A stretch of 64,000 nucleotides of DNA, taken from positions 372,001 to 436,000 of the forward strand of contig JAYXKI010000016.1 of assembly GCA_037892935.1 (NCBI GenBank). The letters are read 5' to 3'. The stretch's first letter is position 1, and every line of letters begins with the position of its first letter. The position numbers and the translations under genes are program-made. Below are positions 1-64,000 of this stretch, piece by piece. Source of the DNA: Phlebopus portentosus (taxonomy: Eukaryota; Basidiomycota; Agaricomycetes; Boletales; Boletinellaceae). The notes under the pieces were generated by a model. That model was not told the origin of the DNA, did not search any database, and worked only from the letters and a program-made list of their open reading frames with translations.

Positions 1-1020
1 AAAATGGGGAAGTTCATTCCTTGCCAGGGGATACCCAATGCTAAGCAGTTGGCACGCTTGTTTCGCCAACACATCTTCAAATACTATGGGGCCCCTAAAC
101 AAGTAATCTCTGACTGAGGTAGCAACTTCACTGCGCAATTCCTCAAGGAGTTCTGCAGACTCATTAATGTCGATTGGAAAACTAGTACAGCATATCATCC
201 ACAAACCGATGGTCAAACCGAGCGACTTAATCAAGAACTCGAATAGTACTTACACTACTACGTGTCCTACCGTCAAACAGATTGGGCAGAGTACATTGAT
301 ATGGCAGAATTCACCTACAACAATTGAAAACACAGTACCACTCATTAGTCACCATTCTATACACTGTATGGATGGCACCCTCACCTGGATGTTGCGGAGA
401 CCGGTGATTCAAACGTGCCAGAAGCAATAAATCACCTAGAGGAGCTTCGACAAGTACAGCAAGAAGCCTATAATTCAATTAGGCAAGCAAACAAGGCAAT
501 GAAGCTTTATGCAGACCTGCATCGAGGCAAACTGCCAGAGTACAAGCCAGGAGATGAAGTGTTACTAGACATGAGGAATCTCAGTCGACTGGAACTGACA
601 AAGAAACTTGCAATGAAATGGGCAGGCCCTTATAAAGTCGAGAAGGCAGTCGGATAAGTGTCATTCAGATTACGCTTACTCAAAACCCTTCCGATCCACC
701 CTGTATTCCATGCAAGTCTTCTCAGGCCTTACAAGTGAAAGGACTACCCTGGAAGACCCACACTAGACAAGCCACCACCTATTGAAGTGGAGGGCCAAGC
801 GGAATATGAAGTGGAGACAATTCATAACACACAACGTCATCGAAACAAGATACAGTATCTTATTCAATAGAAAGGATACCAAGAGCGAACATGGGAGCCA
901 CTCGATAACCTCAAGAACTCCTATCAAATGATAGAAGAATTCCACAAGAGGTACCCTCAGGCGATGAGGCCACCAAACCTTAATCAATGGATTGCTGAAC
1001 GAAGACAAATTAGGGGATAA
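1..1020 (+). pseudogene. G1: 3' part of Ty3/gypsy chromovirus pol (integrase C-terminal half plus chromodomain), stop-riddled
   Basis: Reading frame 1 is continuous from the window edge to a TAA at 1018-1020. It encodes the end of a Ty3/gypsy integrase core: the second catalytic Asp (codon 112-114, in an I-S-D context) and the Glu (220-222, in G-Q-T-E-R-L-N) are exactly 35 residues apart, the D-35-E spacing of the family. The GPY-like module follows, then a chromodomain near 808-950 (E-V-E-T-I-H ... K-G-Y ... T-W-E-P). In-frame stops lie at 115, 244, 325, 346, 655, 736 and 868, with no frameshift anywhere. Several sit where relatives carry Arg (CGA), Gln (CAG) or Trp (TGG), so C-to-T or G-to-A changes explain them. 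The 5' part of the element lies outside the window. The copy is dead. Family and domain order are clear; the exact clade is inferred from the chromodomain. Confidence 0.9.
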
Positions 1021-1187
1021 TTGCATCACATGCACTCCACCCGATGGAGCTACATATGGAGCCACAATAGAGACAATGAGTAAGGTATCCAATGACCTTA
1101 CCAAGCAATGACATCACAGTGGCACCTCAAAGCGATAGCAGAAGAAGACAAATTAGGCAAGAGAGAGGCGACATACCAACAGGATGG

Positions 1188-1195
1188 TATAAAAG
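1188..1195 (+). promoter_or_regulatory. TATA box candidate upstream of the G1 accessory ORF
   Basis: TATAAAAG lies 80 bp before the ATG at 1275, in the 254-bp gap between the end of pol and the accessory ORF. The spacing suits a fungal core promoter, so the accessory ORF may have had its own transcript rather than depending only on the genomic RNA. No other element is visible in 1021-1274. Confidence 0.4.
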
Positions 1196-1274
1196 ATGAA
1201 GAAACTCGAGCTTAAGGATCATCAACTCGAATCCTAACAGCTACTCATCTCTCAAAGACAACTACTACTCAGAC

Positions 1275-2273
1275 ATGCCAGTCTTTGATGAACTCCAAGC
1301 ATTTAGTGCACCTGAAGATGCACCTGATTGGACGTTTGTACTAAAGCCACCTAATGAATGTTATCAATGGCCACAGCTATGCAACTGCTTTAACCAAGAG
1401 AACTACGAAGAAGAGATCATACCCTCATGCCCAGGGAAATACTTTGACGACCTATTCGACAAATGGAACGCAGTCCATCAGCCAGCCGAAGAACAACCTG
1501 ATCTTATGGTACCGAAGCAACCAGAAGGACAACTGCTTAAACTCAGTAACCCTCGAGATGCAGCAGTCCGACGACTCAATGATGATGCATTTCTTACCTA
1601 TGCAGTCGAACTCGAGACACGAGCCTTACATCGAGGACAAATTGACTTCAGCCACGAGCTGACATACAAGAATGTCATGGGCATCTACCATTCAGCAATT
1701 CAAATTTGCGCCTACAGACGAGGCCTGACAATCGCAACTCTTAACCAAATAATGAGATGGAGCCACTATCATCCCATCAGCATGGATATGATGAAGTACA
1801 TGAACTACCTAGCTGATCAGACAGCCTTTTATGCTTCCCATGCCATGCAGTTCATGGTGGTACTCAACATGACGAAGTACTACGAAGGTACTATGTACCA
1901 GGAGCTCATTCGAGCCAGATGATCTACAGGCCAAGCGAATGGTCTGTCAATCAATGACATCACACACCACCTAGTCGAAGGAAGGATAGTCAACTATGAT
2001 CCACAATACCTTATGAAACTCAACGAGCGAGAAGAGGAAGCAAGAGAAAGACTACAGGTGACGAGACATCTGATGATGGAGGATATGATGATCACGATCT
2101 ATCAGTATCCAAACGAGATCTACCAGCCAGACAACATGCTCACTATCACAGAGCAGGATGAAGAATTTGGTTCATCAGATGAAACCGATTCAGACGAAGA
2201 AGACGAGGTTAGCGAACCACCGCCTACACCGATGAACTCACAGGAAATGATATCTGAGAGCAAAGAACTATGA
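1275..2273 (+). pseudogene. G1 accessory ORF after pol (unknown function), one in-frame TGA
   Basis: An ATG-initiated frame runs 332 codons to a TGA at 2271-2273, interrupted only by TGA at 1920-1922 (CGA to TGA would explain it). It lies downstream of the gypsy chromodomain and upstream of the polypurine tract, so it is a third ORF of the element or a captured gene. I do not recognise the family. The N-terminal ~215 residues look globular, with many Tyr, Met and Trp and no signal peptide or membrane segment. The C-terminal third is acidic, with a Glu/Asp/Ser stretch near codons 295-312, then a Pro-rich tail. It is not envelope-like. The in-frame TGA fits the transition-type decay of the neighbouring pol. 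Confidence 0.55.
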
Positions 2274-2857
2274 TTTATGCAAGCTTTTCATTATTCTTTT
2301 ATGCAACCCCTTTCCCATATCGCGACCTGACATGGTCAATTATGCATTCTATTCTTTCTATGGTATCTATGGTCACATCCAACCAAATTATGCCTTTATG
2401 CAACCATCATTCCCAACTCGCTATGGTATTTATTCACCATATTCACTGAAATGCCGAGTTGTGAATAAGTTGATGGGCAGTTTAAGCCTACTTGGTTTAA
2501 CCAACTATCAACTGTTGCACTTCTTGTGCATCCTAGTGATACATGGCGCATTATGCACCCTTTTCTTATCTTCTATGCAGAGGAAGAGGAGCCAATAGGC
2601 ACTCCGACTCTATTTTACTTTTCGAAAAACCCCTTTGGAGGTGGGCGAACCATAGGTGAACCTATTGCTGTGCACAGGGTTGGTTGAATATCACCCCTTG
2701 CCCAGTCAATACACTAGGCAAGCCACTTCCAAAGCGACAGAAAACTCATTCAGTAACAACTTTATGACTTTTTCTTTCTTATCACTTTCAATTGCGTTAT
2801 AATCTTTTACATGATGCATATTTCACATTTCACATTCACATCCCTTCCCACCACCCT
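2274..2857. other. Non-coding stretch of G1 between the accessory ORF and the antisense ORF
   Basis: About 580 bp, AT-rich, with repeated short phrases (for example TTATGCA and ATTCT) and no coding frame I would defend. A short open frame at 2332-2598 has low-complexity, Tyr-rich content and no supporting motif. It would contain the 3' UTRs of the convergent accessory ORF (+) and antisense ORF (-). Confidence 0.4.
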
Positions 2858-3220
2858 TTACAAATTGACGACTTCCCAAATGCCCTTCTCACGACTTTTC
2901 TGCACTGAAATACCCACTTTATCGACAGCTTCAGCTGAACTCGAAGGCACATCAGAGTCAGTGAAAATGCAGTTGACGCGCTGCCGAATTTCTGCAGTCC
3001 TCTCATTAGGAACCGATTGCATCTTATAATCATTCTCCTATAGGACTATTAGCAGCTGCAACCTGCAAACAGAGGCAAGAGAACTCACCTCATTATGCCT
3101 CCTGCGATCTAGAATCCAAAGATTCATGCCAAAAATTGCGACAAGAGCGATGAAAACAATGCAGACAGCGGCGACTTTGGACATAACTGGGCAGTGATGA
3201 TGATGGTTTGATAGCAACAT
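2858..3220 (-). CDS. Small antisense two-exon ORF in G1 with a predicted membrane helix
   Basis: On the minus strand an ATG (3218-3220) opens 44 codons (exon 1, 3089-3220). They include a strongly hydrophobic helix of about 20 residues (V-A-A-V-C-I-V-F-I-A-L-V ...) after a His/Met-rich start. A GTGAGT donor at 3088 begins a 66-nt intron (3023-3088) with a CTAAT branch-like site and a TATAAG acceptor. Exon 2 (2858-3022) continues in frame for 54 codons to TAA, giving 98 residues. Without splicing, the frame closes soon after the donor. The intron orientation shows the gene would be read against the retrotransposon. No family recognised. The short length leaves chance as a real alternative, but the splice signals and position between pol and 3' LTR match the larger antisense gene of G3a. 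Confidence 0.4.
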
Positions 3221-3295
3221 CAACTATCACTAGGCGACTCCTTTATCCGAGCTTTCTCATGGATTAGAATGAACATTTCTCTGAAAGTTCATCTT

Positions 3296-3305
3296 AGGAG
3301 GGGGG
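3296..3305 (+). other. Polypurine tract of G1
   Basis: AGGAGGGGGG followed by TAG and a TG dinucleotide at 3309. This is the usual plus-strand primer site just before a 3' LTR in fungal gypsy elements, and it marks the end of the internal region of G1. Confidence 0.7.
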
Positions 3306-3681
3306 TAGTGAAAGGATCCACTCAAAAACTCGCATCAAGATCGATACGATCAGCAGATCAACAGGATCAGCATTCCAAACGCGACTAGTAACAGTCTAGC
3401 AGTCACTAGAGCCAAACTACTGTTAACGCAACTAAGGCAATGGTCACGGGCATCAACGGCAATATACAGGCGCCTGAGAAGCACGCCACAAGTACGTAAC
3501 CCCGCAGACTACTTAACACTGCCGACCGGTAATTACCACTGCCAATTTACTACTGCCAACTGTCACCTTAACACCGCCGACCAAACTTCTGATCCGACCC
3601 GATCAAAAGAAGTCAAGAAGCGATCAAAACTACTAGAAGCCCGAGAAGTCTAGAACGCAACTACTAAAGCCTAACACCTAA

Positions 3682-4347
3682 AGTCTAAAGGCTAATCCGA
3701 TCCCAATAGAGACATCACTGGCATTCCAGCACTGTCAGACTTGTGCCCGAGCGTACATGGTCCTTTACGAGATATACTTCACAGTATGTCATGCTACAAG
3801 CAAAACGTGTGACTGCCAAATCAAAGTCCAACATCATATGCAAGAAGCGTTACATGCCAATCCACCAAATCCTATAATACCCAAGCGACATGAGGAACTC
3901 ATTGTTACAACTCGAACCCCTCGAGCTGCAGACCCAATAACTTGGAGGATACTAGGATGGTACAAGCCAGAGCTGCATAACTCATGTCCAGCCTCTACAG
4001 TATAAGCAAACCTTTATTTACCAAGGAATGCAAACCTGAACACCAAGCAACTACAACTGGTACTCCAAAGAAGGATATGGCAATACATTCACGATGTTAG
4101 ACTCCCAGGCAAAGCATGGCTAGTCACTCGAACACAACTGCATCCCCCAGCGGAACTCATACAGTTTATGGTATGCATTGGACCATACTCTACACCAACC
4201 CGACATCTCAATACCGATGTGCGAGTTGTGCTTACACCCTTCGGACCACAAGACGAACAGCGAAGAGTCACATATCAAGCTGTTTACATTGCACCAAGAG
4301 CTACAATCCCACCTAGTGATGGAATCGACGTCATAGTGGAGCACTGA
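3682..4347 (+). pseudogene. Unknown decayed ORF inside the putative G1 LTR
   Basis: A frame open from 3682 (first ATG 3757) runs to TGA at 4345-4347 with a single internal TAA at 4003-4005, about 197 codons from the ATG. Composition is protein-like, with balanced Arg, Pro and Thr and few rare runs. The part before the stop contains several Cys and His residues (C-H-A-T-S-K-T-C-D-C). I recognise no domain. Upstream sequence (3400-3680) is short-period, GCCGACC-containing and non-coding. It could be a captured gene fragment, a remnant of another transposon, or a fortuitous frame. Confidence 0.3.
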
Positions 4348-4581
4348 CAGTGGAGCTTTCCATACTGGAGCAGCACCTCTATTATCTCAGTCAGCAACCC
4401 CACAGAATTCTGTCATAGTGGAGATACATTGGAGCAAAGTGGCGCTCGGTGGAGCAGAATGACGAAGGAAGTGATGTAATAGTGGAGAGAAGTAGAGCAA
4501 GGTGGAGCAAGGTGGAGTAAAGTGGAGAGAAGATGAGTAAGAAATAGGATAGAAAATAGATTATCTAGAAAGCATAAATAG

Positions 4582-4877
4582 TGTTAGAAGTAGGCCCTCT
4601 TTCCCCCATCTTTCGATCCTCTTAACACACAGTGACAGTGTCTTACTATATGACTCACATTGTGTGCTTTGTACTACTACGCCTCTTGGAAATCCCAATC
4701 TGCTCTTACTCTACCTTGTCTTTGAAAGCATCCCTTACCAGGACTGCAACTAGGAAGGATAGTAAGGGGACCGCGTGGTACAGCTAAACGTGGGTAGATA
4801 GATCACCTCTGTACAACATACCGCTGCTTAGGCAAAAGGATCGAAACCGGTGTAACCCCGGACCTACACCTCTAACA
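4582..4877 (+). repeat. Alternative LTR boundaries: 296-bp TGTTAGA...TCTAACA segment
   Basis: Perfect 7-bp terminal inverted repeat TGTTAGA/TCTAACA encloses 296 bp, the terminal pattern of fungal LTRs. The flanking 5-mers (AATAG and CCATG) do not match, so it is not a clean solo LTR. It could be a true 3' LTR with ATAAATA just outside, or simply the last part of the longer G1 LTR. Confidence 0.3.
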
Positions 4878-4957
4878 CCATGCCAGCAGACATTATGACT
4901 AAAGCACTAAGCAGAGTAAAGGTGCAGGAGATGTGTAAGATGCTGGGATTATATTGA
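4878..4957 (+). pseudogene. Copia pol 3' end fragment (last residues of RNase H region)
   Basis: Starting exactly at the end of the preceding LTR, the sequence matches the last codons of the copia gag-pol found intact at 13452-17993 (M-P-A-D-I-M-T-K-A-L-S ... C-K-M-L-G-L) and ends in TGA. The rest of this copy is not adjacent. A degenerate polypurine stretch (AAGAAAAGGGGGAG) follows, then the rearranged LTR. Confidence 0.75.
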
Positions 4958-4982
4958 AGGAAGAAGTGAAGAAAAGGGGGAG

Positions 4983-5262
4983 TGAAAAGAAAGTGTGATT
5001 CTGACACTCTTAGTATTTTGTAGTTTATTGTTCTGTTTATATTCTTCCTTATGTCCACTTTCTTAATCATGTGATGCTTATGTAATCTCCTGTAAAAGTG
5101 TGATTCTGACACTCTTAGTCCATTTTATAGTTTAGTACTGTCTACATCAAGTGTACTGCTTTCTTGATCATGGACTCAGGTATGTAATTAGACTGCTAAT
5201 ATACATCAAGTGTACTCACCACTGGACTCAGTGGTCCCTTGCTGGATTTGTGTGATCAAACA
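4983..5262 (+). repeat. Rearranged copia LTR (5' LTR of C1)
   Basis: The start (TGAAAAGAAAGTG) and end (GATCAAACA) deviate from the family's TGTTAGA...TCTAACA. It is 280 bp instead of 252. After the CTCCTGTAAAA segment the early LTR phrase GTGTGATTCTGACACTCTTA is repeated, and a mixed block follows, as if templates were switched twice. It serves as 5' LTR for C1 and also abuts a copia 3' end, so recombination between copies is likely. Confidence 0.75.
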
Positions 5263-5273
5263 GGTTATGAGCC
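5263..5273 (+). promoter_or_regulatory. C1 primer-binding site (initiator tRNA-Met anticodon region)
   Basis: GGTTATGAGCC directly follows the LTR. It is complementary to GGCUCAUAACC, the anticodon stem-loop of fungal initiator tRNA-Met, not to a tRNA 3' end. This matches the half-tRNA priming known for Drosophila copia and yeast Ty5. Confidence 0.75.
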
Positions 5274-6448
5274 TTGAGCTCTAGCTGTCTGCACTGTCGC
5301 ATTTTTGAGTTTTTGGGTTTGGAGAGCTGCTGCTGTTGTCAGAGAAGCTTTTGGTGTTCTGGACTGGCCTTTTAGTGTGTTCCTAGTGTTCCCATCATCT
5401 TCTGCACCCTTCTGTGCAGTTTCCACAGTCCCAGAGCCCTCTGCCTTCTTCTTTGGCCTTTATTAGTGCTAAATCTCCCCCAAACTCCGCCGCTTGATTG
5501 CTCCACAACTGTCCAGCCGTTTTCGACACCCTTTGACACGTTTACTTGGCCCATATAGGCCTACTGTCCTGCCGAGTTTCAGCCTGATCCGTTGCGATTT
5601 GACACCACTATAGCCCTATCACTTTTGGCTATTTTCGAAGTTGCATTGCCTATCCCGGGTGAACCGCTGATCCGTTTCTCACGAAATTTGGCACGTCTAT
5701 TTGGCCTATTTCCGCGTCCCCTGTCGCGAAGTTTCAGCCAAATCGGTCAAGAACTCGCCGACTTATTGAAGGATCTTTGTTTTGCACCCCATTTTGGCAA
5801 CTTTCGATTTTCTCGGCAACCGCTGATCCGATCTGGACGCCTTTTGGTGTGCATACGGCTCCCATACCTGTGCATACTTCCACCAAGTTTCAGCCTGAGC
5901 GGCCGCGGTTTAACTGCGCTGTGGGCTATTCTTGTGCCGACCGAAATCGTCGATTGCTGCCGATCCGCTGATCCGATCCGCGTGCTTTTTGCACCGTTCG
6001 ATTCCGCTCATCGTCCTCTATCTGCGTGCCAATTTGCGCACCGTTCCGCCCATCCGTTCCCTCTCTGTGCTGCATTTTGTATCTGGCAGCTCTAGTGTTA
6101 ATTGATGTGTGGCTCCATCACTGTTGTTGGATCAGCCTAGCCTACAGACTGTGAAGCTTTCCTGCCCAGCCTTAGTTCACTGGTTTTAGTCATTCTTTGA
6201 GTGTCTACTTAAACCTAGAGCCTCTCTCAGTCAGCGGTGCCTGTGGAATCTTAGTAGACCAACAGACCAGCACTGTCTTATGGCAAATCTGTATATACTT
6301 TAGTGACTGTAGAAGACTGCACTGGTTGGCATTGATCTGTCACCTCCAGGCATAAATTTGTTAGTGCTCTCTCCCTCATTGCTCTCTTACTGCTTATTTC
6401 TTCTAAGCATCATCTGTCCACTCTCATCTACACCTCATTTCAACTATC
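5274..6448 (+). other. C1 untranslated leader with ~155-bp internal repeats
   Basis: About 1.2 kb of CpG-rich leader precedes the gag ATG. The phrase AGTTTCAGCC recurs at 5575, 5730 and 5886 (spacing 155 and 156), and CGCTGATCCG marks unit starts, so the block at about 5500-5960 is a diverged tandem repeat. An open frame at 5592-6095 has no ATG, starting at TTG, and I treat it as non-coding. Confidence 0.6.
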
Positions 6449-9290
6449 ATGTCTGATCCTGTGACCTCTGAGACACTATCCACTATCACCAAGCTCAATG
6501 ACAGCAATTACTCTGTCTGGAAGCATGATATGTGTGCTGCACTTCAAGTCAAGAAGTTGTGGCGCCTGACCTCTGGTCAGGAAGCTAAGCCTAGTGCTCC
6601 AGCAGAGGCTGTCCAGCTCTGGGAAGAGAAGGCTGAGCAAGCTGCAGGCCTGATCTATCAGAGAATTGAGCATAGCATGCAGGTTATGGTGCAGGACTAC
6701 ATGGATGATCCAGTCAAGATGTGGACTGAGCTTCAGAAGATCAATGAGCAGGACAACCCAGCTGCGCGCTTTAATGCCTATGATGAGTTCTTCAACATCA
6801 CCAAGAAGGAAGATGAGTCCCTCACTAATCTGGTGAGCAGGGTTGAGCTAGCACTGCACAAGATCAGAAGCACTCGTTCTAGCACCCTCAAACTTGAGGA
6901 GTTTGAGAATGAGCTTGCATGTGCATGTCTGATTCGTGCTCTTCCTGAGGACTATGCTTCCTTTCACTCTGCAGTGCTCCTTATGAAGGAATTCAAGTGG
7001 AATAACCTTAAGGAGGCATTTGCCCAAGAGCAGCAGAACCATCAAGAGCGCATTCAGCTTCAGCCCCAGGCCATGTTCACATCCACTAGTAGTGCTGTAA
7101 AGCCTATCTCCTCTCAAGGTGTCACTTGCACCTTCTGTGGTATTCCTAAGCACACAGAGGAGAACTGCTATATGAAGCAGGCAGCTTCTAAGGATGCACA
7201 TGTCAGGGCTAAGAAGAACAGAGAAGAGAAGAGGAGGAAGGGCAGGAAGGGCCAGAAGGCCCATGTTGCTCAACAAGATGAATCTGCTGAATCTGCTGAA
7301 TTTGCTGGCAATGCAAGTGCTCTTGACTACACCAATCCCCATTCACCTCTTATCCCAGATGCAGGAACTGACTGGATTGCTGACACAGGTGCCACTTGCC
7401 ACATGACTCCACATCGTCATTGGTTCACCAAATACTCAACAAATCACACCCCTATTCGTTTAGCCAACAACCAAGTTATTTATTCAGTTGGCATTAGCAC
7501 AGTGCACTTTCAGCCTGTAGTTGGTGGCAAACCTGGACAGTTACTTGAATTTGAGCGTGTACTTCATGTTCCTGATCTCAGAAACAATCTCCTCTCAGTC
7601 CTGTATTTGACTCGTTCCAAATCATATGTTGTCACTATTCACCATAACAAGATGCTTTTCCATCGTCATGGAACAGTTCTTTTCACTGCAAACATCACCT
7701 CTTACAATGCAGCAACTCTCAATAGCCATATTGTCCCTACTATTGCTTATGCTGCATTCACCAGCACCTGTCCACTTGACACTACACTTTGGCACAGGCG
7801 CTTTGCACATCTCAATCATGGTGATGTAAACAGGTTGATGACTGAGGAGCTAGTCAAAGGAATGGTTGTCAAATCCAAGAGCACTCCAGATCCTATCTGT
7901 GAACCTTGCATTGCTGGCAAGCAGCACAGGTCTAATGTCTCCAAACTTGCATCTCACAGAGCTTCTGGTCTCCTCCAATTGGTTCACTCTGATGTTCATG
8001 GTCTATTGCCTGTTCAATCTAGACATGGCTTTAAATATTGGATCACCTTCATTGATGATTACAGCCGCTACTGGGCTGTTCTCCCATTGAAGAAGAAGAG
8101 TGATGCATTTGCTGCCTTCAAGCAATTTAAGGCCTATGCAGAGAACCAGTTAGGAGTGAAGATCAAAGCCACTCGTGATGATAAAGGTGGAGAGTATGTG
8201 TCTAAGGAATGGGACCAGTTCTGTATTACTGCAGGCATCCACAGACAGCACACTATTAGAGATGAACCTCATCAGAATGGTGTTGCAGAGCGTGCTAACA
8301 GGACACTTGCAGAGGGCATTACTACTATGCTTAATGAAGCACACCTGCCTTCTAGCTTCTGGTGGGATGCAGTGGCAGCATTCGTACATGTACACAACCG
8401 CTCTCCCACCTCTGCTGTGTCTGCCAGTACACCCTATGAGCTCTGGTTCCAGTCAAAGCTAGATGTCTCTCACTTGCGTGTATTTGGATGCACCTCTTAT
8501 GTGCTTGTGAAGAAAGATCAACACAAGCAGCTGCAGTCCCACACACAGAAATGTGTATTCCTAGGCTATCCCTCTAACTATAAAGGCTGGTTGTTCTGGA
8601 ATCCACTTACCAGGAAGGAAGTCATTAGTGACTCTGCTCAATTTGATGAGAGAGTCTTCCCTGGTACATCTAGAAACCCAGTTGACTTGAGGGTGAATAT
8701 GCCTACACAGACAGAAGACCTGCCAGAACAGGGGAGAGTAGAGGATGCTATTGATGTTCTGCCAGCTCCTCCTCCACCACCTGCTCCTATGCATCCAGCA
8801 GATCCTCCTATGCCTACACCTACACCTACACCTAGTCCTCCACCTAATCCATCACCTAGTCCTCCTTCACACAGTCCCCTACATCATCCTCCTTCACCAG
8901 CCACTCATCCACCAAAGCGTGAACACACTACTTCACCACTGCTATCTGAGCAGGCCTCAAAGAAACAAAGGCCTGCTTCTCCCTGGTGGCCAGATCCAAT
9001 GTGGAGACCTATTAGACGTCATACCACTGGCTGGTGGGATGTGAACTATGTTGGACAGCGCCTTCCCAGACGTGTGCCAGGCTCCCCTATTCCACCACAG
9101 CGCTTCAACTTCAACTCAGCAGAGCCAACTGTATCTGACACTGCACCTGATACTGCTTCTGATACTGACTCTGCAGCTCAGCCAGATGTTGTAGAGCAGC
9201 CAGAGCAGGATGTTGAGATGGACAGTGACTCACCTGATGAACTGGACATCATGTCAGAAGAGGAGTTGCAAGCTGAAGCACTGATGTTTG
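6449..9290 (+). pseudogene. C1 copia gag-pol, first part (gag, protease, integrase), cut by a 209-bp insertion
   Basis: Starts at ATG 6449 and stays open to 9290. It contains the gag domain, a CCHC knuckle (C-T-F-C-G-I-P-K-H-T-E-E-N-C), the protease motif A-D-T-G-A, the HHCC and D-D-E integrase (H-S-D-V-H-G ... N-G-V-A-E-R-A-N-R) and a proline-rich linker with a (CCTACA)n run. At 9291 a 209-bp element interrupts it, so the frame ends early, after 976 residues, in inserted sequence. The remainder of pol lies at 9505-10552 and 23382-24002. It is very close to the intact C2 protein but carries other disabling changes further on. Confidence 0.95.
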
Positions 9291-9499
9291 TGTTAGGATT
9301 ATATAATCCTCAGCTTACTCAGACTATGAGTTATTCCCTGCTTAGTAGCAATATGGACCCTGAACTCATAGGCTGGTAATGCCAATCTAAAGTGATTAAC
9401 CTGGCTAGATAGCTTAGTGGTGAAAGCATCTGGTATATACTCAGGAGATCCTAGGTTCAATCCCTAGTCTGGCCGGTCACCTGTTTTCAACTCTTAATA
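9291..9499 (+). mobile_element. 209-bp LTR-like or SINE-like insertion with tRNA-like sequence, GTTTG target duplication
   Basis: Comparison with the uninterrupted copies (C2, C4) shows an exact insertion flanked by GTTTG at 9286-9290 and 9500-9504. It begins TGTTAGG and ends CTCTTAATA, close to the TGTTA...TAACA termini of an LTR with one C-to-T change. The 5-bp duplication also suits an LTR. Right after the first four bases is a perfect 16-bp palindrome (AGGATTATATAATCCT, 9295-9310). A 73-nt tRNA-like segment occupies 9403-9475, followed by TTTT (9483-9486), a pol III stop. Either a solo LTR carrying a tRNA-derived promoter or a tRNA-related SINE. An identical copy sits in C3 at 18893-19101. 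Confidence 0.7.
9403..9475 (+). tRNA. tRNA-like sequence (possible tRNA gene or tRNA-derived pol III promoter)
   Basis: The 73 nt fold with canonical segment lengths. Acceptor GGCTAGA/TCTGGCC pairs over 7 bp with one G-T; D stem is GCTT/AAGC with an 8-nt loop containing GG. The anticodon stem is TCTGG/TCAGG (two wobbles) with a 7-nt loop, the variable region is 5 nt, and the T stem is CTAGG/CCTAG with loop TTCAATC. A box (TAGCTTAGTGG) and B box (GGTTCAATCCC) are intact. The loop is TATATAC, so position 33 is A rather than the invariant U, and the apparent anticodon would be UAU. That argues for a tRNA-derived element rather than a decoding tRNA. No CCA is encoded. Confidence 0.5.
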
Positions 9500-10552
9500 G
9501 TTTGCTGGCCTAATGGATTTTGGTGCTAATGCAGGACTAGAGGACATCTATCTGTCTTATGAAGATGCTCTGGAATATGCATTCCAGTCATCTAATTGCA
9601 CTGAGCATGTGTTCTCTGCACAAGATGTGCAACACATCAGTCCTGAACCCTATCAGTGGAAGGACATCAAAGGACGTCCTGATGCAGACCTCTGGGAGAA
9701 AGCAGCCATGGAGGAATTGATCAGTCTGATTGAGAATGGCACATTTGAACCAGTCAGACTACCTCCTGGCAGAAAGCCCATTGGATGCAGATGGGTGTTC
9801 AAGCTCAAGCGCAAGGCAGATGGATCTGTAGACAGGTACAAGCAAGGCTGGTAGCAAGGGCTTCTCTCAGCAACCAGGTCTTGAGTTCTCTCAGGTGTTT
9901 GCCCCTACAGCCAAGTGGGCTGCACTTAGAGCCATCCTGGCAATAGCTGCATTTGAAGACCTTGAGCTGTATAGTATTGATATCTCTACTGCTTTCCTCA
10001 ATGGTGAGATGGAGCATGATGTCTACATGAACCAGCCTGAAGGATTTAAGGACTACTTTGGCCCTGGATTTGTTCTCAAGCTGATCAAGTCAATTTATGG
10101 CCTTAAGCAGGCTGGCCACCAATGGCACAAGAAGCTTGATTCAGTGATGAAGAGCATGGGCTTCAAGTTAGTGCGCTGTGATTACAGCATTTGGGTGTAC
10201 AGCAGAGATGAAGTGCATATCATCATTCCAGTCTATGTTGATGACATGACCATTGCTGTAAAGTCTAAGCAGCAGTATGAGTCTGTCAGAGATGAACTGG
10301 CCAAGCACTTTAAACTGCATGAGTTGGGCCCAACCTCATTCCTGCTAGGAGTCCATATTCAGAGAGACCGCTCCAAGCACTCTATCAGTCTGTCACAGAG
10401 ACAGTATATTATTGATGTGCTAGAGCGCTTCAGCATGAGCAACTGTGGCACTGTTACTACTCCTCTCCCTGAGCAGAAGCTCAGCAAGGACATGGCTCCT
10501 AAGACCCCTGCAGAAACTGAATACATGAAGCAGGTGCCCTACAAGCAATTGG
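9500..10552 (+). pseudogene. C1 copia pol, middle part (reverse transcriptase), two 1-bp deletions
   Basis: Resumes the C1 frame after the insertion and target duplication: linker, then reverse transcriptase (G-C-R-W-V-F-K-L-K-R ... Y-V-D-D-M-T-I). Relative to C4, one G is missing near 9843 and one C near 9855, which breaks the frame just before the RT core. The frame recovers only partly, so this copy cannot make RT. At 10552 the sequence is cut by the LTR of C3. Confidence 0.9.
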
Positions 10553-10804
10553 TGTTAGATCACACAAATCCAGCAAGGGACCACTGAGTCCAGTGGTGAG
10601 TACACTTGATATATATTAGCAGTCTAACTACATACCTGAGTCCAGTGGTGAGTACACTTGATGTAGAGTACTCACCAATGGACTGTGCCGCTTTTACAGG
10701 AGATTACATAAGCATCACATGATCAAGAAAGCGGACATAAGGAAGAATATAAACAGAACAATAAACTACAAAATACTAAGAGTGTCAGAATCACACTTCT
10801 AACA
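10553..10804 (-). repeat. C3 3' LTR (252 bp)
   Basis: Reverse complement of the family LTR with intact TGTTAGA...TCTAACA ends. Differs from the C3 5' LTR (23130-23381) at two positions that I can see. A polypurine tract (read on minus, AGGGGGGAG) adjoins it at 10805-10813. Confidence 0.95.
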
Positions 10805-10831
10805 CTCCCCCCTGATCTGACACTTCTTCCT

Positions 10832-12013
10832 TCAACACAATCCCAGCATCTTACACATCTCCTGCACCTTTACTCTGCTTAGTGCTTTGGTCATAATGTC
10901 TGCTGGCATGGTCTGAGTGGGCAAGTAATGCACTTTGATATGACCAGCCTCTACAACATCTCTCAACCAGTAGAAGCGCAGATCTAGGTGTTTCATGCGT
11001 CCATGATGCTCAGGATTGTTTGCCACAGACAGAGCAGACTGGTTATCAATATACAGGGAAGAGGGTGCATCAAACTTGTAGCCAAACTCTGTAAAGAGAT
11101 TTCTCAGCCACATAATCTCTTGTCCTGCACTAACAGCAGCAATGTATTCTGCTTCAGTGGTAGATAGAGTCACAAAGGGCTGCAACTTGCTAGCCCAGCT
11201 GATAGCACCAGTTCCCATCTTGACAACCATCCCACTTGTGGACCGTCTGTTATCCTCATTTCCTCCATAGTCAGCATCACAGAAGGTAGTGAACAGCTCA
11301 GAGGACTTAGGATCAGGTGCATAAGTCAACCTGAAATCCTTTGTACCCTGCAAATAGCGACATAGATGCTTTGCTGCCTTCCAATGAGCTGGACCAGGAT
11401 TAGAACTGAAGCGTCCCAAGACACCAACTGCATAGGCAATATCTGGCCTAGTAGCAATAGCTAAGTACATGAGTGCACCAACCAATTGCTTGTAGGGCAC
11501 CTGCTTCATGTATTCAGTTTCTGCAGGGGTCTTAGGAGCCATGTCCTTGCTGAGCTTCTGCTCAGGGAGAGGAGTAGTAACAGTGCCACAGTTGCTCATG
11601 CTGAAGCGCTCTAGCACATCAATAATATACTGTCTCTGTGACAGACTGATAGAGTGCTTGGAGCGGTCTCTCTGAATATGGACTCCTAGCAGGAATGAGG
11701 TTGGGCCCAACTCATGCAGTTTAAAGTGCTTGGCCAGTTCATCTCTGACAGACTCATACTGCTGCTTAGACTTTACAGCAATGGTCATGTCATCAACATA
11801 GACTGGAATGATGATATGCACTTCATCTCTGCTGTACACCCAAATGCTGTAATCACAGCGCACTAACTTGAAGCCCATGCTCTTCATCACTGAATCAAGC
11901 TTCTTGTGCCATTGGTGGCCAGCCTGCTTAAGGCCATAAATTGACTTGATCAGCTTGAGAACAAATCCAGGGCCAAAGTAGTCCTCAAATCCTTCAGGCT
12001 GGGTCATGTAGAC
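10832..12013 (-). pseudogene. C3 copia pol C-terminal part (reverse transcriptase end and RNase H)
   Basis: Minus-strand coding sequence from the C2 insertion point to the TGA at 10832. It holds the Y-V-D-D catalytic box and RNase H (D-A-D-Y-G-G-N-E-D-N-R-R-S-T-S-G and T-E-A-E-Y). No stops or frameshifts: apart from the two insertions (C2 and the 209-bp element) the C3 frame appears intact. One C3 change in RNase H gives A-D-Y instead of the A-D-H seen in C2. Confidence 0.9.
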
Positions 12014-12265
12014 TGTTAGAAGTGTGATCCTGACACTGTTATTATTCTTTATTATTCTGTTTATATTATATTCTTCTTTATATCTACTTTCCTGATCATA
12101 TGATGCTTATGTAATCTTCTGTAAAAGCGGCACAGTCCATTGGTGAGTACTCTACATCAAGTGTACTCACCACTGGACTCAGGTATGTAGTTAGACTGTT
12201 AATCTACATCAAGTGTACTCACCACTGGACTCAGTGGTCCCTTGCTGGATTTGTGTGATCTAACA
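12014..12265 (+). repeat. C2 5' LTR
   Basis: TGTTAGA...TCTAACA, 252 bp. It contains two copies of a ~52-bp unit (TACATCAAGTGTACTCACC...) and an inverted repeat GGTGAGTAC/GTACTCACC that can form a hairpin in the middle of the LTR. Confidence 0.97.
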
Positions 12266-12276
12266 GGTTATGAGCC
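12266..12276 (+). promoter_or_regulatory. C2 primer-binding site (initiator tRNA-Met anticodon stem-loop)
   Basis: GGTTATGAGCC abuts the LTR with no spacer and is complementary to 11 nt of the anticodon arm of fungal initiator tRNA-Met (GGCUCAUAACC). The same site is present in C1, C3 and C4 and, with one G-to-A change, in C5. Confidence 0.8.
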
Positions 12277-13451
12277 TTGAGCTCTAGCTGTTTGCACTGC
12301 CGCATTTTTGAGTTTTTGGGTTTGGAGAGCTGCTGCTGTTGTCAGAGAAGCTTTTGGTGTTCTGGACTGGCCTTTTGGTGTGTTCCTAGTGTTCCCATCA
12401 TCTTCTGCACCCTTCTGTGCAGTTTCCACAGTCCCAGAGCCCTCTGCCTTCTTCTTTGGCCTTTATTAGTGCCAAATCTCCCCAAAACTCCGCTGCTTGA
12501 TTGCTCCACAACCGTCCAGCCGTTTTCGACGCCCTTTGGCACGTTTACTCGGCCCATATAGGCCTACTGTCCTGCCGAGTTTCAGCTCGATCCGTTGCGA
12601 TTTGACACCGCTATAGCCCTATCACTTTTGGCTATTTTCGAAGTTACATTGCCTATCCCGGGTGAACCGCTGATCCGTTTCTCACGAAATTTGGCACGTC
12701 TATTCGGCCTATTTCCACGTCCCCTGTCGCGAAGTTTTAGCCAAATCGGTCAAGAACTCGTCGACTTATTGAAGGATCTTTGTTTTGCACCCCATTTTGG
12801 CAACTTTCAATTTACTCGGCAACTGCTGATCCGATCCGAACGCCTTTTGGTGTGCATACGGCTCCCATACCTGTGCATACTTCCACCAAGTTTCAGCCTG
12901 AGCGGCCGCGGTTTAACTGCGCTGTGGGCTATTCTTGTGCCGACCGAAATCGTCGATTGCTGCCGATCCGCTGATCCGATCCGCGTGCTTTTTGCACCGT
13001 TCGATTCGGCTCGTTGCCCTCTATCTGCGTGCCAATTTGCGCACCGTTCCGCCCATCCGTTCCCTCTCTGTGCTGCATTTTGTGTCTGGCAGCTCTGGTG
13101 TTAATTGGTGTGTGGCTCCATCACTGTTGTTGGATCAGCCTAGCCTACAGACTGTGAAGCTTGCCTGCCCGGCCTTAGTTCGCTGGTTGTAGTCACTCTT
13201 TGAGTGTCTACTTAAGCCTAGAGCCTCTCTCAGTTAGCGGTGCCTGCGGGGTCTTAGCAGACCAACAGACCAGCACTGTCTTGCGGCAAATCTGTGTATA
13301 CTTCAGTGACTGTAGAAGACTGCACTGGTTGGCATTGATCTGTCACCTCCAGGCATAATTTTGTTAGCGCTCTCTCCCTCATTACTCCCTCACTGCTTAT
13401 TTCTTCTGAGCATCACCTGTCCACTCTCATCCACACCTCATTCCAACAATC
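12277..13451 (+). other. C2 leader with three to four ~155-bp degenerate tandem units
   Basis: AGTTTCAGC-type anchors at 12578, 12733 and 12889 are spaced 155 and 156 bp. CTGATCCG unit starts lie near 12669, 12825 and 12969, and the last unit is incomplete. The leader is GC- and CpG-rich in contrast to the LTR. An open frame at 12595-13104 starts at TTG and has no ATG. The function is unknown; packaging or a structured RNA role is possible. Confidence 0.6.
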
Positions 13452-16400
13452 ATGTCTGATCCTGTCACCTCTGAGACGCTATCCACCATCACCAAGCTCA
13501 ATGACAGCAATTACTCTGTCTGGAAGCATGATATGCGTGCTACACTTCAAGTCAAGAAGTTGTGGCGCTTGACCTCTGGTCAGGAAGCTAAGCCTAGTGC
13601 TCCAGATGATGCTGTTCAGCTCTGGGAAGAGAAGGCTGAGCAAGCTGCTGGCCTGATCTATCAGAGAATTGAGCATAGCATGCAGGTCATGGTGCAGGAT
13701 TACATGGATGATCCAGTCAAGATGTGGACTGAGCTTCAGAAGATCAATGAGCAGGATAACCCAGCTGCGCGCTTTAATGCCTATGATGAGTTCTTCAACA
13801 TCACCAAGAAGGAAGATGAGTCCCTCACCAACCTGGTGAGCAGGGTTGAGCTGGCATTGCACAAAATCAGAAGCACTCGTTCTACCACCCTCAAGCTTGA
13901 GGAGTTTGAGAATGAGCTTGCATGTGCATGCCTAATACGTGCTCTTCCTGAGGACTATACCTCCTTTCGCTCTGCAGTGCTCCTTATGAAGGAATTCAAG
14001 TGGAATAACCTTAAGGAAGCATTTGCTCAAGAGCAGCAGAACCGTCAAGAGCGCGTCCAGCTTCAGCCCCAGGCCATGTTCACATCCACCAGTAGTGCTG
14101 CTAAGCCTATCTCCTCTCAAAATGTCACTTGCACATTCTGTGGCACTCCTAGACACACTGAGGAGAACTGCCATATGAAGCAGGCAGCTTCTAAGGATGC
14201 ACATGCCAGGGCTAAGAGAAACAGGGAAGAGAAGAGGAGGAGAGGCTGGAAGGGCCAGAAGGCCCATATTGCTCAAGATGAATCTGCTGAATCTGCTGAA
14301 TTTGCTGGCAATGCAAGTGCTCTTGACTTCACCAATCCCCAATCCCCTCTTATCCCAGATGCCGGAACTGACTGGATTGCTGATACAGGTGCCACTTGCC
14401 ACATGACTCCACATCGTCATTGGTTCACCAAATACTCAACAAATCACACCCCTATTCGTTTAGCCAACAACCAAGTTATTTATTCAGTTGGCATTGGCAC
14501 AGTGCGCTTTCAGCCTGTAGTTAGTGGCAAACCTGGACAGTTACTTGAATTTGAGCGTGTATTACATGTTCCTGATCTTAGAAACAATCTCCTCTCAGTC
14601 CTGTATTTGACTCGTTCCAAATCATATGTTGTCACCATTCATCATAACAAAATGCTTTTCCATCGTCATGGATCAGTCCTGTTCACTGCAAACATCACTC
14701 CCAACAATGCAGCAACTCTCAATGGCCACATTGTCCCCACCATTGCTTATGCTGCATTTACAAGCACCTGTCCACTTGACACTACACTTTGGCACAGGCG
14801 CTTTGCACATCTTAATCATGGTGATGTGAACAGGTTGATGACTGAGGAGTTGGTCAAGGGAATGATTGTCAAGTCCAAGAGCACTCCAGATCCTATCTGT
14901 GAACCTTGCATTGCTGGCAAGCAGCATAGGTCTAATGTCTCCAAACTTGCATCTCACAGAGCTTCTGATCTCCTTCAATTGGTTCACTCTGACGTTCATG
15001 GTCCATTGCCTGTCCAGTCTAGACATGGCTTCAAGTATTGGATCACCTTCATTGATGATTACAGTCGCTACTGGGCTGTTCTCCCTTTGAAGAAGAAGAG
15101 TGATGCATTTGCTGCCTTCAAACAATTTAAGGCCTATGCAGAGAATCAATTGGGAGTGAAGATCAAGGCCACTCGTGATGATAAAGGTGGAGAGTATGTG
15201 TCTAAGGAATGGGACCAGTTCTGCATCACTGCAGGCATCCACAGGCAGCACACTATTAGAGATGAACCTCATCAAAATGGTGTTGCAGAGCGTGCCAACA
15301 GGACACTTGCAGAGGGCATCACTACTATGCTTAATGAAGCGCATCTGCCCTCTACCTTCTGGTGGGATGCAGTGGCAGCATTTGTACATGTGCACAACCG
15401 CTCTCCCACCTCTGCTGTGTCTGCCAGTACACCCTATGAGCTCTGGTATCAGTCAAAGCCAGATGTCTCTCACTTGCGTGTATTTGGGTGCACCTCCTAT
15501 GTGCTTGTGAAGAAAGATCAACACAAGCAGCTGCAGTCCCACACACAGAAATGTGTGTTCCTAGGCTACCCCTCCAATTATAAAGGCTGGCTGTTCTGGA
15601 ATCCTCTTACCAGGAAGGAAGTCATCAGTGACTCTGCTCAGTTTGACGAGAGAGTGTTTCCTGGTACATCCAGAAACCCAGTTGACCTGAGGGTGAATAT
15701 GCCTGCACAGACAGAAGACCTGCCAGAACAGGGGGGAGTAGAGGATGCTATTGATGTTCTGCCAGCTCCTCCTCCTCCACCTGCTCCTGCACATCCAGCA
15801 GATCCTCCTATACCTACACCTACACCTACACCCAGTCCTCCACCCAATCCATCACCTAGTCCTCCACCACATGGTCCTTCACATCATCCTCCTTCACCAC
15901 CAGCTACTCATCCTCCAAAGCGTGAACATACTACTTCACCTCTGCCATCTGAGCAGGCCTCAAAGAAACAAAGGCCTGCTTCTCCCTGGTGGCCAGATCC
16001 AATGTGGAGGCCCATTAGACGTCATACCACTGGCTGGTGGGATGTGGACTATGTTGGAAAGCGCCTTCCCAGATGTGTGCCAGACTCTCCTATTCCACCA
16101 CAGCGCTTTAACTTCAACTCAGCAGAGCCAACTGCATCTGACACTGCACCTGACACTGCTTCTGAAACTGACTCTGCAGCACAGCCAGATGTTGTAGAAC
16201 AGCCAGAGCAGGATGTTGAGATGGACAGTGATTCACCTGATGAACTGGACATCATGTCAGAAGAGGAGTTGCAAGCTGAAGCACTGATGTTTGCTGGCTT
16301 AATGGATTTTGGTGCTAATGCAGGACTGGAGGACATCTATCTGTCTTATGAGGATGCTCTGGAATATGCATTTCAGACATCTCATTGCGCTGAGCATGTG

Positions 16401-17993
16401 TTCTCTGCACAAGGTGTGCAACACATCAGTCCTGAACCCTATCAGTGGAAGGACATCAAAGGACGCCCGGATGCAGACCTCTGGGAGAAGGCAGCCATGG
16501 AGGAATTTATCAGTCTGATTGAGAATGGCACATTTGAGCCAGTCAGACTGCCTCCTGGCAGAAAGCCCATTGGATGCAGATGGGTGTTCAAGCTCAAGCG
16601 CAAGGCAGATGGATCTGTGGACAGGTACAAGGCAAGGCTGGTGGCCAAGGGATTCTCACAGCAACCAGGACTTGAATTCTCTCAAGTATTTGCTCCTACA
16701 GCCAAATGGGCTGCACTTAGAGCTATCCTGGCATTGGCTGCATTTGAAGACCTTGAGCTGTACAGTGTTGACATCTCTACTGCTTTCCTCAATGGTGAGA
16801 TGGAGCATGATGTCTACATGAACCAGCCTGAAGGATTTGAGGACTACTTTGGCCCTGGATTTGTTCTCAAGCTGATCAAGTCAATTTATGGCCTTAAGCA
16901 GGCTGGCCACCAATGGCACAAGAAGCTTGATTCAGTGATGAAGAGCATGGGCTTCAAGTTAGTGCGCTGTGATTACAGCATTTGGGTGTACAGCAGGGAT
17001 GAAGTGCGCATCATTATTCCAGTCTATGTTGATGACATGACTATTGCTGCCAAGTCTAAGCAGCAGTATGAGTCTGTCAGAGATGAGCTGGCCAAGCACT
17101 TCAAACTGCATGAACTGGGCCCAACCTCATTCCTACTAGGAGTTCACATTGAGAGAGACCGCTCTAAGTACTCTATCAGTCTGTCACAGAGACAGTACAT
17201 TATTGATGTGCTAGAGCGCTTCAGCATGAGCAACTGTGGCACTGTTACTACTCCTCTCCCTGAGCAGAAGCTCAGCAAGAACATGGCTCCCAAGACCCCT
17301 GCAGAGATTGAATACATGAAGCAAGTGCCCTACAAGCAATTGGTTGGTGCACTCATGTATCTGGCTATAGCTACAAGACCAGACATTGCATATGCAGTTG
17401 GTGTCTTAGGACGCTTCAGTTCTAACCCTGGTCCAACTCATTGGAAGGCAGCAAAGCATTTATGTCGCTATCTGCAGGGTACCAAGGATTTCAGGCTAAC
17501 CTATGCACCTGATCCTAAGTCCCCTGAGCTGTTCACTACCTTCTGTGATGCTGACCATGGAGGAAATGAGGATAACAGACGCTCCACAAGTGGGATGGTT
17601 GTCAAGATGGGAACTGGTGCTATCAGCTGGGCTAGCAAGCTACAGCCCTTTGTGACTCTGTCTACCACTGAAGCAGAATATATTGCTGCTGTCAGTGCAG
17701 GACAAGAGATTATGTGGCTTAGAAATCTGTTTACAGAGTTTGGCTACAAGTTTGATGCACCTTCTTCCCTGTACATTGATAACCAGTCTGCTCTGTCTGT
17801 GGCAAACAATCCTGAGCATCATGGACGCATGAAACACCTAGATCTGCGCTTCTACTGGTTGAGAGATGTTGTAGAGGCTGGTCATATCAATGTGCATTAC
17901 TTGCCTACTCAGACCATGCCAGCTGACATCATGACCAAAGCACTGAGCAGAGTGAAGGTGCAAGAGATGTGTAAGATGCTGGGGTTGAAATAA
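13452..17993 (+). CDS. Copia gag-pol polyprotein of C2 (1513 aa)
   Basis: A single uninterrupted frame in the copia order. Gag core about residues 1-220; CCHC nucleocapsid knuckle near 225-240 (C-T-F-C-G-T-P-R-H-T-E-E-N-C); retropepsin A-D-T-G-A near 310. GAG-pre-integrase HHCC near 440-490, integrase core from about 510 (H-S-D-V-H-G, T-R-D-D-K-G-G-E, G-V-A-E-R-A-N). Proline-rich and acidic linker about 770-940, reverse transcriptase about 1040-1250 with Y-V-D-D near 1191, RNase H about 1365-1500. All catalytic residues are present. ATG 13452 is supported by the same start in C1, C3, C4 and C5. There is no gag stop, so gag-pol stoichiometry must come from processing or splicing. The C-terminus ends L-G-L-K, where other copies end L-G-L-C. 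Confidence 0.97.
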   Translation: MSDPVTSETLSTITKLNDSNYSVWKHDMRATLQVKKLWRLTSGQEAKPSAPDDAVQLWEEKAEQAAGLIYQRIEHSMQVMVQDYMDDPVKMWTELQKINEQDNPAARFNAYDEFFNITKKEDESLTNLVSRVELALHKIRSTRSTTLKLEEFENELACACLIRALPEDYTSFRSAVLLMKEFKWNNLKEAFAQEQQNRQERVQLQPQAMFTSTSSAAKPISSQNVTCTFCGTPRHTEENCHMKQAASKDAHARAKRNREEKRRRGWKGQKAHIAQDESAESAEFAGNASALDFTNPQSPLIPDAGTDWIADTGATCHMTPHRHWFTKYSTNHTPIRLANNQVIYSVGIGTVRFQPVVSGKPGQLLEFERVLHVPDLRNNLLSVLYLTRSKSYVVTIHHNKMLFHRHGSVLFTANITPNNAATLNGHIVPTIAYAAFTSTCPLDTTLWHRRFAHLNHGDVNRLMTEELVKGMIVKSKSTPDPICEPCIAGKQHRSNVSKLASHRASDLLQLVHSDVHGPLPVQSRHGFKYWITFIDDYSRYWAVLPLKKKSDAFAAFKQFKAYAENQLGVKIKATRDDKGGEYVSKEWDQFCITAGIHRQHTIRDEPHQNGVAERANRTLAEGITTMLNEAHLPSTFWWDAVAAFVHVHNRSPTSAVSASTPYELWYQSKPDVSHLRVFGCTSYVLVKKDQHKQLQSHTQKCVFLGYPSNYKGWLFWNPLTRKEVISDSAQFDERVFPGTSRNPVDLRVNMPAQTEDLPEQGGVEDAIDVLPAPPPPPAPAHPADPPIPTPTPTPSPPPNPSPSPPPHGPSHHPPSPPATHPPKREHTTSPLPSEQASKKQRPASPWWPDPMWRPIRRHTTGWWDVDYVGKRLPRCVPDSPIPPQRFNFNSAEPTASDTAPDTASETDSAAQPDVVEQPEQDVEMDSDSPDELDIMSEEELQAEALMFAGLMDFGANAGLEDIYLSYEDALEYAFQTSHCAEHVFSAQGVQHISPEPYQWKDIKGRPDADLWEKAAMEEFISLIENGTFEPVRLPPGRKPIGCRWVFKLKRKADGSVDRYKARLVAKGFSQQPGLEFSQVFAPTAKWAALRAILALAAFEDLELYSVDISTAFLNGEMEHDVYMNQPEGFEDYFGPGFVLKLIKSIYGLKQAGHQWHKKLDSVMKSMGFKLVRCDYSIWVYSRDEVRIIIPVYVDDMTIAAKSKQQYESVRDELAKHFKLHELGPTSFLLGVHIERDRSKYSISLSQRQYIIDVLERFSMSNCGTVTTPLPEQKLSKNMAPKTPAEIEYMKQVPYKQLVGALMYLAIATRPDIAYAVGVLGRFSSNPGPTHWKAAKHLCRYLQGTKDFRLTYAPDPKSPELFTTFCDADHGGNEDNRRSTSGMVVKMGTGAISWASKLQPFVTLSTTEAEYIAAVSAGQEIMWLRNLFTEFGYKFDAPSSLYIDNQSALSVANNPEHHGRMKHLDLRFYWLRDVVEAGHINVHYLPTQTMPADIMTKALSRVKVQEMCKMLGLK

Positions 17994-18098
17994 GATGTGT
18001 CACAGACTGTGACATATGTCACACAGAGCGGATGCGTACGCATCCGTGACTTGTCACACCTTGTCACATATGTGACATACATGTGACAGAGATGTGTC
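17994..18098 (+). repeat. C2-specific cluster of TGTSACA motifs and three perfect palindromes
   Basis: Between the stop codon and polypurine tract C2 has ~100 bp absent from C1, C3, C4 and C5. It holds perfect palindromes at 18008-18023 (16 bp, TGTGACATATGTCACA), 18029-18046 (18 bp, centre GCGTACGC) and 18062-18077 (16 bp, TGTCACATATGTGACA), and about seven copies of TGT(C/G)ACA. It could be an array of binding sites for a dimeric factor, or a strongly structured RNA segment. Confidence 0.7.
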
Positions 18099-18103
18099 AG
18101 ATC

Positions 18104-18112
18104 AGGGGGGAG
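18104..18112 (+). other. C2 polypurine tract
   Basis: AGGGGGGAG immediately before the TG of the 3' LTR. It is the plus-strand primer site and is conserved in the other copies. Confidence 0.85.
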
Positions 18113-18364
18113 TGTTAGAAGTGTGATCCTGACACTGTTATTATTCTTTATTATTCTGTTTATATTATATTCTTCTTTATATCTACTTTCCTGATCATAT
18201 GATGCTTATGTAATCTTCTGTAAAAGCGGCACAGTCCATTGGTGAGTACTCTACATCAAGTGTACTCACCACTGGACTCAGGTATGTAGTTAGACTGTTA
18301 ATCTACATCAAGTGTACTCACCACTAGACTCAGTGGTCCCTTGCTGGATTTGTGTGATCTAACA
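18113..18364 (+). repeat. C2 3' LTR
   Basis: 252 bp, identical to the 5' LTR except for one G-to-A change in the second ACCACTGGACTC phrase. Followed by the target duplication TAGAC. Confidence 0.97.
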
Positions 18365-18887
18365 TAGACATCATGCTCCATCTCACCATTGAGAAAAACA
18401 GTAGAGATGTCAACACTATACAGCTCAAGGTCTTCAAATGCAGCTAATGCCAGGATGGCTCTAAGTGCAGCCCACTTGGCTGTAGGGGCAAACACCTGAG
18501 AGAACTCAAGACCTGGTTGCTGAGAGAAGCCCTTGGCTACCAGCCTTGCCTTGTACCTGTCTACAGATCCATCTGCCTTGCGCTTGAGCTTGAACACCCA
18601 TCTGCATCCAATGGGCTTTCTGCCAGGAGGTAGTCTGACTGGTTCAAATGTGCCATTCTCAATCAGACTGATCAATTCCTCCATGGCTGCTTTCTCCCAG
18701 AGGTCTGCATCAGGACGTCCTTTGATGTCCTTCCACTGATAGGGTTCAGGACTGATGTGTTGCACATCTTGTGCAGAGAACACATGCTCAGTGCAATTAG
18801 ATGACTGGAATGCATATTCCAGAGCATCTTCATAAGACAGATAGATGTCCTCTAGTCCTGCATTAGCACCAAAATCCATTAGGCCAG
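18365..18887 (-). pseudogene. C3 copia pol, middle part (start of reverse transcriptase)
   Basis: Minus-strand coding piece between the 209-bp insertion and the C2 insertion: acidic linker end and RT N-terminus (K-A-R-L-V-A-K-G-F-S-Q-Q ... F-L-N-G-E-M-E-H-D-V-Y). It is in frame with 10832-12013 once C2 and one target duplication are ignored. No stops. Confidence 0.9.
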
Positions 18888-18892
18888 CAAAC

Positions 18893-19101
18893 TATTAAGA
18901 GTTGAAAACAGGTGACCGGCCAGACTAGGGATTGAACCTAGGATCTCCTGAGTATATACCAGATGCTTTCACCACTAAGCTATCTAGCCAGGTTAATCAC
19001 TTTAGATTGGCATTACCAGCCTATGAGTTCAGGGTCCATATTGCTACTAAGCAGGGAATAACTCATAGTCTGAGTAAGCTGAGGATTATATAATCCTAAC
19101 A
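18893..19101 (-). mobile_element. Second copy of the 209-bp tRNA-containing insertion, in C3
   Basis: Same site, orientation relative to copia, target duplication (CAAAC in this orientation, 18888-18892 and 19102-19106) and, as far as I can read, identical sequence to 9291-9499. The tRNA-like part is at 18917-18989 on the minus strand. C1 and C3 therefore descend from one interrupted parent. Confidence 0.75.
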
Positions 19102-19106
19102 CAAAC

Positions 19107-21943
19107 ATCAGTGCTTCAGCTTGCAACTCCTCTTCTGACATGATGTCCAGTTCATCAGGTGAGTCACTGTCCATCTCAACATCCTGCTCTGGCTGCTCTA
19201 CAACATCTGGCTGAGCTGCAGAGTCAGTATCAGAAGCAGTATCAGGTGCAGTGTCAGATACAGTTGGCTCTGCTGAGTTGAAGTTGAAGCGCTGTGGTGG
19301 AATAGGGGAGCCTGGCACACGTCTGGGAAGGCGCTGTCCAACATAGTTCACATCCCACCAGCCAGTGGTATGACGTCTAATAGGTCTCCACATTGGATCT
19401 GGCCACCAGGGAGAAGCAGGCCTTTGTTTCTTTGAGGCCTGCTCAGATAGCAGTGGTGAAGTAGTGTGTTCACGCTTTGGTGGATGAGTGGCTGGTGAAG
19501 GAGGATGATGTAGGGGACTGTGTGAAGGAGGACTAGGTGATGGATTAGGTGGAGGACTAGGTGTAGGTGTAGGTGTAGGCATAGGAGGATCTGCTGGATG
19601 CATAGGAGCAGGTGGTGGAGGAGGAGCTGGCAGAACATCAATAGCATCCTCTACTCTCCCCTGTTCTGGCAGGTCTTCTGTCTGTGTAGGCATATTCACC
19701 CTCAAGTCAACTGGGTTTCTAGATGTACCAGGGAAGACTCTCTCATCAAATTGAGCAGAGTCACTAATGACTTCCTTCCTGGTAAGTGGATTCCAGAACA
19801 ACCAGCCTTTATAGTTAGAGGGATAGCCTAGGAATACACATTTCTGTATGTGGGACTGCAGCTGCTTGTGTTGATCTTTCTTCACAAGCACATAAGAGGT
19901 GCATCCAAATACACGCAAGTGAGAGACATCTAGCTTTGACTGGAACCAGAGCTCATAGGGTGTACTGGCAGACACAGCAGAGGTGGGAGAGCGGTTGTGT
20001 ACATGTACGAATGCTGCCACTGCATCCCACCAGAAGCTAGAAGGCAGGTGTGCTTCATTAAGCATAGTAGTAATGCCCTCTGCAAGTGTCCTGTTAGCAC
20101 GCTCTGCAACACCATTCTGATGAGGTTCATCTCTAATAGTGTGCTGTCTGTGGATGCCTGCAGTAATACAGAACTGGTCCCATTCCTTAGACACATACTC
20201 TCCACCTTTATCATCACGAGTGGCTTTGATCTTCACTCCTAACTGGTTCTCTGTATAGGCCTTAAATTGCTTGAAGGCAGCAAATACATCACTCTTCTTC
20301 TTCAATAGGAGAACAGCCCAGTAGCGGCTGTAATCATCAATGAAGGTGATCCAATATTTAAAGCCATGTCTAGATTGGATAGGCAATGGACCATAAACAT
20401 CAGAGTGAACCAATTGGAGGAGACCAGAAGCTCTGTGAGATGCAAGTTTGGAGACATTAGACCTGTGCTGCTTGCCAGCAATGCAAGGTTCACAGATAGG
20501 ATCTGGAGTGCTCTTGGATTTGACAACCATTCCTTTGACTAGCTCCTCAGTCATCAACCTGTTTACATCACCATGATTGAGATGTGCAAAGCGCCTGTGC
20601 CAAAGTGTAGTGTCAAGTGGACAGGTGCTGGTGAATGCAGCATAAGCAATGGTAGGGACAATATGGCCATTGAGAGTTGCTGCATTGTAAGAGGTGATGT
20701 TTGCAGTGAAAAGAACTGTTCCATGACGATGGAAAAGCATCTTGTTATGGTGAATAGTGACAACATATGATTTGGAACGAGTTAAATACAGGACTGAGAG
20801 GAGATTGTTTCTGAGATCAGGAACATGAAGTACACGCTCAAATTCAAGTAACTGTCCAGGTTTGCCACCAACTACAGGCTGAAAGTGCACTGTGCCAATG
20901 CCAACTGAATAAATAACTTGGTTGTTGGCTAAACGAATAGGGGTGTGATTTGTTGAGTATTTGGTGAACCAATGACGATGTGGAGTCATGTGGCAAGTGG
21001 CACCTGTGTCAGCAATCCAGTCAGTTCCTGCATCTGGGATAAGAGGTGAATGGGGATTGGTGTAGTCAAGAGCACTTGCATTGCCAGCAAATTCAGCAGA
21101 TTCAGCAGATTCATCTTGTTGAGCAACATGGGCCTTCTGGCCCTTCCTGCCCTTCCTCCTCTTCTCTTCCCTGTTCTTCTTAGCCCTGACATGTGCATCC
21201 TTAGAAGCTGCCTGCTTCATATAGCAGTTCTCCTCTGTGTGCTTAGGAATACCACAGAAGGTGCAAGTGACACCTTGAGAGGAGATAGGCTTTACAGCAC
21301 TACTAGTGGATGTGAACATGGCCTGGGGCTGAAGCTGAATGCGCTCTTGATGGTTCTGCTGCTCTTGGGCAAATGCCTCCTTAAGGTTATTCCACTTGAA
21401 TTCCTTCATAAGGAGCACTGCAGAGTGAAAGGAAGCATAGTCCTCAGGAAGAGCACGAATCAGACATGCACATGCAAGCTCATTCTCAAACTCCTCAAGT
21501 TTGAGGGTGCTAGAACGAGTGCTTCTGATCTTGTGCAGTGCTAGCTCAACCCTGCTCACCAGATTAGTGAGGGACTCATCTTCCTTCTTGGTGATGTTGA
21601 AGAACTCATCATAGGTATTAAAGCGCGCAGCTGGGTTGTCCTGCTCATTGATCTTCTGAAGCTCAGTCCACATCTTGACTGGATCATCCATGTAGTCCTG
21701 CACCATAACCTGCATGCTATGCTCAATTCTCTGATAGATCAGGCCTGCAGCTTGCTCAGCCTTCTCTTCCCAGAGCTGGACAGCCTCTGCTGGAGCACTA
21801 GGCTTAGCTTCCTGACCAGAGGTCAGGCGCCACAACTTCTTGACTTGAAGTGCAGCACACATATCATGCTTCCAGACAGAGTAATTGCTGTCATTGAGCT
21901 TGGTGATAGTGGATAGTGTCTCAGAGGTGACAGGATCAGACAT
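19107..21943 (-). pseudogene. C3 copia gag-pol, first part (gag, protease, integrase)
   Basis: ATG at 21943 and open to the 209-bp insertion. It matches C1 almost residue for residue, with the same CCHC, A-D-T-G-A and integrase motifs. A few C3-only changes lie in the integrase (for example H-S-D-V-Y-G for H-S-D-V-H-G). Dead because of the two insertions, not because of point mutations. Confidence 0.95.
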
Positions 21944-23129
21944 GATAGTTGAAATGAGGTGTGGATGAGAGTGGACAGATGATGCTTAGAAGAAATAAGC
22001 AGTAAGAGAGCAATGAGGGAGAGAGCGCTAACAAATTTATGCCTGGAGGTGACAGATCAATGCCAACCAGTGCAGTCTTCTACAGTCACTGAAGTATACA
22101 CAGATTTGCCACAAGACAGTGCTGGTCTGTTGGTCTGCTAAGACCCCGCAGGCACCGCTAACTGAGAGAGGCTCTAGGCTTAAGTAGACACTCAAAGAAT
22201 GACTACAACCAGCGAACTAAGGCCGGGCAGGCAAGCTTCACAGTCTGTAGGCTAGGCTGATCCAACAACAGTGATGGAGCCACACACCAATTAACACCAG
22301 AGCTGCCAGACACAAAATGCAGCACAGAGAGGGAACGGATGGGCGGAACGGTGCGCAAATTGGCACGCAGATAGAGGACGATGAGCGGAATCGAACGGTG
22401 CAAAAAGCACGCGGATCGGATCAGCGGATCGGCAGCAATCGACGATTTCGGTCGGCACAAGAATAGCCCACAGCGCAGTTAAACCGCGGCCGCTCAGGCT
22501 GAAACTTGGTGGAAGTATGCACAGGTATGGGAGCCGTATGCACACCAAAAGGCGTCCAGATCGGATCAGCGGTTGCCGAGAAAATCGAAAGTTGCCAAAA
22601 TGGGGTGCAAAACAAAGATCCTTCAATAAGTCGGCGAGTTCTTGACCGATTTGGCTGAAACTTCGCGACAGGGGACGCGGAAATAGGCCAAATAGACGTG
22701 CCAAATTTCGTGAGAAACGGATCAGCGGTTCACCCGGGATAGGCAATGCAACTTCGAAAATAGCCAAAAGTGATAGGGCTATAGTGGTGTCAAATCGCAA
22801 CGGATCAGGCTGAAACTCGGCAGGACAGTAGGCCTATATGGGCCAAGTAAACGTGTCAAAGGGTGTCGAAAACGGCTGGACAGTTGTGGAGCAATCAAGT
22901 GGCGGAGTTTGGGGGAGATTTAGCACTAATAAAGGCCAAAGAAGAAGGCAGAGGGCTCTGGGACTGTGGAAACTGCACAGAAGGGTGCAGAGGATGATGG
23001 GAACACTAGGAACACACCAAAAGGCCAGTCCAGAACACCAAAAGCTTCTCTGACAACAGCAGCAGCTCTCCAAACCCAAAAACTCAAAAATGCGACAGTG
23101 CAGACAGCTAGAGCTCAAGGCTCATAACC
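21944..23129 (-). other. C3 leader and primer-binding site
   Basis: Reverse complement of the ~1.2-kb leader with the same ~155-bp repeat units, about 22430-22900. The primer site GGTTATGAGCC (minus strand) is at 23119-23129, next to the LTR. Confidence 0.8.
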
Positions 23130-23381
23130 TGTTAGATCACACAAATCCAGCAAGGGACCACTGAGTCCAGTGGTGAGTACACTTGATATATATTAGCAGT
23201 CTAACTACATACCTGAGTCCAGTGGTGAGTACACTTGATGTAGAGTACTTACCAATGGACTGTGCCGCTTTTACAGGAGATTACATAAGCATCACATGAT
23301 CAAGAAAGCGGACATAAGGAAGAATATAAACAGAACAATAAACTACAAAATACTAAGAGTGTCAGAATCACAATTCTAACA
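23130..23381 (-). repeat. C3 5' LTR
   Basis: 252 bp with TGTTAG...TCTAACA ends. Differs from the C3 3' LTR by a C-to-T and a C-to-A. The C1 sequence on its right resumes about 30 bp further on than the sequence lost on its left, and the flanking 5-mers ATTGG and ACTAG do not match, so a small deletion accompanied or followed insertion. Confidence 0.93.
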
Positions 23382-24002
23382 ACTAGGCCAGATATTGCCT
23401 ATACAGTTGGTGTCTTGGGATGCTTCAGTTCTAATCCTGGTCCAGCTCATTGGAAGGCAGCAAAGCATCTATGTCGCTATTTGTAGGGTACAAAAGATTT
23501 CAGGTTGACTTATGCACCTGATCCTAAGTCCTCTGAGCTGTTCACTACCTTCTGTGATGCTAACCATGGAGGAAATGAGGATAACAGACGGTCCACAAGT
23601 GGGATGGTTGTCAAGATGAGAACTGGTGCTATCAGCTGGGCTAGCAAGTTGCAGCCCTTTGTGACTCTATCCACCACTGAAGCAGAATATATTGCTGCTG
23701 TTAGTGCAGGACAAGAGATTATGTGGCTGAGAAATCTCTTTACAGAGTTTGGTTACAAATTTAATGCACCCTCTTCTCTGTACATTGATAACCAGTCTGC
23801 TCTGTCTGTAGCAAACAATCCTGAGCATCATGGACGCATGAAACACCTAGATCTGCGCTTCTACTAGTTGAGAGATGTTGTAGAGGCTGGTCATATCAAA
23901 GTGCATTACTTGCCCACTCAGACCATGCCAGCAGACATTATGACCAAAGCACTAAGCAGAGTAAAGGTGCAGGAGATGTGTAAGATGCTGGGATTGTGTT
24001 GA
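23382..24002 (+). pseudogene. C1 copia pol, distal part (RNase H), two stops
   Basis: Continues C1 after C3: the end of RT and RNase H, up to the TGA at 24000-24002. In-frame TAG at 23484-23486 replaces Gln (CAG) and TAG at 23865-23867 replaces Trp (TGG). The D-A-D-H-G-G motif reads D-A-N-H-G-G, losing an RNase H acidic residue. All these are C-to-T or G-to-A changes. Confidence 0.9.
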
Positions 24003-24030
24003 AGGAAGAAGTGTCAGATCAGGGGGGGAG

Positions 24031-24282
24031 TGTTAGAAGTGTGATTCTGACACTCTTAGTATTTTGTAGTTTATTGTTCTGTTTATATTCTTCCTTATGT
24101 TCACTTTCTTGATCATGTGATGCTTATGTAATCTCCTGTAAAAGCGGCACAGTCCATTGGTGAGTACTCTACATCAAGTGTACTCACTACTGGACTCAGG
24201 TATATAGTTAGACTGCTAATAAACATCAAGTGTACTCACCACTGGACTCAGTGGTCCCTTGCTGGATTTGTGTAATCTAACA
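24031..24282 (+). repeat. C1 3' LTR
   Basis: 252 bp, TGTTAGA...TCTAACA, preceded by AGGGGGGGAG. No 5-bp match with the sequence left of the C1 5' LTR, so the left boundary of C1 was rearranged. Confidence 0.93.
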
Positions 24283-24856
24283 CTAACCAGAGGTCAGGTG
24301 CCACAACTTCTTGACTTGAAGTGCAGTATGCATATTGTGCTTTCAGATAGAGTAATTGCTATCATTAAGCTTGGTGATGGTAGATAGTATCTCAGAGGTT
24401 GCAGATTCAAATATAATGGTGAGAATGAGATATAGATGAGAGTGGACAGATGATGCACTCAGAAGAAAATAAGCAGTGAGAGAGTAGTGAGGGAGAGAGC
24501 ACTAACAAATTTATGCCTGGAGGTGACAGATCAATGTCAACCAGTGCAGTCTTTTACAGTTACTAAAGTATATATAGATTTGCCGCAAGACAGTGCTAGT
24601 CTATTAGTCTACTAAGACCCCACAGGCACCGCTAACTGAGAGAGGCTCTAAGCTTAAGTAGACACTCAAAGAATGACTACAACCAGCAAACTAAGGCTGG
24701 GCAGGCAAGCTTACAGTCTGTAGGCTAGGCTAATCTAACAACAGTGATGGAGCTACATACCAATTAACATTAGAGCTGCCAAACACAAAATGCAGCACAG
24801 AGAGGGAATGGATAGGCAGAATGGTGCGCAAATTGGCACACAGATAGAGAGGAATG
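24283..24856 (-). pseudogene. C-old: decayed copia copy, gag N-terminus and part of leader
   Basis: Minus strand. Recognisable gag start region (S-T-I-T-K-L-N-D-S-N-Y-S) with several substitutions, then leader sequence. It is strongly diverged from the young copies, nearly always by C-to-T or G-to-A and with CpG lost. It stops at GAATG (24852-24856), and the leader continues at 38861, so the C4/C5 block was inserted here. The left end abuts the C1 LTR. Confidence 0.85.
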
Positions 24857-24892
24857 CTCAGTGGTCCCTTGCTGGATTTGTGTGATCTAACA
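24857..24892 (+). repeat. C4 5' LTR, only the last 36 bp
   Basis: Begins at CTCAGTGGTCCC and runs to TCTAACA; the first ~216 bp of the LTR are missing. GAATG stands on its left and again at 38861-38865. Confidence 0.85.
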
Positions 24893-26078
24893 GGTTATGA
24901 GCCTTGAGCTCTAGCTGTCTGCACTGCCGCATTTTTGAGTTTTTGAGTTTGGAGAGCTGCTGCTGTTGTCAGAGAAGCTTTTGGTGTTCTGGACTGGCCT
25001 TTTGGTGTGTTCCTAGTGTTCCCATCATCCTCTGCACCCTTCTGTGCAGTTTCCACAGTCCCAGAGCCCTCTGCCTTCTTCTTTGGCCTTTATTAGTGCT
25101 AAATCTCCCCCAAACTCCGCCACTTGATTGCTCCACAACTGTCCAGCCGTTTTCGACACCCTTTGACACATTTACTTGGCCCATATAGGCCTACTGTCCT
25201 GCCGAGTTTCAGCCTGATCCGTTGCGATTTGACACCACTATAGCCCTATCACTTTTGGCTATTTTCGAAGTTGCATTGCCTATCCCGGGTGAACCGCTGA
25301 TCCGTTTCTCACGAAATTTGGCACGTCTATTTGGCCTATTTCCGCGTCCCCTGTCGCGAAGTTTCAGCCAAATCGGTCAAGAACTCGCCGACTTATTGAA
25401 GGATCTTTGTTTTGCACCCCATTTTGGCAACTTTCGATTTTCTCGGCAACCGCTGATCCGATCCGGACACCCTTTGGTGTGCATACGGCTCCCATACCTG
25501 TGCATACTTCCACCAAGTTTCAGCCTGAGCGGCCGCGGTTTAACTGCGCTGTGGGCTATTCTTGTGCCGACCGAAATCGTCGATTGCTGCCGATCCGCTG
25601 ATCCGATCCGCGTGCTTTTTGCACCGTTCGATTCCGCTCATCGTCCTCTATCTGCGTGCCAATTTGCGCACCGTTCCGCCCATCCGTTCCCTCTCTGTGC
25701 TGCATTTTGTGTCTGGCAGCTCTGGTGTTAATTGGTGTGTGGCTCCATCACTGTTGTTGGATCAGCCTAGCCTACAGACTGTGAAGCTTGCCTGCCCGGC
25801 CTTAGTTCGCTGGTTGTAGTCACTCTTTGAGTGTCTACTTAAGCCTAGAGCCTCTCTCAGTTAGCGGTGCCTGCGGGGTCTTAGCAGACCAACAGACCAG
25901 CACTGTCTTGTGGCAAATCTGTGTATACTTCAGTGACTGTAGAAGACTGCACTGGTTGGCATTGATCTGTCACCTCCAGGCATAAATTTGTTAGCGCTCT
26001 CTCCCTCATTGCTCTCTTACTGCTTATTTCTTCTAAGCATCATCTGTCCACTCTCATCCACACCTCATTTCAACTATC
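24893..26078 (+). other. C4 leader and primer-binding site
   Basis: GGTTATGAGCC (24893-24903) then the CpG-rich leader with the ~155-bp repeat units, as in C1 and C2. No coding sequence supported. Confidence 0.8.
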
Positions 26079-29000
26079 ATGTCTGATCCTGTCACCTCTG
26101 AGACGCTATCCACTATCACCAAGCTCAATGACAGCAATTACTCTGTCTGGAAGCATGATATGCGTGCTGCACTTCAAGTCAAGAAGTTGTGGCGCCTGAC
26201 CTCTGGTCAGGAAGCTAAGCCTAGTGCTCCAGCAGAGGCTGTCCAGCTCTGGGAAGAGAAGGCTGAGCAAGCTGCAGGCCTGATCTATCAGAGAATTGAG
26301 CATAGCATGCAGGTTATGGTGCAGGACTATATGGATGATCCAGTCAAGATGTGGACTGAGCTTCAGAAGATCAATGAGCAGGACAACCCAGCTGCGCGCT
26401 TTAATGCCTATGATGAGTTCTTGAACATCACCAAGAAGGAAGATGAGTCCCTCACCAATCTGGTGAGCAGGGTTGAGCTAGCACTGCACAAGATCAGAAG
26501 CACTCGTTCTAGCACCCTCAAACTTGAGGAGTTTGAGAATGAGCTTGCATGTGCATGTCTGATTCGTGCTCTTCCTGAGGACTATGCTTCCTTTCGCTCT
26601 GCAGTGCTCCTTATGAAGGAATTCAAGTGGAATAACCTGAAGGAGGCATTTGCCCAAGAGCAGCAGAACCGTCAAGAGCGCATTCAGCTTCAGCCCCAGG
26701 CCATGTTCACATCCACTAGTAGTGCTGTAAAGCCTATCTCCTCTCAAGGTGTCACTTGCACCTTCTGTGGTATTCCTAAGCACACAGAGGAGAACTGCTA
26801 TATGAAGCAGGCAGCTTCTAAGGATGCACATGTCAGGGCTAAGAAGAACAGGGAAGAGAAGAGGAGGAAGGGCAGAAAAGGCCAGAAGGCCCATGTTGCT
26901 CAACAAGATGAATCTGCTGAATCTGCTGAATTTGCTGGCAATGCAAGTGCTCTTGACTACACCAATCCTCATTCACCTCTTATCCCAGATGCAGGAACTG
27001 ACTGGATTGCTGACACAGGTGCCACTTGCCACATGACTCCACATCGTCATTGGTTCACCAAATACTCAACAAATCACACCCCTATTCGTTTAGCCAACAA
27101 CCAAGTTATTTATTCAGTTGGCATTGGCACAGTGCGCTTTCAGCCTGTAGTTAGTGGCAAACCTGGACAGTTACTTGAATTTGAGCGTGTACTTCATGTT
27201 CCTGATCTCAGAAACAATCTCCTCTCAGTCCTGTATTTAACTCGTTCCAAATCATATGTTGTCACCATTCACCATAACAAGATGCTTTTCCATCGTCATG
27301 GAACAGTTCTTTTCACTGCAAACATCACCTCTTACAATGCAGCAACTCTCAATGGCCATATTGTCCCTACCATTGCTTATGCTGCATTCACCAGCACCTG
27401 TCCACTTGACACTACACTTTGGCACAGGCGCTTTGCACATCTCAATCATGGTGATGTAAACAGGTTGATGACTGAGGAGCTAGTCAAAGGAATGGTTGTC
27501 AAATCCAAGAGCACTCCAGATCCTATCTGTGAACCTTGCATTGCTGGCAAGCAGCACAGGTCTAATGTCTCCAAACTTGCATCTCACAGAGCTTCTGGTC
27601 TCCTCCAATTGGTTCACTCTGATGTTCATGGTCCATTGCCTGTTCAATCTAGACATGGCTTTAAATATTGGATCACCTTCATTGATGATTACAGCCGCTA
27701 CTGGGCTGTTCTCCCATTGAAGAAGAAGAGTGATGCATTTGCTGCTTTCAAGCAATTTAAGGCCTATGCAGAGAACCAGTTAGGAGTGAAGATCAAAGCC
27801 ACTCGTGATGATAAAGGTGGAGAATATGTGTCTAAGGAATGGGACCAGTTCTGTATTACTGCAGGCATCCACAGACAGCACACTATTAGAGATGAACCTC
27901 ATCAGAATGGTGTTGCAGAGCATGCTAACAGGACACTTGCAGAGGGCATTACTACTATGCTTAATGAAGCACACCTGCCTTCTAGCTTCTGGTGGGATGC
28001 AGTGGCAGCATTCGTACATGTACACAACCGCTCTCCCACCTCTGCTGTGTCTGCCAGTACACCCTATGAGCTCTGGTTCCAGTCAAAGCCAGATGTCTCT
28101 CACTTGCGTGTATTTGGATGCACCTCTTATGTGCTTGTGAAGAAAGATCAACACAAGCAGCTGCAGTCCCACACACAGAAATGTGTGTTCCTAGGCTATC
28201 CCTCTAACTATAAAGGCTGGTTGTTCTGGAATCCACTTACCAGGAAGGAAGTCATTAGTGACTCTGCTCAATTTGATGAGAGAGTCTTCCCTGGTACATC
28301 TAGAAACCCAGTTGACTTGAGGGTGAATATGCCTACACAGACAGAAGACCTGCCAGAACAGGGGAGAGTAGAGGATGCTATTGATGTTCTGCCAGCTCCT
28401 CCTCCACCACCTGCTCCTATGCATCCAGCAGATCCTCCTATGCCTACACCTACACCTACACCTACACCTAGTCCTCCACCTAATCCATCACCTAGTCCTC
28501 CTTCACACAGTCTCCTACATCATCCTCCTTCACCAGCCACTCATCCACCAAAGCGTGAACACACTACTTCACCACTGCTATCTGAGCAGGCCTCAAAGAA
28601 ACAAAGGCCTGCTTCTCCCTGGTGGCCAGATCCAATGTGGAGACCTATTAGACGTCATACCACTGGCTGGTGGGATATGGACTATGTTGGACAGCGCCTT
28701 CCCAGACGTGTGCCAGGCTCCCCTACTCCACCACAGCGCTTCAACTTCAACTCAGCAGAGCCAACTGTATCTGACACTGCACCTGACACTGCTTCTGATA
28801 CTGACTCTGCAGCTCAGCCAGATGTTGTAGAGCAGCCAGAGCAAGATATTGAGATGGACAGTGACTCACCTGATGAACTGGACATCATGTCAGAAGAGGA
28901 GTTGCAAGCTGAAGCACTGATGTTTGCTGGCCTAATGGATTTTGGTGCTAATGCAGGACTAGAGGACATCTATCTGTCTTATGAAGATGCTCTGGAATAT

Positions 29001-30626
29001 GCATTCCAGTCATCTAATTGCACTGAGCATGTGTTCTCTGCACAAGATGTGCAACACATCAGTCCTGAACCCTATCAGTGGAAGGACATCAAAGGACATC
29101 CTGATGCAGACCTCTGGGAGAAAGCAGCCATGGAGGAATTTATCAGTCTGATTGAGAATGGCACATTTGAACCAGTCAGACTACCTCCTGGCAGAAAGCC
29201 CATTGGATGCAGATGGGTGTTCAAGCTCAAGCGCAAGGCAGATGGATCTGTAGACAGGTACAAGGCAAGGCTGGTAGCCAAGGGCTTCTCTCAGCAACCA
29301 GGTCTTGAGTTCTCTCAGGTGTTTGCCCCTACAGCCAAGTGGGCTGCACTTAGAGCCATCCTGGCAATAGCTGCATTTGAAGACCTTGAGCTGTATAGTA
29401 TTGATATCTCTACTGCTTTCCTCAATGGTGAGATGGAGCATGATGTCTACATGAACCAGCCTGAAGGATTTGAGGACTACTTTGGCCCTGGATTTGTTCT
29501 CAAGCTGATCAAGTCAATTTATGGCCTTAAGCAGGCTGGCCACCAATGGCACAAGAAGCTTGATTCAGTGATGAAGAGCATGGGCTTCAAGTTAGTGCGC
29601 TGTGATTACAGCATTTGAGTGTACAGCAGAGATGAAGTGCATATCATCATTCCAGTCTATGTTGATGACATGACCATTGCTGTAAAGTCTAAGCAGCAGT
29701 ATGAGTCTGTCAGAGATGAACTGGCCAAGCACTTTAAACTGCATGAGTTGGGCCCAACCTCATTCCTGCTAGGAGTCCATATTCAGAGAGACCGCTCCAA
29801 GCACTCTATCAGTCTGTCACAGAGACAGTATATTATTGATGTGCTAGAGCGCTTCAGCATGAGCAACTGTGGCACTGTTACTACTCCTCTCCCTGAGCAG
29901 AAGCTCAGCAAGGACATGGCTCCTAAGACCCCTGCAGAAACTGAATACATGAAGCAGGTGCCCTACAAGCAATTGGTTGGTGCACTCATGTACTTAGCTA
30001 TTGCTACTAGGCCAGATATTGCCTATGCAGTTGGTGTCTTGGGACGCTTCAGTTCTAATCCTGGTCCAGCTCATTGGAAGGCAGCAAAGCATCTATGTCG
30101 CTATTTGCAGGGTACAAAAGATTTCAGGTTGACTTATGCACCTGATCCTAAGTCCTCTGAGCTGTTCACTACCTTCTGTGATGCTGACCATAGAGGAAAT
30201 GAGGATAACAGACGGTCCACAAGTGGGATGGTTGTCAAGATGGGAACTGGTGCTATCAGCTGGGCTAGCAAGTTGCAGCCCTTTGTAACTCTATCTACCA
30301 CTGAAGCAGAATACATTGCTGCTGTTAGTGCAGGACAAGAGATTATGTGGCTGAGAAATCTCTTTACAGAGTTTGGCTACAAATTTGATGCACCCTCTTC
30401 CCTGTACATTGATAACCAGTCTGCTCTATCTGTGGCAAACAATCCTGAGCATCATGGACGCATGAAACACCTAGATCTGCGCTTCTACTGGTTGAGAGAT
30501 GTTGTAGAGGCTGGTCATATCAAAGTGCATTACTTGCCCACTCAGACCATGCCAGCAGACATTATGGCCAAAGCACTAAGCAGAGTAAAGGTGCAGGAGA
30601 TGTGTAAGATGCTGGGATTGTGTTGA
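26079..30626 (+). pseudogene. C4 copia gag-pol, full length with a single TGA
   Basis: Complete gag-protease-integrase-RT-RNase H frame from ATG 26079 to TGA 30624-30626. The only nonsense change is TGA at 29616-29618 in RT (S-I-W-V becomes S-I-stop-V, TGG to TGA), about twelve codons before Y-V-D-D. Other notable changes: integrase G-V-A-E-R reads G-V-A-E-H, and the RNase H motif A-D-H-G-G reads A-D-H-R-G. The proline linker has one more CCTACA unit than C1. One mutation from an open frame, so a recently inactivated copy. Confidence 0.95.
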
Positions 30627-30653
30627 AGGAAGAAGTGTCAGATCAGGGGGGAG

Positions 30654-30765
30654 TGTTAGAAGTGTGATTCTGACACTCTTAGTATTTTGTAGTTTATTGT
30701 TCTGTTTATATTCTTCCTTATGTCCGCTTTCTTGATCATGTGATGCTTATATAATCTCCTGTAAA
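30654..30765 (+). repeat. C4 3' LTR, first 112 bp only
   Basis: TGTTAGAAGTGTG... to ...CTCCTGTAAA, then the inverted LTR of C5 begins without a gap. The 140 distal bases are not found on the far side of C5. Confidence 0.9.
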
Positions 30766-31017
30766 TGTTAGATCACACAAATCCAGCAAGGGACCACTGA
30801 GTCCAGTGGTGAGTACACTTGATGTATATTAGCAGTCTAACTACATACCTGAGTCCAGTGGTGAGTACACTTGATGTAGAGTACTCACCAATGGACTGTG
30901 CCGCTTTTACAGGAGATTACATAAGCATCACATGATCAAGAAAGCGGACATAAGGAAGAATATAAACAGAACAATAAACTACAAAATACTAAGAGTGTCA
31001 GAATCACACTTCTAACA
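30766..31017 (-). repeat. C5 3' LTR
   Basis: Full 252 bp, inverted, with intact termini. C5 thus inserted into the 3' LTR of C4 in opposite orientation. Confidence 0.93.
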
Positions 31018-31044
31018 CTCCCCCCTGATCTGACACTTCTTCCT

Positions 31045-32973
31045 TCAACACAATCCCAGCATCTTACACATCTCCTGCACCTTTACTCTGCTTAGTGCTT
31101 TGGCCATAATGTCTGCTGGCATGGTCTGAGTGGGCAAGTAATGCACTTTGATATGACCAGCCTCTACAACATCTCTCAACTAGTAGAAGCGCAGATCTAG
31201 GTGTTTCATGTGTCCATGATGCTCAGGATTGTTTGCCACAGACAGAGCAGACTGGTTATCAATGTACATAGAAGAGGGTGCATTAAATTTGTAGCCAAAC
31301 TCTGTAAAGAGATTTCTCAGCCACATAATCTCTTGTCCTGCACTAACAGCAGCAATATATTCTGCTTCAGTGGTGGATAGAGTCACAAAGGGCTGCAACT
31401 TGCTAGCTCAGCTGATAGCACCAGTTCCCATCTTGACAACCATCCCACTTGTGGACCGTCTGTTATCCTCATTTCCTCCATGGTCAGCATCACAGAAGGT
31501 AGTGAACAGCTCAGAGGACTTAGGATCAGGTGCATAAGTCAACCTGAAATCTTTTGTACCCTGCAAATAGCGACATAGATGCTTTGCTGCCTTCCAATGA
31601 GCTGGACCAGGATTAGAACTGAAGCGTCCCAAGACACCAACTGCATAGGCAATATCTGGCCTAGTAGCAATAGCTAAGTACATGAGTGCACCAACCAATT
31701 GCTTGTAGGGCACCTGCTTCATGTATTCAGTTTCTGCAGGGGTCTTAGGAGCCATGTCCTTGCTGAGCTTCTGCTCAGGGAGAGGAGTAGTAACAGTGCC
31801 ACAGTTGCTCATGCTGAAGCGCTCTAGCACATCAATAATATACTGTCTCTGTGACAGACTGATAGAGTGCTTGGAGCGGTCTCTCTGAATATGGACTCCT
31901 AGCAGGAATGAGGTTGGGCCCAACTCATGCAGTTTAAAGTGCTTGGCCAGTTCATCTCTGACAGACTCATACTGCTGCTTAGACTTTACAGCAATGGTCA
32001 TGTCATCAACATAGACTGGAATGATGATATGCACTTCATCTCTGCTGTACACTCAAATGCTGTAATCACAGCGCACTAACTTGAAGCCCATGCTCTTCAT
32101 CACTGAATCAAGCTTCTTGTGCCATTGGTGGCCAGCCTGCTTAAGGCCATAAATTGACTTGATCAGCTTGAGAACAAATCCAGGGCCAAAGTAGTCCTCA
32201 AATCCTTCAGGCTGGGTCATGTAGACATCATGCTCCATCTCACCATTGAGGAAAGCAGTAGAGATATCAACACTATAGAGCTCAAGGTCTTCAAATGCAG
32301 CTATTGCCAGAATGGCTCTAAGTGCAGCCCACTTGGCTGTAGGGGCAAACACCTGAGAGAACTCAAGACCTGGTTGCTGAGAGAAGCCCTTGGCTACCAG
32401 CCTTGCCTTGTACCTGTCTACAGATCCATCTGCCTTGCGCTTGAGCTTGAACACCCATCTGCATCCAATGGGCTTTCTGCCAGGAGGTAGTCTGACTGGT
32501 TCAAATGTGCCATTCTCAATCAGACTGATAAATTCCTCCATGGCTGCTTTCTCCCAGAGGTCTGCATCAGGATGTCCTTTGATGTCCTTCCACTGATAGG
32601 GTTCAGGACTGATGTGTTGCACATCTTGTGCAGAGAACACATGCTCAGTGCAATTAGATGACTGGAATGTATATTCTAGAGCATCTTCATAAGACAGATA
32701 GATGTCCTCTAGTCCTGCATTAGCACCAAAATCCATTAGGCCAGCAAACATCAGTGCTTCAGCTTGCAACTCATCTTCTGACATGATGTCCAGTTCATCA
32801 GGTGAGTCACTGTCCATCTCAACATCCTGCTCTGGCTGCTCTACAACATCTGGCTGAGCTGCAGAGTCAGTATCAGAAGCAGTGTCAGGTGCAGTGTCAG
32901 ATACAGTTGGCTCTGCTGAGTTGAAGTTGAAGCGCTGTAGTGGAATAGGGGAGCCTGGCACACGTCTGGGAAG
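31045..32973 (-). pseudogene. C5 copia pol, C-terminal part (RT, RNase H) with three Trp-to-stop changes
   Basis: Minus strand. RT and RNase H motifs as in C2. Stops at 31180-31182 (TAG), 31408-31410 (TGA) and 32053-32055 (TGA) all replace TGG Trp codons. The TGA at 32053-32055 is the same Trp codon that is mutated in C4. No frameshifts. The 5' side is cut by the 1.9-kb insertion at 32981. Confidence 0.93.
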
Positions 32974-32980
32974 GCGCTGT

Positions 32981-34867
32981 GGTATTTTGGGTGGTCTCTC
33001 TATCTGAAGGCGCTGCAGATGTCCGTCCTACTAAGGGAGCTGAATGTGTGAAGAAACCTCCAGAAACGAAGCCTCAAGCTATCAGACTCTAACCACTAAC
33101 CACCTGGCAGGTGCCAAAGACCATCAGAGACATGGGGGAGTGGCCTAGTGATGCCGAGGTATGAAAGGAATGCTCTAGTAGGTCCGCCGGACCGAAGGGG
33201 AGGTCACAGGAGTCCGCCGGAGTAGCGCAATCTCAGTAGGGGGAAGCTAGGAACTGTATATGACGAATATGAGGCGTAACGTGCGGCGAGTAGGTGAAAA
33301 AGACGCCGAGGGGGAATACAATGGAAGGCCTGTGTCGCCGGAGGGCCGCTGAGGTCGAATAGGGGGCCGCCAGGGACGAGGGAGCTCGTACAAATCCGCC
33401 GCAGTAGCGTAAACTGGATAAATGAAAGGTAGGGACTGTATACGACGGATACGAGGCGTAACGTGCAGCGAGTAGGTGAACAAGACGCCGAGGGGGAATA
33501 CAATGGAAGGCCTGTGTCGCCGGAGGGCCGCCGAGGTCGAATAGGGGGCCGCCGGAGATGAGGGAGCGTGTACAAATCCGCCGCGGTAGCGCAAACCGGA
33601 TAAATGAAAGGTAGGGGCCGTCTATGATGAATATAAGGGACAACGTGCGGCGAGTAACTGGAAAAGACGCCGCAGGGGTGTAGGACAGAAGGCCTGTGTC
33701 GCCGGAGGGCCGCCGAGGTCGAATAGAGGCCGCCCGACAGGTACAATGGAGTGCAGCGGACGTTCGGGGGTAGGTTCCCAGTCCTAACTCACACACTAAA
33801 TGTCAGAGGCGCCGAAGGAGAATAGAACGACAAGTCAAGGGTAGTATATAGTCAATGGGGGAGCTCAGTACATGAGGGGGAGCTCAGAGTGAGGGAATCT
33901 CGAACCCTGGCCCTTGTATGCTGTGGAAGCTCTCTGCTATGAATGTGCCTTTTTGTTGTCTGGTCTACTGATGAATATACACTCTATATATACTCTACTG
34001 CTCTCGCCGATGAGTCCTACTGTCTGACAACATCTCCTGAGTCACTGGGCTCACCAAGGGCCACCGCCGGAGCATCTAGGAGTCGCCCAAGAGCTACATC
34101 GCAAGGGGATCATCCAATGGCATGAAATATTGAGTATCTGCAATAAAACGGGCGCCGGCGGAGTCTGGCTTGGCGGCAGTGGTCGGTGGCTTGGCACGCC
34201 ACTGTACCATATGCCTGACTGCCATATATGGTCTAGAGTCGCCCGCCGCTTGGGGGGAGGTCGGGAAACATCGGGGCCGATGTTCGGAGGCTCATATCGC
34301 ATATATGAGATAGAGGGCGCCGGAGCGGCGGATCTGCAACTCGCCGCTCGATCGGCGGCGGATTCGTAAAACTGCGGCCTTTAGTGGCATATGAGCAGGG
34401 ATGATACTAGATAAATCCATAGGCCTTGGGGGACTGCCTGGTAAGTTGTAGGAGGTCTCGGCGAGGGCACCTGAGGACGCCTGAGTGGCCGCCGGACCAA
34501 TCTGAGGCTTGGGGGGCCGCTGCAGGGGTGTCCAAATCCGCCTCGAGGCTGTACGTATGTGGAATCGTAATAACGAAGGCCTATAATGATTGGGGGACAT
34601 CTCCTATGGTGTCTGGTGCTGGGTAGGAGCCTTCGGCGGATGTGTATGGGTGCCAGGGAGCCAGCGGCGGACTCGTCTGGGCTCTTGGAGGGCGCCGCAG
34701 GGGGAAGCGTAGGCTAGAATCTATAGATATGTGCTCGTATGGCCTCTAGAGTGTGGTATGAGTATGCCCTGGTCCTCTGAGGTGTAGGCGGCGAAGGGAT
34801 ATGGTATCTGAAGTAGGGGAGAGCCATAGTATGAGTGTCCTGGCACAGGACTGGCCAGGGCACTACA
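32981..34867. mobile_element. 1.9-kb GC-rich insertion in C5, probably a non-autonomous element
   Basis: C5 coding sequence is interrupted between duplicated GCGCTGT (32974-32980 and 34868-34874). The inserted DNA is unlike its host: rich in CGCCGG and GGCGG, with no transposase frame. If the TGT of the left repeat is counted in, the ends form an imperfect inverted repeat TGTRGTRYYYTGG whose mismatches are all transitions, leaving a 4-bp GCGC duplication. Near the right end the CCAGG(G/A)CA phrase recurs, like subterminal repeats. A 182-bp tandem array fills 33251-33735. Could be a MITE-like DNA transposon or a captured host fragment. Confidence 0.5.
33251..33735. repeat. Tandem array, 182-bp period, about 2.7 units
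   Basis: The anchor GGCCTGTGTCGCCGGAGGGC occurs at 33327, 33509 and 33691, spacing exactly 182. Units share TAACGTGC, GACGCCG and AATCCGCCGC phrases and differ by scattered substitutions. As 182 is not a multiple of three, the long open frames across it on the minus strand are not conserved proteins. Confidence 0.85.
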
Positions 34868-34874
34868 GCGCTGT

Positions 34875-37486
34875 CCAACATAGTCCACATCCCACCAGCC
34901 AGTGGTATGACGTCTAATAGGTCTCCACATTGGATCTGGCCACCAGGGAGAAGCAGGCCTTTGTTTCTTTGAGGCCTGCTCAGATAGCAGTGGTGAAGTA
35001 GTGTGTTCACGCTTTGGTGGATGAGTGGCTGGTGAAGGAGGATGATGTAGGAGACTGTGTGAAGGAGGACTAGGTGATGGATTAGGTGGAGGACTAGGTG
35101 TAGGTGTAGGTGTAGGTGTAGGCATAGGAGGATCTGCTGGATGCATAGGAGCAGGTGGTGGAGGAGGAGCTGGCAGAACATCAATAGCATCCTCTACTCT
35201 CCCCTGTTCTGGCAGGTCTTCTGTCTGTGTAGGCATATTCACCCTCAAGTCAACTGGGTTTCTAGATGTACCAGGGAAGACTCTCTCATCAAATTGAGCA
35301 GAGTCACTAATGACTTCCTTCCTGGTAAGTGGATTCCAGAACAACCAGCCTTTATAGTTAGAGGGATAGCCTAGGAACACACATTTCTGTGTGTGGGACT
35401 GCAGCTGCTTGTGTTGATCTTTCTGCACAAGCACATAAGAGGTGCATCCAAATACACGCAAGTGAGAGACATCTGGCTTTGACTGGAACCAGAGCTCATA
35501 GGGTGTACTGGCAGATACAGCAGAGGTGGGAGAGCGGTTGTGTACATGTACGAATGCTGCCACTGCATCCCACCAGAAGCTAGAAGGCAGGTGTGCTTCA
35601 TTAAGCATAGTAGTAATGCCCTCTGCAAGTGTCCTGTTAGCATGCTCTGCAACACCATTCTGATGAGGTTCATCTCTAATAGTGTGCTGTCTGTGGATGC
35701 CTGCAGTAATACAGAACTGGTCCCATTCCTTAGACACATACTCTCCACCTTTATCATCACGAGTGGCTTTGATCTTCACTCCTAACTGGTTCTCTGCATA
35801 GGCCTTAAATTGCTTGAAGGCAGCAAATGCATCACTCTTCTTCTTCAATGGGAGAACAGCCCAGTAGCGGCTGTAATCATCAATGAAGGTGATCCAATAT
35901 TTAAAGCCATGTCTAGATTGAACAGGCAATGGACCATGAACATCAGAGTGAACCAATTGGAGGAGACCAGAAGCTCTGTGAGATGCAAGTTTGGAGACAT
36001 TAGACCTGTGCTGCTTGCCAGCAATGCAAGGTTCACAGATAGGATCTGGAGTGCTCTTGGATTTGACAACCATTCCTTTGACTAGCTCCTCAGTCATCAA
36101 CCTGTTTACATCACCATGATTGAGATGTGCAAAGCGCCTGTGCCAAAGTGTAGTGTCAAGTGGACAGGTGCTGGTGAATGCAGCATAAGCAATGGTAGGG
36201 ACAATATGGCCATTGAGAGTTGCTGCATTGTAAGAGGTGATGTTTGCAGTGAAAAGAACTGTTCCATGACGATGGAAAAGCATCTTGTTATGGTGAATAG
36301 TGACAACATATGATTTGGAACGAGTCAAATACAGGACTGAGAGGAGATTGTTTCTGAGATCAGGAACATGAAGTACACGCTCAAATTCAAGTAACTGTCC
36401 AGGTTTGCCACCAACTACAGGCTGAAAGCACACTGTGCTAATGCCAACTGAATAAATAACTTGGTTGTTGGCTAAACGAATAGGGGTGTGATTTGTTGAG
36501 TATTTGGTGAACCAATGACGATGTGGAGTCATGTGGCAAGTGGCACCTGTGTCAGCAATCCAGTCAGTTTCTGCATCTGGGATAAGAGATGAATGGGGAT
36601 TGGTATAGTCAAGAGCACTTGCATTGCCAGCAAATTCAGCAGATTCAGCAGATTCATCTTGTTGAGCAACATGGGCCTTTTGGCCCTTCCTGCCCTTCCT
36701 CCTCTTCTCTTCCCTGTTCTTCTTAGCCCTGACATGTGCATCCTTAGAAGCTGCCTGCTTCATATAGCAGTTCTCCTCTGTGTGCTTAGAAATACCACAG
36801 AAGGTGCAAGTAACACCTTGAGAGGAGATAGGCTTTACAGCACTACTAGTGGATGTGAACATGGCCTGGGGCTGAAGCTGAATGCGCTCTTGACGGTTCT
36901 GCTGCTCTTGGGTAAATGCCTCCTTAAGGTTATTCCACTTGAATTCCTTCATAAGGAGCACTGCAGAGCGAAAAGAAGCATAGTCCTTAGGAAGAGCACG
37001 AATCAGACATGCACATGCAAGCTCATTCTCAAACTCCTCAAGTTTGAGGGTGCTAGAACGAGTGCTTCTGATCTTGTGCAGTGCTAGCTCAACCCTGCTC
37101 ACCAGATTAGTGAGGGACTCATCTTCCTTCTTGGTGATGTTGAAGAACTCATCATAGGCATTAAAGCGCGCAGCTGGGTTGTCCTGCTCATTGATCTTCT
37201 GAAGCTCAGTCCACATCTTGACTGGATCATCCATGTAGTCCTGCACCATAACCTGCATGCTATGCTCAATTCTCTGATAGATCAGGCCTGCAGCTTGCTC
37301 AGCCTTCTCTTCCTAGAGCTGGACAGCCTCTGCTGGAGCACTAAGCTTAGCTTCCTGACCAGAGGTCAGGTGCCACAACTTCTTGACTTGAAGTGCAGCA
37401 CGCATATCATGCTTCCAGACAGAGTAATTGCTGTCATTGAGCTTGGTGATAGTGGATAGTGTCTCAGAGGTGACAGGATCAGACAT
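34875..37486 (-). pseudogene. C5 copia gag-pol, N-terminal part, TAG at codon 58
   Basis: Minus strand from ATG 37486. Gag, CCHC knuckle, protease A-D-T-G-A, and integrase, where H-N-G-V-A-E-H replaces E-R as in C4. TAG at 37313-37315 replaces Trp codon 58 of gag. The frame then runs to the 1.9-kb insertion. Shared changes with C4 (integrase Arg to His, extra CCTACA unit, RT Trp stop) show that C4 and C5 are close sisters. Confidence 0.93.
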
Positions 37487-38672
37487 GATAGTTGAAATGA
37501 GGTGTGGATGAGAGTGGACAGATGATGCTTAGAAGAAATAAGCAGTAAGAGAGCAATGAGGGAGAGAGCGCTAACAAATTTATGCCTGGAGGTGACAGAT
37601 CAATGCCAACCAGTGCAGTCTTCTACAGTCACTGAAGTATACACAGATTTGCCACAAGACAGTGCTGGTCTGTTGGTCTGCTAAGACCCCGCAGGCACCG
37701 CTAACTGAGAGAGGCTCTAGGCTTAAGTAGACACTCAAAGAATGACTACAACCAGCGAACTAAGGCCGGGCAGGCAAGCTTCACAGTCTGTAGGCTAGGC
37801 TGATCCAACAACAGTGATGGAGCCACACACCAATTAACACCAGAGCTGCTAGACACAAAATGCAGCACAGAGAGGGAACAGACAGGCGGAACGGTGCGCA
37901 AATTGGCATGCAGATAGAGGACGACGAGCGGAATCGAACGGTGCAAAGAGCACGCGGATCGGATCAGCGGATCGGCAGCAATCGACGATTTCGGTCGGCA
38001 CAAGAATAGCCCACAGCGCAGTTAAACCGCGGCCGCTCAGGCTGAAACTTGGTGGAAGTATGCACAGGTATGGGAGCCGTATGCACACCAAAAGGCGTCC
38101 AGATCGGATCAGCGGTTGCCGAGAAAATCGAAAGTTGCCAAAATAGAGTGCAAAACAAAGATCCTTCAATAAGTCGGCGAGTTCTTGACCGATTTGGCTG
38201 AAACTTCGCGACAGGGGACGCGGAAATAGGCCAAATAGACGTGCCAAATTTCGTGAGAAACGGATCAGCGGTTCACCCGGGATAGGCAATGCAACTTCGA
38301 AAATAGCCAAAAGTGATAGGGCTATAGTGGTGTCAAATCGCAACGGATCAGGCTGAAACTCGGCAGGACAGTAGGCCTATATGGGCCAAGTAAATGTGTC
38401 AAAGGGTGTCGAAAACGGCTGGATGGTTGTGGAGCAATCAAGCGGCGGAGTTTTGGGGAGATTTAGCACTAATAAAGGCCAAAGAAGAAGGCAGAGGGCT
38501 CTGGGACTGTGGAAACTGCACAGAAGGGTGCAGAGGATGATGGGAACACTAGGAACACACCAAAAGGCCAGTCCAGAACATCAAAAGCTTCTCTGACAAC
38601 AGCAGCAGCTCTCCAAACCCAAAAACTCAAAAATGCGGCAGTGCAGACAGCTAGAGCTCAAGGCTCATAATC
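37487..38672 (-). other. C5 leader and mutated primer-binding site
   Basis: Leader as in other copies with ~155-bp units. The primer site at 38662-38672 reads GATTATGAGCC, one G-to-A change. Confidence 0.8.
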
Positions 38673-38860
38673 TGTTAGATCATACAAATCCAGCAAGGGA
38701 CCACTGAGTCCAGTGGTGAGTACACTTGATGTATATCAGCAGTCTAACTACATACCTGAGTCCAGTGGTGAGTACACTTGATGTATATCAGCAGTCTAAC
38801 TACATACCTGAGTCCAGTGGTGAGTACACTTGATGTAGAGTACTCACCAATGGACTGTGC
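38673..38860 (-). repeat. C5 5' LTR, truncated, with an extra internal repeat unit
   Basis: Starts with the LTR end (TGTTAGATCA in this orientation) but stops at GGACTGTGC, losing the last ~110 bases of this orientation. The ~53-bp unit containing CAGTCTAACTACATACCTGA occurs one extra time compared with other LTRs. Followed by GAATG. Confidence 0.85.
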
Positions 38861-39676
38861 GAATGAGCCAAATCGAATGGTGCAAAGAGCATGTAGATCA
38901 AATCAGTGAATTAGTAACAATTGACAATTTCTATTGGCACAAGAACAGCTCACAGTGCAGTTAAACTGCAGCCGATGAAGCTGAAACTTGGTAGAAGTAT
39001 GCACAGGTATAGGAGCCATATGCACACCAAAGGGCGTCCGGATCGAATAAGCGGTTGCTAAGAAAATTGAAAGTTGCTAAAATAGAGTACAAAATAAAGA
39101 TCCTTCAATAAGTCGGCAAGTTCTCGACCAATTTGTCTGAAACTTCACGACAGAGGACAGAAAAATAGGCCAAATAAATGTGCCAAATTTCGTGAGAAGC
39201 AGATCTGCAGTTCACCCGGAATAGGCAATGCAACTTTAAAAATAGCTAAAAGTGATAGGGCTATATCAGTGTCAAATTGCGACAGATCAGGCTGAATCTT
39301 GGCAGGACAGTAGGCCTATATGGGCCAAGTAAATGTGCTAAAGGGCATTGAAAACAGCTAAATAGTTGTAGAGCAATCTACAGCACAAAAGAGTGCAGAA
39401 GATGATAGGAATACTAGGAACATACTAAAAGGCCAGTCCAGAACACCAAAAGCTTCTCTGACAATAGCAGCAGCTCTCCAAACCTAAAAACTTAAAAATG
39501 TAGCAGTGCAGACAGCTAGAACTCAAGGCTCATAATCTGTTAGATCACACAAATCCAGCAAGGGACTACTGAGTCCAGTAGTGAGTACATTTGATGTAGA
39601 GTACTCACCAATGGACTGTGCCACTTTTATAGAAGATTATATAAGCATCACATGATCAAGAAAGTGGACATAAGGT
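38861..39676 (-). pseudogene. C-old continued: decayed leader and truncated 5' LTR
   Basis: Resumes the leader of C-old after the GAATG repeat. Nearly every CpG of the young leader is TpG or CpA here. The LTR occupies 39538-39676, lacks one internal repeat unit and is cut at GGACATAAGG, missing its last ~60 bp. The primer site region is changed to CATAATC. Confidence 0.85.
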
Positions 39677-40159
39677 AGGTGAAAGTTATACTCAACAAGC
39701 TGTGACATGGCACATGCCTAACCTTACCTTCCTTTCTCAGCTCACGGAATGATGCTGAAATTCTGACAACACATACCCTCAAAATCAAAATTAGCAACCA
39801 TAAAAATGTGTGAAATGTAAATAGCTGCAGATTGTTGGCTTTTTTTTTTTAAATATGAAAAAGTGATAGCAGAATTTTTAGAAAAAACCTATTTGTATAA
39901 AATGGCTCAGAATTTACTCTTCTGCCTTCTGGCAAAGTTTGCAAAAATTACCCTGTAATTTTGGCCAGGGTCTATATTATTAATATCTCATTGTGGGCTC
40001 CAACAATAGATAGTACCATACCTAAATACCTAATCATAGGTCATCTCTCCAACATATTGAAAGTGAGATGCAATAACTTTAAAGCTGTGAAAAAGAAGGA
40101 GAATGTAAGCCCATGATCCTATTGAGCTTGAAAAATTTAATCAAATTACTCTATAATGC
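39677..40159. other. AT-rich unassigned DNA
   Basis: No open frame or repeat that I recognise. A T10 run lies near 39841. Possibly the 5' part or intron sequence of the remnant that follows. Confidence 0.3.
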
Positions 40160-40533
40160 CAGGTGATTGAGTTGCTTTCAGATTTAGATTCAGTCATCTC
40201 GGACACAACTGTCCATTCTATTGAAACTGTTTCAACCAACAGCCAAAATGAAATTGACAGTAATGCTGAGGCAGATCTTGATGGACCGGAAACTGGCCTT
40301 ATCAATATTGATGCTGCCTAACACCTTCTTCAGAAGCTGGCAGAGAGCATTCAGGCTTGGTACAAGCAGTTGAAGAAACATTGTTATCCCATCATATATA
40401 CTGGACTCAGTGCACACACCTAACGCCGACATTAGGCAGCAGCCAAAAAGAATGAGGCAAATCTTCAGCAGAAAGGCTACACAGATATTTGTCAGTTCTT
40501 CAAGTCTCCAGTCCAATCTTCAAAAGAGTCTAG
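40160..40533 (+). pseudogene. Remnant ORF resembling DNA-transposon-associated basidiomycete proteins
   Basis: Frame 2 reads an acidic Ser/Thr/Asn-rich stretch, then A-W-Y-K-Q-L-K-K-H-C and A-K-K-N-E-A-N-L ... K-G-Y ... I-C-Q-F-F-K. This resembles the small basic motif (S-x-R-T-x-R-R ... K-G ... F-F) seen near the start of many basidiomycete transposase-like proteins, an impression from memory. It has a TAA near 40319-40321 and further stops after it, at positions where Arg or Gln would fit. The LTR of G2 starts at 40534 inside this frame, so its 3' part should lie beyond the window. Confidence 0.3.
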
Positions 40534-41203
40534 TGTAAGGACTTGAACATTTTCCTTCTATTTTCTTACATCTTCTATTTTAATTTTCTTTTCTTTTCTT
40601 TTCTTTTCTTATTATTAACAATTGCTCATCCATTTACTGGAACCTTCCGTCAGGTTCCACAATGCTCACTAATCACCCTATTCTTTCATCATATGACTTT
40701 CCATTAGAGTAGACCTTTCTCATACTTGAAGTCTATATAAGTAGATAGTTTGACTCATTTGTTTCCTTGTCTTTCTATTCTACTTACCTTCACTTCAACA
40801 TAGGTATTTACTCTTATATTATTAGTTTACTGAATTCTACTTACCTTCACTTCAACATAGCATTTGATGGTCTAGACTTAAGTTCTATCTTAGCTGTCTT
40901 GACCAGAGCGACGTGCTTGGGATTATCTCATCCACACTTATTTGTTGTTGTATTGGCCTGCCTCGACTCAGCCTTTGAGCCATCCACCTAACATAATAGA
41001 AAGACCTACCTTTGGCTCACACCCAATTCTGTTGTCATTGAGCGCTCGCTTGTGACGTGTCCCCTGAAGTATATCTTTGAAGGACGACATTGAATGAAAC
41101 CCGGTTTCTACCGTGCAGACAACAAACCCCTATCTTGCTCTGTCAAAGTTTGATTGACTCCAACGTGTTCTGATAGTACCCAAAATATCATCCAATCATA
41201 CCA
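40534..41203 (+). repeat. Probable 5' LTR of G2
   Basis: Starts TGTAAGGACTTG, like the solo LTR at 49767 (TGTAAGGGTCAC). Both then have a CT-rich tract and a CTTGAAG...TATAT promoter block; here TATATAAG is at 40734-40741. A (TTTTC)n run is at 40584-40610. A 27-bp direct duplication lies at 40777-40803 and 40834-40860. The end is placed at CCA before TTGTGGCGCTTC, a plausible primer site, but this is uncertain because the 3' LTR is outside the window. Confidence 0.45.
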
Positions 41204-41462
41204 TTGTGGCGCTTCAAATCACACTTCTTTAGAACTAGCACTAAACCTTCTTGTGGGTGACACATAGAGTCCAGTTGTCAACCAGTATCTCATTCATCAT
41301 CTACCTTAGAACCTTTCATTTAGTCATCAATTTCAAAGACAAGCTGGTTATCTGAAGTCGGTCCCATTCGAACAACATCTCGATCCTCCATTCCACCCCC
41401 AGCCTATCAAGGTGGAGCTAACTGATGACCAATGAGCAGCTCTTCCAACAAACTCTAGGTAG
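41204..41462 (+). other. G2 leader
   Basis: Primer-site candidate TGGCGCTTC at 41207, then ~250 bp without a supported gene before the gag frame opens. Confidence 0.35.
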
Positions 41463-42690
41463 AGCACTTTGCGAGGACACTACATCATCAAATCAGGGGA
41501 TCAAGTCTTTGATGCTTGGTGGGACAAAACCGCAAAGAAGTGGTACTCTCAGAGGGGAGAGAAGTCCCTCTACTGGAGAGCAAAATGAGAAGATGATGTA
41601 GACAAACCTATGCCTCCTACCCCAATGCAACCAACAATGTCCTTGTCAGGGCCATCAACCTCAACTGCTTCAGCATTGGCCCCCCCTGTCGAACCTTCTC
41701 TGTCATTTGGCAAATTCCGAGAACCAGTGCTGCTCATACTGAGTGAAGAAGATAAAGAAGAAGAGGAAGAATATGAGATGTCATTGTTGAAGGAAGCCAT
41801 GACCAACCTTGCGACGGCTGTTGCACTAGCGCTCCAAGCTGTAGGTGAAGGTGCAAACCAAGAATCAAAAAAGTTGAATAAGGTCCACATCGCCAAACTG
41901 AGAGATTTTGATGGCAAATACAATTATGTGGACTTCAAGCGAGAGTTGCATCTTTACATCTATATGTCGGAAGCAGAGTTCAGGATGAACAAAAGTAAGA
42001 TTCTGTTCGCATTGTTGTATATGAAGAGCAGTGCTGCAGCTTGCTGGGCAGAAAGTTACACCAGTGGAGCAGTTGACGAGGATAGCAACTTGACATTCAA
42101 AAATGGCTGAGATGCATTCTTGAAGAAGCTCGACACATCATTTAATGACCCCACCAGATCTCAGAAAGCTTTCAAACAACTAGATGCAATGTACCAAGGA
42201 GACCTCAACACCGATGAGTTCTTCAACAAGTTTGATATCTGCTGAGTGGACATTAGACTAGCGACAGAGGTGCATGATGAGTGGCTGATGAGTTGCCTTA
42301 AGAGGGTGCTGAACCCAAAGGTCATCAAAGGCATCATGCAGTTACCCAATGAACAGACAATGTACAAAGAATTCAAAAGGGCTGCCATCAAGGTAGATAG
42401 AGTCGAGCGTCAAATCAGGGACCTGATGGCCGAACATCAACAAAAGGCAATAAGCTCAATGGCGATAAAGCCAGCTCCACCTCTGCTGCTAAGACATTCC
42501 ATGCAGCCTCAACAGGCAGCTCGTCCCTTCGTACCACCTTCTCAGGATCATTATGATGCGACAGGAGTGACATGTGGAGGATTAGGCCAACCAATAGACA
42601 TCATGATGAATCAGGCGCGATGCACACACACTTGTTACAAGTGTGGCCAAGTAGGTCACTACATTTGAGAATGCCCATGAGGTTGAAAAG
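41463..42690 (+). pseudogene. G2 gag, decayed
   Basis: One frame (frame 3) holds a Ty3/gypsy gag: a retrotransposon-gag domain (about 41880-42400; L-R-D-F-D-G-K-Y-N-Y-V-D-F) and a CCHC knuckle C-Y-K-C-G-Q-V-G-H-Y-I-stop-E-C near 42630-42670. In-frame TGA at 41586 and 42108-42110 and two later TGAs, including one inside the knuckle, with no frameshift until the end. An acidic run (E-E-D-K-E-E-E-E-E) lies before the domain. Stops fit CGA-to-TGA or TGG-to-TGA. Confidence 0.8.
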
Positions 42691-42865
42691 CAATATGTGC
42701 CATCATCACGGCCTTTGTTCCAGAAAACAGAGAAGCGCTCCTCAAAGAGCTCAGCCAGGCGAAGGAATCCTCCTTTGAAGAGATTGATGTATGAGCAGTG
42801 CCCGCTGAGCTGGAAGAACTAGTGGAAGGCAAGGGTTTTTCAGAAGACTAGGCGTAGACGTCAGA

Positions 42866-44543
42866 ATGACTGGTCAGTCTCCTAAAGGACTCTTTTCGTT
42901 GGACTTGTTAAAATATAATTGTCCTGTTGTACAATACCAAGATGCAAATATCAGAGATGGTTTCATCCTTCGAGAGATCCTTACTGATATGCTGCCAGAT
43001 GAATCTAAAGATGATGATGATGACTTCAAAGTCTATGAAGATTTGTTTGTCAGAAGAGCAGATGTGCAAGCAGGTGAGTTGAGAGAGGAAGAGCAGATTC
43101 AAACCGCTATAAAAAATGAGGTTGTGGCAGAAGAACCTTACCATGAGAACATTATTGCTTGGGCAAACATTACCGAAGCAGTGTGGGATGTAGTTGGCAG
43201 ATGCATGGCTGAGGTATGGCACGAAGGCATAGAGGATGCAGAACAGTTCATCAGGAGGGCAGGTGGTAAAGAACTAGATGCCTTCATCAGCATCATTCAT
43301 CCTAAGGTCACTGGAGATGATGAAGTCAATCTGTTGAATCCTGGACTTGAGAACAAGAACTTCATTGATGCTCATGCTTTAATCAATTCAGGATGTACAG
43401 GTTCATACATCGATGAAGGTTTTGTTAAGCGATACAGTTTCCTAACTGAAGATATATCCAACCTAGGCCAGTCTTCAATGCTGATAGTACTAGCAATGAA
43501 AGTGGACTAATCAAGGAGTACGTTGTGGTACAGATGTTCTTTGGCAAGCATGAGGAGGAGATCCAATTGGCAGTCACGTCTTTGGTGTAAGTAACATTTT
43601 CCTTGGTCATGACTGGTTACAGAAACATAACTCAGAGATCGACTGGAAGATTGGGTCCATCAAGTTTACACGTTGTCCAGATGAATGCAATTTGATGTTG
43701 ATAAAGAAAGAGATAGACGATGAGTATGAGGAATGTGAGGATGAAGAAAGCAGCAAAGTGGCCTGCCTTACCTGGAAGAGTATACTGACATCTTTAGTGA
43801 GGAATTGTTCGAACATTTACTGAATCATCGAACGTGAGACCACGCTATTGACTTGAAACCGGACTTCAAACCTAGCGACTGCAAGGTTTACTTATTATCA
43901 CCAAAAGAATAAGAGGCAATGAAGGAGTTCATTGAGGAAAACCTAGCATCAGGATGTATCTGACAGTTGAAATCTCCAATGGCGTCACCATTCTTTTTTA
44001 TCAAGAAAGAAAATGAGAGCTTGTGAGCAATCTAAGACTACCGAAAGCTCAACAAAGAAATGGTCAAGAACAAGTATCTGTTGCCATTGATAAATGAGCT
44101 CATCAACAAGGTCAAGGATGCAAAATATATCACGAAGCTTGATGTTCACTGGGGATACTACAACATTCAGATTCGTGGGGGTGATAAGTGGAAGGCGGCT
44201 TTCAGGACAAACTTAGACTTATTCAAACCAACAGTCATGTTCTTCAGACTATGCAATGCACCAGCAACTTTCCAAGGTTTTATGAATGACATTTTTTGAG
44301 AATTGATCCATGAAGGTATCGTTATCATTTACCTCAATGACATCCTTATCTTCTTGAATGACCTGGAAGAACATCAAAAGTGGACCAAGTGAGTTTTTGA
44401 GATTCTACATCAGAATGGACTTTTCCTGAAGCTGCAGAAGTGCAAGTTTGAGGTTGACACAGTTAAATACCTCAGACACATCATTGGCAATAGCGAGGTT
44501 CAAATGGACCCCAAGAAAACAGCAGCGGTACAGGACTGGCCGG
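42866..44543 (+). pseudogene. G2 pol, first part (protease, reverse transcriptase), catalytic Asp lost
   Basis: Protease motif reads A-L-I-N-S-G-C-T-G-S (Asp to Asn), followed by a frame change near 43500 and the L-G-H-D-W-L-Q-K-H-N segment. RT follows from about 43770 (S-E-E-L-F ... Y-R-K-L-N ... I-T-K-L-D-V ... F-R-L-C-N-A-P-A-T-F-Q). The catalytic box reads Y-L-N-D instead of Y-L-D-D. There are many stops. It ends in D-W-P-V at the G3a insertion and continues at 56971. Confidence 0.9.
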
Positions 44544-46130
44544 TGAAGAGTAAGTCTGAAGCTTGGGAACGTACGGAGTCGTTACGACCAGTTCCGTGGG
44601 GTTCCGACTGGTTTCGCTCGGTTTCGACTGGTTTCGCTCGAACGAGTGAACTTAGCAAGAACGCCATAGTCCAGATGGCACGTGCACCGTTCTTTGATCG
44701 GCCATCAAGACGGGAGAATCACGGCATCGAGTTTGCACGCGTCGATCACAAGTCTCCGGACCTCGGATCCGCATTCCAGACAAAGAGATTTGACCCTGCA
44801 ACCTTGTCCTCAGTCCCTCTCCTTTGTTAAACATCGCAGACTTACTTTGTCAGGCTAGCCAGAGCCCTTCCGAGTCGTTTCCCCGAGTTCCGCTTCGTTC
44901 CGCTCAAAGAGACCCGGTTCCGAAGGTTCCGCACATATTCTGACCTTTCTATATGCGTCCCCTTTAATCCATTATGCTCTCGTTCCAGACATGCTTAGTA
45001 TTGTTTCTTTTGACCTATGTGTCCCTTAAACCATTCCTATGCGCTCCTCTCCTTTATAGATAGCGATATGCGTTCCCTTTTCTTTATGACGTAGGTTCTC
45101 TGACCGCTGGGAGGCTCAGTCTTGGACATTTAGTATAAATATAGCACAACTCTCGTAGTAGAGGGACAGCTTAGTGGGAGCTGAGTGGGAGCTTAGCTTG
45201 CAGTTCTCACATCGTCTCAAAGCCTCTCGACCTCTAGTCTACTTGTTCGTAGTGGACTCTCTCGTCTCTATAGTCTAATATACGACATATCGTGTTCTGT
45301 ACAGTCGATCGGTGATCTCTCTTCGCAGTAGAGCCGTTTGTGCGTTCGTATAGTTCACCGTCATCGTATAAAGGCTTCTCTATCTTCTCTCACCCGAAAC
45401 AAGATCCCCTCACGTGTTTCGATCCGTTTCGCCCGGTTTCGCTCGTAACCCAGTTACTCTGCGTGCCGCTCGCATTTGGTCTCGCAACACCTTCTCCTCT
45501 CCATTGTCGTCAGGAAAGGACACTATATCACCCCTTTCCTCTTGACTTTCCACTCCCCGCTTCCTCAAGACCAGCCCGGTGCTATTCCGCATCGTTTCGA
45601 TTCTCTCAGTCCCCTTCCATCATCGTTGTGCACCTCCATCCCTCGCATCACATTACGACACACTCAGCTATTGTCCTTCGTCCATCGTATCGTGTTTCGA
45701 ACCGTTACGCCGCGTTCCGACACTTAAGACTACGAGTGAGATCGACTGCAGTCACTTACCAGTGTGTTAGCACAGTCGATTAGTCACGTTCGGGTTGGTG
45801 GTTTGACTAGCGTAGCTTAGTTAGTTTAGTTCTTGTGCCTTGGGTTAGTCGGCTTTAGTCCAGAGCTCGCAGTTGAGCAGGAGAGTCGATTTAGCCTTTG
45901 CACCGCCGCCGTCGATCTCGGGAGAAGCCTACCCTCGGAATTCCTCCTCGAGCGCTTCCCTCATATCCCCGGTTCTCACCAAGCCCTTCCATTGTCTATC
46001 CCTATTTCCCTCCACTCCTTCGTGCCCTTAGCTCGGGTGTAACTCTCTGCTGACCACTTGAAGGTATTCTAGGGCAGCCCCTCGAACTATACACTCTCTG
46101 TCCGGCATCAGAATGTCCAAAGGAGTTTCA
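44544..46130 (+). repeat. G3a 5' LTR (1587 bp)
   Basis: TGAAGAG...GTTTCA. TATAAATA at 45134-45141 gives a long R-U5 of almost 1 kb. GGTTTCG phrases recur at the start in a ~20-bp pattern. It lacks 40 bp found in the other two G3 LTRs; the deletion ends lie in a TTCGAT direct repeat, so it arose after insertion by slippage. Short open frames inside are not genes. Confidence 0.93.
45134..45141 (+). promoter_or_regulatory. TATA box of the G3a LTR
   Basis: TATAAATA, conserved in all three G3 LTRs (also 55935-55942 and 59291-59298). The likely retrotransposon promoter. Confidence 0.6.
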
Positions 46131-46132
46131 AG

Positions 46133-46144
46133 TGGAGCCCACGG
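46133..46144 (+). promoter_or_regulatory. G3a primer-binding site
   Basis: TGGAGCCCACGG two bases after the LTR. Starts with TGG, as expected for pairing with a tRNA 3' CCA end. The tRNA identity cannot be settled here. Same in G3b. Confidence 0.65.
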
Positions 46145-46249
46145 TGAGGGGGATTTCACTGTCCAACCATTACGAATACCCCGCCAAATTCGTCTAGCAG
46201 ACGAGTTACACGTAGCCAATCCGCTCGAGTCCCTGTAGAACATCAGGTT

Positions 46250-48643
46250 TTGCCGCCGACTCGAAGGCCTAGGATTGTCAATCGCAACATACGTTCCGCT
46301 GCGGAAAATGTGGAACACAGCGAAACACCCTTGCGACAATCCGTTAGTGCCATTCCTTCCAACACCGATTCCCTAGATCATTCCCCATCTACCATCGCCG
46401 ATTCAGAACTCCCCAACCTCTCATCCGTGCCAGCTTCCACCCCAGGCTCACCGAACAGACCAGCTAGCCCGCCTACCAATTACCAACTACCTACCGGAAC
46501 TCAACAGATCTTAGCCAGCAACGCAGCGATAATAGCTCATCTGTCTGCTAACGCTAATGTATTACAACAACTTACAAATCGACAAACCGCAATGGCGTAC
46601 CAACCGCCCTCGCGTGGGGACAAACGTGCCCCAACGTTTGACGGCTCAGAACCAAAGGAACTCCCTAGGTTCTTCGAAGACGTTGCAGAAATTGCAAGAC
46701 AGGCTGCGTGGAACGATAGAGATCACGTCCGAAAGTTCTTGTACTATGCGAAGACCGACGTCGCGGAACTTTGGGAGACTACCGACAAGATTAACGACCC
46801 GAACCCTGATGTGGAGACGGTGAAGAGAGAGATTATAGCTCTATACCCGAGTCTCACGGCAGAGAAACGCTACTCCAAGGGAGAACTGGAGCATTTGGTT
46901 GTAGAACGGGCGAAGAAAGGGATCAAGAACCGAGAAGACCTAGGCGAATATCATCGAGAATTCGTCAGGCGCTCTAAGTATCTTATAACGAACGGAAAGA
47001 TCTTGGAGTCCCAAGCTGACGAGATGTTCCTGATGGGAATTACAGGAGACCTTAGAGAGGCACTCATTCGTCGTATCGAGATCAAGCTACCAGACCACGA
47101 TTCGTCTACGCCTTACAAGATTAAGGACGTGCTCGAACATTCGAATTTTGTGCTGGGAGGAAAGATTGTGGGCAGTTTTGGCAGTAACTTTCCACCCCCA
47201 GCTACCGGAGAAGCTTCGACAAGTATCGTGAAGAAGGAAGAAGTGGATTTGGCCAAGGTAATGGATATGTTGAAGAGTTTTCAGGTTACGCTCGACGCCC
47301 TGAGCAAGGGGAACATTCCGCATTGCCCAGGGGCGGAACGCAGCGAAACTCCACAAAACCCAGTTTGCAACTTCTGCGGCAAAGCAGGACACTATATTCG
47401 ATCGTGTACGAAGGTTCTCGAGTACATCCAAGCCGGAAAGTGCGTTAGGAGCCAGGATGGAAGGATTGTGTTGCCGAACGGTGGTCTCATTACGAGGTCG
47501 CTACCGGGGAACAATCTCAAAGAACGAATCGATAGCTTTCATGCTAAAGCCCCGGCGACACACACAGTAGGGATGGTCGAGTCGGTCACGCCCGCATATA
47601 GCCATCAAGCTGGTCCAGCGTACGCATATAGTCACGACGAAGAAGATCAGCACGAGCAGGAAAACTACGACATCAAACATTTGGAGATTTTGATTAACGA
47701 GGCGAAGAAGAAGGCAGCTGGTGGACGAAGAACGAAGCGCGATGGCATAGAGATCCCTAGAGTTCAGCCTCATAAGAAGGCGCAGGCGAAACCGCAGCCC
47801 GCGCCACCGAGTGGTGCGCGGCCCTCGACAAGGTCACTCCAGTCACCGCAGCAGGACGACATTACCAGGAAATCACAACCCCAGTATAAATACGTCGTAC
47901 CAATAGAAGACTCGAGCGCAGTCTCCAACGTTCTGACTCGTACTCTCGATACCCCTATCACCATCAGCCAACGAGAACTCCTCTCAATCGCCCCGGACGT
48001 TAGGAAACAGATGAAGGAGCTGACGACGGCGAAGAGATACAACGCGGCTGAAGTCAAATACGGTGAGGTCGTAGATGATTCACTTACGTTACAAGTTGGG
48101 CGTTTCGCGTCGGAACAAGTCGAAACAGGCGAAACGCTTTCGACGGAAGAAATACTGGCGCTCAGTGGACAAGGCGTCGCCGCAGAGGCATCCATGCCCC
48201 TCAGGACCGTTAGCGCGTTGATTGAAGATACCCTGGAAGTCGAATGCGTGCTTGACCAGGGAGCCGTAGTGTGTCTGCTCCGCGAAGACGTATGGGAGAA
48301 GCTTCAGATACCCCTATCCCCTGACAAAGGAATGATCCTCGAGACAGCAGACGCAGCTAGGTCATCTACCATTGGCATGATCTCTAATGCGAAGTTCACG
48401 ATAGCCGGGATTGACATTTCGCTCCAAGTGCAAGTCGTTCCGAACGCTCCCTTCCAGGCTTTGTTGGGGAGACCGTTTTTCGCTATTACGGAGTGCGAAA
48501 TGAAGGATTACACATCAGGTGACCAACATATCACCTTAATGGACCCAAACAATCGCAGAAAGCAAAGCAAAGTGGCCACCGGAATTTGAATGATCGTGCG
48601 AGGACCACTTCCAAAGGGTTTTCCGCAAGCGTCGAGGAACTGA
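46250..48643 (+). pseudogene. G3a gag-protease ORF, premature TGA, no early ATG
   Basis: A frame open before TTG 46250 has its first ATG at 46592, just ahead of the gag core (F-D-G-S-E-P-K-E-L-P-R-F-F). A CCHC knuckle C-N-F-C-G-K-A-G-H-Y-I-R-S-C and a retropepsin-like end (L-D-Q-G-A ... L-G-R-P-F-F) follow, so the protease is encoded with gag. TGA at 48587-48589 replaces CGA Arg of G3b; the natural stop is TGA 48641-48643, 18 codons later. The Ser/Pro-rich region before the ATG is also open in G3b, so it may be translated through splicing or a non-AUG start. Confidence 0.85.
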
Positions 48644-48693
48644 TTGAGAGAAATTGGCGAGACGAGAATGGTAGTAACCAATTGCCGGTTCAG

Positions 48694-48796
48694 GTATTTT
48701 CCTATGATTTCGAATTTATTTCACACATGATCCCATCTCTTTTCAACTAACGGTTGCCTTATTTATTAAACAAAAATTACTATACTACTGACAAAG
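48694..48796 (+). other. Candidate intron between G3a gag and pol
   Basis: GTATTT donor after TTCAG, ACTAAC branch-like site, ACAAAG acceptor, 103 nt, AT-rich. Removing it does not by itself place pol in the gag frame, and the gag stop lies before it. Also present in G3b (62892-62993), with a poorer branch site. Confidence 0.3.
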
Positions 48797-51700
48797 AAGA
48801 ACGGTCATATCGTTCATGTGTTTTAGAAACCCCAGAAGAAGAAGACGCGGTGGTAATGGCTTACAAACGAGTAGCGCAGAAAGTCAGGCCGATCCCGGGA
48901 GTCCTTCCAGAAGAATACAGGATCGTACGAAGGCAGCATCCGGATCCGTTGAGAGGGATGCCTGAGATGCCAATTGTACCGAAGCCATTTGAACCCATGG
49001 GTCGTGTAACCGCCGAAAGGATGGAAGCACTGAAGATCGACGAGAGTACCTTTCTGTGGCCGGCGGAGAGGTTATTAGTGAAGAATCTGATTATGTTGCA
49101 GGGAGAAGCGTTAGCATAGACCGAATCCGAATGCGGAACACTCGATCTGACGTATTTCGACCCGATACGCATTCCCACGATACCGCATATACCGTGGCAG
49201 CACAAGAGCATTCCAATTCCCCCGGGAATTCATGACAAGGCCCTCGAACTTATTCGAGAGAAGATTCGCAACGGGGTTATTGAACCGTCGAATTCGTCGT
49301 ATCGGTCCAGATGGTTTTGCTTGGTAAAGAAAGACAAAGAAACGTTGCGATCCATCATCGACTTGCAGGATCTTAATGCGGTTACGGTTAAGGACTCGGC
49401 AGTACCACCGAACGTCGAAACGATCGCGGAGAGCAGTGGAGGGCGAGCTTGTTACACGGAGTTGGATTTATTCGTTGCCTTCGACCAAAGAAAGCTTGAC
49501 GAACACTCACGAGATCTTACTACGTTCCAGACACCCTTGGGAACATTTCGAATGACGGTTCTACCAATGGGATACACCAATTCCTTGCAGATTATGCATA
49601 ACGACGTGGCCTTTATCCTTCAGGATGAGATTCCGCACGTTACGAACCCTTTCGCAGACGATGCGCCCGGTTTAGGCCCGAAATCGCGATATGAGTTACC
49701 GGACGGTTCGTACGAGACCATACTGGGAAACTCCGAGATTTGTCGTTTCGTGTATGAGCATATATGTGTAAGGGTCACGCGCATGTATATTCGATTTCCT
49801 TTTCTTTTTCCTTTTCCTTTTCTTTTATTGTCATCATCTATACCCGTCCAAACATTCTTTAACCTTCTCCGATCACTCCGACGTCACATGGTCTCTTAGT
49901 TAGTTCATTAGTCATTCCCTATTACTCCCCTCCGATGTTCCCCCATGCTTCCTCCGATCCGTCCGACCACATGACCTAACCCTGAACCCTATGACATCAC
50001 ACTCATTTCCTTAGTCGGTAGTCTTTTCCCAGGCTTGAAGGGTATATGAAGGCCGTAGAGGCCCCTTGCCTCGACATTCGTTAGATCTCCGGCTATACAC
50101 TCGCTTTGTCTCTACGTCGATGCTCACTCCTCGGATTATCTGAGGGGCTGGGTTCTCTTGCTTATTAAAGGTTGTCTCTTAGTTAGTAGGCATCGGTGAT
50201 GCGGGCGTTAGGCTGTCGCCTAACAATATGCGATGTGAACAGAATTTTGCAGCGAATGAAGGCCGTAGGAGGAACGTTTTCAGGAAAGAAGTTGGTTCCG
50301 TGTGTGGAGTCAGCTATATTCGTTGGACACAAGTTGACGTACCAGGGACGCGAGCCAGACGATTCGAAAGTACAGAAGATACGAGATTGGCCGCCATGTA
50401 GAACACTGACCGAAGTCAGAGGATTTCTGGGAACGGTAGGAGTCCTTCGGATTTTCGTCAGGGATTATTCGAAACTCACTCGCCCGTTGTACCGCATGAC
50501 AAGGAAGAACCAGATTTTCGCGTGGACAGACGAAGAACAGAACGCAATGGACGAACTAAAGCAAGCCGTTATTCTTTGCCCCGCGCTGTGCGCAATTGAC
50601 TACGCGTCGGATAACGAAGTAATATTGGCGGTAGACTCGTCTATTATTGGAGTTGGTTGGTATTTAGGACAAGAGCACTCGGATGGAAGGCGAAGGATCA
50701 ATCGTTTCGGCTCTATTAACTGGAATCAGACCCAGGCATTGTATTCACAGCCGAAAATCGAGTTATACGGCTTATTTCGAGCATTGCATGCAATGCGACT
50801 GTATCTCATCAGAGTCCGGAATCTAGTAGTCGAAATGGACACAGCATACATCAAGGGGATGATCAACAATCCCGACCTGCAGCCCAATGCGACCATTAAC
50901 AGATGGATCGCAGGTATCCTTCTCTTCAGTTTCAAGCTCAGACACATCCCAGCAGCCGATTTCCGATGTACCGATGGATTATCCAGACAAAGAGCAGCTG
51001 AAGAAGACCCCCCTCCGGATGAAACGTACGAAGACTGGGTAGACGAAACGTACGGTTTTGCGATAGAAGAGCCGGTTTCGACATACCAAGTAGCACAACA
51101 GGGCGGAACACCTAGCGAAACAGCGACAGAGAACCTATTTCCTTCTACGGAATCCGCGAGAAGGAAGGATAGCCGCTTAGATGACGTCACGAAGCTAATC
51201 ACGCATCTCACACACCCAGACAATCTTAGCGATAGTGGCTATGTGAAGCTAATCAGGTACGCAGCTGACTTCTTCGTGAAGGGAGGCCGTCTGTGGAGAA
51301 AGGCACGGAACGGCCAGCACCAAGTCGTAATAGAAGCGAAACGCAGGTGGGACCTGGTCAAGCAAGCTCACGACGATCTAGGACACAAAGGAATTTTCTG
51401 CACTCGAATGCGACTGCTGGAGAGATTTTGGTGGCCGTCCTTAGGACAGGACGTGAAGTATTTCGTGCGCACCTGTCATGAGTGCCAGATACGCCAGACG
51501 AAGAATATTCTTATCCCACCGAACGTACCGGAGGTAGCCCCTCTGTTTCAACGCATCCATATTGACTCGAAGGTCATGCCGAAATCGAGTGGATTCCGGT
51601 ATATCGTGCATGCGCGTTGTTCGTTAACCGCGTATCCCGAATTTAGACTTCTTCGTGAAGAAACTGGTAAGACCGTAGGCCAGTTTATCTTCCAGAACCT

Positions 51701-52529
51701 TTTGTGTCAATATGGAGCATGCCCCAAACTTGTTACCGACAACGGCACACCATTCGTTGCTGCGCTAGATTACTTGAAGACACGGTATCACATCAACCAC
51801 ATTCGAATTTCGTCATACAACTCACGCGCAAATGGATTAGTCGAACGCAGACATTTCGATGTACAGGAAGCCTTGATTAAAGCTGCAGACGGTAATGACA
51901 AGCGTTGGAGTGATCACGCTGACTCGGTATTTTGGGCAGAAAGAATCACAATCAACAGAGCAACAGGAATGTCCCCGTATTACATGGCCCATGGAGTCGA
52001 AGCAGTTTTGCCTTTCGACCTCGCAGAAGCAACATACCTGGCACCGCCGTTCGATTCGCCAGTTACGATGTCGGAACTCATCGTAATACGTGCAAAACAA
52101 CTCCAGAAACGTCCAGAAGAGTTGGATCGCATTGCGAAACTCGTCATGAATGCAAGGCATGCATACGCAAAGCAGTTCGCCGAGGTGGAGAAGCATAGAA
52201 TCAAGGACTACGACTTTCAGCCAGGAAGCCTCGTACTCCTGCGAAACACGCGTATCAAGATGGAACTCAATCGTAAAACGAAACCCCGCTATTTAGGCCC
52301 CTACGTGGTAGTTCGACGCACTCAAGGCGGTTCGTATATTGTCGCCGAACTCGATGGAGCAGTTTCGAAACTCCGAATAGCAGCGTTTCGCCTGGTTCCG
52401 TACTTCCCGCGTTCGCATTTGACTGTTCCGGTGACCAAGCTCATTGGATCGGACGAAGATGATGACATACCCAAAATAGAAGATTCGCCAGAGAAATTCT
52501 CTGACGATGAGTCCCAAAATTCCGATTAA
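48754..52529 (+). pseudogene. G3a pol (RT, RNase H, integrase) with one TAG and a solo LTR
   Basis: A single frame opens before 48754 (first ATG of the frame at 48856) and ends at TAA 52529 once the 459-bp solo LTR and its duplication are removed. RT contains W-F-C-L-V-K-K-D, Y-T-E-L-D-L and a divergent catalytic box F-A-D-D. RNase H follows (A-V-D-S-S-I-I-G-V), then integrase with HHCC zinc finger (H-D-D-L-G-H ... C-H-E-C) and D-D-E (H-I-D-S, V-T-D-N-G, L-V-E-R-R-H). There is no chromodomain; the tail is acidic. TAG at 49117-49119 replaces TGG in G3b. Gypsy domain order is clear. Confidence 0.9.
49767..50225 (+). mobile_element. Solo LTR (459 bp) in G3a RT, ATATG target duplication
   Basis: Absent from G3b at the same place. 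TGTAAGG...CCTAACA, flanked by ATATG at 49762-49766 and 50226-50230. Contains a CT-rich tract and a TATAT promoter block after CTTGAAG, like the G2 LTR. A perfect GTTAGGC-TGTC-GCCTAAC hairpin lies at its 3' end. Same broad LTR family as G2. Confidence 0.9.
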
Positions 52530-52975
52530 ATCATTCATTTCCCTTCATATATGCTCCTTACTTATTTCCGATTCTCTCTCTCTCCTCTGATCAATTCTAA
52601 TCTTCCAATTCTCCTTCTATAGTTTCGTCTCTGCTAGCGTGATCCACAATAGGATCTAACGCGTGTACTTTTACTTAATACGCAGTTTCACACGGTTTCG
52701 CCGTTCAAAACAGCGGAACGACGGCGAAATGCCTCAATTCACTTCGTATCAGTTTCCTTTCATCCTATTCCTTGAATTCTTTGATCTATTCTTCTAGTCA
52801 TCACTCAGTCTCGCTCGATCACACGAAAATTCACAAAAACCGAAACAAAATCGTATAAATTAACTATAAAAACAACTATGTACAGTACAAGTTATTTTTC
52901 TTTTTCTTTTGTCCTTTTCTTTTTCTATTTTACAAAAGTCCGACCAGGACATAGAGCATACACGATGATTATACT
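52530..52975. other. Convergent intergenic region of G3a
   Basis: About 450 bp between pol (+) and the antisense gene (-), AT- and CT-rich, with no gene. Perfect inverted repeat TTTCGCCGT (52696-52704)/ACGGCGAAA (52721-52729), possibly a terminator-side hairpin. Confidence 0.5.
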
Positions 52976-55216
52976 CTATTCCCGAGCCCTACCTTTCCCC
53001 TTCGACTGACGAACCCTCTCCACTTCCCCTCTATCTTCCTCTTCCTCGTCTTCACCTTCCCCCGTCTTCACCCCAGCCAACTCAAGCAGCAGACGACGAT
53101 CCGCGTGCGCCTGCGCTACGAGGACGCTGAATTCGTTCAGCATCCGGGACAGGACCTTGTCCCGGTGATCCATCCGCGCCAGCACGAACTGCAGCTCGGA
53201 TTCCCCGACCTCCCGCTGTAGAGCCTCATGCTCGATGCGACCACCCACAGATCTGGCCGCCAGAGCCGTGACTTTCCGGCGTTTTGCTTCCCGATCGCGC
53301 GCCTCCTGAGCTGCCTTACGCTTTGCGGCTACAGCCCTGCCCTTCGTGGCTAGACTACAGCCCTTCGCCTGCTTCAAGCACGAAGTGTAGGTCCTCTGTG
53401 GAAGACCCACGCAATCACGGCCACGCTTCTGGCACTGGTCGCACAGAACCCGATGACGAACGCGCCCATCGCCCAATCGTTCATCACCATCATCGTCGTC
53501 GTTGTCGTCATTATCGTTGTCGTCACCTCCAGAACCACCACCATTAGCCGGAATCCTAGAAGGACCAGCCTCAGGTTGAGAAGACGCTCGTCGTGCCGGA
53601 GAAACGCGTCTCGCTTGCGTTTTGACAGTTTCGCGCAGAACAGCAGCAGTACCGCTATTGTTGTTGTTGTTGTTGCTGTTGTTGTTGCTCGCGGTATTGA
53701 GAGCCTGAATCTCTTCAAGGCTTGCGTCCGCCTCAAACGGCTCATTCGCCTCCATTCCCACATCACCGATATCCATTCCGCCGTCGCCTGGACTCACAAC
53801 AACGGAGTCTTCTCCCCGATGACCAGGAGGAGGACTCTCAGGACTTTCCTGAATCGCAGGAGTCTCCTCATCCGAGTCCACCACTTGCCGAACACCACGA
53901 ATGCGGCGAGTCCCTGCATCCAGCTGTCGTCGCATGTTGGCCTCGATTTTGACAGCCATCCGGGAGATTTCAGCGCGTTGAGCAGCGCATTCTTCTTCTT
54001 CTCGTCTTTCACTCTCGCGAAGCTCAATCTCGAGCATTGTAGGTTCGAGTGAGGTTAAGGGTGTAGAACGGCTAGCCCCTTCCAAACGTTCCACTCCGGT
54101 TTCGAGCGTTTCAACCAGTTCCGCGACCTCTCCGTCCTCAATCATTTCGCCAGTTTCGACCTGAAGAGGAGTGGAATCAACCTCCATTGGACTATCGACG
54201 TCCTGAGGCAACATTGGTTGTTGCTGCTGTTGTTGTTGCGGTTGAGGAAGAGGTTGGGAAGGTTCAGACAGCACTTGTTGGGATCGTTGTTGTTGCTGTT
54301 GTTGTTGTTGCGTTTCGGATTCCTGAGCACGAACGAGTTGATAGAGCCGACGACGAAGGATGGAATAGCCGTAGTATTCCCAGAGGAGCCGGACCGTTCT
54401 CAATTTCACCCTGTCGATGCGAAGGATGTGCCCTGCACGAAGGTGTCGTTGCTCGATATCCTCCCAATATTCGAACGCTTGCTGTAGGAAGGATTAGATG
54501 GAGATGATAGACAAGAAGAAGTACCTACATGACTCCGGACAGCTTCGTCTCGCATGTAGTCCGTGTTGCCGGTGAACCTCGCCATTTGTTGGAACTTGGA
54601 GCTCTCCATTCTCACGTTCTCGAGAGCCTTTTCGATGTCAGGGCGCAGTTTCGGGAACATTGGAGGGAACAATTCACCCAAGAAGAACCCACGAGTCGAA
54701 TCGAACGAGGCTGGATGGAATGGAACCCTGCATCTGCGGAAGAAAGCTCGTCGTTTGGTCTCCATCCTGGTGTAAAATTCCCGTCGATCGTAGTACAGCA
54801 TCCGTAGGAGAGCGTCCGTGTCGCAGTAGTTGGAGTACGCTGTCTCCGACCAGACTTCTTTCGTTCCTTTGGGACGGACTTGCTCCAACGCTTCCTTCCG
54901 TGCCTGTCGAATTTCGTTAACAAAAATTCTTGATTAGAGTGCGCGGTTTACGCACCGTGGTTGCCTTCCACCCATCCATCAAAGATTCCATCACCGGATT
55001 CGTCAACCACCGAACCGTCATCGAACCTGTAGGTGCGATCCATTCGACCGGTTTTGTCTTATCCGGCAGAATTACCGTCGTGACGCCATGGTCTAGTTCA
55101 TCCATTGCCGACCTGGCCAAGGCGACGTCTGCCTCGAATTTTGCGACCGCTGCCTTCCAGTCGTCATCGGAGTTGATGGGTCCCAAGAGCGCGACGATTT
55201 CTTCGGAAGTGAACAT
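52976..55216 (-). CDS. Antisense three-exon gene inside G3a (713 aa, Zn-cluster-like)
   Basis: Exons on the minus strand: 54956-55216 (87 codons from ATG 55216), 54529-54903 (125 codons) and 52976-54481 (501 codons plus TAG). Introns of 52 nt (GTGCGT...GACAG) and 47 nt (GTAGGT...CTACAG) each have a CTAAT branch-like site and sit in phase 0; the three frames join without a stop. The first ~250 residues look globular, with no known domain. Next come poly-Gln (about 270-277), acidic and poly-Asn stretches, then a Cys cluster C559-x2-C562-x6-C569-x7-Y577-x2-C580-x6-C587, the CX2CX6C doublet of fungal Zn-cluster proteins with one Cys changed to Tyr. A basic K-R-R-K segment and a Glu-rich tail end it. 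Probably nuclear, perhaps DNA-binding. It lies between pol and 3' LTR, against the retrotransposon. A passenger gene or element-encoded regulator. Confidence 0.8.
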
Positions 55217-55344
55217 GTTGGAGAATGAAGAAGAGATGACAGCGGAAGAAAATTTGGACACGACGCGTTATGCTTCGAAACTCCCACACGTCGGATTGAG
55301 ATGGGAGTGACCGCGGACGGTCACTATTTCATGAACCCGGGAGA
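55217..55344. other. 5' flank of the antisense gene and end of the G3a internal region
   Basis: 128 bp to the 3' LTR. Contains a perfect GTGACCG-CGGA-CGGTCAC hairpin (55307-55324) and only a weak purine stretch (CCCGGGAGA) before the LTR, so the polypurine tract is not obvious. The antisense promoter should be here or in the LTR. Confidence 0.4.
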
Positions 55345-56970
55345 TGAAGAGTAAGTCTGAAGCTTGGGAACGTACGGAGTCGTTACGACCAGTTCTGCGG
55401 TGTTCCGACTGGTTTCGCTTGGTTTCGACTGGTTTCGCTCGAACGAGTAGACTTAGCAAGAACGCCATAGTCCAGATGGCACGTGCACCGTTCTTTGATC
55501 GGCCATCAAGATGGGAGAATCACGGCATCGAGTTTGCACGCGTCGATCACAAGTCTCCGGACCTCGGATCCGCATTCCAGACAAAGAGATTTGACCCTGC
55601 AACCTCGTCCTCAGTCCCTCTCCTTTGTTAAACATCGCAGACTTACTTTGTCAGGCTAGCCAGAGCCCTTCTGAGTCGTTTCCCTGAGTTCCGCTTTGTT
55701 CCGCTCAAAGAGACCCGGTTCCGAAGGTTCCGCACATATTCTGACCTTTCTATATGCGTCCCCTTTAATCCATTATGCTCTCGTTCCAGACATGCTTAGT
55801 ATTGTTTCTTTTGACCTATGTGTCCCTTAAACCATTCCTATGCGCTCCTCTCCTTTATAGATAGCGATATGTGTTCCCTTTTCTTTATGACGTAGGTTCT
55901 CTGACCGCTGGGAGGCTCAGTCTTGGACATTTAGTATAAATATAGCACGACTCTCGTAGTAGAGGGACAGCTTAGTGGGAGCTGAGTGGGAGCTTAGCTT
56001 GCAGTTCTCACATCATCTCAAAGCCTCTCAACCTCTAGTCTACTTGTTCGTAGTGGACTCTCTCGTCTCTATAGTCTAATATATGACATATCGTGTTCTG
56101 TACAGTCGATTGGTGATCTCTCTTCGCAGTAGAGCCGTTCGTGCGTTCGTATAGTTCGCCGTCATCATATAAAGGCTTCTCTATCTTCTCTCACCCGAAA
56201 CAAGATCCCCTCACGTGTTTCGATCCGTTTCACCCGGTTTCGCTCGTAACCCAGTTACTCTGCGTGCCGCTCGCATTTGGTCTCGCAACACCTTCTCCTC
56301 TCCATTGTCGTCGGGAAAGGACACCATATCACCCCTTTCCTCTTGACTTTCCACTCTCCGCTTCCTCAAGACCAGCCCGGTGCTATTCCGCATCGTTTCG
56401 ATCAGAAACGGTCGGTTTCATCGTCCCACACATATCCTTCGATTCTCTCAGTCCCCTTCCGTCATCGTTGTGCACCTCCATCCCTCGCATCACATTACGA
56501 CACACTCAGCTATTGTCCTTCGTCCATCGTATCGCGTTTCGAACCGTTACGCCACGTTCCGACACTTAAGACTACGAGTGAGATCGACTGCAGTCGCTTA
56601 CCAGTGTGTTAGCACAGTCGATTAGTCACGTTCGGGTTGGTGGTTCGACTAGCGTAGCTTAGTTAGTTTAGTTCTTGTGCCTTGGGTTAGTCGGCTTTAG
56701 TCCAGAGCTCGCAGTTGAGCCGGAGAGTCGATTTAGCCTTTGCACCGCCGCCGTCGATCTCGGGAGAAGCCTACCCTCGGAATTCCTCCTCGAGCGCTTC
56801 CCTCATATCCCCGGTTCTCACCAAGCTCTTCCATTGTCTATCCCTATTTCCCTCCACTCCTTCGTGCCCTTAGCTCGGGTGTAACTCTGCTGACCGCTTG
56901 AAGGTATTCTAGGGCAGCCCCTCGAACTATACACTCCCTGTCCGGCATCAGAACGTCCACAGGAGTTTCA
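55345..56970 (+). repeat. G3a 3' LTR (1626 bp)
   Basis: As the 5' LTR but with the 40-bp segment and scattered substitutions. Ends GTTTCA, followed by CCGG of the target site. Confidence 0.93.
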
Positions 56971-58700
56971 CCGGTTCCAAAGAATGTCCACAAACTGCAA
57001 CAATTTCTGGGACTAGAGAATTGGTTGCAGCATTTTGTTAAGGACTACAGTTCAGTTATCAAACCTTTAACTACGCTGACAGGCAAGGTGGAATAGAAGT
57101 GGGGCAAAGAGGAGAAGGCAGTGTTCAAAGAGTTGAAGCGTCGCTTGAGCAGTCCCCTCATACTAGCAATACCCAACAATGAAGACCCTTTTTGAGTGGA
57201 AGCTGATGCATCAGATTTTGCAACTGGTGGAGTGCTTCTCCAGAAGCAAGATGGCAAGTGGAAGGTGATTGCTTATCGGTCATCAACCTTCTTGGAGGCA
57301 GAGCATAACTACAAGATCTACAACAAGGAGATGCTTGCTATTGTTCAAGCCCTCAAGGAATGGTGACAGTACCTCCAGGGAGCCAACAAACCTTTTGAAG
57401 TATGGACAGACCATGCAAACCTAATGTACTTCCAATTGCTGCAAAAATTAAATTGTTAACAGGCTCATTAGTGACTCGACTTAGCTGAATTTGATTTCAC
57501 ACTAGTCCATAAACCTGGAAAGACATTGGGTAAGGCTGATCTGTTGTCACGATGGGCAGATTATGACAAGGGTGAGTACGATAATGAGAATGTAATATTC
57601 ATCAAAAAGGAGTGGTTGGTCAGAGGGATGGTTCAGACATCGAGAGAGGTACTTATCAAAAAGGTCACAGAAGCGCAGAGACAGGAGGATAAGAGAATAA
57701 GACCAAAGGAAGTTGAGAAGAGAGGGGACATGTGGAGGAAAGGCAGGCAGATATATGTACTAGCAAGCGTTAGAGAGATTGTTATGAAGGAACACCATAA
57801 CTCGACCCTGGCAGGACATCTAGGAGTGACGAAGATGATCCAGTTAATAGCACAAAGGTACTGATGGCCGAGGATGAGTGCAGATGTGCGGGTGTATGTG
57901 CGGGGGTGTGATTATTGTCAATAGACGAAGGCTCTAAGGACAATGAGGGTAAAGGTTTTGCACCCTAACAAGGTGCCGGAGGCGCCATGGCAAATTGTCA
58001 TGGTCGACCTGATTAGAGAGTTACCAGAGTTGAATGGATTTAATGCGATTTGCATTATAGTTGACCACTTCAGCAAACAAATCCATGCAATTCCGACAAT
58101 GACAAAGCTAATGGCTGAAGGCATGGCAAGGATCTACAGAGACCACATCTTCCAATTACATAGACTGCCTCGAAAGATCATTCACAACCGAGGAGTACAA
58201 TTTGATGCAAAAATGATGAAGGAGTTATACAAGCTCCTTCATATCAAGGGCAACCCATTGACAGCGTATTACCCACAAACCAATAGACAGACAGAGCGGG
58301 TTAATTAAGAGCTGGAGCAATACCTTCGGCTGTACGTCAACTATCGGCAGTTGGACTGGGCAGATTGGCTAGCTCTTGCAGAGTTCGCATACAATAACTA
58401 TAAACACTCAGTGACAAAGTTGTCCCCCTTTTTCATTAACATAAGAATACACCCCTTGGACTTTATGGGGGTTGGGACGGCGTCGTCAAACCTATCAGCA
58501 GAAGAATTTGCCAAGCATGTCAAGGAGGTGCATGAGCTTGCTCAGAGTAACCTAGCCCAAGCAAATGAAGATATGAAGCACTTCTATGATTGTCATGCTG
58601 GAAAGTCTGTTAGTTATGAGGCAGGGCAGAAAGTCTTCTTGGATGGATGAAATATCAAGATGATCCAGCCGACAAAGAAGACGGATGACAAGTGGTTCGG
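56971..58700 (+). pseudogene. G2 pol, second part (RNase H, integrase), catalytic Asp lost
   Basis: Continues G2 after G3a: RT thumb, RNase H (V-E-A-D-A-S-D-F-A-T-G-G-V-L) and integrase with HHCC (H-N-S-T-L-A-G-H ... C-D-Y-C). The second catalytic Asp is Asn (I-H-N-R-G-V-Q-F). The Glu motif is present (Q-T-N-R-Q-T-E-R-V-N). Stops replace Trp, Gln or Arg codons at many places, for example after K-V-E and E-W. It ends in D-D-K-W-F-G, where G3b has inserted. Confidence 0.9.
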
Positions 58701-60328
58701 TGAAGAGTAAGTCTGAAGCTTGGGAACGTACGGAGTCGTTACGACCAGTTCCGCGGTGTTCCGACTGGTTTCGCTCGGTTTCGACTGGTTTCGCTCGAAT
58801 GAGTGAACTTAGCAAGAACGCCATAGTCCAGATGGCACGTGCACCGTTCTTTGATCGGCCATCAAGACGGGAGAATCACGGCATCGAGTTTGCACGCGTC
58901 GATCACAAGTCTCCGGACCTCGGATCTGCATTCCAGACAAAGAGATTTGACCCTGCAACCTCGTCCTCAGTCCCTCTCCTTTGTTAAACATCGCAGACTT
59001 ACTTTGTCAGGCTAGCCAGAGCCCTTCCGAGTCATTTCCCCGAGTTCCGCTTCGTTCCGCTCAAAGAGACCCGGTTCCGAAGGTTCCGCACATATTCTGA
59101 CCTTTCTATATGCGTCCCCTTTAATCCATTATGCTCTCGTTCCAGACATGCTTAGTATTGTTTCTTTTGACCTATGTGTCCCTTAAACCATTCCTATGCG
59201 CTCCTCTCCTTTGTAGATAGCGATATGCATTCCCTTTTCTTTATGACGTAGGTTCTCTGACCGCTGGGAGGCTCAGTCTTGGACGTTTAGTATAAATATA
59301 GCACGACTCTCGTAGTAGGAGAAAAGCTTAGTCGGAGCTGAGTGGGAGCTTAGCTTGCAGTTCTCACATCGTCTCAAAGCCTCTCGACCTCTAGTCTACT
59401 TGTTCGTAGTGGACTCTCTCGTCTCTATAGTCTAATATACGATATTTCGTGTTCTGTACAGTCGATCGGTGATCTCTCTTTGCAGCAGAGCCGTTCGTAC
59501 GTTTGTATAGTTCGCTGTGATCGTACAAAGGCTCCTCTTATTTCTCTCACCCGAACTGAAACCTCCTTACGTGTTCCGAACCGTTTCGCCCGGTTTCGCT
59601 CGTAACTCAGTTACTCCGCGTGCCGCTCGCATTCGGTCTCGCAACACCTTCTCCTCTCCATTGTCGTCGGGAAAGGACACCATATTACCCCTTTCCTCTT
59701 GACTTTCCACTCTCCGCTTCCTCAAGACCAGCCCGGTGCTATTCCGCATCGTTTCGATCGGAAACGGTCGGTTCCATCGTCCCACACATATCCTTCGATT
59801 CTCTCAGTCCCCTTCCGTCATCGTTTTGCACCTCCATCCCTCGCATCACATTTCGACACACTCAGCAATTGTCCTTCGTCCATCGAATCGCGTTTCGAAT
59901 CGTTACGCCGCGTTCCGACACTTTAGACTACGAGTGAGATCGGCTGCAGTCGCTTACCAGTGTGTTAGCACAGTTGATTAGTCACGTTCGGGTTGGTGGT
60001 TCGACTAGCGTAGCCTAGTTAGTTTAGTTCTTGTGCCTTGGGTTAGTCGGCTTTAGTCCAGAGCTCGCAGCTGAGCCGGAGAGTCGATTTTGCCTTTGCA
60101 CCGCCACCGTCGATCTCGGGAGAAGCCTACCCTCGGAATTCCTCCTCGAGCGCTTCCCTCATATCCCCGGTTCTCACCAAGCCCTTCCATTGCCTATCCC
60201 TATTTCCCTCCACTCCTTCGTGCCCTTAGCTCGGGTGTAATTCTCTGCTGACCGTTTGAAGGTATTCTAGGGCAGCCCCTCGAACTATACACTCCCTGTC
60301 CGGCATCAGAACGTCCACAGGAGTTTCA
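58701..60328 (+). repeat. G3b 5' LTR (1628 bp)
   Basis: TGAAGAG...GTTTCA with TATAAATA at 59291-59298. Carries the 40-bp segment. The primer site TGGAGCCCACGG follows at 60331-60342. Confidence 0.93.
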
Positions 60329-60447
60329 AGTGGAGCCCACGGCGAGGGGGATTTCACTGTCCAACCATTACGAATACCCCGCTAAATTCGTCTAGCAGAC
60401 GAGTTACACGTAGCCAATCCGCTCGAGTCCCTGTAGAACATCAGGTT

Positions 60448-62841
60448 TTGCCACCGACTCGAAGGCCGAGGATTGTCAATCGCAACTTACGTTCTGCTGC
60501 GGAAAACGCGGAACACAGCGAAACACCCTTGCGACAATCCGTTAGCGCCATTCCTTCCAACACCGATTCCCTAGATCATTCCCCATCTACCATCGCCGAT
60601 TCAGAACTCCCCAACCTCTCATCTGTGCCAGCTTCCACCCCAGGCTCGCCGAACAGACCAGCTAGCCCGCCTACCAATTACCAACTACCTACCGGAACTC
60701 AACAGATCTTAGCCAGCAACGCAGCGATAATAGCTCGTCTGTCTGCTAACGCTAACGTATTACAACAACTTACAAATCGACAAACCGCAATGGCGTACCA
60801 ACCGCCCTCGCGTGGGGACAAACGTGCCCCAACGTTTGACGGCTCAGAACCAAAGGAACTCCCTAGGTTCTTCGAAGACATTGCAGAAATCGCAAGACAG
60901 GCCGCGTGGAACGATAGAGATCACGTCCGAAAGTTCTTGTACTATGCGAAGACCGACGTCGCGGAACTTTGGGAGACTACCGACGAGATTAACGACCCGA
61001 ACCCTGATGTGGAGACGGTGAAGAGAGAGATTATAGCTCTATACCCGAGTCTCATGGCAGGGAAACGCTACTCCAAGGGAGAACTGGAGCATTTGGTCGT
61101 AGAACGGGCGAAGAAAGAGATCAAGAACCGAGAAGACCTAGGCGAATATCACCGGGAATTCGTCAGACGCTCTAAGTATCTTATAACGAACGGAAAGATC
61201 TTGGAGTCCCAAGCTGACGAGATGTTCCTGATGGGAATTACAGGAGACCTTAGAGAGGCGCTCATTCGTCATATCGAGATTAAGCTGCCAGACCACGACT
61301 CATCTACGCCTTACAAGATTAAAGACGTTCTCGAGCATTCGAATTTCGTGCTGGGAGGAAAGATTGTGGGCAGTTTCGGCAGTAACTTTCCACCCCCAGC
61401 TACCGGAGAAGCTTCGACAAGTATCGTGAAGAAGGAAGAAGTGGATTTGGCCAGGGTAATGGATACGTTGAAGAGTTTTCAGGTTACGCTCGACGCCCTG
61501 AGCAAGGGGAACATTCCGCATCGACCAGGGGCGGAACGCAGCGAAACCCCGCGAAACCCAGTTTGCAACTTCTGCGGCGAAGCGGGACACTATATTCGAT
61601 CGTGTACGAAGGTTCTCGAGTATATCCAAGCCGGAAAGTGCGTCAGGAGCCCGGATGGAAGGATTGTGTTGCCGAACGGCGGTCTCATTACAAGGTCGCT
61701 ACCGGGGAACAATCTCAAAGAACGAATCGATAGCTTTCACGCTAAAGCCCCGGCAACACACACAGTAGGAATGGTTGAGTCGGTCACGCCTGCATATAGC
61801 CATCAAGCTGGTCCAGCGTACGCATATAGTCACGACGAAGAAGATCAGGACGAGCAGGAAAACTACGACATCGAACGTTTGGAGATTTTGATTAACGAGG
61901 CGAAGAAGAAGGCAGCTGGTGGACGAAGAACGAAGCCCGATGGTGTAGAGATTCCTAGAGTTCAGCCTTATAAGAAGGCGCAGGCGAAACCGCAGCCCGC
62001 GCCACCGAGTGGTGCGCGGCCCTCGACAAGGTCACTCCAGTCACCGCAGCAGGACGACATTACCAGGAAATCACAACCCCAGTATAAATACGTCGTACCA
62101 ATAGAAGACTCGAGCGCAGTCTCCAACGTTCTGACTCGTACTCTCAATACCCCTATCACCATCAGCCAACGAGAACTCCTCTCAATCGCCCCGGACGTTA
62201 GGAAACAGATGAAGGAGCTGACGACGGCGAAGAGATACAACGCGGCTGAAGTCAAATATGGTGAGGTCGTGGATGATTCACTTACGTTACAAGTTGGGCG
62301 TTTCGCGTCGGAACAAGTCGAAACAGGCGAAACACTTTCGACGGAAGAAATACTGGCGCTCAGTGGACAAGGCGTCGCCGCAGAGGCATCCATGCCCCTC
62401 AGGACCGTTAGTGCGTTGATTGAAGATACCCTGGAAGTCGAATGCGTGCTTGACCAGGGAGCCGTAGTGTGTCTACTCCGCGAAGACGTATGGGAGAAGC
62501 TTCAGATACCCCTATCCCCTGACAAAGGAATGATCCTCGAGACAGCAGACGCAGCTAGGTCATCTACCATTGGCATGATCTCTAATGCGAAGTTCACGAT
62601 AGCCGGGATCGACGTTTCGCTCCAAGTGCAAGTCGTTCCGAACGCTCCCTTCCAGGCTTTGCTGGGGAGACCGTTTTTCGCTATTACGGAGTGCGAAACG
62701 AAGGATTACACGTCAGGTGACCAACATATCACCTTAACGGACCCGAACGATCGCAGAAAGCAAAGCAAAGTGGCCACCGGAATTCGAACGATCGCGCGAG
62801 GACCACTTCCAAAGGGTTTTCCGCAAGCGTCGAGGAACTGA
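60448..62841 (+). CDS. G3b gag-protease (797 codons from the TTG; 683 from the first ATG)
   Basis: Uninterrupted version of the G3a gag frame: first in-frame ATG 60790, gag core, CCHC knuckle (C-N-F-C-G-E-A-G-H-Y-I-R-S-C), coiled acidic region, protease-like end L-D-Q-G-A-V-V-C-L ... L-G-R-P-F-F, stop TGA 62839-62841. The Ser/Pro-rich frame before the ATG stays open in both copies, which suggests it is translated in some way. D-Q-G-A instead of D-(S/T)-G keeps the catalytic Asp. Confidence 0.88.
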   Translation: MPPTRRPRIVNRNLRSAAENAEHSETPLRQSVSAIPSNTDSLDHSPSTIADSELPNLSSVPASTPGSPNRPASPPTNYQLPTGTQQILASNAAIIARLSANANVLQQLTNRQTAMAYQPPSRGDKRAPTFDGSEPKELPRFFEDIAEIARQAAWNDRDHVRKFLYYAKTDVAELWETTDEINDPNPDVETVKREIIALYPSLMAGKRYSKGELEHLVVERAKKEIKNREDLGEYHREFVRRSKYLITNGKILESQADEMFLMGITGDLREALIRHIEIKLPDHDSSTPYKIKDVLEHSNFVLGGKIVGSFGSNFPPPATGEASTSIVKKEEVDLARVMDTLKSFQVTLDALSKGNIPHRPGAERSETPRNPVCNFCGEAGHYIRSCTKVLEYIQAGKCVRSPDGRIVLPNGGLITRSLPGNNLKERIDSFHAKAPATHTVGMVESVTPAYSHQAGPAYAYSHDEEDQDEQENYDIERLEILINEAKKKAAGGRRTKPDGVEIPRVQPYKKAQAKPQPAPPSGARPSTRSLQSPQQDDITRKSQPQYKYVVPIEDSSAVSNVLTRTLNTPITISQRELLSIAPDVRKQMKELTTAKRYNAAEVKYGEVVDDSLTLQVGRFASEQVETGETLSTEEILALSGQGVAAEASMPLRTVSALIEDTLEVECVLDQGAVVCLLREDVWEKLQIPLSPDKGMILETADAARSSTIGMISNAKFTIAGIDVSLQVQVVPNAPFQALLGRPFFAITECETKDYTSGDQHITLTDPNDRRKQSKVATGIRTIARGPLPKGFPQASRN

Positions 62842-62951
62842 TTGAGAGAAATCGGCGAGACGAGAATGGTAGTAACCAATTGCTGGTTCAGGTATTTTCT
62901 TATGATTTCGAATTTATTTCACACATGATCCCATCTCTTTTCAACCAATGA

Positions 62952-64000
62952 TTGCCTTATTTATTAAACAAAAATTGCTATACTACTGACAAAGAAGAAC
63001 GGTCATATCGTTCATGTGTTTTAGAAACCCCAGAAGAAGAAGACGCGGCGGTAATGGCTTACAAACGAGTAGCGCAGAAAGTCAGGCCGATCCCGGGAGT
63101 CCTTCCAGAAGAATACAGGATCGTACGAAGGCAGCATCCGGATCCGTTGAGAGAGATGCCCGAGATGCCAGTTGTACCGAAGCCGTTCGAACCCACGGGT
63201 CGTGTAACCGCCGAAAGGATGGAAGTACTGAAGATCGACGAGAATACCTTTCTGTGGCCGGCGGAGAGGTTATTAGTGAAGAATCTGATTATGTTGCAGG
63301 AAGAAGCGTTAGCGTGGACCGAATCCGAACGCGGAACTCTCGATCCGACGTATTTCGACCTGATACGCATTCCCACGATACCGCATATACCGTGGCAGCA
63401 CAAGAGCATTCCAATTCCCCCGGGAATTCATGAAAAGGCCCTCGAACTTATTCGAGAGAAGATTCGCAACGGGGTTATTGAACCGTCGAATTCGTCGTAT
63501 CGATCCAGATGGTTTTGCTTGGTAAAGAAAGACAAAGAAACGTTGCGATCCATCATCGACTTGCAGGATCTTAATGCGGTTACGGTCAAGGACTCGGCAG
63601 TACCACCGAACGTCGAAACGATCGCGGAGAGCAGTGGTGGACGAGCTTGTTACACGGAGTTGGATTTATTCGTGGCATTCGATCAAAGAAAGCTGGACGA
63701 ACAATCTCGAGATCTTACTACGTTCCAGACACCCTTGGGAACATTTCGAATGACGGTTCTACCAATGGGATACACCAATTCCTTGCAGATTATGCATAAC
63801 GACGTGGCCTTTATCCTTCAGGATGAGATTCCGCACGTTACGAACCCTTTCGCAGACGATGCGCCCGGTTTAGGTCCGAAATCGCGATACGAGCTACCAG
63901 ACGGTTCGTACGAGACAATACCGGGAAACTCCGAGATTCGTCGTTTCGTGTATGAGCATATATGCGATGTGAACAGGATTTTGCAGCGAATAAAGGCCGT
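62952..64000 (+). CDS. G3b pol, 5' part (reverse transcriptase), runs off the window
   Basis: A frame open from 62952 (first ATG 63054) to the window end, with no stop. The Trp lost in G3a is present. It includes the RT palm with W-F-C-L-V-K-K-D, Y-T-E-L-D-L-F and F-A-D-D, then joins C-D-V-N-R-I-L-Q-R directly, confirming the solo LTR insertion in G3a. It begins 110 nt after the gag stop in another frame, so programmed frameshifting at an overlap is impossible; splicing or re-initiation must be used. Confidence 0.88.
   Translation, partial: MPYLLNKNCYTTDKEERSYRSCVLETPEEEDAAVMAYKRVAQKVRPIPGVLPEEYRIVRRQHPDPLREMPEMPVVPKPFEPTGRVTAERMEVLKIDENTFLWPAERLLVKNLIMLQEEALAWTESERGTLDPTYFDLIRIPTIPHIPWQHKSIPIPPGIHEKALELIREKIRNGVIEPSNSSYRSRWFCLVKKDKETLRSIIDLQDLNAVTVKDSAVPPNVETIAESSGGRACYTELDLFVAFDQRKLDEQSRDLTTFQTPLGTFRMTVLPMGYTNSLQIMHNDVAFILQDEIPHVTNPFADDAPGLGPKSRYELPDGSYETIPGNSEIRRFVYEHICDVNRILQRIKA

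Follow-up and report, generated by a model that had tools for sequence, protein, structure and literature searches.

Introduction

Boty-like gypsy elements of Botrytis cinerea reportedly carry an antisense gene, brtn, said to have been described by Zhao et al. in 2011 (Virology 417:248). In the retrovirus HTLV-1, the spliced antisense gene HBZ is expressed from the 3' LTR, and its product is a nuclear regulator, a bZIP protein. Antisense genes between pol and the 3' LTR are known from the plant elements Grande, RIRE2 and Retand and from the fungal element Boty, as described in two publications (PMC7264820, PMC11963269), the first of which places an antisense promoter of HTLV in the 3' LTR (PMC7264820).

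We analysed a window of 64,000 nucleotides from Phlebopus portentosus (C16:372001-436000), containing the gypsy element G3a, and searched the 38.4 Mb assembly to which it belongs. G3a contains an antisense gene that lies between pol and the 3' LTR, opposite to gag-pol, is present in most copies and encodes a protein conserved between copies, as is characteristic of an aORF-3R. Like the antisense genes of Grande, RIRE2 and Retand, it occupies the same place, is found in most copies of its family and has no known host homologue, and its product is suspected of being a nuclear nucleic-acid-binding protein (PMC7264820, PMC11963269). It differs from the plant systems in the kingdom of its host, in the two to four introns that the gene has in the G3 clade and in its six-cysteine motif; the 2025 paper on Retand makes no mention of introns in its main text (PMC11963269). 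The Retand-type domain TRP28 (PF04195) matched neither the 713-aa protein (E up to 1) nor four Sanghuangporus relatives discussed below (P0001-P0004, E up to 5). Boty, likewise a gypsy element of a fungus, also has an additional antisense gene located between pol and the 3' LTR (PMC7264820); the pol of Boty is described as having a chromodomain (PMC4227169), whereas that of G3a gave no Pfam chromodomain match. The likeness to HBZ is that of a spliced antisense gene beside the 3' LTR; no homology is claimed, and no bZIP domain of the HBZ type was matched by Pfam in the G3 protein or its Sanghuangporus relatives. It is highly probable, in our judgement, that the locus is a real, selected, element-borne accessory gene, spliced and protein-coding, which lies between pol and the 3' LTR and is encoded by the minus strand.

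Gene structure and genomic context

The minus-strand gene consists of three exons joined through two GT-AG introns, and splicing of the window sequence reproduced to the base the 713 codons and the phase-0 introns of 52 and 47 nt proposed in the first-pass annotation. Exon 1 (54956-55216; 261 nt, 87 codons), with its ATG at 55216, is followed by intron 1 (54904-54955; GTGCGT..CTAAT..CGACAG), exon 2 (54529-54903; 375 nt, 125 codons), intron 2 (54482-54528; GTAGGT..CTAAT..CTACAG) and exon 3 (52976-54481; 1506 nt with the stop, 501 codons plus stop). Both introns contain a CTAAT-type branch site. Between 52530 and 55344 the longest stop-free run is 505 codons, compared with a maximum of 337 and a mean of 162 in 500 dinucleotide shuffles, the real run being lengthened relative to the shuffles by its triplet tracts.

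The LTRs of G3a lie at 44544-46130 (5') and 55345-56970 (3'), both on the plus strand, and the target duplication CCGG is found on their outer sides (44540-44543 and 56971-56974). These positions place the antisense gene within the element, bearing out the location that had been claimed for it. On the plus strand, the gag-protease frame (46148-48589, stop to stop; DUF4100, zinc knuckle and aspartyl protease in Pfam) is followed by the Pfam-assigned reverse transcriptase part of pol (49120-49767, end set by eye) and its RNase H and integrase part (50217-52529, start set by eye). The antisense stop codon is 446 nt away from the end of pol at 52529. Directly before the 3' LTR is a purine stretch, GGGAGA (55339-55344, plus strand), which is likely to be the polypurine tract.

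The window copy is in decay, its pol being interrupted and one cysteine of the zinc motif gone. An insertion of about 450 nt (approximately 49768-50216, junctions by eye), resembling a solo LTR of another element, splits the reverse transcriptase, and a stop codon is present just ahead of 49120; the G3a copy is not autonomous. CpG changes account for 27 of the 35 mismatches between the two LTRs, and they dominate decay both in the window element (44544-56970) and in 40 further copies (L009-L048), suggesting CpG methylation of G3 elements.

G3a is itself nested in another gypsy element, the frame of which apparently continues across the empty site, judged by eye. Several copia copies, up to 99% alike and in both orientations, form a nested cluster with long inverted repeats at 5171-38785 of the window. 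Elsewhere in the assembly, a gypsy element of another clade (L060, minus strand of G000:C2:2944400-2948400) is followed by long sense-strand frames of 305 and 515 aa, one of them with a hydrophobic N-terminal stretch; this may be an additional sense ORF, perhaps env-like. In a further gypsy element, the sense frame that follows pol (L059:811-1683; ENYEEEI..) is a candidate additional ORF and resembles a 240-aa frame near the window start (1200-1922).

Conservation among genomic copies

With the DNA of the gene region as query, at least 43 matches were obtained, at least 33 of them spanning the full query (best 40 of 82 candidates scored). A 178-aa query spanning exon 2 and the beginning of exon 3 gave 135 matches, with all candidates scored and a lowest identity of at least 72%. 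Forty G3 copies (L009-L048) were compared. The ATG is kept in all 38 copies that cover its position, and so is intron 1 with its GT and AG in all 38 that cover the intron. Intron 2 is kept in 40 of 40; its acceptor AG is invariant, and its donor is GT in 34 copies and AT in the other six. Matches to exons 2 and 3 from the 178-aa search form 63 pairs, every one with a gap of 35-70 nt, and in 56 the gap is 41 nt, the value expected if the intron is 47 nt long and the two hits overlap by two residues. Thus, no intronless copy was seen, either among the copies covering intron 1 (38) and intron 2 (40) or among the 63 exon-pair gaps.

A sense-strand intron in a retrotransposon would be lost. The introns of the antisense gene would persist because the sense genomic RNA bears only the complements of their splice sites, so that reverse transcription copies them. 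The first-pass annotation had held that antisense introns survive retrotransposition in this way; the absence of intronless copies agrees with its prediction and fits reverse transcription of unspliced sense RNA.

The whole frame is open, without premature stop or frameshift, in 19 of the 40 copies, and the other 21 lack a complete open frame. Two of the open copies (L023 and L027) have an altered intron 2 donor, and 17 retain both the frame and the splice dinucleotides. Since 366 of the 566 changes counted in coding columns of the 40 copies are at CpG sites, decay of the copies is largely CpG loss. It had been proposed to look for the same gene in other G3 copies, where its lack or random stops would speak against it: the gene is there, its introns kept in every covering copy, and the frames are divided between the 19 that are open and the 21 that are not, with mostly CpG loss behind the decay.

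Selection on the antisense frame

Per site, changes outside CpG that are shared by at least two copies have a frequency of 0.016 at the first, 0.032 at the second and 0.078 at the third codon position, and of 0.063 in the 3' flank; singleton non-CpG changes are distributed more flatly (0.069, 0.058 and 0.098). Nonsynonymous (N) and synonymous (S) shared changes number 29 and 42, plus one stop, where the mutation spectrum predicts an N/S of 2.21, which makes the ratio 0.31 (p 1.2e-6), and singletons number 75 and 47 (ratio 0.72, p 0.10), the p-values being approximate because shared changes are not independent events. Taking the spectrum from non-coding sites alone, the ratios become 0.30 for shared changes and 0.70 for singletons. 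The comparison of substitution types between copies, suggested along with the original gene model, thus points to purifying selection on the antisense frame. This difference between shared and singleton changes is the one expected if selection operates from one transposition round to the next and copies decay once they have inserted. Frame-breaking gaps number two in 2,142 coding nucleotides versus 13 in 633 non-coding nucleotides. Of 34 distinct gaps in the coding sequence, 32 have a length divisible by three, which is weak evidence, as nearly all fall in the triplet tracts encoding Q, N and D.

These data bear on two other readings of the locus. The product might be the antisense RNA, forming double-stranded RNA that tunes how strongly the element is silenced, with an incidental frame; antisense transcripts of LTR elements can act so, according to a published account (PMC7264820), and in a related family described below the frame is often broken (four of five copies compared with stops or frameshifts). 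The codon-position bias, an N/S at 0.31 of expectation and the few frame-breaking gaps nevertheless require selection at the protein level, and six cysteines are kept in 37 of 39 copies, making an RNA-only role improbable. RNA and protein roles can coexist.

The other reading concerns a sense frame at 53354-54052, which could be the true gene, env-like or another accessory gene, with the antisense frame as its shadow. It is open in 35 of 38 copies, versus 27 of 38 for the antisense frame over the same stretch. Its shared changes, however, are 20 N and 4 S (ratio 2.42), a value that indicates no constraint and disfavours this candidate, while those of the antisense frame over the same stretch are 13 N and 11 S (ratio 0.46). 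With only 232 codons, the sense frame also explains neither the introns nor exons 1 and 2, and we regard it as extremely unlikely to be the gene. It is the protein frame on the antisense strand that is under selection, and the sense frame overlapping it is not.

Protein sequence and cysteine motif

After its N-terminal part, the protein has in turn a Q-rich tract, tracts rich in N and in acidic residues, six cysteines, a basic stretch and the C-terminal part. Structure modelling gave a poor result (mean pLDDT 40); in the model the N-terminus is helical with low confidence and the C-terminus is probably helical. No sequence relative of the C-terminus was found in the PDB.

The Zn2Cys6-like motif (residues 559-587; 53357-53443, minus strand) has the family pattern CX2CX6CX7CX2CX6C. 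In Zn(II)2Cys6 proteins the spacing is CX2CX6CX5-12CX2CX6-8C. This spacing is present in the 37 of 39 G3 copies covering the motif that keep all six cysteines, and in P0001-P0004; it is absent from L051, a locus of a related family, and from the window copy, in which the fourth cysteine is replaced by tyrosine. The zinc-cluster-like motif noticed in the window therefore holds for the family and not for the copy in which it was noticed. As in Gal4-type factors, C-X2-C-X6-C-X7-C-X2-C-X6-C is followed by a basic stretch and a probably helical segment; unlike in those factors, the motif is near the C-terminus, falls short of PF00172 and is encoded inside a retrotransposon. Pfam Zn_clus (PF00172) gave no match for G3 or its closest sister family, and for the more distant one it remained below the cut-off (E 0.33, 11.5 bits against a cut-off of 21), which is why we call the motif zinc-cluster-like.

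Related families and proteins

A 205-aa integrase query matched the genome in three tiers: G3 (at least 88% identity), family 2 (approximately 80-82%) and family 3 (approximately 55-59%). An antisense gene of one of three kinds, its strand checked, is found at most 4.5 kb downstream of 109 of the 117 integrase matches; eight have none within this distance. By integrase identity, the gene accompanies 51 of 56 matches at 88% or more, 24 of 27 at 70-87%, all three at 60-69% and all 31 at 55-59%. The proposal that the gene travels with the element is upheld by this association across the clade, and by the lack of any intronless copy.

The family 2 gene (L049; 600 aa) has three exons of 82, 117 and 401 codons, separated by phase-0 introns of 64 and 54 nt. 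Aligned by eye, its intron 1 is at the matching place of the G3 gene (..TT/ARKEALEQVRP.. versus ..IQ/TARKRLEDLRP..), and its C-terminus is 29% identical to that of G3 (E 3e-10). It is a clear homologue of the G3 gene. Four of the five family 2 copies compared are open over the stretch aligned, and non-CpG variable sites number 6, 12 and 23 at codon positions 1, 2 and 3. The family 3 gene has five exons and four introns of 60, 54, 63 and 52 nt, the second being 71 nt in L055; the introns are phase 0 in four of five copies, and the fifth (L050) has a frame shift. Only one of the five copies compared (L058, 472 codons) is open, the other four containing stops or frameshifts. Full-query DNA matches number 19 for family 2 and 25 for family 3, plus one short by one base. 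The six cysteines are present in four of five family 2 loci (L051 does not keep all six) and in all five family 3 loci. Between family 3 and G3 or family 2, blastp found nothing significant, and the likeness is confined to the spacing of the six cysteines; the family 3 gene likely shares descent with the others, judged by its place and layout, not by sequence proof. The antisense gene evolves much faster than the integrase; what it retains is its place, its strand, its introns and its cysteines.

Protein searches (7,994 candidates scored) retrieved five relatives, all hypothetical proteins, from Sanghuangporus sanghuang, S. weigelae and S. baumii, and the same five were recovered with a query lacking the Q tract. 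No relatives outside Sanghuangporus were found in three protein searches, two of them with about 8,000 candidates scored. The six cysteines are kept in P0001-P0004, and P0005 is cut short. P0002 and P0004 continue smoothly over both intron places, meaning that those annotations use comparable introns. Some of the hypothetical Sanghuangporus proteins (P0001-P0005 and P0007) may themselves be retrotransposon genes.

The first-pass annotation had also considered a host gene carried along, and had suggested a protein search, which yielded the five hypothetical relatives and no host-gene ancestor. If one element had recently taken up a host gene that then multiplied with it as a passenger, without a role in the element, introns and fungal-type splice sites such as those observed would be expected. 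Yet no diverged host paralogue was found in the genome, the 135 matches to the 178-aa query (all candidates scored) including none below 72% identity; the relatives retrieved in the three protein searches, two of them with about 8,000 candidates scored, are all from Sanghuangporus; comparable genes occupy the corresponding position in two sister families; and purifying selection acts among copies. Recent capture is thus very improbable, and an element-borne accessory gene remains the preferred interpretation.

The palindrome beside the 3' LTR

An 18-nt palindrome, GTGACCGCGGACGGTCAC, is located at 55307-55324, 90 nt upstream of the antisense ATG. It has a single match in the window when up to two mismatches are allowed, against 0.05 expected. 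It is present in 34 of 40 G3 loci, 33 of them exact and one with a change; the six without it include some that are cut short. In G3 it reads GTGACCGTCCGCGGTCAC and in family 2 GTGACTGTCCGCAGTCAC (L049:2856-2873), the change being compensatory. G3 and family 2 share a 52-nt block (85% identity, E 1.7e-10) that contains both the palindrome and the purine stretch preceding the LTR; over about 800 nt upstream of the two genes, no other strong match was found. Upstream of the family 3 gene, no match to the palindrome was found. The palindrome includes CGG triplets, and CGG is the half-site of many Zn2Cys6 proteins. It is the best candidate for an autoregulatory site, and may equally serve plus-strand priming.

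Discussion

A putative role in regulating the element is plausible. The promoter for antisense transcription would be situated within the 3' LTR or next to it, in the short CT-rich leader that follows the palindrome. The antisense pre-mRNA would be spliced, and the sense genomic RNA would be copied with the introns in place. The acidic and Q-rich tracts, the zinc-cluster-like motif, the basic stretch and the probably helical C-terminus suggest that the protein enters the nucleus and binds DNA or RNA. Its most likely job would be to control the element's own expression or integration, and it might do so through the palindrome, a suggestion that we make tentatively, giving it somewhat less than even weight.

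A protein acting in replication or integration instead of transcription, for instance by chaperoning nucleic acids, by mediating nuclear import of the integration complex or by targeting, is possible but on balance unlikely. The zinc motif and basic stretch would fit any nucleic-acid binding, and the palindrome shares its block with the purine stretch used in plus-strand synthesis; Pfam gives no domain evidence either way. Returning to a regulatory role, a more far-reaching proposal is that the clade has kept a spliced, fast-evolving, zinc-cluster-like antisense regulator since before the three families split, with its promoter beside the 3' LTR and its action on the palindrome, as an independent fungal counterpart of the antisense retroviral regulators. 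We put this forward as speculation that may well not hold in full; if it does, the introns would double as a strand check, only the antisense RNA being spliceable into a readable message.

In the open-access literature, we found no report of a spliced, zinc-cluster-like antisense gene common to several families. The novelty appears to be in the combination: spliced, zinc-cluster-like, in a basidiomycete, under measured purifying selection and common to families. In plants and fungi alike, the reason for which LTR retrotransposons harbour antisense genes is still being sought. In this clade, the introns allow a direct test of antisense expression, since one spliced read proves both strand and structure, and the many young copies suit evolutionary tests. 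The two sister families show that a gene of this sort persists even as its sequence becomes almost unrecognizable.
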